From: Halostella pelagica
Lineage (GTDB): Archaea; Halobacteriota; Halobacteria; Halobacteriales; Natronoarchaeaceae
Assembly (NCBI GenBank): GCA_005954745.1
Contig: CP040678.1
Coordinates: 1,364,001 to 1,428,000, forward strand
Reading direction: 5' to 3'
Length of the DNA stretch: 64,000 bases
Shown here one piece after another: positions 1-64,000 of this stretch. Position 1 is the stretch's first letter; every line of letters starts with the position of its first letter. Position numbers and translations under genes: made by a program. The notes beneath the pieces are model-generated. The model worked only from the letters and a program-made list of their open reading frames with translations, searched no databases and was not told the DNA's origin.

Positions 1-834
1 ACCCCGGAACCAGTAGACGGCCCACATCCCCTGAACCACGGCGAACGCGATGACCGCTATCCAGACGCGAAGCGCGTTCGGCCCGCGGTCCCGGCCCCGA
101 GCCACTGCGATCCCGACGAGGATGCCCAGGAGAAACCCGAGCGCGTGGCCCTGGATCGCGATCTCAGCCCACCACGGCGGGGACGGCCCGCTACCGGAAA
201 TCCCCGCCGTGACGACCGGGTCGAGAACCGCTCTGTACGTCCGGCTGAACACCGACTGTACGCCGAGAACCGCGATTAGCGTCGTGAAAGGGTAATGGAC
301 CAGCGCGAACCCGGCGAACGCGAAGACGACGCCCGAGAAACCGATGATCGGGCCGAGCGCGAACAGACTCGTCAGCAGGCCGATACCGAGAACGACCGCG
401 GGGAAGATACCGAACGCGCGGACGTATGGGTTCGTCCGCAAGGAGGTGAACGGCTGGCCCTCCCGCCGGTCCGGGAAATGCCCCCAGGCGTACTCGACGA
501 TCGGCGCGAGGACGAGCGTTCCCGTGAGGTTGCCGATTAGGTGTCCCGGGCCGCCGTGGGAGAACGCGGCGGTCAGCATCCCGACCGGATAGAGGAACGA
601 CCACGCCCTGTACGGGAGCGTCACTGGATCGTTCCAGTGGACGAGACCGCCCTGTACGAAGAGATAGACGCCGACGACGACTGCGCTAACGACGAGCGTC
701 CCCCACGGGACTCCGAGCAGGAGTCGGGTTCGCAACTGGTGTCTGAACTCTCCGCTGAACGAGTCCGTGTACCAGGCGACCCCCAGCGACACCAGCAGCG
801 CACCGACGACGCCGACCGCATACGGGAGCGACAT
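1..834 (-). CDS. Rhomboid-family intramembrane serine protease, C-terminus cut by window edge
   Basis: Rhomboids cut membrane proteins inside the lipid bilayer with a Ser-His dyad. The reverse strand is open from an ATG at 834 to base 1 without a stop, so 278 codons are visible. The hydrophobic protein carries the expected signature: His93, His98 and Asn102 in [11 protein letters not shown] (TM2), the nucleophile Ser167 in GFSG (TM4), and His230 in QGHALGF (TM6). An extra N-terminal hydrophobic segment lies before the core. It is divergent from rpoL, 114 bp away. The fold and catalytic residues are clear; the substrate cannot be inferred. Confidence 0.9.
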
Positions 835-948
835 ACCCGGTTTCAGGGCCCCCTCCGATATATTCCTTCATGCTCCCGCTCGATACGCTCAGCGCCGAAC
901 CGTCGCGGGTTCGTAAACTACAAACGGCGCTCGGCGGTACACGTGTTC

Positions 949-1233
949 ATGGAACTACGCGTCATCGACAACACAGAGGACGAACTCTCCATCGAAATCG
1001 GTGGCGAGGACCACACGTTCATGAACGTTCTCAAGGGCGCGCTGCTTGAGACCGACGGCGTCTCCGCGGCGACCTACGACGTGAACCCCGAGCAGTCAGG
1101 CGGACAGACCGAGCCGATCCTCACCGTCAAGACGGAGTCCAGTACCCAGCCACTCGACGCGCTGGAAGCCGCGACCGAACGCGTCACCGAGAAAACCGAC
1201 GGGTTCAGCGACGCGTTCGAGGCCGCTGTCTAA
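949..1233 (+). CDS. rpoL: DNA-directed RNA polymerase subunit L (Rpo11)
   Basis: This is the small assembly subunit of archaeal RNA polymerase, the counterpart of eukaryotic RPB11, which pairs with subunit D. The 94-residue length is normal. The MELRVID start, the [13 protein letters not shown] segment and the C-terminal helix ([11 protein letters not shown]) fit the RpoL fold. The reading frame stays open upstream to 541, but that stretch overlaps the opposite-strand rhomboid gene and has unlikely composition. The ATG at 949, which begins the conserved domain, is therefore preferred. Confidence 0.95.
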
Positions 1234-1248
1234 GCGCTTGGAAAGAGG

Positions 1249-2082
1249 TCAACAGGCCGTCATCGTCACGAAGACGCTCCCGTCGGGGGCGACGTGAACG
1301 TCGACGCCGACCGCATCGCGGTCCGCGGCGAAAAACTCTTCATTGCGGCTGTTTCCGCTCGTGAACTCCCAGACGACCACTGTCGCGAACTCGCTCTCGT
1401 TGTCGTAGGCCGCCAGCGGTCGCTCGTCGTCTCGGGACGGAACTACGCCGACTTCTTTCGCGGGCGTGCGAGCGCACTCGTACCCCACCTCGTCGTAACT
1501 GTCTTGCAGCGACTCCCTCTCCCCGTCGCCGTACCGCGCTTCGACCAGGAGTTTGTTGTACCGCTCGGCGACGGCGTCGAGGTCGCTATCGTCGCGTAGA
1601 TCCGGGACGCCTTCCTCGGCACGACGCTCGTTGATGCGGACGGCGATCGCCGATTCGGCGTCACTCAGGTTGTGTCCGTCCGCCATCTCCGCCTCGCCCG
1701 GTACGTCGTCGAGGTCGTCCCCGCCTAGCCCCGGGATGGGGATGATCCCGGTTGCGACCAGTGCGACGACGGCGACCAGCGCGACGCTCGCGGCGATGTA
1801 CTCCTTGCCGATGTCGAAGTAGCTCGCGGACTCGAGTTCGGAGTCGTCGAACGCCTGTTCCCGCTTCTCCAGGTACATGTGCCCGCACCGACTGCACGGC
1901 GGCGAGTTCTTTGGATGGTTCCGTCCGCACTCCTCGCAGACCCAGACGTAGGTGGTGCCGGTGTTGACCGATCCCGTATCGACCTGGACCACGGCCTCCT
2001 CGAACTTCCCGTGACCGCACTCGTCGCACGGCGGGTCGTTCTCCTCGTGAGGTTTCCCGCACCACTCGCATCGCCACTCCAT
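1249..2082 (-). CDS. Membrane protein with two zinc ribbons and a CAP/SCP-like domain
   Basis: The function is not known. Residues 1-70 hold two CxxC...CxxC zinc ribbons (CEWCGKP..CDECG and CEECGRN..CSRCG). A single transmembrane helix follows at about 94-112 (ASVALVAVVALVATGI). From about 140 the protein resembles the CAP/SCP (PR-1) fold: SAIAVRINERRAEEG matches the usual first helix, which contains INxxR, and it ends in a beta-rich part finishing VFVTMTAC. This suggests a cytoplasmic zinc-binding head and an extracytoplasmic CAP domain. CAP domains are more often found on simple secreted proteins. The 3' end lies 15 bp from the end of rpoL (convergent). Confidence 0.75.
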   Translation of the reverse strand: MEWRCEWCGKPHEENDPPCDECGHGKFEEAVVQVDTGSVNTGTTYVWVCEECGRNHPKNSPPCSRCGHMYLEKREQAFDDSELESASYFDIGKEYIAASVALVAVVALVATGIIPIPGLGGDDLDDVPGEAEMADGHNLSDAESAIAVRINERRAEEGVPDLRDDSDLDAVAERYNKLLVEARYGDGERESLQDSYDEVGYECARTPAKEVGVVPSRDDERPLAAYDNESEFATVVVWEFTSGNSRNEEFFAADRDAVGVDVHVAPDGSVFVTMTAC

Positions 2083-2166
2083 TCTGTATGTCTCTTCGTC
2101 CAGAGAAATTAAAACCCACCGACACTGATAGCAGACGACTGGACGGCTTCCAGTGGGGCGTCCCCG

Positions 2167-2979
2167 TCAGAGACGCACCGGGACGTCCCGCTCGTCGAGA
2201 TACTCCTTTACCTCGCGTATCGAGTACTCGTCGAAGTGGAAGATAGAGGCGGCCAGCGCGGCGTCGGCGCCGGCTTCCGAGAACACTTCGTAGGCGTCCT
2301 CGGGACCGCCGCATCCGGAGGAGGCGATGACAGGCGTCGAAACGGCGTCGCAGACTCCTTTCGTCAGCGGGATGTCGTACCCCTCCTCGGTACCGTCGGC
2401 GTCGATAGAGTTGACGAACAGTTCGCCAGCGCCTCGGTTCTCCGCTTCCTTCGCCCACTCGACCACGTCCACGCCGGTACCCTCGCGGCCGCCTTTGACG
2501 GTGCATTCGAACCAACAGGACTCGCCGTCGACCTGCGCGTAGTGTTCGCCCTGCTCGTCGAAGCGGCGCTTGGAGTCGACGCTGATGACGATGCACTGGC
2601 TTCCGAACGCCTCCGCCCCTTCGGTTATCAGTTCGGGCCGCTCCAGCGCGCCGGTGTTTATCGACACCTTGTCCGCCCCTGCGCGCAGCGTCTCCTTGAT
2701 GTCTTCGCGCGTTCGGATGCCGCCGCCGACAGTCAGCGGGATGAACACCTCGTCCGCGACGTCCTCGACGACGCCGAGCATCGTTTCGCGCCCGTCGGCG
2801 GACGCGGTGATGTCGAGGAAGACGAACTCGTCAGCCCCCGCCTCGTTGTACATCTTTGCCATCTCGACGGGGTCGCCGGTGTACTGCAGGTTCTCGAAGT
2901 TGACCCCCGTGTACACCGCCGCGTTCCCGTCTTCGTCCAGGTCCACGTCGATGCAGGGGATGATCCGCTTCGTTAACAT
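2167..2979 (-). CDS. hisF: Imidazole glycerol phosphate synthase, cyclase subunit HisF
   Basis: HisF is the TIM-barrel half of IGP synthase. It uses ammonia from HisH to convert PRFAR into imidazole glycerol phosphate and AICAR in histidine synthesis. The 270 residues start [13 protein letters not shown], carrying the catalytic Asp near position 11; the second catalytic Asp is in [10 protein letters not shown]. Phosphate-binding loops are visible as VGGGIRT and ASSGCGG. Other his genes are not adjacent; hisC is at 43.9 kb and a HisG-like gene at 11.3 kb, so the pathway is scattered here. Confidence 0.96.
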
Positions 2980-3124
2980 CTACTACGGGAACGTTCGCGC
3001 GCGGGGCGTTTGACCGTTTCGACACACACAGTGCCAGTGAGTTCGTGCGACTCACGCGGACAGGACCAGGGCGTCGCTCCGGCGCTCCGGGCTTTTTAAG
3101 TTCAGGCCGACGAAACGTTCGTCC

Positions 3125-3292
3125 ATGACCGGCGAAGACGAACACGGCCACCAGGATACGGACGCACCAGACGTCGAACCGGGACGCGAGACTGCTCCGC
3201 AGAGCCCCTACTCGATGCAGCAAGTCGGTATCGGCTTCGCCGTGCTTGCCGTCGGACTCGCGGTAGCGTTCGCGATCCCGCTCGCGCTCTAA
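3125..3292 (+). CDS. Small single-pass membrane protein
   Basis: This 55-residue ORF starts MTGEDEHGHQDTDAPD and ends with one transmembrane helix (QVGIGFAVLAVGLAVAFAIP). It has an acidic, His-containing N-terminus and an SPYSMQQ linker. The organisation resembles short haloarchaeal DUF7550-type proteins, but that family name is from memory. The position divergent to hisF, clean start and haloarchaeal composition support a real gene. The function is unknown. Confidence 0.6.
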   Translation: MTGEDEHGHQDTDAPDVEPGRETAPQSPYSMQQVGIGFAVLAVGLAVAFAIPLAL

Positions 3293-3311
3293 CAGGGTTT
3301 GGCTTTCGACC

Positions 3312-3611
3312 TCATCGTGCGTTAGTACGGTAGTAGCACCGGTTCGCCTGACCTACGTCGATGAGCCATCGCTCCAGACGACCGTCGTTGACGAGTCTGT
3401 CGAGGATCGCACTGACGGGAGCCAGATCGACGAACCCCGACATGAACGTCTGTACGTCCGTCGGCCGGTCGACGGTTTGCTCCGTCAGACCGACATCCAT
3501 CACTTCGACGGTGATCTCTCGGACGTTGTACGCCTTCCGTGGGTTCTCCCGGAGGAGGTTCAGGATCTTGCGTTCGATGGAGTATTCGCTCTTCGATTTC
3601 GAACGTCTCAC
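3312..3611 (-). CDS. Winged-helix DNA-binding protein, putative
   Basis: This is a 99-residue protein. The N-terminal half (ERKILNLLRENPRKAYNVREITVEVM) looks like the first two helices of a winged helix-turn-helix. The C-terminal part (VSAILDRLVNDGRLERWLIDVG..CYYRT) looks like the recognition helix and wing. It is probably a small transcription regulator acting on an unknown target. It stands alone, convergent with the preceding small membrane protein gene. The single ATG at 3611 gives the only reasonable start. Confidence 0.65.
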   Translation of the reverse strand: MRRSKSKSEYSIERKILNLLRENPRKAYNVREITVEVMDVGLTEQTVDRPTDVQTFMSGFVDLAPVSAILDRLVNDGRLERWLIDVGQANRCYYRTNAR

Positions 3612-3775
3612 TGTCGATCGCCACGTGTGTGACTAGTTCGCGAGGCGGCAAAAGCTGACAGTCGTCTCGAGTAACGGCAGGCGGTTTCGATAGGCGCGTA
3701 GCTAACAGTCGCCCGCGACTGCCGCGCTACTGGCGACCGTCGCGCCGGTCCAGAAGAACGGAGAGAGGAAAGGAG

Positions 3776-3991
3776 CTAGAAGACGTACTCGTCTTCGTGG
3801 CCCATCATGCCGTCGTCTTCGAGTCCATGGTCCTCGTCGTCGTCCATCGGTCCGCTTGTCTTGTAGGCTTTCAGCCCAGTCGACAGCAACTCCTCCACTG
3901 CTTCCTCACGATTGACAAACTCGCCCTGTTCGACCATCTGGGCGATCTGCATTTCGAGGTGTTCAGGGATAGTGATCTCTACTTTCGGCAT
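3776..3991 (-). CDS. Ribbon-helix-helix regulator with acidic Met/His tail
   Basis: This 71-residue protein begins MPKVEITIPEHLEMQIAQMV, a beta strand plus helix typical of CopG/Arc-type ribbon-helix-helix DNA-binding domains. A second helix follows (NREEAVEELLSTGLKAY). The tail is acidic and rich in Met and His (MDDDEDHG..DGMMGHEDEYVF), which could bind metal, although that is speculation. The frame extends upstream to 4066, but the added residues are unlike coding sequence. The ATG at 3991, immediately before the conserved strand, is used. Confidence 0.75.
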   Translation of the reverse strand: MPKVEITIPEHLEMQIAQMVEQGEFVNREEAVEELLSTGLKAYKTSGPMDDDEDHGLEDDGMMGHEDEYVF

Positions 3992-4179
3992 CGGGTATTG
4001 TGTCTTCGTCGGAGGGGTATATAACTCTGACGGGGAGTTGCGCCTGAACGATAAAATTATTCCCATATATGGGCTATTTAGTTCGGGTATGAAAAACCGA
4101 AGTTCGCAGTGAAGGAATTAATGTCTTGGTTTCAAAAATACGGGCTGTGAGGTGACGTGCGACCCGACTTCTCGGCGGT

Positions 4180-4482
4180 CTACCGGTTCCGGTTCTGCAT
4201 CATCTCCTGGACCGTATCGCGGAGAGTGCTACCAGGATTGCTGAGCGCCTTGACGTCGTCGTGGATCTCGTTTATCTTGAAGTAACTGCCGAGCGCGAGG
4301 AACGTAGGCGGCCACAGGCCGACGAACAGTCCCATCTCCTTGTTCCCCTTCCCGAAGTAGTAGTACCACGATAACGCGATAGAGCCTACCGCGGCCCAGG
4401 AGAGGGGACTCATGCCCGTCTTTTGCGTACCCTCTGAGACATCTTCCATTCGCTCCTGTTGTTGCGATTCCTGTTGTAGCAT
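4180..4482 (-). CDS. Small two-helix membrane protein, hypothetical
   Basis: This is a 100-residue protein with a polar, Gln-rich N-terminus (MLQQESQQQERMEDVSEG). Two likely transmembrane segments follow, around 25-42 (SPLSWAAVGSIALSWYYYF) and 48-68 (KEMGLFVGLWPPTFLALGSYF), then a polar C-terminal helix ending MMQNRNR. No family was recognised. Composition and a plausible topology support a real gene. No informative neighbour is linked to it. Confidence 0.6.
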   Translation of the reverse strand: MLQQESQQQERMEDVSEGTQKTGMSPLSWAAVGSIALSWYYYFGKGNKEMGLFVGLWPPTFLALGSYFKINEIHDDVKALSNPGSTLRDTVQEMMQNRNR

Positions 4483-4740
4483 TGCTTTTGCTGCTTGGCC
4501 CAGTCAGCACTTTGTTATTCAGCACATGTCGAGGTTTATTGCACCGTTATGGATCGCGAGAGGACCGTTCGCTACCGTTACGCGCGGAAGAACGGGACGA
4601 GAAACGCGTAACCACCCGTTACCCGTAGCGCTCCCGACGAGCCGACGCCCGAACGCAGCGACAGGCCCGCCGACGGAGCGACCGGCGACCCGACTCCGCG
4701 AGTCGACAGTCATACGACTGTCGCACTATTCCTGTGCAAC

Positions 4741-5334
4741 ATGGTGAGAGACGTTACGGACCTGTACGAGGAGTTCGGTGAGGAGCGACTCCCGCCGGGG
4801 CAGCGAAAGACGGAGGCGTTTCCCGTCCTCTCGAAGAGCGGCACGCCGGAGTTCGATCCCGAATCGTGGGAATTCACGGTTACCGGTGCTGTCGAGGACG
4901 AACTCTCCTTCACCTGGGACGAGTTCCGGGACCTGCCGAGCGAAACGCAACGCCAGGACTTCCACTGTGTCACCGGGTGGAGCAAGTTCGACTGCGAGTT
5001 CACCGGCGTTCCGTTTCCCGAACTGGCCGACCGTGCCGGCGTCCGGGAGGACGCCGTCCACGTCATGTTCTACGGAATGGACGACTACACGACCGACCTA
5101 CCGCTGGAAGACTGCATGACCGACGAAGTGCTGTTGGCCTGGGGGTACAACGGCGACGACCTGCCGCCGGACCACGGGGGACCGCTCCGCGTCGTCACGC
5201 CCCAGAAATACGCCTACAAGGGCTCGAAGTGGGTGACCGGCATCGAGTTCCTCACGGAACCGGAGCGAGGGTACTGGGAGAAACGCGGCTACTCCCGGAC
5301 GGCAGACCCGTGGAACGAGGAACGGTACAGCTAA
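4741..5334 (+). CDS. Sulfite-oxidase-like molybdopterin oxidoreductase
   Basis: At 197 residues this matches the single-domain sulfite oxidase fold that binds molybdopterin, similar to YuiH/MsrP-like proteins. The core motif DFHCVTGWSKFD contains the Cys expected to ligate molybdenum. PLRVVTPQKYAYKGSKWVTGIEF matches the C-terminal conserved segment. There is no signal peptide, so it is probably cytoplasmic, unlike Tat-exported MsrP. The ATG at 4741 fits the domain start. Substrate and redox partner are unknown; no cytochrome or FeS gene is next to it. Confidence 0.88.
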   Translation: MVRDVTDLYEEFGEERLPPGQRKTEAFPVLSKSGTPEFDPESWEFTVTGAVEDELSFTWDEFRDLPSETQRQDFHCVTGWSKFDCEFTGVPFPELADRAGVREDAVHVMFYGMDDYTTDLPLEDCMTDEVLLAWGYNGDDLPPDHGGPLRVVTPQKYAYKGSKWVTGIEFLTEPERGYWEKRGYSRTADPWNEERYS

Positions 5335-5425
5335 TACTCCCGGCAGCAGCGCTCACATCCTCGTCGCGGCGGTCGAGACGGACGGGTTCGTAACACTTAC
5401 GCGGGTTCTGATCGGACGGGAACTC

Positions 5426-6259
5426 ATGACAGAGAGCGACTGGGGAGATTGGCTTCCGCGCGCGGTGGAAGATGCGGATCCGGAGAGCGTCGCCGTCTGG
5501 TATCTCGGCTGTAACGGGTTCGTTCTGAAAGGGGCAGACGGGACGACCATCTACGTCGACCCCTACGTCGGCACCGGCGACCCGCCGCGGACGGTGCGGA
5601 TGGTACCGGTCCCGTTCGACCCCGAGGACGTAGACGAGGCGGACGCCCTGTTGGTGACGCACGAACACACGGACCACGTTCACGGTCCCAGCCAGGCACC
5701 GATTCTGGAAAACACGGGCGTGACGCTCCACGGACCGGACGACAGCCTCGATGTCGCGCTCGAGGACGAGGAGTGGCCGGAAACCTACGGGGTCTCGGAC
5801 GACCAGTTCAACGAGGTCGCCGAAGGTGACAGTTTCGCGGTTGGCGAGTTCACCGTCCACGTCGAGGTCGCAAACGATCCGGACGCGACACACCCGGTCA
5901 GCTACGTGTTCGAACACGACAGCGGCACCGTGTTCCACGGCGGCGACACGAAACCGACCGACGAGTTCGCCAGGATCGGCGACGAGTACGACATCGACCT
6001 CGGGATCCTCGCGTTCGGATCCGTCGGAAATATCCCGGACAAGGAGACGGGCGAGCCGAGCCGAACGAAGTGGTACAACGACGAGAACCAGGCGATAGAG
6101 GCCGCCGCCGCCCTCCAGTTCGACCGGTTCCTCCCCAGTCACTGGGACATGTGGAAGGGGTTGACCGCGGACCCGAAAGTGTTACACGATCACTCGCGGA
6201 GTTTCGAGTACCCCGGCGAACTGGAGATAGTCGAGATCGGCGACCGCGTCGACCTCTGA
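5426..6259 (+). CDS. Metallo-beta-lactamase fold hydrolase, UlaG-like
   Basis: This is a 277-residue metal-dependent hydrolase. The HxHxDH motif appears as THEHTDHVHG, followed by further ligand motifs FHGGDT and SHWDMWKG. An N-terminal YLGCNGFVLKG and IYVDPYVG match the UlaG (L-ascorbate-6-phosphate lactonase)-type branch. The true substrate cannot be assigned; many haloarchaeal proteins of this branch have no known role. It is probably cytoplasmic, with no signal peptide. It follows the sulfite-oxidase-like gene by 91 bp in the same direction, but no functional link is evident. Confidence 0.85.
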   Translation: MTESDWGDWLPRAVEDADPESVAVWYLGCNGFVLKGADGTTIYVDPYVGTGDPPRTVRMVPVPFDPEDVDEADALLVTHEHTDHVHGPSQAPILENTGVTLHGPDDSLDVALEDEEWPETYGVSDDQFNEVAEGDSFAVGEFTVHVEVANDPDATHPVSYVFEHDSGTVFHGGDTKPTDEFARIGDEYDIDLGILAFGSVGNIPDKETGEPSRTKWYNDENQAIEAAAALQFDRFLPSHWDMWKGLTADPKVLHDHSRSFEYPGELEIVEIGDRVDL

Positions 6260-6455
6260 TAGGGGCGGTCGTAAGACGGCACGCACGGAGATTTTCCCTT
6301 TTTCCCGGAAGGCGAGGTATCGCTGCACGTACGTACATCGTTGGGGCAGTAGTGTCGGTACACAGGTATTCACGGATTCGTGCCTGGTTGCGGTGGAAAA
6401 CGCAAGACACGGAGCGCCCGTTCCTTTTATGGTTGTGCTACCGGTAAGGAGCGAT

Positions 6456-8840
6456 ATGAGTAGCCAGGTCGACCCGGACGAAGAAATATCGATCGCCGCC
6501 GACGGCGTTACCGTGCGGAAAGCGTTCGAAGCGGACGAGTTTCCGGTCCCCGCGATTCGGTTTGCGATCACATCGGAGCGAGAGACACCCGTGAGTATCT
6601 GTCTCTCCGAAGACATCCCCGAGGAGTTTCCGATGGACAAGGTGGGGTTTCATCCGGAGTATGAGGACGAGAACTGGACGGCGTATCAGGACCAACGCGT
6701 CGAGTTCGAGCGAACGCTCGAACCCGACGAGGAGATCACGACGGTCTACGGGATCCGAATCGACAGCGCAGACGAGGCGACACCGTTTCTGACCGAACCG
6801 ACCCTCTCGGACGTGGTTCCCGCAGGCGAAGCAAACGATAGCTCGACGGGCAACGACGGCTCCGAGATAGACGAGATCACGGACGAGACGAGCAATCAGG
6901 CGGTCAAGAACATGATCGCGGGCGAGAGCGAGGGCGTCCCCGGACTGAGCGACGACGATGACGAGGACGAGTCGACCGCGGGCTCCGACGATTCCGACGA
7001 TCCCGGCGTCGACGCGGACGATGAGTCCGGCGGACTGGATCTTGACCTCGGAAGCGTCGACACCGATCCCGACGTGAGCGAAGATACGGATGGGTCGTCC
7101 GACGACACCGAGGATGAACCCGATATCGACCTCGGCTTCGGGGACGAGACATCCATCCCCGACGAGAACGAAAGTCCCGAGACGGAGTCGGACAACGCAC
7201 CCGAGATCGAACTGGATCTCGGTGGCGCGGATGACACTGACGCTGAAACAGGGTCGATCGAATCCGAACCTGACGCGGCCGATCCGGAACCTGACGACCG
7301 CGACGGTGTCGAAGCCGACGCGGACGAAGCGGAAGCCGACACGGACGAGGGCTCCGAGGAGGAAATCGAGCTAACCCTTGAATCGTCCCCGGCGGAGACA
7401 GACGCGGACGCCAACACCGGCGTTGAGACGGAAGAAGCGTCCGTAGATGACGCGGACGACGATGCGGAGATCGACGCTATCGACGAAGACGAACCCGACG
7501 CCGAGATTGATTCGTCCGCCGCCGAGACAGACGAACCTGCTGTCGAAACCGACGACCCTGTTACCGAAACTGCTGAATCCGTCGCGGAGGCCGACGGATC
7601 TGACGCCGATGCTGTCAGTGCAGACGGAGCCGAGGCAGAGACGACAGACGAGGATGAGAGCGCCACAGCGGAGGCCGGCAGGGCGGAGCCCGCGGTAGAA
7701 GCTGATGCGGACGACGCGGAACCCGTCGAAGACGCCGATGCCGCGGACGAGAGCGACGTCGCCGAAGCCGAGGACACCGACGAGGTACTCGCCGACGAAG
7801 AGGTGACGGACGACGGTGTCGATACGGAGACGGTCGAGGACGAAGATGCGTCCGACGACGAGGAAATAACTGACGAGGCCGACACCGGCAACGAGACCGC
7901 CGAGAGTCCCGACATCGGCGACGAGTCTGACGCGCTCACAGCCGACGACGCCACAGAGGAACCGGCAGCCGCGGCCGAAGACGCCGACTCCGAGACGGCG
8001 ACGGGTGATTCCACCACCTCGGAGAGCGCAGCGTCGACGGGAACAGCGGCCGTCGAAGGCGGCGTCGCAGCGGCGCTGGCGACGGAGCTCCGCGAGGGGC
8101 GGGTCGACGAAGCGGACAAGGAGGTCCTCCGCGAGGAACTCGAGGTCCAACTGTCCGGCGCGGAGGCGGCGCGCATCGACCACCTTCGGAAGCAGGTCGA
8201 CGACCTCGCGGCCTACACGGACGCGCTGGAGGAGTTCATCGCCGAGGAAGGCTCTGGACAGGAGATTATTAACAGCTTCCAAGACGAGCTCGAATCCATG
8301 CACGCGGAGCTCGACGACATCGCCGGACACGCCGACGCCAACGCGGACGAGATCGACGACCTCGACGCGACTATCGGAGATGTGACCGACAGGATCGACG
8401 CGGTCGACGACACCGTCAGCGACGTGGACGACCGTCTACACAGCGTCCGGGACGACGTCGAGTCGCAGGTCGAGTCGGTTCGAGCCGACCTGACGGAGGA
8501 AATCGATGCGGTCGGCGACTCCGTCGGGGACGTCGAGCAGACGGTCGAGGAGACCAGAACCGAACTGGCCGACGACATCGAGTCCGTCGATACGCGCGTC
8601 GACGAAACCGGCGAACAGGTCGATGCGGTCGAGACGGCAGTCAACGGCGTCGCGGACAACGTGCAGGTCGTCGAGGGCGAAGTAAATCAACTCGACGACG
8701 ACGTGTCCGCCATCGACGACGACGTTGCTGCCCTGGACGACGACCTGCGCTCGCTCGAAGACGAACTGGCGGAAGTCAGGGAGTCCGTCGACGAGATACA
8801 GACCTGGCGCGACCAACTCGGCGAGATGTTTTCGGGCTGA
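6456..8840 (+). CDS. Very acidic protein with folded N-domain and long C-terminal coiled coil
   Basis: The product is 794 residues. Residues 1-115 look like a folded beta-rich domain (for example AIRFAITSERETPVSICLSEDIP and TLEPDEEITTVYGIRI). Residues about 130-530 are low-complexity Asp/Glu/Ser/Thr/Ala sequence. From about 545 to 790 the protein is heptad-like coiled coil with spacing such as DAVDDTVSDVDDRL and ESVDTRVDETGEQVDAVE. No membrane segment or signal is seen. The start at 6456 is chosen because AAGGA lies 6-10 bases upstream and because 21 earlier in-frame codons (from 6393) look non-coding. A structural or scaffold role is possible; no named function is supported. Confidence 0.85.
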   Translation: MSSQVDPDEEISIAADGVTVRKAFEADEFPVPAIRFAITSERETPVSICLSEDIPEEFPMDKVGFHPEYEDENWTAYQDQRVEFERTLEPDEEITTVYGIRIDSADEATPFLTEPTLSDVVPAGEANDSSTGNDGSEIDEITDETSNQAVKNMIAGESEGVPGLSDDDDEDESTAGSDDSDDPGVDADDESGGLDLDLGSVDTDPDVSEDTDGSSDDTEDEPDIDLGFGDETSIPDENESPETESDNAPEIELDLGGADDTDAETGSIESEPDAADPEPDDRDGVEADADEAEADTDEGSEEEIELTLESSPAETDADANTGVETEEASVDDADDDAEIDAIDEDEPDAEIDSSAAETDEPAVETDDPVTETAESVAEADGSDADAVSADGAEAETTDEDESATAEAGRAEPAVEADADDAEPVEDADAADESDVAEAEDTDEVLADEEVTDDGVDTETVEDEDASDDEEITDEADTGNETAESPDIGDESDALTADDATEEPAAAAEDADSETATGDSTTSESAASTGTAAVEGGVAAALATELREGRVDEADKEVLREELEVQLSGAEAARIDHLRKQVDDLAAYTDALEEFIAEEGSGQEIINSFQDELESMHAELDDIAGHADANADEIDDLDATIGDVTDRIDAVDDTVSDVDDRLHSVRDDVESQVESVRADLTEEIDAVGDSVGDVEQTVEETRTELADDIESVDTRVDETGEQVDAVETAVNGVADNVQVVEGEVNQLDDDVSAIDDDVAALDDDLRSLEDELAEVRESVDEIQTWRDQLGEMFSG

Positions 8841-8860
8841 GCGGAGTTAGGATCGACAGC

Positions 8861-8872
8861 CTTTTGTTTTCT
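8861..8872 (+). terminator. T-rich intrinsic termination signal, possible
   Basis: CTTTTGTTTTCT lies about 20 bases after the stop of the acidic coiled-coil gene. Archaeal termination often needs only T-rich runs on the non-template strand, so this is a reasonable stop site before the next gene at 8904. Confidence 0.4.
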
Positions 8873-8903
8873 GTCATCACGATTTGAATTCAAAGCGGTG
8901 CGT

Positions 8904-9227
8904 ATGGTCGGGGACACTCTCTACGAGATCCGAGATCACATTGACGCCCTTCGCTCAGACGGCGGTCCGTTCTACATCGTCTGTGCGCGGACGGGAGAGC
9001 GGCCGGTACCCGTCGCCGACGCCCGGTTCGACAACCGGAACACTGCGGCCGAGGCGGCCCGTATCGCATCCGAATACCGGACCGCGTTACGGCGGTACGA
9101 CCCGTCGCTCCCCTACCGCGACCTCATCGTCTGCGAGGACGAGTGGGTCGGTGCCGAGGGGTCGGAAGCGGACGACCTCATCGCGTTCTGTCACGACGTC
9201 GCCGGCGTCTTCTTCGCGAGGAACTGA
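8904..9227 (+). CDS. Conserved haloarchaeal protein of unknown function (DUF7551/7552-like)
   Basis: This 107-residue protein begins MVGDTLYEIRDHIDAL. It has the pattern FYIVCARTGERPVPVADARFDNRNTA, then a helical stretch (AARIASEYRTALRRYDPSLPYRDLIVCED). I recall a haloarchaeal family with this N-terminus, but the DUF number is from memory. It has no membrane segment. A GTG at 8898 would add two residues; the ATG at 8904 fits better. The gene lies 63 bp after the coiled-coil gene and could be co-transcribed if the T-rich run between them does not stop transcription. Confidence 0.7.
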   Translation: MVGDTLYEIRDHIDALRSDGGPFYIVCARTGERPVPVADARFDNRNTAAEAARIASEYRTALRRYDPSLPYRDLIVCEDEWVGAEGSEADDLIAFCHDVAGVFFARN

Positions 9228-9379
9228 AAGCTTTGGAGTGAGTGGCGGCGATGCCGGTCGTTGTCGGGGGTCGGTCCGCGAGGCGATCCTCCGCACCCGC
9301 CTCGCGGCCGTCGACCGCTGCCCGTGCTGGTGTTCGTCGAGAGCGGTGGGGGAGGTGAAGCGCTTCACGGACGTTCTTC

Positions 9380-9435
9380 GAATATGTATAAAATACTAAA
9401 AATAATTTTTATAATTCCCCACGCATTTCCATTAT
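9380..9435 (+). promoter_or_regulatory. AT-rich promoter region of the exported-protein gene
   Basis: The stretch around 9384-9417 (TATGTATAAAATACTAAAAA and TTTTTATAATT) is strikingly AT-rich against GC-rich surroundings and holds TATA-like sequences 20-50 bases before the ATG at 9436. It probably drives the Tat-exported protein gene. Bases 9228-9380 hold no supported gene. Confidence 0.5.
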
Positions 9436-10671
9436 ATGATGTCTAAAAATAACTTCTCCTCCAGCAGAAGAAGAGCCCTAAAATCGATCGGTGCCAGTGC
9501 AGTCGGTCTCGCGTCGCTACCGATCACGACCAGTGCTAAATCGGAAGGCCTGTGCCGTAGCGTGACGGGCACCGAATTCACTGGGCTTGCGTACGATCCC
9601 GAGAGCCTGGAAATCGTAGGCAACGCTTCAGGAGAGTTCAACGAAATAAAAAAGGGATTGAGCGGAAATATCTCAGTCCCGAGTGCGTCCGTTTCCCTCT
9701 CTCGATCCGAGGCGACTCGACGGAACTCCAGTTCAGAATCGCGACTGTTCACGAAGAACGAACGAAAAGAGGAGAAAAAACCGTACGAACACACCCAGGT
9801 CATCGTCTCTTCTGATAACTCCATCACGGGAAACATCAGAAAACCGTCGTTAGATTCGGTGGCGTTCACGCTGTTGCCTAAATCCGCGCCGAAAGCTACT
9901 CAGCTTGAAGAATTTATAAAGAGAGCGAAGCCCGATCGGAGCAAGACGTACGATCAGAAGGTTACGGAACAGAGCGGGTCTATCGCTAGTACCGATGACG
10001 AAGATTACAAAGACATCGAGTGGGTTCGGACCCGGGACTACGGCAACGATTTCGACGACGATGGATGGGAGTGGTTCGCTTACTTGACAGGTGATGCTGG
10101 CAAGTCGTACGACGTGGATCAACTGCCGAACAACGGGTACAACCGCTGGTCGATGCAGTCGTACTTCACGAAAGTACCGTCCTCTGACACTTCTGACGTC
10201 AGTCTCGACCTCACCAGCCACACCGACTACATCGACGTCGCTCCCGGTTCAGGGTACAAGTCGGGCCGGGATTCGGGATTAAAGATAACGTCCGAACGGC
10301 CAGACACACGGGGTGAAGACGATAATTATTCGTTCTCCGTCGGAATCGGATACGCGTTCGGTTCGGTTTCGATGGGTCCGTCCATGTCGGTTAATCTGGA
10401 CCGAAACACGTACGATCTGAACAACGACCACATGTACTCGGAGTGGATAATGAATCTCAATCAGTTCCCGACCGGCCAGGAAGACAATCGTGGCGTGTGG
10501 TTCGATATGGAACCGTCCACGAGCGAAGATACGAAAGAAGTACGGGCGGAATCACAGTACAACTGGAACTACGACGAATCGGGAACGGCCTGTGATCCGG
10601 GCAGAACGATCTACGTCAGAGACAGCGTGGACCTCCCCTTGAGTTCTAATCTCACCGTCGATATCGTATAA
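9436..10671 (+). CDS. Tat-exported protein of unknown function
   Basis: The product is 411 residues. The N-terminus carries a Tat signal (SSRRRALKSIGASAVGLASL, then a cleavage-like TTSAKS). The mature part is polar, rich in Ser, Asp and Tyr, with beta-rich segments such as DDNYSFSVGIGYAFGSVSMG and single Cys residues near both ends of the mature chain. No domain was recognised. Codon use is less GC-biased than in neighbours (AAA, AAT and TTA codons), which suggests recent acquisition. It is followed by a second small Tat-type protein 41 bp downstream. A secreted antimicrobial or surface protein is conceivable but unsupported. Confidence 0.75.
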   Translation: MMSKNNFSSSRRRALKSIGASAVGLASLPITTSAKSEGLCRSVTGTEFTGLAYDPESLEIVGNASGEFNEIKKGLSGNISVPSASVSLSRSEATRRNSSSESRLFTKNERKEEKKPYEHTQVIVSSDNSITGNIRKPSLDSVAFTLLPKSAPKATQLEEFIKRAKPDRSKTYDQKVTEQSGSIASTDDEDYKDIEWVRTRDYGNDFDDDGWEWFAYLTGDAGKSYDVDQLPNNGYNRWSMQSYFTKVPSSDTSDVSLDLTSHTDYIDVAPGSGYKSGRDSGLKITSERPDTRGEDDNYSFSVGIGYAFGSVSMGPSMSVNLDRNTYDLNNDHMYSEWIMNLNQFPTGQEDNRGVWFDMEPSTSEDTKEVRAESQYNWNYDESGTACDPGRTIYVRDSVDLPLSSNLTVDIV

Positions 10672-10712
10672 GGAGTAACTCTTAACCCTTTCCCAAGGCT
10701 CACACGCGTACA

Positions 10713-11108
10713 ATGAACCGGAGAGATTTACTAAAAATAGGCGTTCCGACTACCGTCTTTGCCACGACCGGGCTGTACGTAGCGTCGACTAAATCCACGG
10801 ACATTCATATACGGAACAACACGGGATCTGCTCGCTCCATCTCCATTTCGATCCGACGGAAAGACGGCGGTACAGAGCAGTATACAGAAGAGTTCACCCT
10901 TCCGCCGAACGAAGACGTGACCGAGGCGGGCGTGTTGAGCAACGGTGATTATCACCTCGCTATCGAAAACGAAAGCACTCGTCTGGAGCGGAACGTCTCC
11001 AACGAGTTCTGTTGGGACCCGGCCATCTACGTCGCGGTCTACGACGGCGGCGGGATCTCGCTTTCCTCCTCTAACTGTTGGCTCGACTACGTCCGCGCCG
11101 ACCGATAA
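10713..11108 (+). CDS. Small exported protein, Tat-like signal
   Basis: This is a 131-residue protein starting MNRRDLLKIGVPTTVFATTG. It is a Tat-type leader with RR followed by a hydrophobic stretch, without a lipobox. The mature part looks like a small beta sandwich (DIHIRNNTGSARSISISIRRKDGG and LPPNEDVTEAGVLSNGDYHLAIE). Two Cys residues (EFCWDP and SSNCWLDY) could form a disulfide. It probably works with, or was acquired with, the larger exported protein upstream, since both share the lower-GC composition. The function is unknown. Confidence 0.7.
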   Translation: MNRRDLLKIGVPTTVFATTGLYVASTKSTDIHIRNNTGSARSISISIRRKDGGTEQYTEEFTLPPNEDVTEAGVLSNGDYHLAIENESTRLERNVSNEFCWDPAIYVAVYDGGGISLSSSNCWLDYVRADR

Positions 11109-11326
11109 CGGGACGCCGTGGCGTTCGGCGACCTTCCAAAAGATCTTTCGAGCGTGGACGACCATCCCCAAACGATGACTGAAGGTGGGTGGCGACTTGC
11201 CGTGACTGCGGGGGCTGACGAACCGCCGACGGGAATGGTTAGCGTCGACGTGGACACCGACACGGTATGACTCGCCGGTTGAGTGAAGCGCAACCGGTTT
11301 ACAGACACGGAGCGTGATACCGGACA

Positions 11327-12232
11327 ATGACTGAGACGTTACGGGTCGCCGTCCCCCGTAAGGGACGACCGCTGGAGGCCGTTCTCGACCGAATCGCCGC
11401 CGGAACCGGAGACACCGAACTCGCCGATTCCATCGCCTCGACGCTACGCTACGAGAAAGCCATTGCCAAAGGAAAACAGACGGACGAGCGAGACGTATAC
11501 GACCGTCTGTCGGCCTACAGCACGCTTTCCGACGCGGGACAGCCCGATTACACCCTTCTCCGCGACGACCGCGCCGGTATGCCGCGTCGGATCGTGTTCG
11601 ACAGCGTTACGGTCGAAACCGACGGCGTGGACGTACAGCTGATCGGCCGCGAGGAACCGTTTCGCGCGGTTCGAACGCACGACTTCGCCCTCGGATTCGA
11701 CAGCGCCGACCTCGTTCTGGAAGAGGTCGTCGGTCTCCGCGAGGAACCCCTCGCGTCCATCGACGACCTCAACGCTCGGATCGACCCCAAAGACACCGAC
11801 GTTCGCGTCGTTACCGGTCTCGGGGACACAGTCTACCACACGCTGATGGCCACACCGGCAACCCGTCGAGAGGGTCCCGCCGACGAACTGAGCCGGGAGT
11901 TCGTCGAGAACTACGCCGGACCGCTCTGTATCTCGCCACGGTACGAACGGCTCGTCCGGGCCGTGCTCGGCACGGCGGCGATGGAAGACGTGACTTTCTG
12001 CTATCCGGACGACGGGCGTGAGGAGGAAGCAGCGGTCGCAGATGTCGGGCTCGGCGTCTATCTCACCGTCACCGGATCGACCGCCCGCGACCACGGTCTT
12101 GAACTGGGTGAACAGCTGTTCCCCAGCGAGACGGTACTGATGGAAAACGTCGTCGAGACGACGCAGGAAGCCGACGCGGTCAAAAACCTCTTCGCCGACG
12201 CAGAGTTCGAGACGGCCCTGGCCGTTCAGTGA
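11327..12232 (+). CDS. HisG-like protein (ATP phosphoribosyltransferase-related)
   Basis: At 301 residues, the start (TLRVAVPRKGRPLEAVLDRI) resembles the beta1/P-loop region of HisG, where RIAVPKGRL is typical. The later part (VADVGLGVYLTVTGSTARDHGLELGEQLFPSETVLMEN) resembles the HisG segment that binds PRPP with a GST/GTT phosphate loop. The middle differs from canonical HisG. I infer a diverged paralogue or a protein with a related fold, not necessarily the histidine enzyme. Its stop overlaps by 7 bp the end of the convergent FG-GAP gene. Bases 11109-11326 upstream hold no convincing gene. Confidence 0.65.
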   Translation: MTETLRVAVPRKGRPLEAVLDRIAAGTGDTELADSIASTLRYEKAIAKGKQTDERDVYDRLSAYSTLSDAGQPDYTLLRDDRAGMPRRIVFDSVTVETDGVDVQLIGREEPFRAVRTHDFALGFDSADLVLEEVVGLREEPLASIDDLNARIDPKDTDVRVVTGLGDTVYHTLMATPATRREGPADELSREFVENYAGPLCISPRYERLVRAVLGTAAMEDVTFCYPDDGREEEAAVADVGLGVYLTVTGSTARDHGLELGEQLFPSETVLMENVVETTQEADAVKNLFADAEFETALAVQ

Positions 12233-15093
12233 AACGCCGCGGCGGCCGCCGTCTGGTCCGTCGTACCGTTCTCTCTGTCCTCCGTAGCCGTTTCGTCGCT
12301 GTCGGTATCGTCGGTCGAGTCCCCGTCTACCGTGGTTGAGTCACCGTCTCCCGTAGTCGGGCCCTCACTCTCGTTTGCTGGGTCTTCTCCCTCCGTAGTC
12401 GGTTCTGCCGTTGCAGTGCTGTCCGTTCCGTCGGACTCAACCGTGGAGGTATCGTTCGTCACCGACCCGTTTCGTTCGCTATCCGAGGACTGGGTGGCTG
12501 TCGCGGTGTCACCCTCCCCCTCCCGGGTGACCGTCGAGTCACCGTTCCCGTTCTGGGTACCGGTGGTGGCCGTCTCGCTGGTCGTCTCGGAGGGCTGCGT
12601 GATGGTGAAGTTCCAGACCGGCCGCTCCGTCACGGCCCCCGACTCGTCGACGACCCAGACGATGACCGGACACTGGCAGGCGCGTTCGACGGACATCGTG
12701 GCCGTGTCCTGGGCCCCGCTGACCGATGTCGTCCCGAGGCGGGCGTCCTGTAATCCGTATAACCAGACGACGCGGTGCAGGTCACCGTCCGGGTCGCTCA
12801 CGTCGAGTGTGAGGTCGATAGCGTCCCCCTCCCCGATGGCAAGCCCGGTGTCTTCGTCCTCCTCTAGCGTTATCTCACCACCGCCGTCCGCTGCCGACAT
12901 GGACGGCGCTTCGGTACCGCCCTCTTCGACAGTAACTGTCCACTCGGCCGTTCCCACGCTCTCCTGATCGCCGTTCAACACCGTCGCGGTCACCTCGTGA
13001 GTGCCCGTTTCGGTGAACGTCTGTTTGTAGAACTCCTCGCCTTCCGCCCTGTACTCGCTGTGGAACGGACCTAACCGGTAATCGGTCTCCCCGTCGATGG
13101 TCCATTCTGCCGCGATGGGGCCGTCGACGGACTCGTCGACGGACACTTCGAACAGCATTCGAGTTCCAGGTTGAACCGTCACTTCCCCGTCTGCCGGCGT
13201 TATCCGCTCTACCGCGTCAGTGCCGCCGTCGTCCTCGGTTTCCGCTGTGTCAGTATCCGTCTGGTTGCCGACGGTAGCGTTTCCGTCGGTAGCGTTATCG
13301 GCAGAGTCGTTTCCGTCGGTAACGTTGTCATCAGTGTCGTTTCCGTCGGTAGCGTTGTCTTCTATGTCGCTCCCGTCAGTTTCGTTCTCATCAGTGCCCT
13401 CATCATCACTGTCGTCGGTCTCGTTACCCTCAGTATCGTCGTCGTCTTCAGTGTCGTCGGTCTCGTTGTCGTCAGCGTCCCCGTCGTCCGTTTCGCTCGG
13501 TTCGTCGTGGACTGGAATCGTCGATTCGTCTTCCTGACCGTCGTCGGGCGCTTCCTCCGGCGGAGCGTCAGTCACGTCGGCTTCGCTCGTCGGACAGGCG
13601 TCGGTGACGAGATACGCGGCACCGCTATCGTTCGCGTTGCCGTCGTGGAACGGCGCGCCGACGAGCAGTTCCTCCGTGTCGTCGCCGGTCAGGTTGGTCG
13701 CTCCGGCCAGCGAGAACCCGGCACCGTCGCCCTCTTCCTCACCGAGGTACGTCGCGACAGCGCCCGAAAGCGACGCGTTACCGGTCGCGTCACCGCCGAC
13801 AGCGTAGGCGCTGCCGGTCGCAGAATCAGCGCCGGGCGCGCCCACGTACACCGTCTCGTTGCAGGGGCCGCCGCTCACTGCGAACCCGGCGAGGTCGTTT
13901 TCGCTCTCGCCGTACAGTTTCAGGGCGGCGTCGTCGAGGCTGACGTTCTCGGAGAGGTCGCTCCCCCGAACGACGTACGCCGCACCGGCGTCAGTACCGG
14001 TCTCGTTGTTGTACGGCGCGCCGACGACGACATCGGCCAGGCCGTCGCCGTCGACATCACCGGCACCGTCGACCCTGTATCCCGCGAAGTCGTCCGTATC
14101 AGCGCCCGTGAGTGTCGCGTTCGCTTCACCGAGCGTGGCCTCGACAGGCGGGTCGTCGTCCCCGTAGATGACGTACGCCGCGCCGGCGTCGTTCGTCCCT
14201 TTGTCGGCACTGTATGCACCGACGATCACGTCGTGTCGCCCGTCGCCGTCGACGTCACCGGCGTCGGCGACTGACCAGCCGGCGCGGTCCCCGAGACCTT
14301 CCCCGGCGTATTTACTTCCGAGGTCCGAGAGGGACTGCGTCGCTCCGGCACCGAACTCGATCTCGTCGCCCTCGATCAGATAGGCGGCACCGGCCGTCGT
14401 GTTCGTGCTGTTGTTGTACGGCGCGCCGACGACGAGGTCGGACTCCTCGGACGAGTGGTTCACCACGTCGAGGGCGTACCCCGCGTGGTCGCCCCACGAC
14501 TCGCCGTCTATCGTCGTCGTGTCGTTTCCGAGAGCGACGGTCCCGTTGAGGCTCTCGCCGCCGGAAACGACGTACACTTTCCCGGCGTATCGCTCGCCGT
14601 CGCTGTTGTTAGAGTGGGACGCTCCGACGACGACATCGGCGTACCCGTTTCCGTTCAGGTCACCGCCCGCCACCGCGACGCCCGTTCGGTCGGCACGTTG
14701 CTGGCCTTCGAACGTCACGTCCGCGTCCGAGAGGTTGATGTCGCCCTCGTCGACGGGCCCGTAGAAGAGGTACGCAGAACCGGTGTGCGTACTGTTGTCG
14801 TGCCGCCTCGGCGCGCCGACGACGAGGTCGGACTCCCCGTCACCGTTGACGTCACCGGCCTCCGCCATCGACCATCCGGCGGAGTCGTTCTCCATCACCC
14901 CCCGTAACGTCGTGTTCGCCCCCGAAAGGTTCGTCTCGTTCGACGCTTGGTCCGGTTCCTGCTGAAGGGCTTCCTGTTGAAGATCAGTGCCCTCTGCAGT
15001 TCCGGCGTTGATCCCCACGACAGCGACACTTACCGCGACCAGAACGGCAACGGCCACGGTCGCGATGCGAACTGAACTCGCACTGGTATCCAT
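12226..15093 (-). CDS. Secreted FG-GAP (integrin-alpha-type) repeat protein
   Basis: The product is 955 residues from the ATG at 15093; an upstream in-frame ATG at 15114 would add seven residues before the signal peptide (RIATVAVAVLVAVSVAVVGI). About seven repeats of 55-60 residues follow, each with a calcium-binding-like DxDxDG core (GDVNGDGESDLVVGAP, GDVDGDGRHDVIVGA, GDVDGDGLADVVVGAP). They form a predicted beta-propeller. Next come an extremely acidic Asp/Asn/Thr/Glu linker, two Ig/PKD-like segments (MLFEVSVDES... and DLTLDVSDPDGDLH) and a Thr/Glu-rich C-terminus. No C-terminal anchor is seen. It is likely an extracellular adhesion or surface protein. Confidence 0.85.
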   Translation of the reverse strand: MDTSASSVRIATVAVAVLVAVSVAVVGINAGTAEGTDLQQEALQQEPDQASNETNLSGANTTLRGVMENDSAGWSMAEAGDVNGDGESDLVVGAPRRHDNSTHTGSAYLFYGPVDEGDINLSDADVTFEGQQRADRTGVAVAGGDLNGNGYADVVVGASHSNNSDGERYAGKVYVVSGGESLNGTVALGNDTTTIDGESWGDHAGYALDVVNHSSEESDLVVGAPYNNSTNTTAGAAYLIEGDEIEFGAGATQSLSDLGSKYAGEGLGDRAGWSVADAGDVDGDGRHDVIVGAYSADKGTNDAGAAYVIYGDDDPPVEATLGEANATLTGADTDDFAGYRVDGAGDVDGDGLADVVVGAPYNNETGTDAGAAYVVRGSDLSENVSLDDAALKLYGESENDLAGFAVSGGPCNETVYVGAPGADSATGSAYAVGGDATGNASLSGAVATYLGEEEGDGAGFSLAGATNLTGDDTEELLVGAPFHDGNANDSGAAYLVTDACPTSEADVTDAPPEEAPDDGQEDESTIPVHDEPSETDDGDADDNETDDTEDDDDTEGNETDDSDDEGTDENETDGSDIEDNATDGNDTDDNVTDGNDSADNATDGNATVGNQTDTDTAETEDDGGTDAVERITPADGEVTVQPGTRMLFEVSVDESVDGPIAAEWTIDGETDYRLGPFHSEYRAEGEEFYKQTFTETGTHEVTATVLNGDQESVGTAEWTVTVEEGGTEAPSMSAADGGGEITLEEDEDTGLAIGEGDAIDLTLDVSDPDGDLHRVVWLYGLQDARLGTTSVSGAQDTATMSVERACQCPVIVWVVDESGAVTERPVWNFTITQPSETTSETATTGTQNGNGDSTVTREGEGDTATATQSSDSERNGSVTNDTSTVESDGTDSTATAEPTTEGEDPANESEGPTTGDGDSTTVDGDSTDDTDSDETATEDRENGTTDQTAAAAAFH

Positions 15094-15729
15094 ACACGGT
15101 TCGCACGACGCCAAGAGGGTATTGTAATTCGTCGCTTGCCCGACGGCAAGGTCGGCTGAACTTTCGGGATTGACGAGTAACCGTCACGTCGCCTTCAGTT
15201 CACGCCGACGCCAGTCGAGGATTCAAAGCCGTTATAGGTGCCGCTTACGCGCCATATCGAGGAAATACGATCACACCTGCGAGCGAACTTACGGGACTTA
15301 CTCGTGATCGTACACTTCTGTCCCGTCTCTCGCATCCCGGGTGCGAGCGAGAAAACACCGGTAGCGCGACTAGAGGCGGGTAATCTTGCATTACTCGTCA
15401 TCACATGAAGGTAATAGTCGACGTCCCACGGCGGAACGGGTCCTTCACCAGATCAGCCTGCGGATATCATACGACACCCTGACGAAGGGATCCGATGCAG
15501 TCGTGACAGGTTCAGATCGTTCTCACCGCACGAGAAGCTGGTTGCGATCGCTCCCTGACGCAGTGACGAGGACAACGAACGCCCGCCGGTCCGAATATCT
15601 CCCCCGGATTCACCACGGCTGCCATCCGTTTTTTCGAAGACGGGCATCGAAGTGCTATGACACACCGCTGATTCGGAGCCTGCTTCCGTCATGAGGGTGC
15701 AACCAGGGCCGAACCCACTCGCCGATGGG
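15094..15729. other. Long gap with no supported gene
   Basis: These 636 bp between the FG-GAP gene and the FAD oxidoreductase gene contain only short ORFs of poor composition (for example 15195-15404 reverse, 15386-15694 forward and 15453-15782 reverse). The GC level is lower than in flanking genes. It could be a decayed gene or insertion, but no recognisable protein remnant was found in any frame. Confidence 0.5.
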
Positions 15730-16647
15730 CTACTCGTTCGTCTCGGACTGACGCTCGGCGGTGATCTCACGCGCCGCTTCAAGGATGAGATCGTCGTCTA
15801 CGTGGTCGAGTAGACGTCGGTGACCCTGCTCCGTCCGGCGTTTGATCTCGGACCGAGGGAGATACGTGTCGATCCGACGGTCGATCTCTCGTTCCCGTAG
15901 TTCGGCGAGTCGCTCCTCCGGAAGGTCGTGGTCGTCAGGCAAGCGGTCGTCGAACAGTTCGCGCCAGCGGTCGCGGTCGTCGAGTTCGTCGTCGAGTTCC
16001 GCTTCTCGACGCATCCAATCGTACTCCGCAGCGAGCGCGTCGGGATAGCCTCGCTCCCGCCGGTGGTCTTCCACGAGCGTGAGGCCGACCCGTGCGCCGC
16101 GTCCAGCGGCCATGATCGTCTGGTGATCCGTCTCGTCAGACGGGGACGCAACGTAGAGGCCGTCGACCGGCGTCGTCCCGTCCGCCTCCGGGTACGACCG
16201 GTCGAACTGCTCGTGGGACTCGCCGTCGTACTCGTACGTTTCGAACATCGCGTCGCCATCGAGCGGTCGGAGGTACTCGCCGTCGTACCGGGTCGCTGCG
16301 ACGACTCGTCGGGCGGTGACGCGCCGTCCGTCCTGCGTTTCGACCGCAAACCCGTCGTCGCAGCGTTCGACGGCTTCGACCATGTCGGAGACGAGTTCAC
16401 AGCCCGCGTCCTCGGCGTGGTCGTGCATCAGTCCGTACAGCGTCTCGATATCGATCCCGCCGGGGAAGCCGAGGTAGTTCTCCAGATAGGCGCACTGCTT
16501 GATCGAGGAGCGACCGCGGTCGAAGATGGCCGTCTCGAGTCCGTACCGTGCGGTGAACACGCCCGCTGAACAGCCGGCTGGCCCGCCGCCGACGACGACC
16601 ACGTCGTGATCCGTCGCTAGCTGCGAGTCTGTGTCTGAGGTCGTCAT
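15730..16647 (-). CDS. NAD(P)/FAD-dependent oxidoreductase, thioredoxin-reductase-like without CxxC
   Basis: The product is 305 residues. It starts with a Rossmann FAD-binding motif (VVVVGGGPAGCSAGVFTARYG). A second conserved stretch (SIKQCAYLENYLGFPGGIDIE) resembles thioredoxin reductases, but the redox-active CxxC is absent. A helical, charged C-terminal extension from about 200 replaces the usual NADPH domain. The start overlaps the preceding 66-residue ORF by ATGA, so the two are co-transcribed. The promoter upstream has a TTTTAGG/CCTAAAA operator, suggesting metal (iron or manganese) control. Reductase function in iron release is an inference. Confidence 0.8.
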   Translation of the reverse strand: MTTSDTDSQLATDHDVVVVGGGPAGCSAGVFTARYGLETAIFDRGRSSIKQCAYLENYLGFPGGIDIETLYGLMHDHAEDAGCELVSDMVEAVERCDDGFAVETQDGRRVTARRVVAATRYDGEYLRPLDGDAMFETYEYDGESHEQFDRSYPEADGTTPVDGLYVASPSDETDHQTIMAAGRGARVGLTLVEDHRRERGYPDALAAEYDWMRREAELDDELDDRDRWRELFDDRLPDDHDLPEERLAELREREIDRRIDTYLPRSEIKRRTEQGHRRLLDHVDDDLILEAAREITAERQSETNE

Positions 16648-16844
16648 GACGAGTTCTCCTCTATAGCTGGTTTCGCTGTCCGCTGGCAGTCACGGAGCGG
16701 TTCGACTTCAGTCGTTCGGGCGTCACTGTTGGAAAACCGATGCAGTCTCTCTGTTTCAGCCGGAATGCGGTCGTAGATCGGGCTTTCCCGCGTCGCGGCC
16801 TCTCGACGCGTCAGAGCCCCGTCTACCGTACTATCGACGGGCAT
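16644..16844 (-). CDS. Small leader-position protein of unknown function
   Basis: This 66-residue ORF starts MPVDSTVDGALTRREAATRE. It is supported by position rather than homology. Its ATG lies about 24 bases after a TATA-like TTTATTAT on the reverse strand, matching a leaderless transcript, and it overlaps the FAD oxidoreductase start by four bases. It is polar, with no membrane segment and a single Cys. It may be a small regulatory or partner protein, or simply a translated upstream ORF that couples translation. Confidence 0.5.
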   Translation of the reverse strand: MPVDSTVDGALTRREAATRESPIYDRIPAETERLHRFSNSDARTTEVEPLRDCQRTAKPAIEENSS

Positions 16845-16846
16845 GT

Positions 16847-16864
16847 TTTTAGGTCGCCCTAAAA
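16847..16864. promoter_or_regulatory. Palindromic operator TTTTAGG-tcgc-CCTAAAA
   Basis: This is a perfect 7-base inverted repeat with a 4-base spacer. It sits 3-20 bases upstream of the ATG at 16844, between a TATA-like TTTATTAT (reverse strand, about 16864-16871) and the start. The TTAGG/CCTAA half-sites resemble those bound by DtxR-type metal-responsive repressors. A protein bound here would block transcription start. The regulator is not in this window. The same architecture recurs at 48776. Confidence 0.65.
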
Positions 16865-17692
16865 TAATAAAGCCGTTTCGAAGTTCCGACTCGCTCTAAT
16901 CGCGGATCACGCTGTAGTTCGGACGCGTTCGGCCGTCTGACCAAGCCGTTCAGTATATCGACATACAGTTTAGCTGGTCCTTTTGCGGTACAGGGGACGA
17001 CGCACAGTGCTTCCGAACGAGAGTCGTCATAGAAAGAAACCAAATTCGAGTACTTGTCGGCATCGAATGTCGGACCGGAACCGGACAACGAGACTAACGT
17101 GTTCAGTGACTGTATCAACCGCTGTCTGAGATGTCGGCTCACCCCCAGGCAGCACCCAGTTGAACCACGGTTTGTCGTTTCGTGAATTCCCGTACCCGCG
17201 AATACAGACACATGTTGATTGTCTGTACGCCTTTTGTCTCCCTGTCGTTTACCGCTGTTCGACACTACGATTCAGACCTGTTGGAGACGATCTCTTCTGG
17301 GCGGTACATCCACAACCCTCTATCATTGTATCCTTGACCAGTCGTTTTGCTCCCCTTCCTGAACAGGAGAACTGACAAGTGTGACTCAGTGCCGTAGCAG
17401 TTCGGAACTGTTCCCGTCACTCTCGATTCGAACTCGATTTCACGGTTCTAAGAGAACCAACCTAAATATACGTATTGAGACATATCTGATCCTGTTGTCC
17501 TGTATCGGGCGCAATCGAGCGTAGCGGTGGATTATTTTATTCGTGTATGTAGTACCAGAGCCAGAGTCCGGGGTACCTTTAATACAGATATGTACATAAC
17601 ATCCGCCAGATTAACGGCCCATTTAGCAGGATAAACTCTCTTATTTGTGGTATTGGGACAGATTAATGTGGGGAGAAAACGAGGCGGTCATC
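16865..17692. other. Lower-GC region without supported genes
   Basis: These 828 bp lie upstream of the DUF5805-like/recombinase pair. ORFs here (a reverse-strand frame at 16849-17265 and a forward one at 17160-17375) have unlikely composition, and the first would run into the operator at 16847. A short perfect inverted repeat GGTTCT-aag-AGAACC lies at 17444-17458. AT-rich bases at 17460-17640 probably contain the promoter of the pair. This may be a decayed part of an integrated element. Confidence 0.45.
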
Positions 17693-18115
17693 ATGGCAGT
17701 CGAGGGAGACGAGACGGAGCGAACCGTCGTCAAGACGTACGTGCCTCGTTACCAGAAAGAGATCTGGACCGACCACGCCGACGAACTGGACATGAGTCGG
17801 AGCGAATTCGTCCGGTCGATGGTCCAGGCCGGCCGTCGCGGGTTCGAACCCGCAGACGGCGACGGGGTAAACGAATCTGACCAGTCCGGTTCGGAGAAAG
17901 GGCCTTCCGAGGACGCTACCCCTGGGGGTGAAGGCCTCGATGACCGGGTCCTCTCGGTGCTCGAGGACGGCGAATATCTCGACTGGGACGAACTCGTCGA
18001 GGCGGTGACCGGCGACATCGAGAGCCGACTCGAAGATACCCTGCAGGATCTCCAAGGGGACGACGAGGTTCGATACAGCGGTCGCCACGGTGGATACACC
18101 CGGGTGGACGGATGA
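17693..18115 (+). CDS. DUF5805-like protein upstream of recombinase
   Basis: This is a 140-residue protein. The N-terminal part (ERTVVKTYVPRYQKEIWTDHADELDMSRSEFVRSMVQAGRRGF) looks like a ribbon-helix-helix DNA-binding domain. The C-terminal part (DRVLSVLEDGEYLDWDELVEAV..DDEVRYSGRHGGY) looks like a winged helix. An acidic linker joins them. I associate this layout with haloarchaeal DUF5805. The ATG at 17693 begins the conserved part; 16 earlier codons are possible. It overlaps the recombinase start by ATGA, so it probably controls or assists it. Confidence 0.75.
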   Translation: MAVEGDETERTVVKTYVPRYQKEIWTDHADELDMSRSEFVRSMVQAGRRGFEPADGDGVNESDQSGSEKGPSEDATPGGEGLDDRVLSVLEDGEYLDWDELVEAVTGDIESRLEDTLQDLQGDDEVRYSGRHGGYTRVDG

Positions 18116-19167
18116 GTACGACGGGTCCGGCACCGGGCGACGTCGACGATCCGGTCGGGTATTTCCTGCAAGACGTCGCCTATCACGGCAAGAGTGACCG
18201 GACTCAAGAGGCGTACGAGCGGGTTCTACGGCGTTTCGAGGCGTTTCTGCAGGACCCGGACCGGAGTCCGTCCGGGACCTCGACAGCGCTGTCGGCGGCC
18301 ACGCACAGGGACTGTATGGCCTGGGTTCACGAGATCCGCGACGGCGTCGCCGAGAGTACGGTGGCGACGTATGCGTCCTATCTCCACCGATTCTACGCGT
18401 ACATGACACAAGTGGGGGCGTTCGAATCGAACCCGATGACGTTGGTCGTAGAGGAGATGGACGAAACCATCGACACTGACCCGGCCAGACGCGATATTCC
18501 GCTGTCGGACATGCGGTCGTTCGTCGCCGACGTTACGCATCCGCTTGATCAGGCCGTGATCGTGGTCCTCCTCAAAACGGGAATGCGCGTCGGCGAACTC
18601 TGTAACCTCGACCGCCGCGACGTGCACCTCTCGGAGATACCCCACGACGATGACGATGCCCCGACACGGGCGCAACTCGCCGAACGACCGGACTCGCTGT
18701 ACGTCGCTGCGGATCCCGCCCGCGGGGCCGTGACGAACGGCGAGCAACGAACAGCGTCGAACAAACGCAAGCGAGCGACGGTGATCCCCGTCGACGACGA
18801 ACTCCGTCAGGTTCTCGGTCGATGGCTCGCCGTCCGCCCCGACGCCCACTCGCCCGCCGACCCGCTGTTTACCAGCACGAGTCGCAACTGGGGGAGTCGA
18901 CTCACACCGGATATGGTCCATCACGCCGTCGAAGGGTACGCCAGGGACCGCGGGTGGTATCAGTCGGGCGGCGGTGCCGAGGTAAACGTCACGCCGCACT
19001 ACTTCCGGCACTTTTTCACCACTCATCTTCGGGACCGCACGGGTGACCGCGGCGTCGTGAAGTACCTACGCGGCGACGTCGCACAGGACATCATCGACAC
19101 CTACACGCACAACTGGGGCGACAGAGTCCGGGAGACGTACGAATCGAACGTGTACACCCTCCTCTGA
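18112..19167 (+). CDS. Tyrosine recombinase / integrase (XerC/D-like)
   Basis: The product is 351 residues. An N-terminal SAM-like core-binding domain spans about 15-110, followed by a catalytic domain. Catalytic residues are visible: Arg159 (TGMRVGEL), Lys around 218-220 in the beta-hairpin, His296-x-x-Arg299 (TPHYFRH), and the nucleophile Tyr331 in IDTYTHNW. The second catalytic His/Trp position is Asp322 (YLRGD), a variant I recall as common in haloarchaeal recombinases. It is translationally coupled to the DUF5805-like gene. No att repeat or tRNA is adjacent, so it may be a resident recombinase rather than a recent phage integrase. Confidence 0.9.
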   Translation: MSTTGPAPGDVDDPVGYFLQDVAYHGKSDRTQEAYERVLRRFEAFLQDPDRSPSGTSTALSAATHRDCMAWVHEIRDGVAESTVATYASYLHRFYAYMTQVGAFESNPMTLVVEEMDETIDTDPARRDIPLSDMRSFVADVTHPLDQAVIVVLLKTGMRVGELCNLDRRDVHLSEIPHDDDDAPTRAQLAERPDSLYVAADPARGAVTNGEQRTASNKRKRATVIPVDDELRQVLGRWLAVRPDAHSPADPLFTSTSRNWGSRLTPDMVHHAVEGYARDRGWYQSGGGAEVNVTPHYFRHFFTTHLRDRTGDRGVVKYLRGDVAQDIIDTYTHNWGDRVRETYESNVYTLL

Positions 19168-19457
19168 ACGCGGTTCTCCACTTCAGGACCGTACGGCCCG
19201 ATATTCGCACGTCGGTCGACAGACGGGTAAATCAAATATCGCTATATCGAACGTTGGGAGAGAGAACTAGTGAGATCAGCGTAGACGAAACAATGTGGCG
19301 TCCACCTGCGAAGTCAGGGAGAGATGGACCACGTCCGACTACTCCACGCTTGGTCCCGGCGACTTGACCACCGAGTCAAGGAGACCAAGATTCGCCGTAA
19401 TGTCTCGGATCAGTACTTGCGTCCACGAGAACCCGGCGGTACGGCGCGGCTTTCGAG
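19168..19457. other. Gap between recombinase and DyP-like gene
   Basis: Together with the promoter element that follows, the gap is 335 bp. No ORF of plausible composition was found. The part from about 19370 to 19502 includes the shared regulatory element listed separately. Confidence 0.4.
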
Positions 19458-19479
19458 AACTGCACCAGAACGCCCTTTC
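19458..19479 (+). promoter_or_regulatory. Shared promoter element, copy 1 (before DyP-like gene)
   Basis: AACTGCACCAGAACG followed by CCCTTTC ends 24 bases before the ATG at 19503. The same 22-base element, with three differences, ends 25 bases before the ATG of the P19-like gene at 20882. It spans the core-promoter position and is conserved beyond a TATA box, so it probably also binds a regulator common to both genes. Confidence 0.6.
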
Positions 19480-19502
19480 TGATTAAGACACTAGTCCGGT
19501 CA

Positions 19503-20804
19503 ATGCCTTCACCCAACAGGAACCGCGGGATCTCTCGGCGGGAGTTCGCGAAATCCGCGGTCGCCATCGGCGGGTCCGCGGCGCTGGCCGCCTGTATGGA
19601 GCGGGACGGGAACGGCGAGGAAGAGGAGATAGACGTTCCGCAGGGTCCGTCGGACCTCTCGACGCTGTCGGAGCGCCAGCACGCCTGGAACGAACTGTTG
19701 TCGACCGACACCCACGGGAACCGCCTGGCACCCGCCCACAACGTCGTTTTGATGCTCGACTATTCGGGAGACGGGACGCCATCCGAACGGGAGCGGGAGA
19801 CGCTCGAAACGGCGCTTCGGGACCTCGAACGCGCCTACCAGCGCGACACCGCGGGGCTGTTGTTCACGCTCGGCTACTCGCCGTCGTACTTCGCCAGGTA
19901 CGACGCCTCGCTTCCCGAATCCGTCGACCTTCCGGAGCCGCGAGCGCTTTCGCCGCTCGAAGACCCCGCGCTCGACGAGTACGACGCCGTATTACATCTC
20001 GCCAGCGACCACGCGCAAGTAGCGCTCGCAGCCGAGGAGGCGCTGTTCGGGGAACTGGACGAACTCAATGGCGTCGAAACGGAGACGTCCGTCGACGGCG
20101 TCGTCGAGAAGGCCGACCGGCGGACCGGCTTCGTCGGCGAAGGACTTCCCGCCGAGAACCAGGACGTCAGGGGCATTCCCGATTCGGAACCGGTTCCGGA
20201 AGACGCGCCGCTGTACATGGGATTCAAGTCCGGGTTCGAGGAGAACCAGGCCAGTGAAGACCGGGTGACGATTCAGGACGGACCGTTCGCAGGCGGCACC
20301 ACGAAGCAACTGTCCCGGATCCGGCTGAACCTCCAGCAGTGGTACGAACAGGACAGCCGCGACCAGCGCGTCGCCAAGATGTTCTGTCCGGTCCACGCCG
20401 AGGAGGACAAGGTCGAGGGGACCGGCGAGAACCTCGGAGAGGACACGCAGATAACCGGCGACTGCGTCGAGAACGTCGAGGAACACGCCCGCACGAAGGG
20501 GATGGTCGGCCACTCGCAGAAAGCGGCGCGCGCGCGGGAGGACGACGACCCGATCATCCTCCGACGGGATTTCGACTCCACGAACGGCGGCGAGGCGGGA
20601 CTACACTTCGTTTCGCTTCAGCGGTCGATCAGTGATTTCGTCGACACGCGCGAAGCGATGAACGGCACCGACCTGGCCGAGAACTCCGCGGTCGGCCAGC
20701 GGACGAACAACGGGATCCTCCGGTACATGTCCGTCAAGCGCCGCGGGAACTTCCTGATCCCGCCGCGCTCGCTGCGAGCGTTCCCGTCGCCGAAGCCGGA
20801 GTAG
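19503..20804 (+). CDS. DyP-type peroxidase-like Tat lipoprotein (EfeB-like)
   Basis: The product is 433 residues. A Tat signal (SRREFAKSAVAIGGSAALAAC) ends in a lipobox, so the protein should be anchored outside the cell. The body resembles dye-decolorizing peroxidases: MVGHSQKAARARE..DDPIILRRDF matches the proximal-His region, and LHFVSLQRSISDFVDTREAMN matches the conserved C-terminal helix. The distal GxxDG motif is altered (GFVGEG), so peroxidase activity is doubtful. I recall haloarchaeal relatives annotated as DUF7405. With the P19-like gene next door, a role like EfeB in iron uptake or heme handling is plausible. Confidence 0.75.
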   Translation: MPSPNRNRGISRREFAKSAVAIGGSAALAACMERDGNGEEEEIDVPQGPSDLSTLSERQHAWNELLSTDTHGNRLAPAHNVVLMLDYSGDGTPSERERETLETALRDLERAYQRDTAGLLFTLGYSPSYFARYDASLPESVDLPEPRALSPLEDPALDEYDAVLHLASDHAQVALAAEEALFGELDELNGVETETSVDGVVEKADRRTGFVGEGLPAENQDVRGIPDSEPVPEDAPLYMGFKSGFEENQASEDRVTIQDGPFAGGTTKQLSRIRLNLQQWYEQDSRDQRVAKMFCPVHAEEDKVEGTGENLGEDTQITGDCVENVEEHARTKGMVGHSQKAARAREDDDPIILRRDFDSTNGGEAGLHFVSLQRSISDFVDTREAMNGTDLAENSAVGQRTNNGILRYMSVKRRGNFLIPPRSLRAFPSPKPE

Positions 20805-20835
20805 GTAAACCGGACCTGCTCCGATGGCTTTCGTC

Positions 20836-20857
20836 AACTGTACCAGAACGACTTTTC
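20836..20857 (+). promoter_or_regulatory. Shared promoter element, copy 2 (before P19-like gene)
   Basis: AACTGTACCAGAACG followed by ACTTTTC. It matches the copy at 19458 at 19 of 22 positions and has nearly the same distance to the start codon. The repeat implies that the DyP-like and P19-like genes are transcribed from separate promoters under common control. Confidence 0.6.
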
Positions 20858-20881
20858 GGCCCTTGTAACTAGCGTTTCCCT

Positions 20882-21946
20882 ATGCAACGACGCGAGTTTC
20901 TCGCCAGTACGTCTCTCGCCGGTGCGGTGGCTATCGCCGGCTGTAACTCCCTTTTCGAGACGGAGTCGGTCCGAAGCGTCCCCGATGTCGTCGAGGACCG
21001 GCCGGACGCGGTGTACTTCCCAACCCACGTCGAGGGCATGGAGATGATCGGTATGACCGCCGCGGGCGACTACACTATCGGGCTGATGTACTCGTTCCCG
21101 CACCGGTTCTGGACGGTCACTGGGACGACGACTGAGAAGGTTTCGATCAGGGACGAAGACGATATCCACCTGATGGCATCGGTGTGGGACGACGAGACGG
21201 GGACGGTGTTGCCAGTCGGGTCTGGCCTCTCGATGACGGTCGAACAGGACGGGGAGATAGTGACCGAGAAGCCGCCCTGGCCGATGATATCGCAGAACAT
21301 GGGCTTTCACTACGGCGATAACTTCGCGCTCGACGGCGAGGGAACGTACGAGGTGACGCTCGACATCGGGAGTATGAACGTTTCCAAGCCCGGCCCGTTC
21401 GAGGGACGGTTCGAGGAGAGCGCGTCGGGGACCGTCGAGTTCGAGTACAGCGTCGACGAACGGGATGGACTCAGGTTCGAGACCTTCGAGAACCAGCAGG
21501 GCGAACGGGGCGCAGTCGACCTGATGGAAATGGAGATGGCCCCGGTTTCCGTCGCTCCCGAACCGGACGCCATGCCCGGCGACCACCTCACCGAGGCGAC
21601 GAGCGGCGACGCCGTCTTTCAGGTGACGGCCGTTCGAGATCCGTCGTTCATAGACGGTTCGGGCACCTACCTCGCCGTTTCGCCACGAACGCCGTTCAAC
21701 CGCGTGCCGCTTCCGATGATGTCGCTTTCCGGCACGGTCGAACGGGGCGGCGAACCCCGATTCGACGGCGCGCTCTCGAAGGCGGTCCATCCCGATATCG
21801 GATACCACTACGGCGCGCTTCTCGACGGGATAGAGAGCGACGACGCGGTGACTATCACGGTTGACACGCCCCCGCAGGTGTCCCGGCACGAGGGGTACGA
21901 GACGGCGTTCGTGGAGATGGACCCCATCGAGTTCACCGTTTCGTGA
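20882..21946 (+). CDS. P19/Tp34-type metal-binding Tat lipoprotein
   Basis: The product is 354 residues with signal and lipobox MQRREFLASTSLAGAVAIAGC (lipidated Cys21). Residues about 40-175 match the P19/Tp34 periplasmic iron/copper-binding fold: candidate ligands are His49 with nearby Met53/Met55, His96 in DDIHLMASVW, and His143 in GFHYGDNFALDGEGTYEV. The last two motifs are very close to those of Campylobacter P19. A second, similar-sized domain follows (about 195-354, HYGALLDGIESDDAVTITVD), possibly a degenerate duplicate. It probably binds iron or copper outside the cell. The FTR1-type permease normally paired with P19 is not seen. Confidence 0.8.
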   Translation: MQRREFLASTSLAGAVAIAGCNSLFETESVRSVPDVVEDRPDAVYFPTHVEGMEMIGMTAAGDYTIGLMYSFPHRFWTVTGTTTEKVSIRDEDDIHLMASVWDDETGTVLPVGSGLSMTVEQDGEIVTEKPPWPMISQNMGFHYGDNFALDGEGTYEVTLDIGSMNVSKPGPFEGRFEESASGTVEFEYSVDERDGLRFETFENQQGERGAVDLMEMEMAPVSVAPEPDAMPGDHLTEATSGDAVFQVTAVRDPSFIDGSGTYLAVSPRTPFNRVPLPMMSLSGTVERGGEPRFDGALSKAVHPDIGYHYGALLDGIESDDAVTITVDTPPQVSRHEGYETAFVEMDPIEFTVS

Positions 21947-21995
21947 CCCTCGGAACCGATCCCGCCCGGCCGGGCCCGACGACGGAGTCCCGCGG

Positions 21996-23381
21996 TTAGC
22001 CCGCTACGACGGGTCGGGAAACGATCCAGAGCGAAAGCACCGTGTAACCGATCATCAACGCGGTAAGCGGGAAGTGTGCGCGGCGAGCGAGCGACCGCGT
22101 CGCGTATCGGCGTCGCGCGACCTCGTGGGAGGCGACGACGGCGACGACGTGGCCGCCGACTATCAGGAGGATCTGTGACCACCAAAACGCCGGGAGCGAC
22201 AGCCACCACAGCGGCTCGATCGCGTCTGTGGCCGACCCGAGATACGGCCCGAGTACCGCGGCCAACTGGCCCGCGTTGCGGAGAACGTACGGGTAGTTGT
22301 GCGCGAGTTCGTACGCGACGGCGATCGGTAACACCGTGGGCGCGAACGCGCAGGCCGTCGTCCGCCACGACTCGCTGTTGCCTACCAGTCGGTCAGTCGT
22401 TGCGGCGACGAGTGCGAACGCGACGAGGAACCCGACGAACCCGACCGCGTACAGCCCCACCGAAACGACCGGGCCGACGCCGAGGGCTTCCCGTACGTCG
22501 AAGAGGATCGTCTGATACTCGGACGTGCTCGTGAACCCGTCGAAACTGACGGTGTAGACGGTCGCGACGACGAACGCCGTGACCGAGAGATCCGAAACGC
22601 CGTCGATGGTCCCGTGCCACGGGGCCCGGAGTTCGAACCGGATCCCGCCGTCCGCGTCGCGGGTTGCGGCGACCGGGGCGACCCGTCCGAACAGTCGATA
22701 GAGAACGTCGAGCGCGTCCGCGCGACGGAACCACTCGCGGCCGAAACAGAGACCGCCGGCCACCATCACGAGCGCGTAGGCGGCGACGACAGTGGCGGTG
22801 AGTCGGGGCGAACGCGGTATCACAGTGAGGTTCTCAACGATCCCGATCCCGGCGACGAATCCGATGAGGGCGGGCCACTCGCCGAGCCGTGACGGATACG
22901 CACCGACGAGCGAAACGTCGGTCCCTTCGAGCCACGCGAGGCCGTCGTAGACGGTCAGCCACGGGGACAGCGCGCGCCAGGGGCTCCCGAACAGGACCGC
23001 GACCAGCCCTACGCCGCGTATCCAGACGGGCCAGACGAACACCGTGGCGAAGTTCTCCGCTCGGACCTGCTTTCCGAACAGCCCCGCGTAGAGGACCCAG
23101 ACGAACGCGACCAGGAACGCGACGCGGGCGACGCCACGGAGGGCGGTCGCCGTTTTCGGGGAGAGCGACGCGAGTCGTCGGGCGCGGACGCCGTCGAGTC
23201 GGGTGTCCGTTGCACCGAGCCACACCGCGGTCAGACCGACAGTCGCCCCCGCGCCGACGAACAGGAGCGAAAGCGGAAGCGGCGCGTCGAACCGGGTGCC
23301 GCCGACGCCGTGCGCGCTCGCGACACCGGAGAACAACACCGCGCTCATCACCGCCGACGAGATCCGGACGTGCCACCGCAT
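21996..23381 (-). CDS. Polytopic membrane protein, fenitrothion-hydrolase-like family
   Basis: The product is 461 residues with about ten transmembrane helices. The N-terminus (SSAVMSAVLFSGVASAHGVGGTR) looks like a cleaved signal ending at SAHG. That feature, and the overall layout, recall bacterial membrane proteins annotated as fenitrothion hydrolases; the name may not reflect real function. His residues near the C-terminal helices (ELAHNYPYVLRN, IVGGHVVAVVASHEV) could bind metal or heme. It is convergent with the P19-like gene, 49 bp apart, so not in the same operon. Transport or redox roles are possible. Confidence 0.65.
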   Translation of the reverse strand: MRWHVRISSAVMSAVLFSGVASAHGVGGTRFDAPLPLSLLFVGAGATVGLTAVWLGATDTRLDGVRARRLASLSPKTATALRGVARVAFLVAFVWVLYAGLFGKQVRAENFATVFVWPVWIRGVGLVAVLFGSPWRALSPWLTVYDGLAWLEGTDVSLVGAYPSRLGEWPALIGFVAGIGIVENLTVIPRSPRLTATVVAAYALVMVAGGLCFGREWFRRADALDVLYRLFGRVAPVAATRDADGGIRFELRAPWHGTIDGVSDLSVTAFVVATVYTVSFDGFTSTSEYQTILFDVREALGVGPVVSVGLYAVGFVGFLVAFALVAATTDRLVGNSESWRTTACAFAPTVLPIAVAYELAHNYPYVLRNAGQLAAVLGPYLGSATDAIEPLWWLSLPAFWWSQILLIVGGHVVAVVASHEVARRRYATRSLARRAHFPLTALMIGYTVLSLWIVSRPVVAG

Positions 23382-23483
23382 ACGGAAATCTGCCGATGAC
23401 GGGCGGAAGTAACTGCTGGTTCAACCGTCGAAACCCGCTCTCGCATGTGTAAGCTTTACCACGAGCGGTTCGAACCGCCGCGT

Positions 23484-24725
23484 ATGCGACTCCGGACGTT
23501 CGCGGCGCTGCTGCTCGTCGTCCTCGTACTCGGCGGTGTCGCCCTGTTCGGTGTCAGCGGCGGGACGCCCGACGGGACACTGACCGAGCGGTGGGTTAGC
23601 GACACCGCGCGGAGCATCGAAGGGAACCACCACGCCACCGCTGTCGGTACCGTGAACGGTTCGGCGATGGTGTACGCTCCGATCAGCGGCACCAGCGGGA
23701 CGGACCAGTGCAGCCTCGTCGCGCTCGACGAGAACGGCAGTCGAGAGTGGAAGTCTCAGATCCGGCCCGCTAACTGCACGATCCACTCCGTCGCCGACCC
23801 GACCCTCGCCGATTACGACGACGACGGCACGGTCGAGGTTCTCGCCGCGACCACGGAGCAGACAGTCACCGCGCACGACCCGGACACCGGCGAGGTAGAG
23901 TTCCGCCACGACCTGACCTCGTACGGGTACACGAAGCCGGTCGTCGACGACCTCACCGGCGACGGGAGCAGCGAAACCGTCGTGGTAGACGTGCGCGGGA
24001 CGGTGTTCGTCCTCGAACCGAACGGGACGGAGCGCTGGACCGACCGCCTCGACTCGTACACCTGGGCGCAACCGTCGGTCGCCGACTTCGACGGTGACGG
24101 CGAGAGCGAACTCGTCGTCGGACTCCGGAGCGGCACGGTGCAACTGTACGAGTCGGACGGTCGGGTTCGCTGGAACGAGACCGATGCGGTCGAGGGCTCA
24201 GTCACATGGATGACGACAGTCGACGTTCCGGACCGAACCGGCACTGAAATCGTCGTGGCGTCGACGGAAGGGACGGTCGCCCTCGTCGACGGCACCGACG
24301 GGAGCGTCGTCTGGGAGCGAGACCTCGGCGAGTACGCCGCGGTGCACGCGACCGGCGACGGAGACGGCGACGGAAGCCGCGAGATATACGCGGTCGCTCG
24401 CGACGGCGACCTCCGGAGTTTGCGGGCGACCGACGGCGAAACCGAGTGGTCGACGACGCTGACCACCGCCGACGTCCAGATGATGCCGCCCCCGAGCATG
24501 GGCGACATCGACGGCGACGGCGACCCTGAACTGGTCACTGTCACGAACGACGGCGTCGTTTCGGTCGTCGACCCCGACTCTGGCGAGGTACTCGACTCCT
24601 ACGAACGCGACGTGGCGATATTCACGCACCCGACGCTCGCCGACGGTGACGGAGACGGCGTGCCGGACCCGTACGTGATCTACGGGGACGGGCGCGTCGT
24701 GGCCTTCTCGTTTTCGAGCGAGTGA
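23484..24725 (+). CDS. Secreted or anchored FG-GAP/PQQ-like beta-propeller protein
   Basis: The product is 413 residues from the ATG at 23484, placed just before a hydrophobic leader (RLRTFAALLLVVLVLGGVAL). The frame opens earlier at 23445, but the leader supports the later start. Repeats carry Asp-rich loops (DYDDDGTVEVLAAT, DLTGDGSSETVVVD, DFDGDGESELVVGL, DIDGDGDPELVTV), giving a predicted calcium-stabilised propeller. Intervening strands (VTAHDPDTGEVEF) look like PQQ-type repeats. It is probably extracellular. Neighbours hint at, but do not prove, a role in metal or cofactor uptake. Confidence 0.8.
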   Translation: MRLRTFAALLLVVLVLGGVALFGVSGGTPDGTLTERWVSDTARSIEGNHHATAVGTVNGSAMVYAPISGTSGTDQCSLVALDENGSREWKSQIRPANCTIHSVADPTLADYDDDGTVEVLAATTEQTVTAHDPDTGEVEFRHDLTSYGYTKPVVDDLTGDGSSETVVVDVRGTVFVLEPNGTERWTDRLDSYTWAQPSVADFDGDGESELVVGLRSGTVQLYESDGRVRWNETDAVEGSVTWMTTVDVPDRTGTEIVVASTEGTVALVDGTDGSVVWERDLGEYAAVHATGDGDGDGSREIYAVARDGDLRSLRATDGETEWSTTLTTADVQMMPPPSMGDIDGDGDPELVTVTNDGVVSVVDPDSGEVLDSYERDVAIFTHPTLADGDGDGVPDPYVIYGDGRVVAFSFSSE

Positions 24726-24735
24726 CAGAGGCCGG

Positions 24736-25977
24736 CTACGCGCTCTCCGCGGTGACCGTCCGACGGAGTTCTCTGACCGCCGCGGTCACGTCGTCCTCGG
24801 TGACGACCGTCGCGCCGCGGCGGAGCGATTCGTACGCCTCCCGCGCGCCCTCTCCGGCGTGGTTGCGCTCCTCGAACGGTCGCGTCTCGACGACGACGAG
24901 CGTCCGCGCGTCGCGGACGACCGACAGCACGTCTCGGTTGCCGGGCGTCACGACGGGGTCGGCAAGCACCGTCACGTCCGCGGCGGCGACGCGGTCGGCG
25001 AGGGCGTCTATCATCTCGCCGTCGATGGGGTCGAACGGCGACGACGTGAGGAGGTCGACACCCTGTACGCGTGCGGTCTCGGCGGCGGCGTCGCCCTCGG
25101 GGAGCGGCCCGGCCGTGCGGCCGAACCCGGCCGACCTGAGCGCGTCCAGCACCCTGGCACCGGTCTCGCCGCCGCCGACCACGTGGACGGTCCCGTCCGC
25201 GTCCGGACGGTCTGCGAGCGCCGTGACGGAGACGCTTCCGGTGGTCCCGTCCCGCGAGACGACGGCGTTCGTGTCGAAGGCGTCTGCGAGCCGTGACTCC
25301 GAGAGGACCTGCACAGGGGGACCCGCGGCGAGCAGGTCGCCGTCGGTGATCAGGAGGAGTTCGTCGCAGTAGCGCGCCGCGAGGTCGAGGTCGTGGATAG
25401 CGGCGACGGCCGTCTTGCCGTCGGCGACTAGATCCGTAACGAGTTCCAGCGTTTCGACCTGATGGTTCACGTCGAGGCTGGCAGTTGGTTCGTCGAGGAG
25501 GAGAACCGGCGCGTCCTGGGCGAGCGCCCGCGCAAGGAGCACGCGCTGTCGCTCCCCGCCGCTGATGCCCTCGATAGAGCGGTCCGCGAAGCGAGCGACT
25601 GCGGTCCGCTCCATGGCTTTTGCGACCGCGTCGCGGTCCGCGTCCGTCTTCCGACCGAACCGCGACCGGTACGGATGGCGACCCATCTCGACGACGGTTT
25701 CGACGTCGAACGAGAAGGACAGGTGGGTCTCCTGCGGCACGACGGCGACCCGCCGGCTGGCCGCTTTCGACGAGAGCGCGTGAACGTCGTCGCCGTCTAC
25801 CAGCACGCGGCCGCTGTCCGGAGTCAGGGCTGCGCTTACGGTCCGCAGGAGCGTCGTCTTGCCGGCCCCGTTCGGACCGACGAGTCCCACGAACGACCCC
25901 CGCTCGACGGACGCGGAGACGCCCGAAAGGACCTCCGCGCCGCCGAGCGAGACGCGTACGCTCTCGATATCTATCAC
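24736..25977 (-). CDS. btuD: ABC transporter ATP-binding protein, BtuD-type
   Basis: The product is 413 residues from a GTG at 25977 that overlaps the btuC stop (GTGA); the frame remains open to 26400 but runs inside btuC. The nucleotide-binding domain has Walker [10 protein letters not shown], signature ISGGERQRV, Walker [11 protein letters not shown] and H-loop [11 protein letters not shown]-terminal extension of about 150 residues ([20 protein letters not shown]... and [16 protein letters not shown]) is typical of haloarchaeal BtuD proteins and may be regulatory. It energises import of cobalamin or a ferric chelate with BtuC and BtuF. Confidence 0.9.
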
Positions 25978-27080
25978 AGCGCGCTCACCTCCCGGCGGCG
26001 GAGCAAGAAGAGGAAAAACGGGGCACCGATCGCCGCGGTGACGATGCCGACCGGTACTTCGGCCGGTCCCGACCGCGCGAGCGTGTCGGCGGTGACCAGA
26101 AACGAGGCACCGGCGAGCGCGCTCGTCGGGAGCAGTATCCGGTGGTCCGGACCGACGAGTAGCCGCATCATGTGCGGGACGACGAGCCCGACGAAACCGA
26201 TGACGCCCGCGACGGCGACTGCCGCCGCGGTGACGAGACTTGACAGCGCGAGAAGCAGTCGCTTCGTGCGCTCGACCTCGACGCCGAGATGCGTCGCGTC
26301 CTCCTCGCCGAGCAGGAGGACGTTGAGGTCCTGCGCGAACGCGCTCAGCGCCGCGAATCCGAGGACCGCGACCGGAAGCGCGAACTCCACGTCGCTCCAC
26401 GTCGAGGCGTGTAGATTCCCCATCAGCCAGTACATCGCTTCGCGCAACTGGTCGCCGCTCAGGACGAGGAGATACGAGACGACAGCACCGAGCAGCGTCT
26501 GGACGGCGACGCCGGCGAGGAGAAGCGTCGCGACCGGCGTTCGGCCGTCCTCGGTAGCGATAGCGTACACGAGAAACGCGGTCGCAAGCGCGCCGGCGAA
26601 GGCCGCCCAGCGCGGCCCGATCGGGACCACGCCGGGCAAGGCGAGCGCGGCGACCGCGCCCACCGCCGCGCCGGAGGAGACGCCGATGATCGAGGGGTCT
26701 GCCATCGGGTTCCTGAAGAACCCCTGCATGACGGTCCCCGCGGACGCGAGCGCGAACCCGACGGCCCCGGCGAGCGCGATGCGCGGCAGGCGGAGTTTGC
26801 CGACGATCCGCTGGTCCGTCTCGGGAACGGCGAGCGAGAAGGGGTGGACGTACCCCACGTCGAAACCGGGCACGGGAACGGACACCGGCAGCAGCGGTAG
26901 CGAGACGGACGACACCGACAGCCCCGCCGATGCTGGGACGGCGAGGGTGTTTACCGTCGCCTTCGCGACGTTGGCGTAGTCCAGTGACACGGGGCCGATA
27001 GCGGCGCTCACGACGACGACCGCGCCGAGCAGGACAGTGAGCGCCGCGGACCAGACTATCGTCCGAGCCCCAGTTCGCAT
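25974..27080 (-). CDS. btuC: ABC transporter permease, BtuC/FecCD family
   Basis: The product is 368 residues with about ten transmembrane helices, the FecCD/BtuC fold for vitamin B12 and siderophore import. Typical motifs are [46 protein letters not shown] and the C-terminal [20 protein letters not shown]. It is the first gene of the btuC-btuD operon and is divergent from the substrate-binding gene. The 60-bp interval contains core promoters in both directions overlain by a TTAGG-type site. The substrate may be cobalamin or a ferric complex; sequence alone does not decide. Confidence 0.92.
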
Positions 27081-27099
27081 GGTTGCAATCCGAGTTGGG

Positions 27100-27122
27100 T
27101 TAGGTAAATACTTATTGTCTAA
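27100..27122. promoter_or_regulatory. Divergent btuC/btuF promoter with TTAGG...TCTAA site
   Basis: TTAGGTAAATACTTATTG followed by TCTAA lies between the divergent starts at 27080 and 27141. Sequence resembling TATA boxes for both directions falls within it, 26-29 bases from each start. The outer half-sites (TTAGG and TCTAA) form an imperfect inverted repeat akin to the perfect ones at 16847 and 48776. Binding here could repress both genes at once. This site is the weakest of the three. Confidence 0.45.
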
Positions 27123-27140
27123 CGACGGAGTCTCAGACCG

Positions 27141-28319
27141 ATGGTACGAGACGGACTTCGACTCTTGGTCGCGTTGCTAGTCGTCGTTGCGGGCGTCGGC
27201 GCTGTCGGCACCGCGGGTGCCGCCCAGCCGGCACTTCCGGGCGACACCGCCGCCGTCGCCGAGTCGGCGGCAGCAACGAACGATGCAATCGCTCAGGAGA
27301 ACTGTTCGTTCCCAGTAACGGTGGAGGACGCGAAAGGGAACGAGATAACGCTCGACGAACGCCCCGATTCAGTGGTTGCGCTCCAACCGAGCGCGGCCCA
27401 GACGATGTGGGAGATAGGCGGGCAGGGGCAGGTGACAGGGATGGCGGTCAGCCGGTACACGGAGTATCTCGACGGCCGCGATAACGTGACCGACATCAGC
27501 CAGGACGACGGCGTCTCGGTCAACGTCGAGACGGTGGTCGCCACGGAGGCCGACCTCGTGCTGGCGCCCAACAGCACGCCCGACGAGACCATCTCACAGG
27601 TCCGCAACGCCGGAATGACGGTATACGAGTTCCGGGAGGCGGGTTCCCTCGATGACATCTACGAGAAGACGAATCGCACCGGCCGTCTGACCGGTAACTG
27701 CGAGGGTGCCGCGGAGACGGTCGACCGGATGCAGACCGAGATCCGGGTCGTCAACGAGGCCGTCAGCGGCGAGGACGCCGCGCCCCTCTACTACCAGATG
27801 GGCGGCGGCTACACCCCCGGAGAGGGGACGTTCATCAACCATATTATCGAACTCGGCGGCGGAGAGAACATCGCCGTTGCGGCCGGCGTCGAGGGGTATG
27901 GTCAACTGAGCGGCGAAGTGATCATCGAGCAGAACCCCGAGTGGATCATGGTCTCTCGCCAGATGGGCCTTCAGGAGAGCGAGGCGCTGTCCGGCACGAC
28001 CGCCGTCGAAGAGGACCAGGTCATCGAGGTCAACGCCAACTACCTCACCCAGCCCGGACCGCGCGTGGTGGTCCCGATCAGTCAGATCGCTGAGTCTATC
28101 CACCCCGAGGCGTACGAGGAGGCCAACGTGAGCGTCCGCGGCGAAGCCGAAATCAACGGATCGAACAGTTCCGGCGAAACGACCACCACTGTGGAGAACG
28201 GCGGCGAAACGGACAGTGATGGCGACGGCGAGTCGGACAGTGACGGACAGCCGGGTATGGGCGCCGGCGCAGCGGTCGCAGCGCTCGTCGCCGCGCTCGC
28301 GCTCGCTGGCCGACGGTGA
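27141..28319 (+). CDS. btuF: PGF-CTERM-anchored ABC substrate-binding protein, BtuF/FepB-type
   Basis: The product is 392 residues with signal peptide ([21 protein letters not shown]). The substrate-binding domain has [25 protein letters not shown] and [15 protein letters not shown], as in class III (BtuF/FhuD-like) binding proteins. A Ser/Asp/Glu-rich linker leads to a C-terminal PGMG plus hydrophobic helix and GRR, the PGF-CTERM sorting signal cut by archaeosortase A. It captures the ligand outside and delivers it to BtuCD. It is divergent from btuC. Confidence 0.9.
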
Positions 28320-28434
28320 AAGCACTGACGGCCGTCACTCGCCGACCGATCTCTACCTCGCGGCCCGGCGAATCCGTCGACGCGGTTACGGCCGACAGAA
28401 AGGTTGTTAACGGCGGCGCGCGGAACCGGAACGT

Positions 28435-28716
28435 ATGGTCGAAAACGTCATCTGGCCCGCCTATCTCGACGCCGAGAAGACGCGGACGGAGGGCAGACGG
28501 GTGCCGACGGACATCGCGGTGCCCGACCCCACGGTCGACGAGATAGCGGAAGCGGCGGGACAGGTCGGATACGACGCCGTCATAGAGCGAGACGTGGCCT
28601 ACTCCCGGGAAGGCCACGAGGAGCGCGGGCGCGTCCTGATCAAGGACGCGGACGACTCCTCGAAAAACGACATCGTCCAGGCGGTCGCCGCGTACGTCGC
28701 CGCCCTCCGAGAGTGA
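28435..28716 (+). CDS. srp19: Signal recognition particle 19 kDa protein
   Basis: SRP19 binds the SRP RNA and helps SRP54 assemble. The 93-residue length fits archaeal SRP19. The motifs [22 protein letters not shown] and the C-terminal [23 protein letters not shown] match the family. The stop overlaps the gar1 start by one base (TGATG), so the two are co-translated. A TTAACG-type TATA element about 30 bases upstream suggests a short or absent leader. Confidence 0.95.
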
Positions 28717-28943
28717 TGGAGCGACTCGGCGAGGTCGTCCGGACGGCACAGGGGCTGTTGATTCTCCGAGCGGCGGGCGAAGACGCACCCGACATCGGGC
28801 GGACCGCGGTCGACGAATCGCTGAACGACGTGGGGCGCGTCGTCGACGTTTTCGGCCCGGTTTCGCGGCCGTACGTCGCAGTCTCGCCCGACGGCGACGA
28901 ACCGCTCGCGACGATGCTCGGGGAGAAACTGTACGGGCGATAG
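28716..28943 (+). CDS. gar1: H/ACA ribonucleoprotein subunit Gar1
   Basis: Gar1 is part of the box H/ACA complex that makes pseudouridine in rRNA. The 75-residue protein has the small beta-barrel pattern: [19 protein letters not shown], then DVGRVVDVFGPVSRPYVAV and a short C-terminal GEKLYGR. The ATG at 28716 overlaps the srp19 stop. The srp19-gar1 pairing is common in haloarchaea. A longer frame from 28404 exists, but its upstream part is only the shadow of srp19. Confidence 0.9.
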   Translation: MERLGEVVRTAQGLLILRAAGEDAPDIGRTAVDESLNDVGRVVDVFGPVSRPYVAVSPDGDEPLATMLGEKLYGR

Positions 28944-29001
28944 CGGGCCAGACACTCGGGAGCGCAACTGCCATACCGCAGGCACTCTAACCGGCGAGCA
29001 C

Positions 29002-30063
29002 ATGGAACAGCGACATCGCGCGTACGCCGCGGTTGCGGCGACGGTCGGCATCTTCCTGCTGGTACAACTCGGGGCGCTCGCACTCGTGGAACCGTTCCAA
29101 TCCGCGGGCTACCAGGCGGTCGAGAACCCCGACGATCCGACGAACAGTTTCGCCTACTTCGGCGCGATCCTCATTGCGACGGGCGTGATGCTCGCCGCCA
29201 TCAAGTTCAACATTCGCTGGTTCATCCGCGGACTCCTGGTGTTCACGAGCGGTCTGTTGACGTGGTACGTCCTGAACGTCGTCGTCCCGCCGCTCGTCTC
29301 CGTCTCCGTCGGCGGCGTCGGGGTGAACGTCCTCGCGCTCGCCGGCGCTGCGGCCGTCATCGTCGGCCTGCTCGTCCACCCGGAGTGGTACGTCATCGAC
29401 GCCACCGGGATAGTCATGGGCGCGGGGGCGGCGGGCATCTTCGGGATCAGTTTCGGTCTCCTGCCCGCTATTATCCTGCTCGTGGTTCTCGCGGTGTACG
29501 ACGCGATCAGCGTCTACGGGACCGAGCACATGCTCGACCTCGCGGAGGGCGTGATGGACTTGAACGTGCCCATCATGTTCGTCGTGCCGACGACGCTCCC
29601 GTACTCGTTCCTCGCGGCGCAACGCGGGGCGACGGACGGAGCGGACGCGACCGGTTCCGAGGAAGTCTCTGAACCCGACACGGCGACCGACGATGGGGGA
29701 GCGTCCGACGACCGAGCCACAGACCCTGACGGGAGCGCGGGCGACGCCGTCACCGACGAGGGGCCGCTCGAACGGGATGCGCTGTTTATCGGCCTCGGCG
29801 ACGCCGTGATGCCCACCATCATCGTCGCCAGCGCCGCGTTCTTCATCGACGAGGGACTCATTCAGGTGCCCGGAATCGCTCTCAACCTGGCGTCGCTGTC
29901 GGCGATGGTCGGGACGATGGTCGGTCTGGTCGTGCTCATGACGATGGTGTTGAAAGGTCGCGCCCACGCCGGCCTTCCGCTGCTCAACGGGGGCGCTATC
30001 GGCGGCTATCTGGCCGGCGCGCTCGCGAGCGGACTGACGCTCACACAGGCGCTGGGTCTCTGA
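29002..30063 (+). CDS. Presenilin-family (A22) intramembrane aspartyl protease
   Basis: The product is 353 residues with about nine transmembrane helices. The two catalytic aspartates are present: Tyr166-Asp167 (LAVYDAISVYG) and Gly264-Leu-Gly-Asp267 (IGLGDAVMP). The PAL-like motif is GLPLLNGG around 326-328. A hydrophilic acidic loop (about 210-255) separates the two halves, as expected for archaeal presenilins. It cleaves membrane proteins; substrates are unknown. It ends at 30063, the first base of a palindromic element. Confidence 0.93.
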   Translation: MEQRHRAYAAVAATVGIFLLVQLGALALVEPFQSAGYQAVENPDDPTNSFAYFGAILIATGVMLAAIKFNIRWFIRGLLVFTSGLLTWYVLNVVVPPLVSVSVGGVGVNVLALAGAAAVIVGLLVHPEWYVIDATGIVMGAGAAGIFGISFGLLPAIILLVVLAVYDAISVYGTEHMLDLAEGVMDLNVPIMFVVPTTLPYSFLAAQRGATDGADATGSEEVSEPDTATDDGGASDDRATDPDGSAGDAVTDEGPLERDALFIGLGDAVMPTIIVASAAFFIDEGLIQVPGIALNLASLSAMVGTMVGLVVLMTMVLKGRAHAGLPLLNGGAIGGYLAGALASGLTLTQALGL

Positions 30064-30143
30064 TAGGGATTGTTGTAACGGTGTACCGGTATTCGCCGAC
30101 CCCGCGTCGGCGAAATACCGAACTGAATTACAACAGTCCCTAT
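30063..30143. repeat. 81-bp palindromic element, MITE-like, between convergent genes
   Basis: The ends are inverted repeats (ATAGGGATTGTTGTAA and TTACAACAGTCCCTAT, one mismatch), and the centre is a second hairpin (GGTATTCGCCGAC-cccgc-GTCGGCGAAATACC, one extra A). The whole can fold into one long stem. It lies between the convergent presenilin and cyclodeaminase genes, so it could act as a two-way terminator. Terminal repeats with a TA at each edge also fit a miniature transposable element. Confidence 0.7.
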
Positions 30144-30169
30144 GAAGCTGACGGCTTTCGTCTCTCCGA

Positions 30170-31168
30170 TCACTCTCCAGTCAGCGCCTCGCTCGCCGGC
30201 GCGAAGTCGATCTCGGAGCCGAGGTCTTCCTCGACGGCCCTGTCGTAGAGCAGTTTCGCCGCCGCGACGGTCTCGATACCGGTACCGCCGCTGTCGAACA
30301 CGGTTATCTCGTCGGGCGTCTCCCGGCCGGGCGCCTCGCCGGCGACGATGTCGCCGAGTTCGGCGTGGACGTGGTCCTCGGTGACGACGCCCTCTTCCAC
30401 AGCGTGGATGAACGACCCCGCGTCCTGCATGACCCGCGCTCGGAGGTCGGGCACGTATTTCGAGCGCTCGATGGCGGTCGTATCGAGTTCCCGCTTCTCG
30501 GGGTGGTACTGGCCCATCGCCGTGACGTGTGCGCCGTCCGCGAGCAGGTCCCCGTCGAACACCGGGTCGCTCGCCGACGTCGCGGTGATGACGATATCGG
30601 CGTTCTCGACCGCCGCGGAACTGCTGGCGACGGCGGCGACGGCGGCGTCGAGTCGCTCGTTCATCTCGGCGGCGAACGACTCTCGGCTCTCTTTCGTCGG
30701 CGAGTACACGTCGACAGTCTCGACGTCACGGACTGTCACGGTCGCCCGTAACTGGCCGCGCGCCTGCGAACCGGCCCCGATCAGGGCGACCGAGGTCGCG
30801 TCGGGTCTGGCGAGCGCGTCGACTCCCACTGCGCCCGCCGCCCCGGTTTTGAAGGGGTTCATGCTCGCGCCGTCCAGAAGTGCGAGCGGTTCGCCGGTCT
30901 CGGCGTCGAAAAGCGGCGTCACGAACCAGGCGTCTTCGGCCCCGAAGCCAGCGGCGTACATGTATCCGCCCATCGCACCGGTGTCGGGAAGAACCGCCGA
31001 GTAGCCGGTCAACATCCCCGGCGGGTCGGCGTTGGGTAGTTTCGTCCGCGGTTCGGCGGGGGCGCCCTCACCCCGTTGGCGGTACCCGTCCCGAACGGTC
31101 TCGACGTACTCTCGCGGCGACGCCAGGCCCGAAACATCATCGCTCGTCAGGAACCGTGCGGTCGTCAT
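30170..31168 (-). CDS. Ornithine cyclodeaminase / mu-crystallin family protein
   Basis: The product is 332 residues. The Rossmann NAD(P)-binding motif is VALIGAGSQARGQLRA. The family signatures PLALLDGASMNPFKTGAAGAVGVDAL and ITATSASDPVFDGDLLADGAHVTAMGQY are present, as is VFDSGGTGIETVAAAKLLYDRA near the end. Members include ornithine cyclodeaminase, alanine dehydrogenase and ketimine reductases, and sequence alone does not separate them. It is cytoplasmic and monocistronic, convergent with the presenilin gene. Confidence 0.9.
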   Translation of the reverse strand: MTTARFLTSDDVSGLASPREYVETVRDGYRQRGEGAPAEPRTKLPNADPPGMLTGYSAVLPDTGAMGGYMYAAGFGAEDAWFVTPLFDAETGEPLALLDGASMNPFKTGAAGAVGVDALARPDATSVALIGAGSQARGQLRATVTVRDVETVDVYSPTKESRESFAAEMNERLDAAVAAVASSSAAVENADIVITATSASDPVFDGDLLADGAHVTAMGQYHPEKRELDTTAIERSKYVPDLRARVMQDAGSFIHAVEEGVVTEDHVHAELGDIVAGEAPGRETPDEITVFDSGGTGIETVAAAKLLYDRAVEEDLGSEIDFAPASEALTGE

Positions 31169-31295
31169 GCTGAAACGATCGGTGACCGGCGTAAAAAGGG
31201 TTGGTAGAAACGGATAGCGGCGGCGGAGTCGAAAAGAGAGTAGAGAATTGAACGGAGAAGAATCCGAAATCAGCGGTAGAGAGACGTATCAGAGA

Positions 31296-31523
31296 TCAGT
31301 CGGCGTTGACGGGGGCGACCTGCGACCGGGAGGACTGCTGGGGCGTTTCCGTGCTGTCGACGGGCCCGTTCACGAACATCGCGTGACCGATGAGCGCGAC
31401 GGAGACGCTGGCCGCAAGCGGAACCGCTGTAGTGAGACCGAGACCCGCAGTAGTGAGAAGAGCAGTGAGACCGAGCAGTGCGACGGGAATGAGGCCGAGT
31501 ACGATGTCGTAGTAGTTAGTCAT
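31296..31523 (-). CDS. Small two-helix membrane protein, haloarchaeal
   Basis: This 75-residue protein starts MTNYYDIVLGLIPVALLG at 31523; four more codons upstream are possible. Two transmembrane helices (about 6-26 and 31-50) are followed by a polar tail (VNGPVDSTETPQQ). I recall similar short proteins in many haloarchaea, without known function. On the reverse strand, an AT-rich stretch (TTATATGCATATGCC) about 25-35 bases upstream is a good promoter. Confidence 0.65.
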   Translation of the reverse strand: MTNYYDIVLGLIPVALLGLTALLTTAGLGLTTAVPLAASVSVALIGHAMFVNGPVDSTETPQQSSRSQVAPVNAD

Positions 31524-31535
31524 AATGTCTATCAC

Positions 31536-31926
31536 ATACTATGAGGCATATGCATATAAGTGTTCCCCATAGGCACCAGGTATTTCACCTATATTGTTCC
31601 AGTATTGACTGGATCTGATTTCCATAAGTTATCGATTGCATCGGACAGCTGAACCGGGACTCAGTCGGGCGGTTTTCGGTCGGGGACTCCGACGTCCATC
31701 TGTGACAGATAAACAGCAAACCGTACGCTCGTTCGACGATCTGGCATTATTTGGGGCTACAAATGGGTATTAGTGACCATATATCATACGATAGCTCGCA
31801 CGCACAGTCGATCCGACTTCGTCTCCGAAACGGATCGCCGAGCGCGTGCCGGACCTGCGACGGGCCGTTCTGTCATCCCACCCTTTCGACGGGTTCAAAC
31901 CCGAGACTGTCGTACTATCCCTGAGA
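31536..31926. other. AT-rich intergenic region
   Basis: The interval of about 390 bp between the small membrane gene and the MFS gene has AT-rich blocks (31540-31640 and 31740-31800). It holds promoters in both directions, including ATATGCATATAAG near 31548-31560. An in-frame ATG at 31846 could extend the MFS protein but adds an implausible N-terminus. No other gene is supported. Confidence 0.45.
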
Positions 31927-33183
31927 GTGAACGCCAACGACAAGTCGATCACGGGACTCGTGATGGTCGGCCACTCGCTGGTCCACACGTACGAACTTTC
32001 GATCCCCATTCTCGTCTCCGTCTGGTTGCTGGAGTTCTCGACGACGGAGGCGACGATGGGCCTCGTCGTCACAGCGGGTTACGCGCTGTTCGGGATCGGC
32101 GCGCTCCCCGGCGGAATGCTCGCCGACATCGTCGGGTCTCAGCGGGTGATCGCGGCCTGCCTGCTCGGGATGAGCGGGTCCTTTCTCGTCCTCTCGGTCG
32201 CGCCCTCTATCCCGTTCGTGACCCTCGCGCTGTTGCTGTGGGGCGTCGCGGCGAGCGTCTACCATCCGTCGGGGCTCTCGCTCATCAGCAAGGGCGTCGA
32301 GGAGCGAGGGAACGCCTTCGCCTACCACGGGATCGCGGGCAACGCGGGCATCGCGTTCGGGCCGCTGGCGACGACGCTGTTGCTCATCCCCTTCGAATGG
32401 CGCACTGTCGCCGCACTCCTCGCCGTTCCGGCGACTGTCGGCGGACTGTACGCGCTTCGGGCGAACGTCGACGAGACGGCGGAGGTCGCCGCGGACGGCG
32501 ACCCGGAAGCGGTGACCGACGCCGGCCCGGATCGGTCGGCTGACGGCGACGGGCGGGCAAGCGCCGTCTCCTCGCTGGACGAGTTCCTCACGGACTCTCG
32601 CGCGCTCTTTTCCGGCGCGTTCGTCGGCATCTTCCTCGTCGTGATCATGTCCGGACTCTACTACCGCGGCGTTCTCACGTTTCTCCCCGAGGTGCTGGGC
32701 GAGTTCGAATCGTTCGCGCCGGTCACCGTCGGGCGGGAAGAACTCGAACCGGCGCGGTACGCCTACGTCGCGCTGTTGATGGTCGGCATGGCGGGCCAGT
32801 TCGTCGGCGGGAAGCTAACTGACCGGATCCGACCGGAAGTCGGTATCGCGGTCGCGTTCGCCGCGCTCGCTGTGCTCGCGACGGCATTCGTTCCGGCGGC
32901 CAACGCTGGACTGACGACGTTTCTCGTCGTCGGCGCGGCTCTCGGATTCACGCTGTTCGTCGTCCAGCCGCTGTACCAGGCCACGGTCGCGGAGTACACG
33001 CCCGCCGGGACGCGAGGTCTCTCCTACGGGTTCACCTATCTCGGAACGTTCGGGGTCGGCGCGTTCGGCGGCACCATAGCGGGCGCGGTTCTCACCTACG
33101 GGACGCCGCTCGCCCTGTTTCTCGTTCTCGCGGGTATCGCCGTCGTCGCGTCTGTGACCGGGGCCGTGCTATCCCGTCGATAG
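31927..33183 (+). CDS. Major facilitator superfamily transporter
   Basis: The product is 418 residues with 12 predicted transmembrane helices in two halves, joined by a polar central loop (about 180-225). The MFS A-like loop GGMLADIVGSQRV follows TM2, and GGKLTDRIRPEVG is its counterpart in the second half. The GTG at 31927 (VNANDKSITGLVMVGHSLVHTYELS) is chosen because the sequence just after it is where haloarchaeal relatives begin; an ATG at 31846 is the alternative. The substrate is unknown. The 3' end overlaps the DUF3054 gene by 15 bp (convergent). Confidence 0.85.
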   Translation: MNANDKSITGLVMVGHSLVHTYELSIPILVSVWLLEFSTTEATMGLVVTAGYALFGIGALPGGMLADIVGSQRVIAACLLGMSGSFLVLSVAPSIPFVTLALLLWGVAASVYHPSGLSLISKGVEERGNAFAYHGIAGNAGIAFGPLATTLLLIPFEWRTVAALLAVPATVGGLYALRANVDETAEVAADGDPEAVTDAGPDRSADGDGRASAVSSLDEFLTDSRALFSGAFVGIFLVVIMSGLYYRGVLTFLPEVLGEFESFAPVTVGREELEPARYAYVALLMVGMAGQFVGGKLTDRIRPEVGIAVAFAALAVLATAFVPAANAGLTTFLVVGAALGFTLFVVQPLYQATVAEYTPAGTRGLSYGFTYLGTFGVGAFGGTIAGAVLTYGTPLALFLVLAGIAVVASVTGAVLSRR

Positions 33184-33588
33184 AACGCGGGCAGCGATGA
33201 CCCGCCACGTCACCAATGAGACAATGCCGATTCCGATGATGACGAGCGGGAACGGCCACGTCGTGCCGCCCTCGAAGTACGGCGACCCGCGGAGCAAGAG
33301 GCCGATGTTGGCGGCAGCGAGCCAGGTCCCGGCGGCAAGTCGCGCCGCTGCAAGCGGCGTCGACAGCGCCGACCGGTCGTAGACGCGCAACAGCGGGGCG
33401 GCGACGAACCACCCGATGACAAACGGGACGATAGTCTCAACCACTACCAGTGGTTGCGAGATGGGATCGATGCCGTGGCTCAGTTCGCCGGCGATCAGAA
33501 ACGACGCGATCGTTACCAGGTCGCCGCCGAAAAGCGGTAGCGACGCCGGCGCGAGACCCGTCCGTTCGCGGGATTCGAGCGAGTCCAT
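33169..33588 (-). CDS. DUF3054 family membrane protein
   Basis: This is a 139-residue protein with four transmembrane helices. The pattern FGGDLVTIASFLIAGELSHG near the start, and then TIVPFVIGWFVAAPLLRVYD, RLAAGTWLAAANIGLLLRG and a last helix, fits DUF3054, a family of unknown function. Its start lies 24 bp from the end of the methyltransferase gene on the same strand, so the two may share a transcript. Confidence 0.82.
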   Translation of the reverse strand: MDSLESRERTGLAPASLPLFGGDLVTIASFLIAGELSHGIDPISQPLVVVETIVPFVIGWFVAAPLLRVYDRSALSTPLAAARLAAGTWLAAANIGLLLRGSPYFEGGTTWPFPLVIIGIGIVSLVTWRVIAARVLSTG

Positions 33589-33611
33589 GTTCGGTCCTGC
33601 GATCCGAACGA

Positions 33612-34184
33612 TTATCGTTCCGACGGTTTCACGCCCGCGACGACGTACGCGAACCCGCCCTCCGGGATCAGCGTCGAGAACCCCGCACGTCGTACGTCGG
33701 CCGCGAGCGAGGTCGGTGTACGAAACGTCGACTCGAAGCCGATCAGGTGTTCGGCCGCGGTCAGCACCCGCCCCCGAACCGTGTCGGGGTCGAAATCCGC
33801 GACGACGAACACGCCGCCGGGACGGAGGACCCGTGACGCCTCTCGGACGAGTTCGTCCTGGTCGGCGACGTGGTGCAACGCGTCGACGATCACGACGGCG
33901 TCGACTGATTCAGCCCGGAACGGAAGCCGCGCCGCGTCGGCCTGTACGGTGTCCAGTCCGCGCTGACGGGCGCGGGTTAGCATTCCGCGGGCGGCGTCGA
34001 CGACGGTCCACTCGACGTGCTGGAGACCGCTCGCTGCACGGCCGGTGCCGCCCGCGAGATCGACGCCGTGCCGGACGGGTCGTTCGGCGAGGCCGAGCGC
34101 CTCTCGGAGCGGCGTCTCGTCGACCGTCGGCATCGCGAGGTCGTACCAGCGCGCGAACCGATGGAACGGACGGATATCGCTCAT
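33612..34184 (-). CDS. Class I SAM-dependent methyltransferase
   Basis: The product is 190 residues from the ATG at 34184 (MSDIRPFHRFARWYDLAMP); an ATG eight codons earlier is possible. The SAM-binding motif I is VDLAGGTGRAA; motif II is VDAVVIVDALHHV; motif III is LRPGGVFVVADFDP. This is the UbiE/Methyltransf_11 type acting on a small molecule. Its substrate cannot be read from sequence. It precedes the DUF3054 gene on the same strand. Confidence 0.87.
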   Translation of the reverse strand: MSDIRPFHRFARWYDLAMPTVDETPLREALGLAERPVRHGVDLAGGTGRAASGLQHVEWTVVDAARGMLTRARQRGLDTVQADAARLPFRAESVDAVVIVDALHHVADQDELVREASRVLRPGGVFVVADFDPDTVRGRVLTAAEHLIGFESTFRTPTSLAADVRRAGFSTLIPEGGFAYVVAGVKPSER

Positions 34185-34337
34185 GTAGCGGGCTACGACC
34201 TCCAGCAACTACTCGGTATTGTCGCGCCAGCCGTTCGAACCGGTTTTGTTGTACGAGCCGTTCGAACCAGTCTCGTCTGGAAAACCGCCTGAACGCGTCG
34301 CCGGCTTTTATTGTAGTCCGGTTGTTTCCCTTCACGT

Positions 34338-34916
34338 ATGTCTCGAACGGGCGAGGGATCGGACGGTTCGGACGCGGATCGGCCGGACTTCGACGACGCG
34401 CTCGACGAACTCGAAGAACTGGAGGAGATAGTGGACTCGCCGGAGGAGCGCGAACAGGTCCGGGAGACGATGCGGACGCTCCGGCGTGCGGGCGATCCCC
34501 GACTGTTCGGCCGCCTGCGGTCCGACTTCGACATCCGGGACGCCGGCGAGGCCCTCGTCGGGAGCCTGATCTTCGGCGTACCCATGCTCGTCGAGGACGG
34601 GACGCTCGACGTGGGACGCTTCATCGCGGCCCATCCGCCGTATTTCCTGCTGACGCTGACGTTGGGGCTCGTCATCGTCATCGGCATCCTCCACGCCGTC
34701 GGCTTCGAGGAGGTCGAGAGCGACCTGCTGTTCGGCGTCGTTCCGGTTCGGCTCGTCGGCATCGTCGTCATCTCGGGCGGGACGGCCGCGCTCCTGATGA
34801 CCGCGTGGGGGCGCGTCGACTGGGCGGGACCGTGGGTGGCGACGTGCCAGACGACCGTGACGGCGGTCGTCATGGCGCTTGGAGCCGCACTCGGGGACAT
34901 TCTCCCCCACGAGTGA
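34338..34916 (+). CDS. DUF2391 family membrane protein
   Basis: The product is 192 residues. The N-terminal 70 residues are acidic and helical (DALDELEELEEIVDSPEEREQVRETM), probably a coiled coil. Four transmembrane segments follow (LVGSLIFGVPMLVEDG, YFLLTLTLGLVIVIGILHAVG, LVGIVVISGGTAALLM, TAVVMALGAALGDILP). This layout fits DUF2391, whose function is unknown. A small membrane protein and CorA follow in the same direction. Confidence 0.78.
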   Translation: MSRTGEGSDGSDADRPDFDDALDELEELEEIVDSPEEREQVRETMRTLRRAGDPRLFGRLRSDFDIRDAGEALVGSLIFGVPMLVEDGTLDVGRFIAAHPPYFLLTLTLGLVIVIGILHAVGFEEVESDLLFGVVPVRLVGIVVISGGTAALLMTAWGRVDWAGPWVATCQTTVTAVVMALGAALGDILPHE

Positions 34917-34980
34917 TCCGCGCCGAGGCGACCAACGACCGCCCGATAACGGTTTGTACCGGCCGAGAGATGGCTTTGCC

Positions 34981-35145
34981 ATGAATCGGAACCTAGCAGT
35001 GGGTACCGCACTAACTGTCGGCGGGGTTGTCGGCTACGTCGCGGGTATCGCGACGCAGTACCCCGGACGAGCGTTCTCCGTCGCCGCGGTGATGGTCGGT
35101 CTGACGCTACTGGTCGTCGGGCGGGCCGGAGGTGACGCCGTGTGA
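34981..35145 (+). CDS. Small two-helix membrane protein upstream of corA
   Basis: This 54-residue protein starts MNRNLAVGTALTVGGVVGYV. It is mostly two hydrophobic helices with a short AGIATQYPGRAF loop and a GRAGGDAV tail. The frame extends to 34879, but that part overlaps the DUF2391 gene. The stop overlaps the GTG start of corA (GTGA), so the two are translationally coupled. It may be a CorA partner or just a coupled small gene. Confidence 0.65.
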   Translation: MNRNLAVGTALTVGGVVGYVAGIATQYPGRAFSVAAVMVGLTLLVVGRAGGDAV

Positions 35146-36122
35146 CCGTCGACGCTATCGTGTACGACAACGCCGGAGCGAGACAGTACGACGACATCGC
35201 GGAAGCTCGCGACGCCGACGGGACGACGTGGATCCGCGTCGTCGACCCGGACGACGCCGAACTCGGTACGATACGGGACGCCTTCGACATACACCATCTC
35301 GAAACCGAGGACATCCAGAACGGCGTCCGTCCCAAGGTCGACGTGTTCGACGACCACGCGTTCGTCCTGATCAAGGAGGCCGAACTCTCGCGCGGGGAGA
35401 CGACCTTCGAGGAGGAACTCCGGGAGGACCCCGTCGGCATCTTCTTCGGCGACGGATGGGTCGTGACGATATCACTGGACCGGGTCGAGGCCGTCGAGCG
35501 GGCGCGGAACGCGGTCGACCGGGGCGACACTCGCGTCGTCGCGCGCGGAGCCGATTTCACGGCCTACCGGATCATCGACGGTATCGTCGACGACTACTTC
35601 GGCCTGCTAGACGAGATAGAGGACGACATCGAACTCGTCGAGGACGAGGTCATCGATGCCCCCGACGTCGGGACCCTGGAGCGAATTCACAGCCTCCGAC
35701 GGGAACTTCTCTCGCTCCGCCGCCTCGTCTGGCCCGTCCGAGACGCCGTCGGCGTCCTCGCTCGCGGCGACCCAGACCAGGTGAGCGAGGAGACCGAGAA
35801 GTACTACCGCGACGCGTACGACCACCTCGTGCAACTGGTTGACCTCGTCGAGACGTACCGCGACCTGACCGGCGGCGCGCGTGACATCTACCTGAACTCC
35901 CTCTCGATGTCGACGAACGAGGTGATGAAGAAACTCACCGTCGTCGCCACGATCGTCCTCCCGCTGACGTTCATCGCCGGCGTCTACGGCATGAACTTCG
36001 ACGGCGGGCCGTACAACATGCCGGAACTCGGCTGGGATTGGGGGTATCCGGCCGTAATGCTCGGGATGCTCGTGACCGCGCTCGTGATGGTCAGCTACTT
36101 CCGACGGGAAGGCTGGCTGTAG
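35142..36122 (+). CDS. corA: CorA-type magnesium/cobalt transporter
   Basis: The product is 326 residues from a GTG start. An acidic N-terminal alpha/beta domain and long helices (DYFGLLDEIEDDIELVEDEV) lead to two C-terminal transmembrane segments. The hallmark GMN motif is in FIAGVYGMNFDGGPYNMPELGWDWGYP. It forms a pentameric channel for Mg2+ (or Co2+/Ni2+/Zn2+) uptake. The preceding 54-residue gene overlaps its start. Confidence 0.95.
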   Translation: MTVDAIVYDNAGARQYDDIAEARDADGTTWIRVVDPDDAELGTIRDAFDIHHLETEDIQNGVRPKVDVFDDHAFVLIKEAELSRGETTFEEELREDPVGIFFGDGWVVTISLDRVEAVERARNAVDRGDTRVVARGADFTAYRIIDGIVDDYFGLLDEIEDDIELVEDEVIDAPDVGTLERIHSLRRELLSLRRLVWPVRDAVGVLARGDPDQVSEETEKYYRDAYDHLVQLVDLVETYRDLTGGARDIYLNSLSMSTNEVMKKLTVVATIVLPLTFIAGVYGMNFDGGPYNMPELGWDWGYPAVMLGMLVTALVMVSYFRREGWL

Positions 36123-36167
36123 TCCGCACTCGATTGCAGGGGCGGTGGCCGGGGACCCACCCGTAGT

Positions 36168-38465
36168 CTACTCTTCCGGACTGAGCCGCGCCAGACGCAT
36201 CGCGTTCCCGGTGACGGCGGTCGTCATGCCGACATCGCCGGCGAGCACCGCAAGCACCAGCGAGACGTAGCCGAGTGGGATGCCGACGGCGAGTATCGCC
36301 TTCACGGCGAGACTCGCCCAGATGTTCTGCCGGATGACGCCGTTGGCGGTTCGAGAGAGGTCGATCAGATAGGGGAGTTTCGAGAGGTCGTCGGCCATCA
36401 GCGCGATGTCCGCCGTCTCGATGGCCGTGTCGGTGCCCGCCGCACCCATCGCGATGCCGACGTCGGCCGCTGCGAGCGCGGGGGCGTCGTTGATGCCGTC
36501 GCCGACCATCGCAACCGTGTCGTACTCCCCGCGGAGGCGCTCGACGGCCTCGACTTTCTCCTCGGGGAGCAGTTCCGCCTCGTAGCGGTCGATGCCGACC
36601 GCGTCGGCGATGGCGCGTGCGGTGCCCTCGTTGTCGCCGGTGAGCATCACCGGTTCGACGTCGACCTCGCGGAGGCGTTCGACCGCCCGCTTCGCGTCCT
36701 CGCGTACGCTGTCGGCCACGGCGATGACGCCTTCGAGCGCGTCCCCGGTGCCGACGAGGATCACCGTCTTCCCCTCGGCCTGAAGTTCTGGGATCGTCTC
36801 GTCCACGAGGTCAAGGCAGCCCTGGCGCTCACACTGACTCCGGGGTTTGCCTACCACCTGTCCCCCGTCAGTTGCGAAATGGACGTGGTCCAGGTCGAAC
36901 CCGAGGTCCTCGAAAAACGCGGGTTTGCCGGCGTAGTGTGTCGTCCCGTCGAGATCGGCGCGGACCCCTTTGCCGGTGATCGCCTCGAAATCAGTCACCT
37001 CGCGCTCGTCGACCGACGCTTCGTCCGCGTGGTCCACGATGGCGTCACTGATGGGGTGTTCGCTCCGGCGCTCGACGCCGCGAGCGCAGGCGAGAACGTC
37101 CTCGGCGTCGTTGTCGCCGAGGGGGACCACGTCCGTGACGGCGAGTTCGCCCGTCGTGAGCGTCCCCGTCTTGTCGAACGCGACGGCGTCGACCTCGCCC
37201 GTCGTCTCGAGGTGGTCGCCGCCCTTGATGAGGACGCCGTTGCGCGCGGCGCTGGTGATGCCGGAGACCACGGAGACGGGCGTCGAGATGACGAACGCGC
37301 AGGGGCAAGCGATGACGAGCAGGGCGATCCCGCGGACCACCCAGTCGACCCAGTACGCGCCCCAGAGCAGCGGCGGGATGGCCGCGGTCAGCACCGCCGC
37401 GGCGGTGACGACCGGCGTGTAGTAGCCGGCGAACCGGTCGACGAACTGCTCGCGTTCGGTCCGGTTCTCCTGTGCCCCCTCGACGAGGTCGATGATCCGG
37501 GCGAGCGTGCTGTCGCTCGACTCGGCGTCGACCCGCAGTTCGAGGTACCCCTGCTGGTTGATCGTTCCGGCGAACACCTCGTCGCCCGGACGCTTGTCCA
37601 CGGGAACGCTCTCGCCGGTGATCGGTGCCTCGTTGATGGCGCTCTCGCCCTCAGTGACGGTGCCGTCGAGCGGCACCTTCTCGCCGGGTTCGACGACAAC
37701 CTCCTCGCCCACCGAGACGGCATCGACCGGGACCTCGTCGAGTTCCCCGTTCCGGCGGACGACTGCCGTCTCCGGCGCGAGCGAGAACAGTTCCTCCAGC
37801 GACCGGCGCGCCCGCGTCACCGAGTAGCGTTCCAGCAGTTCAGCGAGGTTGAACAGCACGGCAAGCGTCGCCGCCTCGACGAACAGGTTCTCTCCGGCGA
37901 CGAACAGTGTCAGTCCCGTCGCGCCGAGGATGGCCGCGGTCATCAGGAAGTCGATGTCGAGACTCAGGTTCCGGGCGGAGTAGTAACCGTTCCGGACGAT
38001 GACCTGCCCGCCGGCCACGATAGCGCCGACGAAAAAGGCGTCCGCGAGGACCCACTCTTGGCCCAGCGCCGTGAACAGTGCGGCGTTCGTCCCCGGAACC
38101 GCCCACTGTACGGCGAGCGCGAGCAGGAGGAAGGCGCCGGCGAGCCCCGTCTTCATCGCCCGCGTGCTTCGCCACACTGAGCCGGGGTCGTCGTCGGTGC
38201 CCTCGGGGCCGCCGGAGGCCACCTCGTAGCCGGCGCTCTCGACGGCGGCGACGACCGCCGCTGGGTCAGCCGGTCCGCCGTAGTCGACACGCACCTTTCC
38301 CGCCGTGGGAACGGTGTCGATGTCAGTGACGCCCTCGACGCCGCTGACGCTTCCCTCTACCTTCGACGCGCAGGAGGGACAGTCCATCTCGGGCACCGAG
38401 AGCGTCAGGGTTCCCTCGTCACCTGACGCGTCGGACGCCTGCGAAGATCCGCTGTGACTCATCAC
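36168..38465 (-). CDS. Heavy-metal P1B-type ATPase, Zn/Cd/Pb exporter type
   Basis: The product is 765 residues. It has an N-terminal HMA domain with MDCPSC (Cys29, Cys32), transmembrane CPC (IACPCAFVISTPVS, Cys387/Cys389), phosphorylation motif DKTGTLT (Asp431), the HP motif (RSEHPISDA) and GDGINDAPALAAAD. The residues after CPC favour the Zn/Cd/Pb (ZntA/CadA) group over copper pumps. Between the nucleotide-binding and phosphorylation parts, a segment with CERQGC (about residues 544-549) may add a metal site. It exports toxic metals. The 231-bp upstream region contains a hairpin. Confidence 0.93.
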   Translation of the reverse strand: MMSHSGSSQASDASGDEGTLTLSVPEMDCPSCASKVEGSVSGVEGVTDIDTVPTAGKVRVDYGGPADPAAVVAAVESAGYEVASGGPEGTDDDPGSVWRSTRAMKTGLAGAFLLLALAVQWAVPGTNAALFTALGQEWVLADAFFVGAIVAGGQVIVRNGYYSARNLSLDIDFLMTAAILGATGLTLFVAGENLFVEAATLAVLFNLAELLERYSVTRARRSLEELFSLAPETAVVRRNGELDEVPVDAVSVGEEVVVEPGEKVPLDGTVTEGESAINEAPITGESVPVDKRPGDEVFAGTINQQGYLELRVDAESSDSTLARIIDLVEGAQENRTEREQFVDRFAGYYTPVVTAAAVLTAAIPPLLWGAYWVDWVVRGIALLVIACPCAFVISTPVSVVSGITSAARNGVLIKGGDHLETTGEVDAVAFDKTGTLTTGELAVTDVVPLGDNDAEDVLACARGVERRSEHPISDAIVDHADEASVDEREVTDFEAITGKGVRADLDGTTHYAGKPAFFEDLGFDLDHVHFATDGGQVVGKPRSQCERQGCLDLVDETIPELQAEGKTVILVGTGDALEGVIAVADSVREDAKRAVERLREVDVEPVMLTGDNEGTARAIADAVGIDRYEAELLPEEKVEAVERLRGEYDTVAMVGDGINDAPALAAADVGIAMGAAGTDTAIETADIALMADDLSKLPYLIDLSRTANGVIRQNIWASLAVKAILAVGIPLGYVSLVLAVLAGDVGMTTAVTGNAMRLARLSPEE

Positions 38466-38579
38466 GTCGAGCTACGAACCGAGTAGTTATTAACTCTACT
38501 GCTATAGATCCGGCTCTATTTCGCATATACTGATAAAGTAGCGACAGTGAATTATTAACCAAGGCTGAAACTAGCGGTG

Positions 38580-38611
38580 GCGTCAGCGTCGCACCGCGGT
38601 GACGCTGATGC
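38580..38611. repeat. Inverted repeat between divergent P-ATPase and DnaJ-like genes
   Basis: GCGTCAGCGTC is followed by ten bases and GACGCTGATGC, an 11-base stem with one mismatch. It lies in the 231-bp divergent interval, about 86 bases before the DnaJ-like start and 115 from the ATPase start. It could be an operator or a structured element. No known regulator can be named. Confidence 0.4.
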
Positions 38612-38662
38612 GACACCTGTTCGAAGACACGACGTTCAGTCAATCGGATACGAACACGTACA

Positions 38663-38673
38663 AAACATATATA
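38663..38673 (+). promoter_or_regulatory. TATA box of the DnaJ/zinc protein gene
   Basis: CATATATACG lies about 25-33 bases before the ATG at 38697, the spacing expected for a haloarchaeal core promoter with a very short or no leader. Confidence 0.5.
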
Positions 38674-38696
38674 CGAGGAGATACCAACCCTACACG

Positions 38697-39389
38697 ATGG
38701 CCGTGACCGACAGACGGGGCTGTGACGGATGCGGTCGAACCCTCCCGCTCGACGACCTGTACTCCGTCACTATGCCCGACGGTCACACTGCAGTCTGTTG
38801 TCCGGAGTGTCGGGAGTACGCCGAGGAGGCGGCCGAAAAGCAGTCCGAACTCGACCAGCGACGCCGGGCCTGCGACGGGTGCGGAACCGAGCACCGGCTC
38901 TCGGCGCTGTCCGATGTGACGCTGTCCGACGGAACGTCAGTACTCTGCTGTGCGGACTGCGAGCGCCACGTTCCCGGACGGGGGGGCGACCGAACCAGTC
39001 GCCCCGGGAGTTCCTCGACCGGCGGATCCGACGCGACGAACGGGAACTCGTCGGGGGCGAACGACGAAACGACCGTCAGCCGGAACAGCTGTGACCAGTG
39101 CCGGGAGTCGTTCACCGTGGAGCTATACCGGGTCGAAACCGTCGACGGACGCACGCAACTGTTCTGCCCGGACTGCAAGGACGAGGGACTCGCCGACGGC
39201 GTGGTCAGGTCTGTCCGAATGCGGCGCTCGGAGGCGTACGCGATGCTCGAAATCACCGGGAACGCCGACGAGGAGGCGATCCGGCAGGCGTATCTGGAAC
39301 GTGTCAAGGCGGCCCATCCGGACCGCGAGGACGGCAGTCGGGCGGAGTTCAAATCCGTCAAACGGGCTTACGACCGGCTCACAGACTGA
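38697..39389 (+). CDS. Zinc-finger protein with C-terminal J domain
   Basis: The product is 230 residues from ATG 38697; the frame opens at 38577, but the TATA box lies inside that extension. Three zinc-ribbon units have CxxC...CxxC spacing (CDGCGRTL..CCPECRE; CDGCGTEH..CCADCE; CDQCRESF..CPDCKD). They precede a short J domain at about 175-230 (EAYAMLEITGNADEEAIRQAYLERVKAAHPDRED) with the HPD tripeptide. J domains stimulate Hsp70 (DnaK) ATPase. Three ribbons before a J domain suggest an adaptor for some client; the details are unknown. Confidence 0.8.
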   Translation: MAVTDRRGCDGCGRTLPLDDLYSVTMPDGHTAVCCPECREYAEEAAEKQSELDQRRRACDGCGTEHRLSALSDVTLSDGTSVLCCADCERHVPGRGGDRTSRPGSSSTGGSDATNGNSSGANDETTVSRNSCDQCRESFTVELYRVETVDGRTQLFCPDCKDEGLADGVVRSVRMRRSEAYAMLEITGNADEEAIRQAYLERVKAAHPDREDGSRAEFKSVKRAYDRLTD

Positions 39390-39398
39390 ACGCCGGCG

Positions 39399-40004
39399 CT
39401 ACGGGCCTTCTCGTTTGAGAAATCCCAGCGTAGCCGGATCGAAGTGATACCGCCCGCTGCACTCTCCGCAGTCGGCGTGGATCGTCCGTCCGTGGTCGTG
39501 GAGCCGCCACAGTTCCCGCTGCTGGTCGGTTATCGGCAGCGTCACCGGATCACCGCACTCCTCGACCGTGCAGTCGAACCGGACGTACCACTTCGGCGTA
39601 TCGAGGGCACCGAGGGGGGTCAGCTCCCCGCGGAGGTTACTCACCAGTCGAAACACCGTCTCGTCCATCTCGTCGTCGTCGAGTTCGACTCCGTCCACGT
39701 CGGCGAGATATCCGCCGAGGTCGTCGTGCCGTTCGTACACCGGCAGGACCGGCACGCCCCGCGCGACGGCGTATCCGACCTCCTGGTTCACCCAGGGGTC
39801 AGTGGCGGCAGACTCCGTCATCACGGCGACGACGATGTCGCTGTCGTCGATCCGACTTTTGAGACCCTCTCTGCTCACCACGCCGCCGAGTTCGTTCGCG
39901 GCGACGTGGACGCCGAACGGGAAGTTCCGGACCGACCTGAACAGCCGTTCGACCGTCTCCGAATCCCCCGGCGCGTGCGAGACGAACACACTCTCGTCAC
40001 CCAT
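39399..40004 (-). CDS. TIR-domain protein with C-terminal zinc ribbon
   Basis: The product is 201 residues. Residues 1-130 resemble a TIR (or SEFIR-like) domain: ESVFVSHAPGD, then SRIDDSDIVVAVMTESAATDPWVNQEVGYAVARGVPVLPVYE, where Glu75 is at the position of the catalytic glutamate in NAD-cleaving TIRs. The C-terminus has Cys145/Cys150 and Cys179/Cys182 (CTVEEC and CGEC), a likely zinc ribbon. TIR proteins act in signalling, NAD hydrolysis and phage defence. No partner defence gene is adjacent. Convergent with the DnaJ-like gene, 9 bp apart. Confidence 0.78.
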   Translation of the reverse strand: MGDESVFVSHAPGDSETVERLFRSVRNFPFGVHVAANELGGVVSREGLKSRIDDSDIVVAVMTESAATDPWVNQEVGYAVARGVPVLPVYERHDDLGGYLADVDGVELDDDEMDETVFRLVSNLRGELTPLGALDTPKWYVRFDCTVEECGDPVTLPITDQQRELWRLHDHGRTIHADCGECSGRYHFDPATLGFLKREGP

Positions 40005-40216
40005 GTCACCTCCCTCTCCCGGTCGGGTCTTAATTGTTTTCAGGTATCATACCTCGACCGCACGACGCGATTAGCCACCGCCGTGAAGCGATCCGGCGAG
40101 CGCCGTTTACGATCCTGTCCGCAGTCTGGTGAGCGTCGTTTCCATGAGATAGCAGGTACGGGGGGACCCCCATACGTTTATGCCGACTCTGATGTTACAG
40201 TGTGATGGGGGGAACG

Positions 40217-40516
40217 ATGCACGATCTAACAGGGTTCCAGCGAGACTTGCTCACGGTAATCGCCGGTCTCGACGACCCACACGGCCTCGCGATCAAGGAA
40301 GAACTAGAGAAGTACTACGAGACGGAGATCCACCACGGTCGATTGTATCCGAACCTCGACACCCTCGTCGACAAGGGGCTCGTCGAGAAAGGGGAACTCG
40401 ACAGGCGCACCAACTACTACGCGCTGACCCAACGCGGGAAACGCGAGATAGAGGCGCGCCGCGAGTGGGAAGAGCAGTATCTCGAAACCGACTCCGAGTC
40501 CGCGACGATAACGTAG
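40217..40516 (+). CDS. PadR-like winged-helix transcription regulator (copy 1)
   Basis: The product is 99 residues starting MHDLTGFQRDLL at 40217; five earlier codons from 40202 are possible. The PadR winged helix is visible: HGLAIKEELEKYYETEIHHGRLYPNLDTLVDKGLVEKG, then YYALTQRGKREIEAR. The haloarchaeal oxidative-stress regulator RosR belongs to the PadR-like group, as I recall. A paralogue sits at 56226. A TATA-like CGTTTATG lies about 35 bases upstream, next to GGGGG-a-CCCCC. Confidence 0.88.
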   Translation: MHDLTGFQRDLLTVIAGLDDPHGLAIKEELEKYYETEIHHGRLYPNLDTLVDKGLVEKGELDRRTNYYALTQRGKREIEARREWEEQYLETDSESATIT

Positions 40517-40583
40517 AGACCATCACAACCGAGGGGAGAGGGCGAACAGTAGATACGAGTTCGTCCCGAACCTACGGGAGACC

Positions 40584-40990
40584 ATGAGCGACTGCCAAGG
40601 GATTTTCGAGAACGACATAGTCGCCAGCGCCGCGGCGGACGCCGGGGTTCGCCGGACCGATTGCGAACGGTGATCGAGCGCCACCAGTCGGGAATGCGCA
40701 ACGTTCCCGGTGTGGACGAACTCGTGTACGAGTGCCGGAAGACGCTGCGGGAGGACTCTCCTGTTCGCTGACAGCGAGGCCTACTACGTCTCCCGACGTA
40801 TCTGGCGTCAGTTCGGGGACACACGACGTGACAGACGCGGAGCTCGAGGCGCTTCTGTCGGTCCACGACGCGACTGTCCGGGCCGCGGTCGATACCGCCG
40901 ACGACGCCGACTTGAATAGCTCGGTCGAGGAGAAACTGGAAGACGACATCGGGATGGTCCTGCGAAAGGAGAACGCTGGGACGCTCACCG
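40584..40990 (+). pseudogene. Broken conserved gene with three frame changes
   Basis: Coding sequence can be followed through three frame changes: MSDCQGIFENDIVASAAADA (from 40584), then VIERHQSGMRNVPGVDELVY (from 40670), then LFADSEAYYV (from 40761), then DVTDAELEALLSVHDATVRA and on to SSVEEKLEDDIGMVLRK (from 40825). Each part has normal haloarchaeal coding composition, so an intact ancestor of about 135 residues is likely. The product family is unknown to me. It directly follows the PadR gene, which may have regulated it. Sequencing error is less likely than decay given three separate shifts. Confidence 0.7.
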
Positions 40991-40995
40991 CGACG

Positions 40996-41349
40996 CTACG
41001 GTTCCTCGATAGTGTCGAGCACTCGCTGGGAGAACTCCGTCTGTGTCATGTCGTCGCCGAGCGCCGCGACCCACTCCGCCTCGGCGCGCCACCGGCCCCG
41101 CCGGTTGCCCTCGTCGTCGGTGACGGTCGCCCTGACGGTGACGGGGTCGGCGTCCTCGCCGCGCACGTCCCACAGCGTCTGGAGGACCTGCCCAACTTGC
41201 CGATGGGGTACGCCGTCTCCGGGGCTGACGGTCTCGTACTCGATCTCGACGCCGTCTGACGTTTCTGCGAAATCCGCGAGGTACGCGCCCACGCCCATCA
41301 GTTTGTCTTCGAGTCGCTCCTCGAACGGACGCTCGGCGGAATCGGACAT
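40996..41349 (-). CDS. Conserved haloarchaeal protein of unknown function
   Basis: This 117-residue soluble, acidic protein starts MSDSAERPFEERLEDKLMGV. The middle (VEIEYETVSPGDGVPHRQVGQVLQTLWDVRG) and C-terminal (GRWRAEAEWVAALGDDMTQTEFSQRVLDTIEEP) parts have regular strand-helix alternation. I have a sense that haloarchaea share this family, but cannot name it. It is convergent with the broken gene at 40584-40990. Confidence 0.7.
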   Translation of the reverse strand: MSDSAERPFEERLEDKLMGVGAYLADFAETSDGVEIEYETVSPGDGVPHRQVGQVLQTLWDVRGEDADPVTVRATVTDDEGNRRGRWRAEAEWVAALGDDMTQTEFSQRVLDTIEEP

Positions 41350-41391
41350 ACGCCGAGTTACGGCCGGGACGTGTTAGGAATAGGGGGTCGC

Positions 41392-42036
41392 TCAGAGCGG
41401 GTCGACCAGATCGGCGAGCGCCGCTGCGGGGTCGTCGGCCTTCGCGACGCCGCTCGCAAGCAAGACGCCGTCCGCTCCGAGTTCGCGCGCGGCGACGAGG
41501 TCCTCGCCGGTGCTGATGCCCGCCCCGCAGTAGACGTCGACGCTCTCGTCGACGGCAGCGGCCGCGTCGACGGCGTCCCGAACGATATCGGGGTCGGCCT
41601 TGCTGACGGGCGTTCCGGTACCGATGAGTTCCGGGGGTTCGACCGCGACGGCGTCCGGACCGAGGGCGGCCGCGGCGGCCACCTGTTCCGCGTTGTTCGC
41701 ACAGACCACGGTGTCGAAGTCCGCCCGCTCCGCGGCGTCGAGTGAGCCGTCGATGTCAGCGAGTTTCAGGCGGTTCTCCGAGTGATTGAGCAGCGTTCCG
41801 GTCGCGCCGGCGTCGGCCGCTGCCTCCGCGAGCGCGCTCCCGGTGTGACTGCCGTGTTCGACGGGACTGACGTGCTGTGCCCATGTCTCGACTCCCGTCT
41901 CGGCGACGGCGGAGAGGTGGGCTGCCTGCGGTGCGATAGCGACGTTAGCGTCCGTGTCGTCGTCGACGTCGGCCGCGGCGCTCGCGACGGCGACTGGGTT
42001 ACACGGGTACGCCTTCAGATTGACGAGAACGAACAT
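41392..42036 (-). CDS. tpiA: Triosephosphate isomerase
   Basis: This glycolytic and gluconeogenic TIM-barrel enzyme interconverts dihydroxyacetone phosphate and glyceraldehyde 3-phosphate. At 214 residues it has the short archaeal form. Signatures: VLVNLKAYP at the start, catalytic His in LLNHSENRL, catalytic Glu in [11 protein letters not shown], and phosphate loop YCGAGIS plus LLASGVAKA. The start at 42036 (MFVLVNLK) is preferred over an in-frame ATG at 42063. Confidence 0.95.
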
Positions 42037-42167
42037 ACCACGAGAGGTGGCCCGGGGCTCCAAATAGATTACGCGAGAGCGACGAGATATCCGGCAAGCA
42101 CCGCGGTCAGTCGTCTCTCGTCACCAGCCGATCCATTCGAAACGGAGAATAACTGGGTTCGGCCCGC

Positions 42168-42716
42168 TCAGTCCTTGCGCTTGACGACGTCGCCGAGCGT
42201 GTACTCGCCGGACGAGGAACCGCCTTCCCACTCGGTGTCTTCGCCGCCGGCACCGCCGCTCAGATTGACGTCGAGGAACCGTTCGAGTTTGGTCTGGACG
42301 TCGTCGCTCGGGAGCGTATCTCCGCGTTCGAGTTTCCGGATGAGACTCGCCTTCTCGTTGAGTTCGTCTGCCAGGTCCGCCTGGGAGAGCCCGTCTTCCT
42401 CGCGGGCACGGCGGATGATCTCGTCGTAATCCTGCGCGAGTTCGTCCATGTCGTCGAACATGTCGGAGCGGTTTCTGGAACCGCCGGACGACGCGGTCGA
42501 ACTTGTCGTGCTGGAGCCGCCGGACGCAGAGCTCGACGTGCTCGACCCGTTCGACGAACCCGTTGAGTATTTCGTCGACGTCTCGTCGGACGACGACTGT
42601 TGCTTGACTTCGGTCCCGAAGTCAGCGCAGTCTCCGCAGACGTCCAGTTCGGCGCCTTCGACTTTCACCTTCTTCGGCGACGATGTCTCGGCGCCGCACA
42701 TCTCGCACTGAACCAT
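42168..42716 (-). CDS. mbf1: Multiprotein bridging factor 1 homologue
   Basis: The product is 182 residues. An N-terminal zinc ribbon (MVQCEMCGAE..VCGDCADFG) is followed by a Ser/Gly/Thr-rich linker (about 45-85) and a Cro/C1-type HTH (YDEIIRRAREEDGLSQADLADELNEKASLIRKLERG). This is the archaeal MBF1 layout, a general transcription/translation-associated protein. A TATA box (TATAAAT at 42741-42747, read on the reverse strand) lies about 28 bases from the ATG at 42716, favouring that start over 42722. Confidence 0.92.
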   Translation of the reverse strand: MVQCEMCGAETSSPKKVKVEGAELDVCGDCADFGTEVKQQSSSDETSTKYSTGSSNGSSTSSSASGGSSTTSSTASSGGSRNRSDMFDDMDELAQDYDEIIRRAREEDGLSQADLADELNEKASLIRKLERGDTLPSDDVQTKLERFLDVNLSGGAGGEDTEWEGGSSSGEYTLGDVVKRKD

Positions 42717-42758
42717 GGTCACAGATTTAGCGCGGCAGGGTATAAATGATGCGCTGGG

Positions 42759-43367
42759 TCAGGAGAGTCGCCCCCAGGCCTCGAAAAAACGCTGCCCCGC
42801 GGTGAGGTGTCCAACGACCGCGAGAAAGGCGAGCAACCAGCCAGCGATAGAGAGCCCGTACGCCGTCGCGTCGACGAAGTAGGCGACGAAGCCGACGGCG
42901 GCGATAATCACGAGCCGGTCGGCGCGGCCGACCAGACCCGCGTACAACCGGTCGAGACCGACCGCTTGCGCCTGCGTTCCGAGGTACGATGTCATGAGGA
43001 CGCCGGTGACGGCGGCGAGACCGAGCGCGTAACGCTCCACCCCCGCCGCGATGCCGGCGATGATCACGATGTCGGCGTACCGGTCGAGGACGTGGTCGAG
43101 GAGGTCGCCGGCCTTCGAATCGACGCCTTGCTCACGGGCCAGCGCGCCGTCGATCACGTCGAACCAGCCGTTCAGCACGACTAGCGTCGACCCCACGACG
43201 TACCAGACGGGGTCGGTGCCGGCGAGGAAGTAGGCGACGCCGGCGGCACCCGCGACGAGACCGGCAACGGCGCTCACGCCGTTCGGAGTGAGCCCGAGGC
43301 GGTCGGCCGCGCTCACCCAAGGGCCGATCAGGCGACTCACGTAGGGACGGAGTTGGTCGAGCGTCAT
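42759..43367 (-). CDS. CDP-alcohol phosphatidyltransferase (archaetidyl-inositol/glycerol phosphate synthase type)
   Basis: The product is 202 residues and is a membrane enzyme of polar lipid synthesis. The catalytic motif DGxxAR is embedded in WFDVIDGALAREQGVDSKAGDLLDHVLDRYAD, matching DxxDGxxAR(x)8-9GxxxDxxxD. About five hydrophobic segments surround it. It transfers an alcohol head group to CDP-archaeol. Which head group (inositol phosphate or glycerol phosphate) is not certain. It overlaps the kinase-like gene upstream by four bases in an operon with hisC. Confidence 0.9.
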   Translation of the reverse strand: MTLDQLRPYVSRLIGPWVSAADRLGLTPNGVSAVAGLVAGAAGVAYFLAGTDPVWYVVGSTLVVLNGWFDVIDGALAREQGVDSKAGDLLDHVLDRYADIVIIAGIAAGVERYALGLAAVTGVLMTSYLGTQAQAVGLDRLYAGLVGRADRLVIIAAVGFVAYFVDATAYGLSIAGWLLAFLAVVGHLTAGQRFFEAWGRLS

Positions 43368-43870
43368 AGGTACTCGATGAAGGAGACGGTTCCCGCGCTC
43401 GGTTCGCGCTCTCCCGCGATGGCGGCCGAGATATCCCGGGCCACCGCGTCCGGATCGCGGTCAGTCGTGTCTATTTCGTACACGCTCTCGGGGCCGTGGG
43501 CGTCGACGGCCTCCGCGAGAATAACGTCGAGCGCCTCGCTTTCGGCGTTCTCCTCGGATTTCGCGTCTGTCTCGCCGCGCTCTCGGAGGCGGCGTTCGAG
43601 CGCTTCGGGATGACAGCGCAACACGACGACGCGGTCCACGTCGAGGTGGTGCGAGAGGTGGGAGTCGAACACGACCTCGTCGCGGTCGCTTACCCGCTCC
43701 GCGACGGAGTCCAGATCCGCGACGACGCTGTCGCGTTCCTCGTCGACCTCGTCATACAGCCCCTCCTCGCGGACGACCTCGTTCAGGTGAACCACGTCGA
43801 GGTCCGCATCGAGGCGGTCCGTGGCGGTGGTCTTGCCCGTTCCGGGCGTCCCGGTCACGGCGACTCTCAT
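43364..43870 (-). CDS. Adenylate-kinase-like P-loop protein (Fap7/AK6-type)
   Basis: This is a 168-residue protein. The start MRVAVTGTPGTGKTT is a Walker A motif; VVHLNEVVREEGLY and VVFDSHLSHHLDVDRVVVLRCHPE follow, as in archaeal AK6/Fap7-type proteins linked to ribosome biogenesis. It overlaps the stop of hisC (ATGA) and the start of the lipid synthase gene, so three genes (hisC, this, lipid synthase) form one operon. The long frame extending upstream to 44734 is a shadow of hisC. Confidence 0.88.
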   Translation of the reverse strand: MRVAVTGTPGTGKTTATDRLDADLDVVHLNEVVREEGLYDEVDEERDSVVADLDSVAERVSDRDEVVFDSHLSHHLDVDRVVVLRCHPEALERRLRERGETDAKSEENAESEALDVILAEAVDAHGPESVYEIDTTDRDPDAVARDISAAIAGEREPSAGTVSFIEYL

Positions 43871-44988
43871 CCGAGAACCTCGTTCAGTTCGGCGACGGCC
43901 GTTCGAGTCTGCTCCCGGTCGCCGCAGGTGATGCGGACCCACTCGGGGAGGCCGTAACTGGACACGTCGCGGACGATGACGCCGCGGCGTTTGAGTTGTT
44001 CGTACACTTCCGTCCCGTCGCCCACGTTCGCGAGGACGAAGTTCCCAGCGCTCGGGAGGACCTGCGCCTCGATGTGCTCCTGCATGTACTCGCGCGCCCA
44101 CGTTGCGGTTTCGAGGGACTGCTCTACGTGGTCGCGGTCGTCCATCGCGGCGAGGCCGGCGCGGCAAGCGACCTCGCTCGCGGCGAACGGCGTATTGACG
44201 CGAGCGTACGCGTCGGCCCACGCCTCGGGAACGACGGCGTAGCCCAGGCGAACGCCGGCGAGGCCGTACGCCTTCGAGAACGTCCGAACGACGGCCACGT
44301 CGTCGCGCGTCTCCCGGGTCTCGGTCGCGTCCGAGAGGCCGGCGGGTTTGCTCGCGTCCCCGCCCACCAGCGAAACTGCGGAGGGAGCGTCGGCGTACTC
44401 GCCGTACGCTTCGTCGACGACGACGAGCGTCTCGTCGCCGGTCTCTCGGGCGACGCGCTCTATCTCGTCGAGGGCCATCACCCGTCCGGTCGGGTTGTGC
44501 GGCGAGTTGACGTAGACGATCCGCTCGCCGTCGTAGGCGTCGAGGACGGCGTCGGCGTCCATCGCGAACCCGTCGTCGGCGGAGAGGGCGTACTCGGTCA
44601 CCTCGCCATGGTGATACCGGGCGCTCATCCCGTAGTAGGAGAACCCGGGGGCCGGCACCAGAACTTCGTCGCCTGGGTCGAGCATCGCGCGAGAGAGGTA
44701 GTCGAGCGCTCCGTCGCCGCCGTTTCCGAGCCATATCTGTTCGTCGGCGACGGACCAGGCGTCCGCGACGGCCGCCGTCAGGTCAGTGTGGGCCGCCGTC
44801 GGGTAGGTGCTGGCGCTGTCGGCCGCCTCGCGAATGGCCTCGCTGGCGGCCGGACTCGGGCCGAGCGGGTTCTCGTTCGATGCGAGCTTTGTGAGGGTGC
44901 CCGGGTCCGCACCGAGTTCGCGAGCGACTTCCTCGATTCCGCGCCCCGCCTCGTACGGGACGTGGTCCGACAGGTCGCGTGGTTGCAT
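43867..44988 (-). CDS. hisC: Histidinol-phosphate aminotransferase
   Basis: The product is 373 residues and is a PLP-dependent class I/II aminotransferase in histidine synthesis. Signatures include KLASNENPLGPSP, NSPHNPTGRVM, DEAYGEYADAP, and the PLP lysine in RTFSKAYGLAGVRLGYAV. The ATG at 44988 (MQPRDLSDHVPYEAGRG) is chosen because it begins conserved sequence; an ATG at 45027 is less likely. First gene of a three-gene operon with tight overlaps. Confidence 0.93.
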   Translation of the reverse strand: MQPRDLSDHVPYEAGRGIEEVARELGADPGTLTKLASNENPLGPSPAASEAIREAADSASTYPTAAHTDLTAAVADAWSVADEQIWLGNGGDGALDYLSRAMLDPGDEVLVPAPGFSYYGMSARYHHGEVTEYALSADDGFAMDADAVLDAYDGERIVYVNSPHNPTGRVMALDEIERVARETGDETLVVVDEAYGEYADAPSAVSLVGGDASKPAGLSDATETRETRDDVAVVRTFSKAYGLAGVRLGYAVVPEAWADAYARVNTPFAASEVACRAGLAAMDDRDHVEQSLETATWAREYMQEHIEAQVLPSAGNFVLANVGDGTEVYEQLKRRGVIVRDVSSYGLPEWVRITCGDREQTRTAVAELNEVLG

Positions 44989-45047
44989 AAACGAGGCAAG
45001 TGCGTGACGGGTCTTAAGGTTGCTCAAGACGGTGCAGAGCCCGGCCG

Positions 45048-46310
45048 TTATCGAAGCTCGTCCGCTCGCCCCCGGGCCAGCGAAACGATTTCCGGGCGGC
45101 CGGTGAACGCGACGGAGACCTCGTCGCTCGCGTAGTCGACCGTCTCGACGCTAGTGCGGTCGTACAGCCAGGAGACCAGGCTCATCGCGTCGTCGCAGTT
45201 CGGGACGGTGAGTTCACATCGCACCGCGGGAAGTTCGGCCGCGACCGCCGAGGCTAGGTCGTCGATCCCCGACCCTTCGAGGGCGCTGATGGCGACAGGG
45301 TCGCTCCAGTGATCGGCGAGCGCGTCCCGCCGGTCATCGAGGGCGTCGTCGTTTGCGATATCGACCTTGTTCAGCGCCGGGACGACCGTCCCGTCGACGT
45401 TCCCGTCGAGGACGCGCCGGCAGGTGTCGACGCGGTCGCGGAACGCGTCTATCGGTGCGCTGGCGTCGACGACGAGGACGACCGCGTCGGCGTGGTACGT
45501 CTCCGATAACGTTCCGTGGAACGATTCGACGAGGTCGTGCGGGAGGTCGTCGATGAGGCCGACAGTGTCGGTGAGCAAGGCCCGGCGGCCGTCGAGAGTC
45601 CCCCGGCGGGTAGTCGTCTGTAGCGTTTCGAACAGTCGGTTCTCGACCGACGCCGTCGCGTCCAGATCGTCGTGTGCCGGGTCGACGGCGTCGACGGAGA
45701 GGTCGTCGGCCAGTCGGTGCAACAGCGTCGACTTGCCGGCGTTCGTGTAGCCGGCGATGGCGACCAGTGAGAACCCACGGTCGTGGCGCTCGGACCGCCG
45801 TTTCGCGTGGTCGTCGGCGATGTCGTCCAGCGCTCGCTTCACCCGGTCGATCCTGGAACGGACGTCGTTGAGGCGGGTCCCCTTCTCCGCGGCGAGGGTC
45901 ATCAGATGGGGATCGCCCTCCTCCTCGATGCGGGGGAGTTCGTACTCCAGCGACGCCAGTTCGACCTGCAACTTCGCGCGACGGGTCGCCGCCCGCTCGG
46001 CGAAGATGTCGAGAACGACCCGGTGTCGGTCCGCGACCCGGGTGCCGTCCGGACAGGCGTCGACCAGTGCCGTCGACTGTTTCGGAGACAGGTCGTTGTC
46101 GACGACGACCGCCTTGGCGCTCGTTTCCGCCACCAGACGGGCTAGTTCATCTACTTTCCCGCCGCCGAAACAGGTGCCGGCGTCCTCGGCCCGTCGTTGC
46201 GTTATCTCCCCGACAACGTCGTATCCTGCGGCTTCCGCGAGCCCCCGGATTTCCGTCGTCTCCGCCGGTCCGTCGTCTACGCGTTTCGCGAGTACGGCTT
46301 GTCGTGTCAT
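45048..46310 (-). CDS. hflX: HflX-type ribosome-associated GTPase
   Basis: The product is 420 residues. The N-terminal HflX domain (CFGGGKVDELARLV, VVDNDLSPKQ, DRHRVVLDIFAERAATRRAKLQVELASLEYELPRI) is followed by a GTPase domain with G1 GYTNAGKST, G3 TDTVGLIDDLP and G4 NKVD. HflX binds the large ribosomal subunit and helps rescue stalled ribosomes. The frame opens at 46460, but the ATG at 46310 (MTRQAVLAKRV) begins the conserved sequence. Confidence 0.93.
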   Translation of the reverse strand: MTRQAVLAKRVDDGPAETTEIRGLAEAAGYDVVGEITQRRAEDAGTCFGGGKVDELARLVAETSAKAVVVDNDLSPKQSTALVDACPDGTRVADRHRVVLDIFAERAATRRAKLQVELASLEYELPRIEEEGDPHLMTLAAEKGTRLNDVRSRIDRVKRALDDIADDHAKRRSERHDRGFSLVAIAGYTNAGKSTLLHRLADDLSVDAVDPAHDDLDATASVENRLFETLQTTTRRGTLDGRRALLTDTVGLIDDLPHDLVESFHGTLSETYHADAVVLVVDASAPIDAFRDRVDTCRRVLDGNVDGTVVPALNKVDIANDDALDDRRDALADHWSDPVAISALEGSGIDDLASAVAAELPAVRCELTVPNCDDAMSLVSWLYDRTSVETVDYASDEVSVAFTGRPEIVSLARGRADELR

Positions 46311-46632
46311 TCTGTGGTTTGTGTGTCCGTGTCGCTTCGAAAGCGGTACAGCAACCCCGCGGCGCTGACAGTAAGAACGGCTTCCACGTCGGTGGCGAAC
46401 GATTCCCACGTCGGTGCAGTCGCTGGGGATGACAGACGGAACCGTCACACGGACCCGCAACGGCCGCTCGCGGGCGTAAGTCGTGCGACGGTCAGAAACG
46501 GAGACTGATGAGCATCGGCGTAGTCGTACGAACGACGAACGGGGTCAAAGCTCTTGGGTGGGCATGGTACTGTATGGCGTGGTCGTGGTGATTCGTCGGT
46601 GACGTAGTTGCGACGCCTCGCCGGTGGCTCGT
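46311..46632. other. Gap without supported gene
   Basis: These 322 bp separate hflX from the GMC oxidoreductase gene. ORFs in it have poor composition. It should contain the hflX promoter and the 3' end of the oxidoreductase transcript. No strong hairpin was seen. Confidence 0.4.
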
Positions 46633-48228
46633 TCAGAGCGCCTCGTCGACGTGGTCGGCCGCTTTGAGCGCCAGTGCGGCGATGGTGAGCGTCGGGTTCA
46701 TCGCGCCGCTGGTGACGAAGACGCTGCTGGACGGGACCCAGAGATTGCCGAGGTCGTGGGTCCGGAGTTCGGGGTTCACGACGCTCTCCGCGGGGTCCGT
46801 CCCCATCCGCGTCGTGCCCATGTGGTGAAACGCGGGACCGGTGTTTTCGGGGCCGACCGACCACTCGATGTCGACGCCGAGTTCGGTGAGTACGTCGCGC
46901 TGGATCTCGTTGGCGCGGCGGAGGGTGTTTCTCGTCCGGTCGTCAAGCGACCACTGGATCTCCGGTACCGGGTTGCCGTGGTCGTCGGTGACGGACGGGT
47001 CGAGCGTCACGCGGTTCCGTTCGCGCGGTCGTTGGCCGGCCAGCGCCCCCATGGCGACGTGACCTCCGTAGCCGTCCCGCAGGGTATCGAGGAGGTCGTC
47101 TCCCCACTCGTCGCCCGAGAGCGCCATCTCGACCGGCGAGGGGCCGGCGTAGTTGAGAAACTCCAGTTTGAACGGACCGACGTCCTCGTCGGCCTCGTCG
47201 TAGAACTGGTGGGACTCGCTGGTGATGAAGCCGACGTGGTTCTGTCGCGTCGGTTCGTCCAGCGTCCCGCCCATCCCGGCGAAGAGGTGGTCCATGAAAC
47301 ACCGGCCGACGAGGCCGCTGGAGTTGGCGAGGCCGTCTGGATATCGCTCGGAGGCCGAGAGCAGGAGCAGTCGGGGTATCTCGACGCCGCCCGCAGCGAG
47401 GACGAACGCCCTGGCCTCCTGGGTGTGTTCCCGGCCGTCGGGCGTGGCGTAGACGGCAGACTCGACGCTGTCGCCGGCGGCGTCGTGGACGAGACGCTGG
47501 ACCGGGGCGCGGTCGACGACCCGGACGCCCTCGTTTTCGGCCTTCCGGACGTGGACGTCGGCGCTGTATTTCGCGCCAGAGGGACAGACCGGCTTGCAGG
47601 TGCCGAACCCGACGCACTCTCCGCGGTCGTCGTACGGCTCTGAGTTCCGAGCGTTCGGCACGGAGTGCATCGCGATCCCCAGATCGTCGCAGGCCTCGGC
47701 GAACAGCGAATCGCTGTAGGAGGGGCGGAACGCGGGCATCGGGAACGGCTCCTCGCGCGGTGGCGCGAAGGGGTTGTCGGCAGCGCCCGCGACGCCCAGT
47801 TCCGACTCCGCGGCGGCGTAGTACGGTCGCAGGTCGTCGTACGCGATCGGCCAGTCGTCGCCGACGCCCGTCCGCGACGCCAGTTCGAAATCGATCTCGT
47901 GGAGGCGCATGACCATCCCCTGCCAGTGCAGCGTCGATCCGCCGACACCTTTCACGCGTGCGCTGTTCAGCGGGTACTCAATTCCGCCGGACGACGAGTA
48001 CGCGTCGCGGTCGCCGCCCATCTCCCAGACGTCGAGCGGTCCGTGTCCGGGCCGGATCGACCGCTCCATGCGCTCCTCGCGGTCGGCCGGGTCGAACCGT
48101 TCGCCTGCTTCGAGGACGACAACGTCGTACCCGCGTTTTCCTAACTGGTGTGCGACAAGCGCACCGGCCGGCCCCGCTCCCACTACGCAGACGTCGGCGC
48201 GGTCCGAGGGCGTGCGGTCGCCGCTCAT
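46633..48228 (-). CDS. GMC-family FAD oxidoreductase (gluconate 2-dehydrogenase large-subunit type)
   Basis: The product is 531 residues. The FAD-binding motif is VCVVGAGPAGALVAHQLGKRGYDVVVLEAGE; the GMC region KGVGGSTLHWQGMVMRL follows. A Cys-rich stretch (CVGFGTCKPVCPSGAKYS) and the C-terminal active-site-like HHMGTTRMG and SGAMNPTLTIAALAL fit gluconate-2-dehydrogenase/sorbosone-type members. It oxidises a sugar or alcohol and probably passes electrons to the membrane. It overlaps its small-subunit gene by four bases and shares its regulated promoter. Confidence 0.9.
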   Translation of the reverse strand: MSGDRTPSDRADVCVVGAGPAGALVAHQLGKRGYDVVVLEAGERFDPADREERMERSIRPGHGPLDVWEMGGDRDAYSSSGGIEYPLNSARVKGVGGSTLHWQGMVMRLHEIDFELASRTGVGDDWPIAYDDLRPYYAAAESELGVAGAADNPFAPPREEPFPMPAFRPSYSDSLFAEACDDLGIAMHSVPNARNSEPYDDRGECVGFGTCKPVCPSGAKYSADVHVRKAENEGVRVVDRAPVQRLVHDAAGDSVESAVYATPDGREHTQEARAFVLAAGGVEIPRLLLLSASERYPDGLANSSGLVGRCFMDHLFAGMGGTLDEPTRQNHVGFITSESHQFYDEADEDVGPFKLEFLNYAGPSPVEMALSGDEWGDDLLDTLRDGYGGHVAMGALAGQRPRERNRVTLDPSVTDDHGNPVPEIQWSLDDRTRNTLRRANEIQRDVLTELGVDIEWSVGPENTGPAFHHMGTTRMGTDPAESVVNPELRTHDLGNLWVPSSSVFVTSGAMNPTLTIAALALKAADHVDEAL

Positions 48229-48764
48229 CGCGGCCCTCGCCGGTACGTGTCGGTGCCGCCGGGATGGCCCTGCGGGTTCTCGATCCCGACGAGTTCGCCC
48301 CCTGTCGGGGAGGTGTACAGCGCGTACAACAGTTCGTTCACGACGAAGTAACGGATCCGTTCGGCGTCGGTCCCGGTCGGGTCCGGGTCCGCCGCGTCGA
48401 CGCCGAGTTCACGGAGGTGCGCCTCGCGCTCCGCGCCGTCCAGCGAGAGGAACTCGGCGTCGCGCCACGTTCGCGCGCGCTCGTCGAGCGTTACGAGCGC
48501 GGCCCGGACGGACTCCCTGTATCCGTCCCGGTCCGCGGCGCGTCCCGCGACGTACGTTTCGACGAACTCGCTGACGCCGTCGAGTTCGGAGGGGTAGACG
48601 ATCCGCGCAACTGCAACCAATAGGTCACGCTCTCGCTCCGGCGTCAGGTCGCGTCCGTCGTCGGGTAACTCCGAGAGCGACCGGTGAAGCCCCGCAACGC
48701 CGACCCCCGCGACGACACCCCCGGAGCCGAGCGCGGCGAGGGCGTCGCGTCGTGTAAGCTCCAT
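48225..48764 (-). CDS. Gluconate 2-dehydrogenase subunit 3-type Tat protein
   Basis: The product is 179 residues. A Tat signal (MELTRRDALAALGSGGVVAGVG) is followed by a helical domain typical of the small subunit of gluconate 2-dehydrogenases (RDLLVAVARIVYPSELDGVSEFVETYVAGRA...YFVVNELLYALYTSPTGGELVG). The signal may carry the cofactor-loaded large subunit outward. It is the first gene of the pair; a TTAGG/CCTAA operator lies 12 bases upstream. Confidence 0.87.
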   Translation of the reverse strand: MELTRRDALAALGSGGVVAGVGVAGLHRSLSELPDDGRDLTPERERDLLVAVARIVYPSELDGVSEFVETYVAGRAADRDGYRESVRAALVTLDERARTWRDAEFLSLDGAEREAHLRELGVDAADPDPTGTDAERIRYFVVNELLYALYTSPTGGELVGIENPQGHPGGTDTYRRGPR

Positions 48765-48775
48765 TTTCAGGTGAA

Positions 48776-48789
48776 TTAGGCAAACCTAA
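48776..48789. promoter_or_regulatory. Palindromic operator TTAGG-caaa-CCTAA
   Basis: This perfect 5-base inverted repeat with a 4-base spacer lies 12-25 bases upstream of the ATG at 48764, just after a TATA-like ATAAGTTTT (reverse strand, around 48789-48797). A nearby CAGGTGA adds a partial third half-site. The arrangement matches the site at 16847, suggesting control by the same metal-responsive (DtxR-like) regulator. The control of a sugar dehydrogenase by such a site is unusual. Confidence 0.65.
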
Positions 48790-48863
48790 AACTTATGCCT
48801 TGTCGTTTTGCTGTCGGGCGCGGCGACGACAGTGTGGGCGGAAGAATGGACAGTCCCGGCGGC

Positions 48864-49595
48864 TTACGGTTGCCGGACGCTGTGTTCTAGCGTTCCGACC
48901 CCCTCTATCTCGACCGCCACGCTGTCGCCGTCGGTGAGCGGGCCGACGCCTTCGGGCGTCCCGGTTGCGATCACGTCGCCTGGTTCAAGCGTCATGTACG
49001 TCGTGATCTCGGCGACGAGTTCGGGCACCGAGAATATCTGCCGGTCGAGTGCGGAGTCTTGGCGCGTCTCGCCGTTGACCCGGAGTTCGACGCTGGCGTC
49101 GTCGGGCACCTCGTCCGGCGTCGCCAGAACGGGGCCCACCGGCGCGGCCCCGTCGAACGCCTTTCCGCGCACCCAGTTTTGCTCCCGACGCTGGTCGTCG
49201 CGGTTCGAGACGTCGTTCAGACAGGTGTAGCCGGCGACCACGTCCATCGCGTCGTCTTCGGCGACGTTGCGACACTGTTCGCCGATCACGACGGCGAGTT
49301 CTGCCTCGTGTTCGATATTGTCTTTCCCGGCAGGGAGCGTGACGGTATCCCCGTGACCGGCGAGTGCGTTCGGCGGCTTGAGAAAGAGAAGCGGGCGATC
49401 TGGCAGGTCTTCGCCCCGTTCTTCGGCGTGTCGGGCGTAGTTGCGGCCCACGCACACTATCTTCGACGGTTCCGATGGGGGTAACACGTCTACCTCGTCG
49501 GAGTCGTACGTCTGTCCGCCGAAAACGACGCCGTTGGCTGTCCACTCGCCAGTTCGAACTGCCCCGGCAGGGTCGCGGAATCGAACCCGTTTCAT
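48864..49595 (-). CDS. Fumarylacetoacetate hydrolase (FAH) family protein
   Basis: The product is 243 residues. The FAH catalytic domain is clear: KIVCVGRNYARHAEERGE, FLKPPNALAGHGDTV, metal-binding Glu residues in IEHEAELAVVIG, CLNDVSNRDDQRREQNWVRGKAFDGAAPVGP and GDVIATGTPEGVG. Members hydrolyse or decarboxylate acyl-pyruvates and related diketo acids in aromatic or sugar-acid breakdown. The substrate is uncertain. Monocistronic, with promoter in the 107 bp toward the M14 gene. Confidence 0.92.
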   Translation of the reverse strand: MKRVRFRDPAGAVRTGEWTANGVVFGGQTYDSDEVDVLPPSEPSKIVCVGRNYARHAEERGEDLPDRPLLFLKPPNALAGHGDTVTLPAGKDNIEHEAELAVVIGEQCRNVAEDDAMDVVAGYTCLNDVSNRDDQRREQNWVRGKAFDGAAPVGPVLATPDEVPDDASVELRVNGETRQDSALDRQIFSVPELVAEITTYMTLEPGDVIATGTPEGVGPLTDGDSVAVEIEGVGTLEHSVRQP

Positions 49596-49702
49596 GTTTC
49601 GTCAGTCGTGCGTCGGGGGGTAAGTGTTTGCGGAAGACGTAGCTACGTTTCCATCGAGAGGGAGAAAAACTATCATCCGCGGCGTCGGAACCACTCTATC
49701 GT

Positions 49703-52483
49703 ATGGACAGAGACCCTCCCCGACCACCGTTCGACAGCCTGGATCGACGGGCGTTCCTCGGTGCGACGGCGACGAGCGCCGCTCTCTCGCTGGTCCCCTC
49801 CACCGCGGCGAGTGAGACAGCCGCGGACGAATCGGCGGTAGCGGCAGACGAACCGACGATATCGAACAGTCTCGCGTACGCGTACGAGGTCGCGGGCGAG
49901 AACACGACGATTCCGACGCTGATCGAACTCGACGACGTGTCCGCGCTGGCAACCGTCACCGAAGTCGACGCGGCGTTTCGAACGCTCACGGACGGCCCGG
50001 TCGCGGCACACGCCGACCTCTCCCCGGGCGATATCGACGAAGTCCGGACCGTCGACGGTGTGAAGTCGATGCGGTACGTCCGCGGGTCGAACCCGTTCTG
50101 GGTCCTCGGCGAGTATCCCGACGGGATCTTTCCCGCGGCGAGCGACAGCCGGGATTTCATCAGTTACGACCAGGCCGTCGACGGCCTGGACCTGCTCGAA
50201 CACCGCAACTCCGACCGACTGCGAGTCCGGACGGTCGGTCGCTCCCCCGGCGTCGACGACGAACTCGACGCCCAGGTTCGAGCGCGTCCCGTCCGGATCG
50301 CCGAGTTGACGAACGGCGTCCGCGACGGTGACTCGTTCCCCGACAGGGAAACCATCGCGTTCGTCTGCTCGATCCACGGCGACGAACGCTCCGGCGCGGA
50401 GGCCGCGCTACGACTGATAGAGGACGTGCTGGCCGACGACGACGACGACCTCGGCCGCCTGCTGGACGATGTCGCGCTCCTGTTTCTCTTCCCCAACCCC
50501 GACGGGTGGGTTACGCGGTTGCCCTGGTCGAATTTACAGAGCGGGGCCGATCCGTTCGACACGTTCATGCGACAGACCGGAACCGGCGTCGACCCCAACC
50601 GACAGTATCCCACAGTCGGCTACGTCGACCCGCAACACCACCCCGCCGAACCGAACGGGATCGATCTGCGCGACGACGGGGACGGTACCGGAGGGATAAC
50701 CGACGCCGGATCGGCTTCGGCCGGAACCCATCCCGGCCGCGACCGGCTCGCCGTCGACCGGGACGTGACCGAGGAGTACCTGAAGACGGTCCCGGACTCG
50801 CTTTCCGTCGCGGAACGGCTCCGCGCGTACGACGTGTCGTACTTCGTGGACTTACACGGGATGTACGGGTCGGAAGCGTTCGTGAAGGGACTGGTGATGA
50901 ATGGCGAGCAGTCCCCCGCGGAACTCGCCGACCTGCGGGCGCTGAACGAACGCGTCGACGACGTACTCTCGGAGTCCATCGGTCCGCTCATCGAGGAGCG
51001 ACGCGACACGCTCGAAGACGTAGCCGCGGGAGCGCGCGGTCCCTCCACCGTTCCGGAACGGGCCTACGAGTACGGCACTATCGCCGACACCATCGACTAC
51101 ACGACCACCGGCGGACTGTCGACCTGGGCCGGACATCCCCTTGAGATGGGCGGTCTCGATGCGACGACGATATCGTTCGAGATGACGTTCGACAATCGCC
51201 TGAACAGAGTGATCACGTACCATCCCGAGATAGTCGACCTTCAGGTCGCGGCCTACCGGCGCGTCATCGAGTCCACCGCCCGCCACGCCGTCTCCTCCCC
51301 TGACCGAGCGGTCCGGGGCAACGATACGACGACGGGATACGTCACGTCCCCGTCGCTCGTCCGCCGTTCCGCCGATCTGCCCCACGAAACGGCCGGGGAG
51401 ATGACGACCGAGAGGGACGGGGCAACGGCGAGCGGATCGAAAGCGGCCGAAACCGAACTCGTCGAGCGACGGGAAACCGCGTCCCTCGACTCCGGCGACG
51501 CCGAGACGCTGGCGTTCGACCTGCCCTCGGCCGCTCGGTCTGTGTCCGTCGATATCTCGGCGACGGGCGGTAGCGCGCCGGCCGCCCGACTCGTCGGTCC
51601 AGAGGGCGATGTCGTCCGATTCGCCGACAGCGCGGCGTCGCTCGCCGGCGAACGCTGGGTCGTTTCCGACCCCTCGGGCGGCGAGTGGGCGGTCAGGCTG
51701 GCGACCGGCGACGAGGACCCCGGCGGCGCGACGCGAGTTCGGGCCACCGGTGTCGTCACCGACGGCAGTCCGCCCGACCCCGAGCAGGCTCTCGGCTACC
51801 GACAGCGCCCATACGAGGCGACGCCGTTCGAGTTCTTCGAGGTGTACGAGTCGGTGCTTGACGGCGGCGAGACGACGGCGCTCACCCCCAACGACGTTCG
51901 GGACGGCGCTCTGGTCGACGGCGGTGACCCCGCGGTCGACTCGCTGGTCGTGATCCACGACGACGCGGCGGACGAGAGCTACGTCGACGCACTAGGCTCC
52001 TACGTCGACGCCGGCGGAACGCTACTCGTCACCGACGCCGGAACGCGACTGCTCGGCGGCCTCGACATCGCGGCGGTCGATGGGATATCGTCGGACGACG
52101 TTACCACGCTGACGAACCCGCTCTCGCTCGTCGGCTGGAAGTACGACGACCACCCGCTCCTCGACGGCGTCCGGGACGTCCAGCAGGAGCTCTGGACGTC
52201 GCCGTCGCTCGGGTACGCCGTTCAGGGTCAGGTTCCGTTACACGGCGTCAGCGCCGATGCCGTGGAGGAAGCGGGGGGAACAGTAGCGGCGGAACACGGC
52301 TCCACCGCGACCGTGGGATCGCTGGGTGACGGAGCTATCCACTTCGTCGGGTCGCTCCTGCCGCCCGCCACGCAGGAGAACCTCCATCCCTTCGGCGTCC
52401 ACGACTACGCGGTGACTACGCTGGGGACGACGCTTCTCGCCAACGCGGTCGGACACGACCCGCCCTGGGCGGACGGATCGTGA
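49703..52483 (+). CDS. Tat-exported M14-type carboxypeptidase with C-terminal GATase-like domain
   Basis: The product is 926 residues. A Tat signal (LDRRAFLGATATSAALSLVP) precedes an M14 zinc carboxypeptidase domain: His225-x-x-Glu228 (IHGDERSG), the third zinc ligand in VDLHGMYG, and the catalytic Glu in ISFEMTFDN. A loop (about 290-360) is longer than usual. From about 590 there is a beta-sandwich segment (ETLAFDLPSAARSVSVDISATGG), and from about 740 a GATase/ThuA-like domain (DSLVVIHDDAADESYVDALGSYVDAGGTLLVTDAG). It likely degrades peptides outside the cell. Confidence 0.88.
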   Translation: MDRDPPRPPFDSLDRRAFLGATATSAALSLVPSTAASETAADESAVAADEPTISNSLAYAYEVAGENTTIPTLIELDDVSALATVTEVDAAFRTLTDGPVAAHADLSPGDIDEVRTVDGVKSMRYVRGSNPFWVLGEYPDGIFPAASDSRDFISYDQAVDGLDLLEHRNSDRLRVRTVGRSPGVDDELDAQVRARPVRIAELTNGVRDGDSFPDRETIAFVCSIHGDERSGAEAALRLIEDVLADDDDDLGRLLDDVALLFLFPNPDGWVTRLPWSNLQSGADPFDTFMRQTGTGVDPNRQYPTVGYVDPQHHPAEPNGIDLRDDGDGTGGITDAGSASAGTHPGRDRLAVDRDVTEEYLKTVPDSLSVAERLRAYDVSYFVDLHGMYGSEAFVKGLVMNGEQSPAELADLRALNERVDDVLSESIGPLIEERRDTLEDVAAGARGPSTVPERAYEYGTIADTIDYTTTGGLSTWAGHPLEMGGLDATTISFEMTFDNRLNRVITYHPEIVDLQVAAYRRVIESTARHAVSSPDRAVRGNDTTTGYVTSPSLVRRSADLPHETAGEMTTERDGATASGSKAAETELVERRETASLDSGDAETLAFDLPSAARSVSVDISATGGSAPAARLVGPEGDVVRFADSAASLAGERWVVSDPSGGEWAVRLATGDEDPGGATRVRATGVVTDGSPPDPEQALGYRQRPYEATPFEFFEVYESVLDGGETTALTPNDVRDGALVDGGDPAVDSLVVIHDDAADESYVDALGSYVDAGGTLLVTDAGTRLLGGLDIAAVDGISSDDVTTLTNPLSLVGWKYDDHPLLDGVRDVQQELWTSPSLGYAVQGQVPLHGVSADAVEEAGGTVAAEHGSTATVGSLGDGAIHFVGSLLPPATQENLHPFGVHDYAVTTLGTTLLANAVGHDPPWADGS

Positions 52484-52569
52484 TCCGTGTGAATCACCAC
52501 CAAAACCGCCCGCCGCTGGCGACTCCGGAACGGAACCGTTAAGTTACAGTGACCGAAAATCCCGGATGC

Positions 52570-52644
52570 GCTCCGTTGGTGTAGTCCGGCCAATCATTTC
52601 GGCCTTTCGAGCCGATGACCTGGGTTCAAATCCCAGACGGAGCA
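52570..52644 (+). tRNA. tRNA-Glu (anticodon UUC)
   Basis: The cloverleaf is readable. Acceptor stem GCTCCGT (52570) pairs with ACGGAGC, with discriminator A at 52644. The anticodon stem TCGGC/GCCGA encloses the loop CTTTCGA with anticodon TTC. The T arm is CTGGG-TTCAAAT-CCCAG. The CCA is not encoded. No intron is seen. Its 3' end serves as an integration target, because it is repeated downstream. Confidence 0.95.
52625..52644 (+). repeat. tRNA 3'-end copy 1 (att core)
   Basis: TTCAAATCCCAGACGGAGCA is the T loop and acceptor end of tRNA-Glu. An identical 20-base copy lies at 52770. Such duplication marks integration of a tRNA-targeting element. Confidence 0.75.
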
Positions 52645-52697
52645 CTTTTCAAGCGGAACGTAGCAACGCGGAGTGGAGCGAAGAAAAGCGCGTACGC

Positions 52698-52789
52698 TCT
52701 GGGATTTGAACCACGCGAAGACGTTCCTGCTCGCTCACTTCGTTCGCTCGTGGGCTGCGACTTCTCTGATTCAAATCCCAGACGGAGCA
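52698..52789. repeat. Second att copy plus inverted tRNA fragment
   Basis: TTCAAATCCCAGACGGAGCA recurs at 52770-52789, 145 bases after the tRNA copy. Between them, TCTGGGATTTGAA (52698-52710) is the inverse complement of part of the same sequence. The 125 bases between copies are too short for an element, so this is likely a scar of past insertion and excision. Confidence 0.65.
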
Positions 52790-53050
52790 TACCCTTCTGC
52801 GTTTAGATGTCTAGACGAACTTCGATAGCACCCGCTTTCTATCAGTACGTGATCTACCTTCTGGGAGTCATGGAATATTCTCGAAGACAGGCTTCGCGGA
52901 CGTCGTCTACAGCGGGCCATATGAATTTCTACCAATATCGAATCGTGACACGGTTCTCTGCCGAGTAGGTGTCTGGAGTGACGAGTAATTTGTAGTATGT
53001 CTTTTAGAGTATGAAAAGCTATATTTTTCTTCCTACTGAAGGAGATTATA
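52790..53050. other. AT-rich edge of the island
   Basis: From about 52790 base composition falls sharply. No gene of convincing length was found up to 53050. A reverse-strand frame at 52771-53181 spans it but has random-looking composition and overlaps the forward genes. AAAAGCTATATTTTTC (about 53017-53032) is a plausible promoter for the genes that follow. Confidence 0.45.
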
Positions 53051-53110
53051 ATGTCCGAATATCGAATTGATACTGAAGGCTTTGCCAGGTATATCGTGTC
53101 TACGGGGTGA
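53051..53110 (+). CDS. Possible 19-residue leader peptide ORF
   Basis: ATG at 53051 to TGA at 53110 encodes MSEYRIDTEGFARYIVSTG. GAAGGAG about 7 bases upstream is one of the strongest Shine-Dalgarno matches in the window, unusual where leaderless genes dominate. It ends 7 bases before the next gene start. It could be a leader peptide that couples translation, or the remnant of a truncated gene. Confidence 0.35.
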   Translation: MSEYRIDTEGFARYIVSTG

Positions 53111-53117
53111 ACTGGAT

Positions 53118-53435
53118 ATGAGTAACACTGGTGATCAAAAGTACTATATAAAATACACCAATGTCGAGGATGGAATTGCAAGATTCACTCTCTATAAAAA
53201 CAACACGGCAATTCGTGGGTTCAACGAGCGTATTGAAAACGTTCCTGACGAGTACGACATAGGTGATTACTTCTCTACACAGATCAACTCTAAAGAGCCT
53301 GATGAGACCTATTTCAGCCCCGAGAACCTCGACTTCGATCCAGAATTAACCGAGCAAAAAAGAAACGAGAACGAAGAAGTGATCGATGAGTTCAAACGGT
53401 TACAATCATCTGCTGAAAAAGAATTAGAAGAATGA
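53118..53435 (+). CDS. DUF3006-like small protein, partner of the MBL gene
   Basis: The product is 105 residues from ATG 53118 (MSNTGDQKYYIKYTNVEDG). The pattern VEDGIARFTLYKNNTAIRGFNERIENVPDEYDIGDYFSTQI resembles DUF3006, a short beta-barrel domain often encoded next to ComEC-type metallo-beta-lactamases. A charged C-terminal helix follows (ELTEQKRNENEEVIDEFKRL). It overlaps the next gene by four bases, so the two are co-translated. Function unknown. Confidence 0.6.
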   Translation: MSNTGDQKYYIKYTNVEDGIARFTLYKNNTAIRGFNERIENVPDEYDIGDYFSTQINSKEPDETYFSPENLDFDPELTEQKRNENEEVIDEFKRLQSSAEKELEE

Positions 53436-54910
53436 GTGGGAGTCCTGCACAAAACGTTTTCTCACTCGATGTCGGCCAAGCAGATGCGAAACTTGTCGTT
53501 TCTTCTGATGGCACGAAAACACTCATAGATGCAGATGAGTCGAATGTGACTGATGAATTAGACCGGGTTTTTGAGGAAGAACTCTCGATCGATAGCGATA
53601 CAGAGAAAACGATTGACCACTTTATCGCAACTCACCTTCATCAGGATCACATACTTGGCCTTTTCAACCTGAAGGAGTCCGGGTACAACATAAACAGTGC
53701 TTCACAACCAAACTTAGCAAGATTTGAGGTGGGTGAAGAAAGGGGGCAGGTTGATCCGGATCTCTTTAGAAACTACATCGAAGCGTTATCTGAGCACGGT
53801 ATTGCAGCAGACGATATTACCAACCTCAGCTGTGGAGACAGTGTTGGATCAGTCTCTGGCGAGGTGCTATCACCACCAGCAAAATCAGGGACTATTCCGT
53901 TCAAAAGTCCAAAGACAGGACGTGAGCGGAATCTAAAACCTGAAAAGGCAAATGAGAACGGCCTCGTCATTAAACTTGAGACAGACGCAGGAAAATCGAC
54001 ACTTCTTATGGGCGATATGCAGGATAGTAGCGCCCACTACGGAGAAGACTGGCTCGTTAAACAACATAACGATGGCAATATAGATCTAAATGCAGAGACA
54101 CTGCATATCGGCCATCACGGTTCAGATAAAGCTACAAAAGATGGGTACGGCGACACAAACAAGGGAAGTTTCCTTAGCACCGTTAATCCAGATCAGGTAG
54201 TTGTATCCAGCGAGTTAGAGAGTGAATATTCACATCCCAGAGATGAGGTATTGGAACGGGTCGAAGAGCACGGAATAGATGTCTTCTGGACGGGTGTCCA
54301 TGGGACTATCAAACAGGAATGCGACAAAGAAACGAAAATAGAACAGATACCGGAAGTCGAGGCCGCATCCCCAGCCGATATTTTGGCACTGAAATACTTC
54401 GCAAAAGCCAATGATGTGTCTCAGGAAGAGATCGCTGCTCTTGAAGAAGGCTCACTCTCTGCTGAGGAACTTCCGCGAGACACACCCGAACTCGCGTTCA
54501 AGTCTGACTATCTCGAGACTGCATCCAAAGCGTCTGAGACGATTCGACGCTACCCCAAAGATGCCGAGATACTCACCCTCAATCGCTTCCCCAAAGCGAT
54601 GAGCACCGACTACGTAAGCGTCAACGAACACGGAGCCGAATCATCCGTCGCAGAAGGCAATGTGGATGATCTGTCGCCGGAAGCTCAACAAGTGAGTCAA
54701 TCAGTCGAAGCAGCCACTGAGGCGTCTCTAGAGGACATCCGAGAGCACCGTCAGAAAGCGCTTCATAGACTCACTGATACGTCCCCACAGCCGATGTCTC
54801 GGTCTTCACGAACGGCTTCCACAACATCGGACCAGTCTACCTCACACATCCACACCGGAACGAAGCAATCCGATCAATCAAACGAATCCGACAAGCGACG
54901 TCGAAGATAA
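53432..54910 (+). CDS. Stand-alone ComEC/Rec2-type metallo-beta-lactamase protein
   Basis: The product is 492 residues. The N-terminal 300 residues match the ComEC-associated MBL domain: FSLDVGQADAKLV, then metal motif THLHQDHILG, MGDMQDSSAHYGEDW and HIGHHGSDKAT. No ComEC membrane channel is present. The C-terminal 190 residues are polar and low-complexity (SSRTASTTSDQSTSHIHTG..SDKRRRR), probably disordered. Such proteins may be nucleases or phosphodiesterases. Lower GC and position next to tRNA-Glu suggest a mobile origin, and a defence function is possible but unproven. Confidence 0.8.
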   Translation: MSGSPAQNVFSLDVGQADAKLVVSSDGTKTLIDADESNVTDELDRVFEEELSIDSDTEKTIDHFIATHLHQDHILGLFNLKESGYNINSASQPNLARFEVGEERGQVDPDLFRNYIEALSEHGIAADDITNLSCGDSVGSVSGEVLSPPAKSGTIPFKSPKTGRERNLKPEKANENGLVIKLETDAGKSTLLMGDMQDSSAHYGEDWLVKQHNDGNIDLNAETLHIGHHGSDKATKDGYGDTNKGSFLSTVNPDQVVVSSELESEYSHPRDEVLERVEEHGIDVFWTGVHGTIKQECDKETKIEQIPEVEAASPADILALKYFAKANDVSQEEIAALEEGSLSAEELPRDTPELAFKSDYLETASKASETIRRYPKDAEILTLNRFPKAMSTDYVSVNEHGAESSVAEGNVDDLSPEAQQVSQSVEAATEASLEDIREHRQKALHRLTDTSPQPMSRSSRTASTTSDQSTSHIHTGTKQSDQSNESDKRRRR

Positions 54911-54920
54911 ACCAAGTCCC

Positions 54921-55703
54921 TTACCCGATCCGTGATTGAGCCAGCCGGTACGTCTGCTCAGAGATATCGAGTCTGAGTGAGTGTTTGTTATGCAGATATT
55001 CGAGTAGCTGGCTTGCTTCTGGAGCGTGGTCGAACGCCTCTGGGTCGTGAAGCGCAGCTGTAAGCATGATCTCGTAGAACCGTTCACCTACGTCGTCGTC
55101 ATTCCGAAGAATGATCGAATCCAGTTTGTCCGTCCGGAATTGCACGTAGGGGTCAGCGAATCGGTCCTCTGGATATTCACATGGAATTGCCGTGATGGCT
55201 GCCGCCGCAGCGATCCCAACGTGGGCATCGGTTGTCTCCACCACTACTCGTCTGAGTACGTCCGCTATCGCCAGCGTCGAGGATTCGTCAAGCCCTTCAG
55301 CGTGAGCGAGCGCACGACAGCCATACACTTTCGCGAGTCGACAACCGTCGACGATTCTGGTGAGCAACAAATCTAGGTGAGATTCTACGATATCAGGCTT
55401 TGTCTCAGCCAAGAAAGCGATCACTCGCATTGCATGGCCAGCAATGGTCCCACCGGACTTTACTGGTCGCGTGTCGGCCAGTAATTCTACGAGGTCCGTG
55501 CTGTAGCGCTCAACTTGTTCAGGTGTTTTCGAAGCAACCGCAGCTAGGAGTTCTAACGCCGAGACAGCTTCTGCTACGCTCCCATTCTCAATGTTCGTCC
55601 ACCAGTCTTCGATTTCAGATTGGACTATTCTTTGAGCTTCTGTCCCGCTTTGAAGCTGTGTGGTTCGAGTATTCTCCCCTACACCTTCCGCCTTATCGGA
55701 CAT
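54921..55703 (-). CDS. HEAT/ARM-like alpha-helical repeat protein
   Basis: The product is 260 residues, nearly all alpha-helical (EAVSALELLAAVASKTPEQVERYSTDLVELLADTR, GHAMRVIAFLAETKPDIVESHLDLLLTRI, RALAHAEGLDESSTLAIADVLRRVVVE), which looks like HEAT or armadillo repeats. Such folds act as protein-binding scaffolds. No catalytic motif is visible. Start at 55703 (MSDKAEG) or four codons earlier at 55715. It is convergent with the MBL gene, 10 bp apart, and has island-like composition. Confidence 0.7.
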   Translation of the reverse strand: MSDKAEGVGENTRTTQLQSGTEAQRIVQSEIEDWWTNIENGSVAEAVSALELLAAVASKTPEQVERYSTDLVELLADTRPVKSGGTIAGHAMRVIAFLAETKPDIVESHLDLLLTRIVDGCRLAKVYGCRALAHAEGLDESSTLAIADVLRRVVVETTDAHVGIAAAAAITAIPCEYPEDRFADPYVQFRTDKLDSIILRNDDDVGERFYEIMLTAALHDPEAFDHAPEASQLLEYLHNKHSLRLDISEQTYRLAQSRIG

Positions 55704-55783
55704 TAATATAGGCAAAGAATCAGAGGTATGTAATTCTATTCAGTGACCTATCGAGACAGCACGATAACGACGTACAGAGACAT

Positions 55784-55901
55784 CAGCGTCGCGTCGGCAT
55801 GCGCCGGTCAGTAGTGGTGACCCGGGACGGGGGGCGGATCTCGGCCGTCCGCGTTACGGCTTGCCCGCCGGTTCGGCACGCGCCACGGTCAGCGTCGAAC
55901 G
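55784..55901. repeat. 118-bp direct repeat, copy 1
   Basis: Begins CAGCGTCGCGTCGGCATGCG and ends GGTCAGCGTCGAACG. It aligns without gaps to a copy at 57941-58058, with blocks of perfect identity such as TTACGGCTTGCCCGCCGG and others diverged. No coding frame is open through both copies. It lies in a 520-bp gap (55704-56225) that has no other supported gene. Confidence 0.75.
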
Positions 55902-56225
55902 GCGTCCCGAACGCTGATCACGGGGTCTGTTCCACGTGTGGGGGGTGCGACGCTATTTTCATGCACACGGGTTCTTTCGGATCAGTGAACAGATGCAGCG
56001 GTCGAACGCGGAGCCTGTGCCCGACGATGAACCACCTGACGAACTGATCTCGACACTGCGGTTCGCATCCGATCAGAGCCTGTTGACGCCTTTCCCGCGA
56101 GTAATCGCACCACACACTAACTGCGGAGATACCCCGTTTATACGCAGGATAAAGCGGGACAGACGGTTTATGAGCCAGATAATGAAGTGCGGTCATGTCG
56201 TTTCGCGATACTGAGGAGAACACTG

Positions 56226-56519
56226 ATGCATGACTTGACCGGGTTTCAAAGAGACCTCCTGTACACGATCACCGGATTGGACGAACCGCACGGCCTTGCC
56301 ATCAAAGAAGAGATGGAGGAGTACTACGAGACGGATGTACATCACGGACGGCTGTATCCGAACCTCGATACGATGGCTGATAAGGGCCTGGTGAACAAGA
56401 GTATGAAGGATCGGCGGACGAACGAATACGAATTAACGGACCGCGGACGGCGCGAGATCAAAGACCGTGCGGAGTGGGAAGACCAGTACCTCGCCGGCCG
56501 AGAGATACCTCGGCCGTAG
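56226..56519 (+). CDS. PadR-like winged-helix transcription regulator (copy 2)
   Basis: The product is 97 residues starting MHDLTGFQRDLL at 56226, like the copy at 40217. Shared segments include EPHGLAIKEEMEEYYETDVHHGRLYPNLDTMADKGLVNKS. The copies differ mainly at the C-terminus (SDSESATIT versus AGREIPRP) and at scattered positions. A longer in-frame start at 56187 is unlikely. Upstream GGTTTATG resembles the promoter sequence of copy 1. It lies between the two 118-bp repeats, so it may have moved with them. Confidence 0.87.
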   Translation: MHDLTGFQRDLLYTITGLDEPHGLAIKEEMEEYYETDVHHGRLYPNLDTMADKGLVNKSMKDRRTNEYELTDRGRREIKDRAEWEDQYLAGREIPRP

Positions 56520-56739
56520 TTAGGGTACAAACCCGTGCGAAGGGTTGCATCGGGAGCAAACCAGATAGATAGTGTCGATCGGGGTTCGCGAACGCGAGAT
56601 GTGATCCCTCCCTGAAGGAGTGCTTTTTCGAACGGACGTGAGAACACTGTGCAACGCGTGGTTTGGCAGACGACTCGCGCGACCGGGAAGCGAACGCAGT
56701 GGTTGCACCGGCCGCCCCGTTCCCGTCTAACTCTCCGCT

Positions 56740-57810
56740 TCAGGTGCCCGCTTCTTCGACCGTCGTGTCCTCGTTGGGTTCCAGCGATTCCATCATGCGC
56801 CTCGCCACTTCGTCGAACACGTCTCCGCAGTCAGTCGCCTCCAGGTTGTCCGCGTACTGAACGGTAGCCCTGACACTCATCCGATAGTACTGCTTGCCGT
56901 CGGAACCCTCGTGAGGCAACCCCGCGATGTAGTAGGGATACTTGTTGTAGTACCGTGCCTCGTCGTCGCCAGCGGCCTCGGGTGCGGCCCGGATCAGCGG
57001 CACCGATTCCCCGCCGAAGTCGATCTCGTCGACCTGCTCTAATCCCTGCCCGTTTCCGAGTTGGATGTCCGTCGGCGAGTCGGTTCCGACCAGATCTTGC
57101 GCCGGGAGGATGTCGAACGCCTCCTGGTCACCGACGTGCCGTCGGATCGTCAGAGAATGGGTGTTGTTGACGGTCGCCGTGGCTGAAACGTTACCGGGGT
57201 ATTCGAACGTGCCGACGAACGGCGACTCGGACTCGTCGTAGCGGCTGTATCCGCCCTCGGTCAACCCCGCGCAGCCGCCCGACTGGCTCCCATCTTCCTC
57301 GGAGTTGCCTTCGCCCGACCCCTCGGCCACCGCGATCGTGGCCGATGCCTCTTCGTTGGGGGTGATTTCGAACCGGTACTCGCCGCTCTCGGGGATCTCC
57401 ACGACCCACGTGTCTGACGAGTCCGTGCCGTCGTTCAACAGGAAGTTCCCACTCCTGCTCGCGAACACCAGTGTAGTGGTTCCGTCGGCGCTGTCGACGC
57501 TCACTCGAACCCTGGCACCGGCCTGCAGGTCGAAGGTGTACGTCTTCGACTCCGACAGTTGCTCGTCGACCCTGGTCTCGAAGGGGTCCTCCGTCGTCGG
57601 TTCGTCACCGTCCTCAGACGTGGCACCGTCCGTTTCGTCCCCGTCCGGCGTTTCATTGCCGTCCACGTCCCCGTCACCGTCGCCACCTTCATCGTCGTCA
57701 CCGTCGCCGCCGTCTCCAGAACAGCCGGCGAGCCCAGCCACAACGGCCGTCGTCCCGATTGCTCGGAGAACCCGGCGCCGGTTCGGTGTGTCGGTAGGGT
57801 CCCCGGTCAT
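56740..57810 (-). CDS. Tat lipoprotein of unknown function
   Basis: The product is 356 residues. A Tat signal and lipobox (NRRRVLRAIGTTAVVAGLAGC) anchor it outside. A Gly/Asp/Glu/Thr-rich linker covers about 30-75. Then a pre-peptidase-like beta sandwich is plausible (SKTYTFDLQAGARVRVSVDSADG..WVVEIPESGEYRFEI). The second half (GYSRYDESESPFVGTFEYPGNVSATATV...) was not recognised. It lies between the two 118-bp repeats. Upstream (57811-57940) is AT-rich near 57870-57930, probably the promoter. Confidence 0.75.
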   Translation of the reverse strand: MTGDPTDTPNRRRVLRAIGTTAVVAGLAGCSGDGGDGDDDEGGDGDGDVDGNETPDGDETDGATSEDGDEPTTEDPFETRVDEQLSESKTYTFDLQAGARVRVSVDSADGTTTLVFASRSGNFLLNDGTDSSDTWVVEIPESGEYRFEITPNEEASATIAVAEGSGEGNSEEDGSQSGGCAGLTEGGYSRYDESESPFVGTFEYPGNVSATATVNNTHSLTIRRHVGDQEAFDILPAQDLVGTDSPTDIQLGNGQGLEQVDEIDFGGESVPLIRAAPEAAGDDEARYYNKYPYYIAGLPHEGSDGKQYYRMSVRATVQYADNLEATDCGDVFDEVARRMMESLEPNEDTTVEEAGT

Positions 57811-57940
57811 CGGTCAACTCTCCACGTCGGACGAAGTCGTATCACTCTTGTACGTGTCATGATCATATTTCCTGGCTGACTTCTTATGCCGCCGGTTATG
57901 TAAATATAGACACTAAGTATGTAGTGACGAACAGAAACAC

Positions 57941-58058
57941 CAGTGTCGCGTCGGCATGCACTGGTCAGTAGTGGTAGCCCGGGAGAGAGGAATATCTCAG
58001 CCGTCGTCGTTTACGGCTTGCCCGCCGGTTCGGCACGCGCTACGGTCAGCGTCGAACG
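57941..58058. repeat. 118-bp direct repeat, copy 2
   Basis: Begins CAGTGTCGCGTCGGCATGCA and ends GGTCAGCGTCGAACG. It is a diverged copy of 55784-55901, the same length and orientation, 2.0 kb apart. Both sit in intergenic DNA next to lower-GC sequence. They could be duplicated regulatory sequence, ends of an element, or a family of interspersed repeats. Confidence 0.75.
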
Positions 58059-58123
58059 CTCGCTCCCTGACGAAGTTTTTCTGTCGGCGCAACTGACGAG
58101 CGGCGCCCAGCGAGGGTCGACTA

Positions 58124-58981
58124 TTACGCCGAGTCGACCTCTACTGCTATTTCGCGTTCCGCAGAGACGTGACCACGGACCGACAGAGTCACCGGCTCGC
58201 TTTCATACGTCGTGTACCTGGTATCGATTTCAAGTGTCGCCGTTACGTCGTCGCCGGCCCGGACCTCCCGGTCGACGATATGCGATTCGTCGTCGTCCTC
58301 GACCTGTTTCGTCGGCCAGTAAACTGCCGATAGGAACCGACCGTCGCAGTCGGAGACGTTCGTCGCCGTCAGCGACACCGAAAGCTGCTCTCCCTGCGAG
58401 AGTTCCTCCGGAACCCCCAGAGAATCGAGTTCGAACCGCGGTCCGTCCGCTCCGAGGTGCTCCCGCTCGGCGTCGGGTATCGGCCACTCTCCGTCGTCCG
58501 CGTTCGCGGAACCCTCGTATCGGATCCGCGGGTTCGACGCCGACAACGGCGACGGCACCGCGAACGCGAGATACGAGGTGCCATCGCCGCCGAAACTCCG
58601 CCCGACCGGACCGCCGTCGTGTCCCTCGACCGTTCGGTTGATAGCGCCAGTAGTGTCCGGGAGTCCCGGCTGCCACGACTCGGCCTCGGTTTCGAAGGTG
58701 AAGTCGGCGTCACGGAGGTCGCCGTCCGCCTGAACTGACGCGACCACGTACTGTCGGTCGTCTCCGGCGAGCACGCCGCCGGATCCCATCGTTGATTCGT
58801 ACGTGACGGCTTTCCGGACGACGATGTCATCGACGGTGACGGCATCAGTGCGTGGCTCGTCGGTCTCACCGTCCGTCGAGGTGTCGGTGTTGTCGTCCCC
58901 TTGTTGCGGCGTCTGCGAGAGGCAGCCGGTGATCCCGGCGACACTACAGCCGCAGAGAGCGAGTATCTCTCGTCGGTTCAT
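58124..58981 (-). CDS. Lipoprotein of unknown function
   Basis: The product is 285 residues from ATG 58981 (MNRREILALCGCSVAGITGCLS), a Tat-like signal with lipobox GITGC. A Thr/Asp-rich linker is followed by a mainly beta protein (VTVDDIVVRKAVTYESTMGSGGVL, YVVASVQADGDLRDADFTFE, LSVSLTATNVSDCDGRF, LEIDTRYTTYESEPVTLSVRG). Disulfide-capable Cys are few. No family was recognised. An in-frame ATG at 59002 would displace the signal and is less likely. Confidence 0.72.
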   Translation of the reverse strand: MNRREILALCGCSVAGITGCLSQTPQQGDDNTDTSTDGETDEPRTDAVTVDDIVVRKAVTYESTMGSGGVLAGDDRQYVVASVQADGDLRDADFTFETEAESWQPGLPDTTGAINRTVEGHDGGPVGRSFGGDGTSYLAFAVPSPLSASNPRIRYEGSANADDGEWPIPDAEREHLGADGPRFELDSLGVPEELSQGEQLSVSLTATNVSDCDGRFLSAVYWPTKQVEDDDESHIVDREVRAGDDVTATLEIDTRYTTYESEPVTLSVRGHVSAEREIAVEVDSA

Positions 58982-59215
58982 ATTATCACGGTACAGCCCC
59001 AAGGTAAAACCGGTTTAGGAGACTCAAAGCCGCGTTTGACTCTCTCTGAGGGATTCTCTGGTTCCGGAATCCCCTAAATTCCTCCTGTGCAGCCGTCTTT
59101 CTATCGAGATCACTGCATGCAGTTTCCGGGCACAGCCCTCCCGACCCCCGCACGCGTTCGGTGCCCGCTCGGGGATAGTCCCCAGACCTAACCGCACTCG
59201 GGCCGACCTAGCGGT

Positions 59216-59677
59216 ATGCGTGTCGTCGTCGCCGGAACGTTCGGACCGATCCACGACGGGCACCGGGCCCTGTTCAAGAACGCGCTCCAACGCGGGGACG
59301 AGGGCGTCGTCGTCGGCGTCACGAGCGACGAGATGGCCCGCGAGTCCCGCGAACGGCGGGTCCCCCCGTTCGGTGAGCGTCGAGAACAGGTGAAGACGGA
59401 ACTGTCCGAGATCGACAAGTGGGGTAGAGACGTCGAACTCCGCGAACTCGACGACGAATACGGGTTCGCGGCGACGGACCCGTCGCTGGACGCGGTCGTC
59501 GTCTCGCCGGAGACGGACGAAACGGTCGCGGAGATAAACAGCCGGCGCGAGAACCGCGACCTAGATCCGCTGGAGACGGTCGTCGTTCCCTACGAAACCG
59601 CAGAAGACGGCGAACGTATCTCCTCGACCCGGATCGTCAGAGGTGAGATAGACGAACACGGTACCGTACTGAAGTGA
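59216..59677 (+). CDS. coaD: Phosphopantetheine adenylyltransferase, archaeal type
   Basis: This enzyme adenylates 4'-phosphopantetheine in coenzyme A synthesis. The 153-residue nucleotidyltransferase has the conserved first motif VVVAGTFGPIHDGHRALFKNAL (T/HxGH signature HDGH) and the second RISSTRIVRGEI (SSTxIR-like). The length and the central segment DPSLDAVVVSPETDETVAEIN fit the archaeal PPAT group rather than the bacterial CoaD. The gene stands alone. Confidence 0.92.
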   Translation: MRVVVAGTFGPIHDGHRALFKNALQRGDEGVVVGVTSDEMARESRERRVPPFGERREQVKTELSEIDKWGRDVELRELDDEYGFAATDPSLDAVVVSPETDETVAEINSRRENRDLDPLETVVVPYETAEDGERISSTRIVRGEIDEHGTVLK

Positions 59678-59708
59678 CTGCCGACGTACGACCGCGCGCT
59701 TGACCGTA

Positions 59709-60662
59709 TCAGAACGACGGCATCACCTCCTCGGCGTAGAAGTCCAGTACACCCTCGACGTCGGGCGCGACCTGATGCAGGGTGACGTGGCTGTAGCCCG
59801 CCTCCTCGAACTGCTGGACGTTTTCTATGTGGGTGTCCGGGTCCGGGTCCGTGACCGTACTTCCCTCTGCGATGTCTTCTTTCTCGACCATTTGAACCGC
59901 CTGTTCGAAATGCTTCGGCGTCGGTAGAATGCCGCTCAGTTCCCCCGCGAGCGCGGTGTTTGGCCACCGCTCGTAAGCGGCCTCGACCGCTTCGCCCTCG
60001 GAATCAGCGTACGAGAGCGTCATCTGTGCGTAGCGCGGCCCCTCGCCCCCGGCGTCGTCGTAGGTCGCGGCAACGTCCTCCTGCGGACCCACGGAAACGA
60101 GGCCGTCGCCGATTTCGGCGGCGGTGTTCGCGGCCCGTTCGCCGTACGCCGACACCGGGATGTCGGGCGTCTCGTCCGGGAGTGTAAACACCTTCGCGTT
60201 CTCGACGTCGTAATGTTTCCCGTGGTGGCTCACGTTCTCTCCGGACCAGAGCTTCCGGATCACCGCGACGGCTTCCTCCATCATTTCGAGTCGGACCTCG
60301 TGTTCCGGCCAGTGGTCGCCGAGAACGTGTTCGTTCAGCGCCTCGCCGGTCCCGACCCCGAGGGAGAACTCCCCGGGAAGCATCGCCGCCGCTGTCGCCG
60401 CCGCTTGGGCGACGATGGCGGGGTGGATCCGCATGATCGGGCAGGTGACTCCCGTCGCGACCGGTATCGACTCTATCTCCTGTGCGACGCCGCCGAGCGT
60501 CCCCCAGACGAACGGGCTCTCGCCCTGCTCGCTGATCCAGGGATGGTAGTGGTCGGAGATTGTCAGGTAATCGAAACCGACCTCCTCGGCGTAGGCGGCG
60601 TACTCGACGAGTTCGTTCGGGCGGTGCAGTTCGCTCGATAGCGCGAAACCGAACTCTGGCAT
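59709..60662 (-). CDS. F420-dependent LLM-class oxidoreductase
   Basis: The product is 317 residues from ATG 60662 (MPEFGFALSSE). A luciferase-like TIM barrel that binds F420 is indicated by YLTISDHYHPWISEQGESPFVWGTLGG, PGEFSLGVGTGEALNEHVLGDHWPE and KHFEQAVQMVEKEDI. Members include F420-dependent glucose-6-phosphate dehydrogenases, and haloarchaeal members are often annotated as G6PDH-like. The substrate is not certain. An in-frame ATG at 60689 is less likely. Confidence 0.9.
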   Translation of the reverse strand: MPEFGFALSSELHRPNELVEYAAYAEEVGFDYLTISDHYHPWISEQGESPFVWGTLGGVAQEIESIPVATGVTCPIMRIHPAIVAQAAATAAAMLPGEFSLGVGTGEALNEHVLGDHWPEHEVRLEMMEEAVAVIRKLWSGENVSHHGKHYDVENAKVFTLPDETPDIPVSAYGERAANTAAEIGDGLVSVGPQEDVAATYDDAGGEGPRYAQMTLSYADSEGEAVEAAYERWPNTALAGELSGILPTPKHFEQAVQMVEKEDIAEGSTVTDPDPDTHIENVQQFEEAGYSHVTLHQVAPDVEGVLDFYAEEVMPSF

Positions 60663-60780
60663 GGTTGTATCCCTCGAACGGGATTCCACGCCGAGCGGGA
60701 AAAGCGACAGTCCGACGCAGGGTTAGATAAAGATCGTGAGAGGCGAAAGTGCCACGGCGCTCGCGTCCCGTCGTTAAGAC

Positions 60781-61062
60781 GTGACTGAGTCCGACCGCGA
60801 CTCGCTGGTTACGGAACTGCACGCCCACCTCGCCGCGACGGCGGAGTTGCCGATAGACCGCGACGCGAACCGCTGGATCGGCGAAGCGGAGGCAGTCGCT
60901 GCGGATCTCGCGGCGAACGACCTGTCGCCGGCTACCGTCGAGGAGCGCGTCGGTCACGTTCGGGACCTCCTCGAAGAAGTCGACGAGACGGACGATCCGG
61001 AGGCGGACGAGCGCGTCGCGTCCGCGCGGGAGACTGCGGCGCGGATATTGGAGGACAGGTAG
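60781..61062 (+). CDS. Small helical haloarchaeal protein, hypothetical
   Basis: This 93-residue protein starts at a GTG (V/MTESDRDSLVTELHAHLAATAELPIDRDANRWIGEAEAV). It is wholly alpha-helical and acidic, with repeated Ala and Glu. No motif was recognised. Composition and conserved-looking helices suggest a real gene. It precedes a truncated reverse-strand remnant. Confidence 0.65.
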   Translation: MTESDRDSLVTELHAHLAATAELPIDRDANRWIGEAEAVAADLAANDLSPATVEERVGHVRDLLEEVDETDDPEADERVASARETAARILEDR

Positions 61063-61065
61063 CCG

Positions 61066-61188
61066 TCACTCGACGCACGATAGCCACTCCTCGACCGCGT
61101 CCGCGATCCGCGCTGTGGCGTCGTCCGGATCGATGTCGTGGTCCCGCAGGTTCTCGTTGACCGCCTCCGAGTGGGCAACAGAGGAGTA
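61066..61188 (-). pseudogene. C-terminal remnant of an unknown gene
   Basis: The reverse frame reads YSSVAHSEAVNENLRDHDID and then PDDATARIADAVEEWLSCVE before a stop at 61066. Composition is typical of a haloarchaeal protein end, but no start codon exists before the in-frame stop at 61189. The rest of the gene has gone. The following 160 bp (61190-61354) hold no gene. The family cannot be named from 40 residues. Confidence 0.45.
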
Positions 61189-61354
61189 TCACGCCACACA
61201 GTACGGCCTCAAGCCGAAGTCGCCTTCGGCAGCGATCGGTTGATAGCGAAGACGACGGACACGCCCTGATGACTGGGACGGGAGTACCCACAATTCGAGG
61301 GCAAACGTTCTTGCATCCTGTGACAGTAGTTATCATGCGTCTTCGAGGGGTAGA

Positions 61355-61492
61355 ATGGAATGTGAGCATTGTGAACAGGTGAGCGACTGGATCGGCGATC
61401 AGAGCGAGTGGACGGCTATCAACGACGGCGCACCGGTGACACACGGACTGTACGAGTGCGAGCGCTGCGGACACAAACAGCGGGTTCACTAG
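61355..61492 (+). CDS. Small zinc-ribbon protein
   Basis: This 45-residue ORF starts MECEHCEQVSDWIGDQSEW and ends YECERCGHKQRVH. Two CxxC pairs (CEHC and CERC) separated by about 30 residues form a zinc ribbon. It is similar in style to many short haloarchaeal zinc proteins with unknown or regulatory roles. It lies 92 bp before sucC in the same direction but has its own probable promoter. Confidence 0.65.
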   Translation: MECEHCEQVSDWIGDQSEWTAINDGAPVTHGLYECERCGHKQRVH

Positions 61493-61550
61493 CGCTAACC
61501 GTCACCGTGTACAGCGACTGATACCACGGGTATCCGGCACGAATCGTCGG

Positions 61551-61560
61551 GATTTAAGCG
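61551..61560 (+). promoter_or_regulatory. TATA box of sucCD
   Basis: GATTTAAGCG is centred about 30 bases before the sucC ATG at 61585, the expected distance for a leaderless or short-leader haloarchaeal promoter. Confidence 0.5.
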
Positions 61561-61584
61561 GCGGGGCACCACGGGTTTCACTGT

Positions 61585-62733
61585 ATGAAACTGCACGAGT
61601 ACCAGGCGAAGCAGGTCTTCGCCGACGCCGGAATCCCGACGCCAGCGGCCGAACTCGCGGAGAGCGTCGACGAGGTTCTGGCTGCCGCCGAGGATATCGG
61701 GTATCCGGTAGCCGTCAAGGCGCAGGTACAGGTTGGCGGACGGGGTAAAGCCGGCGGGATCAAACTCGTCGAGAACGATGACGAGGCGCGCGAGGCCGCC
61801 GAGGACATCCTCGGAATGGACCTCAAAGGCATTCACGTGGACCGCGTGCTCGTCGAGGAAGCCGTCGACTTCACGAACGAACTGTACGTCGGCGTCACCA
61901 TGGACCGCGGCGAGGGCAAACCCGTCGCGATGGTGTCGACCCGCGGCGGCGTCAACATCGAGGAGGTCGCCGAGGAGGACCCCGACGCTATCGTCCGCGA
62001 ACACGTCGACCCCGCGTTCGGGATGCACCCGTATCAGGCTCGTAAGGCCGTCTACGAGGCCGGCGTCGACCGCGCCGTCGCGAACGACGTCGCGAGCGTC
62101 CTCCGGACGCTCTACCAACTATGGGAGAGCAGGGACGGTAGCGATGCCGAGATCAACCCGCTGATGGTGACGGCCGACGACGAGGTCATCGCGGCCGACG
62201 CCGTCATGAACATCGACGAGGACGCGCTCTTCCGTCAGCCCGAACTCGCCGAGATGGAAGACGAGTCCGCGGGCGGCGACGCGCTCGAACAGAAAGCGGA
62301 CGAGTACGGCTTCGATTACGTCCGTCTCGACGGGAACGTCGGCATCATCGGAAACGGTGCCGGTCTCGTCATGACGACGCTCGACCTCGTGGACCACTAC
62401 GGCGGTTCGCCCGCTAACTTCCTCGACGTCGGCGGCGGCGCGAAGGCGGAACGCATCGCGAACGCCCTCGATATGGTGTTCTCCGACGACAACGTAGACA
62501 GCGTCGTGTTCAACATCTTCGGCGGTATCACCCGCGGCGACGAGGTCGCCCGGGGTATCAACGAGGCGCTGGAGCAGTTCGACGAGATCCCCAAACCCGT
62601 CGTCGTCCGACTCGCGGGCACGAACTGGGAGGAAGGCCTCGAGATCCTCAACGAGGACCTCGTGACGGTCGAACAGACGCTCGAAGACGCGGTACAGCGT
62701 GCGGTCGAGTACGCAGAGGAGGTGGAAGCATGA
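61585..62733 (+). CDS. sucC: Succinyl-CoA synthetase (ADP-forming), beta subunit
   Basis: In the TCA cycle this subunit binds nucleotide and, with SucD, forms ATP from succinyl-CoA. The 382 residues contain an ATP-grasp domain: [52 protein letters not shown] and EINPLMVT. The C-terminal CoA-ligase-like part has [18 protein letters not shown] and [15 protein letters not shown]. Its stop overlaps the sucD start by four bases (ATGA). Confidence 0.96.
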
Positions 62734-63599
62734 GCGTTCTTGTAGATGATGACACCCGCGTTATCGTGCAGGGTATCACCGGCGGCGAGGGCAAGTTCCA
62801 CGCCGAACAGATGATCGAGTACGGGACCAACGTCGTGGCCGGTGCCGTCCCCGGGAAGGGAGGCCAGGAAGTCGACGGCGTCCCCGTCTACGACACCGTC
62901 GAAGGGGCCGCGCGCGAGGAGGACGCCGACGCGTCGGTCATCTTCGTCCCGCCGGCGTTCGCCGGCGACGCTGTGTTCGAGGCGCTCGACGCGCCGATCG
63001 ACCTCGCGGTCGCGATCACGGAGGGCATTCCGACGCAGGACATGGCCAAGGTGAACAAGCGCCTCGGCGAAGTCGACACCCGTCTGATCGGGCCGAACTG
63101 CCCCGGCATCATCACGCCGGGCGAGGCGAAACTCGGCATCCTGCCCGGCAACATCTTCTCTTCGGGCAACGTCGGTCTCGTCTCCCGCTCCGGGACGCTG
63201 ACCTACCAGGTCGTCGACAACCTGACCGACCGCGGTCTGGGCCAGACGACCGCCATCGGCATCGGCGGCGACCCCATCATCGGCACGGACTTCGTCGACG
63301 CCCTCGAACTGTTCGAGGCCGACGAGGACACCGAAGCAGTCGCCATGTGCGGGGAGATAGGCGGCGAGGACGAGGAGCAGGCCGCGAAGTACATCGCCGA
63401 ACACATGGACACGCCCGTCGCCGGATTCATCGCCGGCCGCACGGCCCCGCCGGGCAAGCGCATGGGCCACGCCGGCGCTATCGTCTCCGGTAGCGGCACC
63501 GGGACCGCCGAGTCCAAGATCAACGCCCTCAACGACGCGGGCGTCCCCGTCGGCGACACGCCCGAGGAAGTCGCCGACCACATCGAAGACCTGCTGTAA
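62730..63599 (+). CDS. sucD: Succinyl-CoA synthetase (ADP-forming), alpha subunit
   Basis: The alpha subunit binds CoA and carries the phosphorylated histidine. The 289 residues show the CoA-binding Rossmann part ([22 protein letters not shown]), [35 protein letters not shown], and the active-site region [23 protein letters not shown] with the phospho-His in GHAGAI. It is co-translated with sucC. A hairpin with a T run follows the stop. Confidence 0.97.
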
Positions 63600-63624
63600 G
63601 CGGCGGTTCGCCGCTCCCGTTTTT
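63600..63624 (+). terminator. Hairpin and T-run after sucCD
   Basis: GCGGCG-gtt-CGCCGC (63600-63614) forms a perfect 6-base stem directly at the sucD stop, followed by TTTTT at 63620-63624. It is a convincing termination signal for the sucCD transcript. Confidence 0.6.
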
Positions 63625-63662
63625 GTCGACAGCTTCAATCCGTCCGCCGCCGAGCGACGACC

Positions 63663-63974
63663 ATGGCTCGCGAATACGATAAACTGGTCCGGGACCGGAT
63701 CCCGGAGATAATCGAGGCAGACGGCGAGACGCCGGTCATCCACGCGGCGGCTAACGGAGAGTACGAACGCCGACTCCGGGAAAAACTCGACGAGGAAACC
63801 GCCGAGTTCTACGAAGACGGCCGCGTCGAAGAGTTGGCCGACGTACTGGAAGTCGTGTACGCCCTCTGCGACCTGAAAGGCGTCTCGGCGGAGCGACTGG
63901 AAGCTATCCGGGCCGAGAAAGCCGAGGAACGCGGACGGTTCGAGGAGCGTATCGTGTTAGATCGCGTTGAGTGA
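63663..63974 (+). CDS. MazG-like nucleotide pyrophosphohydrolase
   Basis: The product is 103 residues. KLVRDRIPEIIEADGETPVIH is the typical start of a small MazG/PRA-PH-like family, and EKLDEETAEFYEDGRVEELADVLEVVYALCDLKG carries the metal-binding ExxE...ExxD residues. It probably removes pyrophosphate from non-canonical NTPs or phosphoribosyl-ATP (HisE-like). The RDRIPEII form points to the house-cleaning group rather than to HisE. It lies after the sucCD terminator. Confidence 0.88.
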   Translation: MAREYDKLVRDRIPEIIEADGETPVIHAAANGEYERRLREKLDEETAEFYEDGRVEELADVLEVVYALCDLKGVSAERLEAIRAEKAEERGRFEERIVLDRVE

Positions 63975-64000
63975 TCCAACTTTCGCGTCAATCCTATCGG

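Follow-up and report, generated by a model that had tools for sequence, protein, structure and literature searches.

A shared promoter element links DyP-like, P19-like and polytopic membrane proteins in a probable copper-handling module of haloarchaea

The window, a 64-kb stretch of the Halostella pelagica chromosome, harbors two adjacent genes for Tat lipoproteins, A and B, and on the opposite strand a gene for a polytopic membrane protein, C. One promoter element recurs before each of the three genes, and a beta-propeller gene lies beyond C.

19451 to 19479, + strand: element copy 1 (TTTCGAGAACTGCACCAGAACGCCCTTTC), 52 nt before the A ATG; 34.8 bits, genome E 2.2e-4
19503 to 20804, + strand: gene A, 433 aa, Tat lipoprotein (DUF7405) with a DyP-type peroxidase C-terminal domain
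20829 to 20857, + strand: element copy 2 (TTTCGTCAACTGTACCAGAACGACTTTTC), 53 nt before the B ATG; 31.5 bits, genome E 7.9e-3
20882 to 21946, + strand: gene B, 354 aa, Tat lipoprotein; P19-like domain (PF10634) at the N-terminus, DUF7350 domain at the C-terminus
21996 to 23381, − strand: gene C, 461 aa, polytopic membrane protein with a signal-like N-terminus ending in AHG and invariant H361, H411 and H419
23405 to 23433, − strand: element copy 3 (TTTCGACGGTTGAACCAGCAGTTACTTCC), 52 nt before the C ATG; 24.0 bits, genome E 0.19, rank 6
23445 to 24725, + strand: signal-anchored FG-GAP/PQQ-type beta-propeller protein, divergent from C

Both lipoprotein open reading frames proposed in the initial annotation are real, each encoding a twin-arginine signal and a lipobox cysteine. 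The beta-propeller gene, a type that also neighbors C homologs in several other genera, was checked in the window for an element of its own and none was found. Just upstream of A, positions 17645–19167 encode a DUF5805 protein and a tyrosine recombinase; at L133, a locus from a different lineage, a close homolog of the recombinase is found 3.4 kb downstream of A. Downstream, positions 24736–28319 hold a BtuD/BtuC/BtuF-like ABC importer set, read from sequence as a cobalamin or iron-siderophore type, for which no common element was found.

The initial annotation had described a 22-base element shared by A and B at the same distance from the start codon. This 22-mer occurs exactly twice in the window (19458–19479 and 20836–20857; 0 expected in shuffled sequence), 45 nt before A and 46 nt before B, and its 15-nt core has an exact match only before these two genes in the whole 3.94-Mb genome. 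The 22-mer is part of a longer conserved site starting at 19451 and 20829, with the full form TTTCGA-N7-ACCAGAAC-N3/4-TTTTC and its first base 52–53 nt before each ATG, directly upstream of the BRE/TATA region of promoters that are probably leaderless. A matrix built without the window's own sites and scored over the 64 kb returned exactly three sites, before A, B and C, of which the last had been missed earlier; the fourth-best site scored 6.9 bits, and the maxima of simulated windows were 11.1 ± 2.8 bits, the highest being 19.6.

Comparison of 80 named haloarchaeal loci and the window reveals that this promoter is kept before A and B across haloarchaeal genera. With up to four mismatches allowed in 14 positions, the element core was found upstream of 58 A genes out of 76 distinct ones and of 37 B genes out of 66, and none of five shuffled cores matched more than once in a family; the spacing from TTTCGA to the core is exactly 7 in 44 of 44 cases. 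Close C homologs also carry the element. B genes that overlap the 3′ end of A are without it, as expected of an operon. The exception among A genes is many Natrinema-type genomes, in which A is kept, the −40 region has diverged and no recognizable element was found. Upstream of A in six Natrinema loci (L111, L114, L120, L124, L125 and L144), the −40 region reads ACCGCAAT or ACCGTAAT with a CCTT stretch instead of ACCAGAAC, a sign that either this site has changed within the lineage or another regulator acts there.

The reach of the element was surveyed by genome searches with a sequence-only profile. In the 3.94-Mb genome of H. pelagica, the six best sites lie before two A genes, three B genes and one C gene, the window's own included, and the rest is noise; significant matches were found only before A, B and C genes, with none before SCO1, NosL or CtaA. 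Across five genomes of the genus, 12 sites reach E<0.01, and every one lies 51–53 nt before A or B. In a 40-genome sample of the order, the element likewise stands before A or B at 18 of the 24 newly fetched loci. Further targets in other species, including sites within the 80 loci, are SCO1/SenC (twice), NosL, COX15/CtaA, HiPIP, DUF7410-C operons and, recurrently, a polytopic protein whose mature N-terminus is rich in His. The sites 51–57 nt before SCO1 (two genomes), NosL and CtaA have E values of 0.0013 to 0.3, weaker than most A and B sites. SCO1 and NosL are recognized copper chaperones, and CtaA makes heme A. The element is common to A, B, C and, in some haloarchaea, recognized copper-delivery genes, and the A/B pair and its promoter belong to a conserved haloarchaeal regulon that includes C.

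The His-rich polytopic protein (L082:9298-10479, − strand; L227:368-1474, − strand) has no Pfam family and a mature N-terminus reading AHTGTTHAGTPHW; it is divergent from B or A with its own element copy and may be a further transporter of the regulon. A weak element copy also accompanies a Tat-exported protein of ∼200 aa with no known Pfam domain in two genomes of the genus (L183:5563-6186, − strand; L184:4657-5256, + strand). Element matches at L156, L174, L178, L181 and L220 were discarded, as no convincing gene start lies at the right distance.

Protein A was described in the initial annotation as EfeB-like with an altered distal motif, and both points are borne out. Pfam assigns A to DUF7405 (570 bits) and to Dyp_perox_C (PF20628; 27 bits against a cut-off of 20), both above cut-off. 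An AlphaFold2 model built with 21 sequences is poor (pLDDT 45) and was used at family level only; its Foldseek matches, including the best ones, are all DyPs, with low TM-scores. Profile alignment to the DyP structure 7qyq places H337 at the heme-ligand histidine and R354 at the distal arginine of the LRR motif, and by residue counts both are invariant in 81 of 81 sequences; their functional roles are those known from DyP structures. The distal aspartate of the GXXDG motif is replaced (GFK-S-G), by Ser at 80 of the 81 loci and Thr at one, and several members of A1 have Ala at this position. As the His and Arg are kept and the Asp is lost, heme binding by A is plausible and classical peroxidase action doubtful. 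An hhalign comparison of A1 with Escherichia coli EfeB alone gave a probability of 0.2% and was left out of the evidence, although the region it aligned (LRR...LHF...NG) is where a match would be expected.

The P19/Tp34-type assignment of B also stands, with PF10634 (Iron_transport/P19) at 29 bits against a cut-off of 21 and DUF7350 at 190 bits, both above cut-off; in sequence, the protein also resembles the FtrA/P19 structures weakly (E about 0.01 for FtrA chains). E51, M53, M55, H74, H96, M98, M135, M140 and H143 are kept in at least 68 of 77 sequences, so that the Met, His and Glu residues proposed to bind metal are retained in orthologs; H336, Y339 and E340 are also conserved in this set. 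Met and His dominate the conserved set, and its Met, His and Glu residues are predicted metal ligands of the kind sought in a P19/FtrA protein. These ligands do not settle the metal, since P19 proteins of bacteria function in iron uptake although they bind copper.

Protein C matched no family in a Pfam search. Its AlphaFold2 model is confident (pLDDT 84, pTM 0.85), and a fold search of the model against the PDB gave no significant match. A paralog of C on the same chromosome adjoins COX3 (coxC), COX2 (coxB) and a CtaA-UbiA fusion (heme A/O synthase). The C family also occurs in bacteria that make copper membrane monooxygenases, its members adjoining the hmoCAB genes of these enzymes in Mycobacterium dioxanotrophicus and M. 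chubuense NBB4; in M. gallinarum the homolog adjoins genes for a heavy-metal (HMA) ATPase and a multicopper oxidase, and in Sulfitobacter it adjoins PCu(A)C. Some other bacterial neighborhoods examined contained no copper gene and were uninformative. Among haloarchaea, the order on the Haloarcula plasmid pNG600 is A-B-B-C-DUF7410-DUF7541-heavy-metal ATPase-CDF-...-CtaA, and that in Haloferax larsenii is B-(DUF7410-like)-C-heavy-metal ATPase-hypothetical-HiPIP. Five loci of 17,257 bp each (L115–L119), which represent five species of Haloarcula, Halorussus and Halosegnis, are 100% identical and resemble pNG600 gene for gene, which suggests either very recent plasmid spread or assembly contamination; they contain A-B-B-C, the S-H pair described below and a heavy-metal ATPase.

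The A and B families are widespread and nested in their distribution, not distributed independently of each other as would have counted against the proposed pair. Of 245 genomes of the order, 219 have A and 209 have B; both occur in 209, A alone in 10, B alone in none and neither in 26 (Fisher p about 3e-27, a value that takes no account of ancestry and counts as negative the genomes missing from the positive lists). C is present in 181 genomes of the order. The initial annotation had noted that no FTR1 gene is seen, and this extends to the order, with no match above cut-off in 240 genomes and positive controls in E. coli, Bacillus subtilis and others. Within the 81-locus set, which was chosen by similarity to A and hence yields biased fractions, a DUF7350/P19-like gene lies near A at 63 loci (downstream on the same strand at 59), a C homolog at 25, a winged-helix regulator gene, H, at 45, and a small membrane protein gene, S, overlapping H at 43. 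Gene orders differ among the loci, including S-H-A-B, C-A-B on one strand and A-B-B with C opposed, and this variability argues for repeated functional association, not one frozen cluster.

The H and S genes provide a likely regulator of the element. By Pfam, H consists of HTH_HVO_0163_N and wHTH domains and S is a DUF7471 protein. Of 19 genomes with an element match, 18 have S, against 9 of the 21 that lack a match (Fisher p 6e-4); this correlation is not independent of ancestry because S tracks clades. In the sole exception among the 19, there is no gene at the element match. In H. pelagica the end of an S-H operon lies immediately before a B paralog that carries the element. This arrangement and the co-presence of S and the element make H the leading candidate. 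A search of the S and H genes themselves for the element yielded no credible site, and the literature on HVO_0160 to HVO_0165 holds passing mentions only.

Three known types of system offer points of comparison. As in bacterial EfeUOB, a DyP-fold protein that is predicted to be Tat-exported, with the heme His and distal Arg kept, is paired with a metal-binding extracytoplasmic partner. In contrast with EfeUOB, EfeU/FTR1 is absent from the 240 genomes, A is a lipoprotein with Ser, Ala or Thr for the distal Asp, its partner is P19-like and not EfeO-like, and another polytopic protein falls under the common promoter element. The N-terminal domain of B resembles the P19 proteins of FtrABCD and Campylobacter systems in matching PF10634 and the FtrA/P19 structures; B differs in its extra C-terminal DUF7350 domain, its lipoprotein nature, the lack of an FTR1 partner and an element in common with DyP-like A. 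SCO1, NosL and PCu(A)C are copper chaperones for cytochrome oxidase and N2O reductase. The link to this third type lies in the element, which in some haloarchaea also stands at SCO1 and NosL, and in the C paralog of the cox cluster, whereas the A, B and C families have DUF names or no Pfam family. We know of no role of A, B or C in copper delivery of this type.

Taken together, these data favor the reading that A, B and C act together outside the cytoplasm as a copper-handling module for the biogenesis of heme-copper oxidase and other cupro-enzymes, with each gene under its own element copy, to which we assign a probability of about 0.6. Copper is preferred over iron because the element's targets include SCO1, NosL, CtaA and HiPIP, because relatives of C lie in cox and copper-enzyme contexts, and because B is rich in conserved Met and His. 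Points against this reading are that significant element matches in H. pelagica spare SCO1, NosL and CtaA, that some bacterial neighborhoods of C contain no copper gene, that many Natrinema-type A genes have no recognizable element, and that a copper-gene survey cited below does not list these families in its accessible part. The metal had been read differently in the initial annotation, which proposed a variant of iron uptake. EfeB is proposed to oxidize ferrous iron, and P19 and FtrA are iron carriers; accordingly, that variant would have A oxidize ferrous iron, B carry iron and C stand in for the FTR1 permease. A and B do match the DyP and P19/Iron_transport families, NCBI names B an 'iron transporter', EfeB adjoins efeU and efeO in bacteria, and P19 stands beside FTR1 in Campylobacter (PMC6083913). 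However, outside A, B and C the element marks copper or oxidase genes and was found at no iron gene, C relatives occur in cox and copper contexts, and A is without the distal Asp, all of which makes iron uptake unlikely as an explanation. The proposed DyP/P19 pair, its nearby polytopic partner (now seen to have its own copy of the A/B element) and the lack of FTR1 are thus retained, and iron uptake as the main role is not, as the targets of the element and the contexts of C point to copper.

An oxidant-stress response is distinctly improbable; in that view, A would act as a heme enzyme and B as a metal scavenger, and the module would shield extracytoplasmic metal sites and hemes against peroxide or hypochlorite. 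The predicted DyP heme pocket of A would suit such a role, and HVO_0163, namesake of the N-terminal domain of H, is increased by hypochlorite in Haloferax volcanii (PMC10294847), but it is a domain namesake and not a demonstrated ortholog of H. Moreover, loss of the distal Asp speaks against efficient peroxidase action, and SCO1, NosL and CtaA serve in assembly and are not stress enzymes. Least credible of all is that the element is a generic strong core promoter (BRE and TATA) of genes that are not specifically co-regulated: its 3′ portion does overlap the region where BRE and TATA are expected (about −33 to −23), but its conserved part reaches −53, and about six copies exist in 3.94 Mb, almost only before three families. 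A chance or generic-promoter origin was rejected on this genome-wide specificity.

For the preferred copper-handling module, a sequence of steps can be proposed. H, an HVO_0163-family winged-helix protein encoded with the DUF7471 protein S, would sense copper or redox state and activate the element. Lipoprotein B would capture copper through the Met and His sites of its P19-like domain, and lipoprotein A, a putative DyP-fold heme protein without the distal Asp, would alter the redox state of the metal and not act as a broad peroxidase. Membrane protein C would take or insert the metal, filling the place that the FTR1 permease has in the EfeUOB and P19 systems of bacteria. A more specific version is tentative and rather doubtful, namely that this is a dedicated extracytoplasmic copper-acquisition machine of haloarchaea, with A as metal redox enzyme, B as copper carrier and C, of a family not previously described, as copper importer or insertase in a one-element regulon with a membrane-coupled winged-helix regulator.

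To our knowledge, copper delivery to oxidases in haloarchaea is poorly characterized. In the accessible part of a copper-gene survey of the Haloferax mediterranei genome, the A, B and C families are not listed and the CopD domain is the only candidate specific copper importer named (PMC9240420). The present analysis offers hypotheses of function for DUF7405, DUF7350, the C family and probably DUF7471, families found in most haloarchaea, and provides a small archaeal regulon with a clearly defined, conserved promoter element. A, B and C probably constitute a copper-handling system for respiration that operates without the iron permease of similar bacterial systems, and the regulon makes the question of copper delivery directly testable in Haloferax volcanii.
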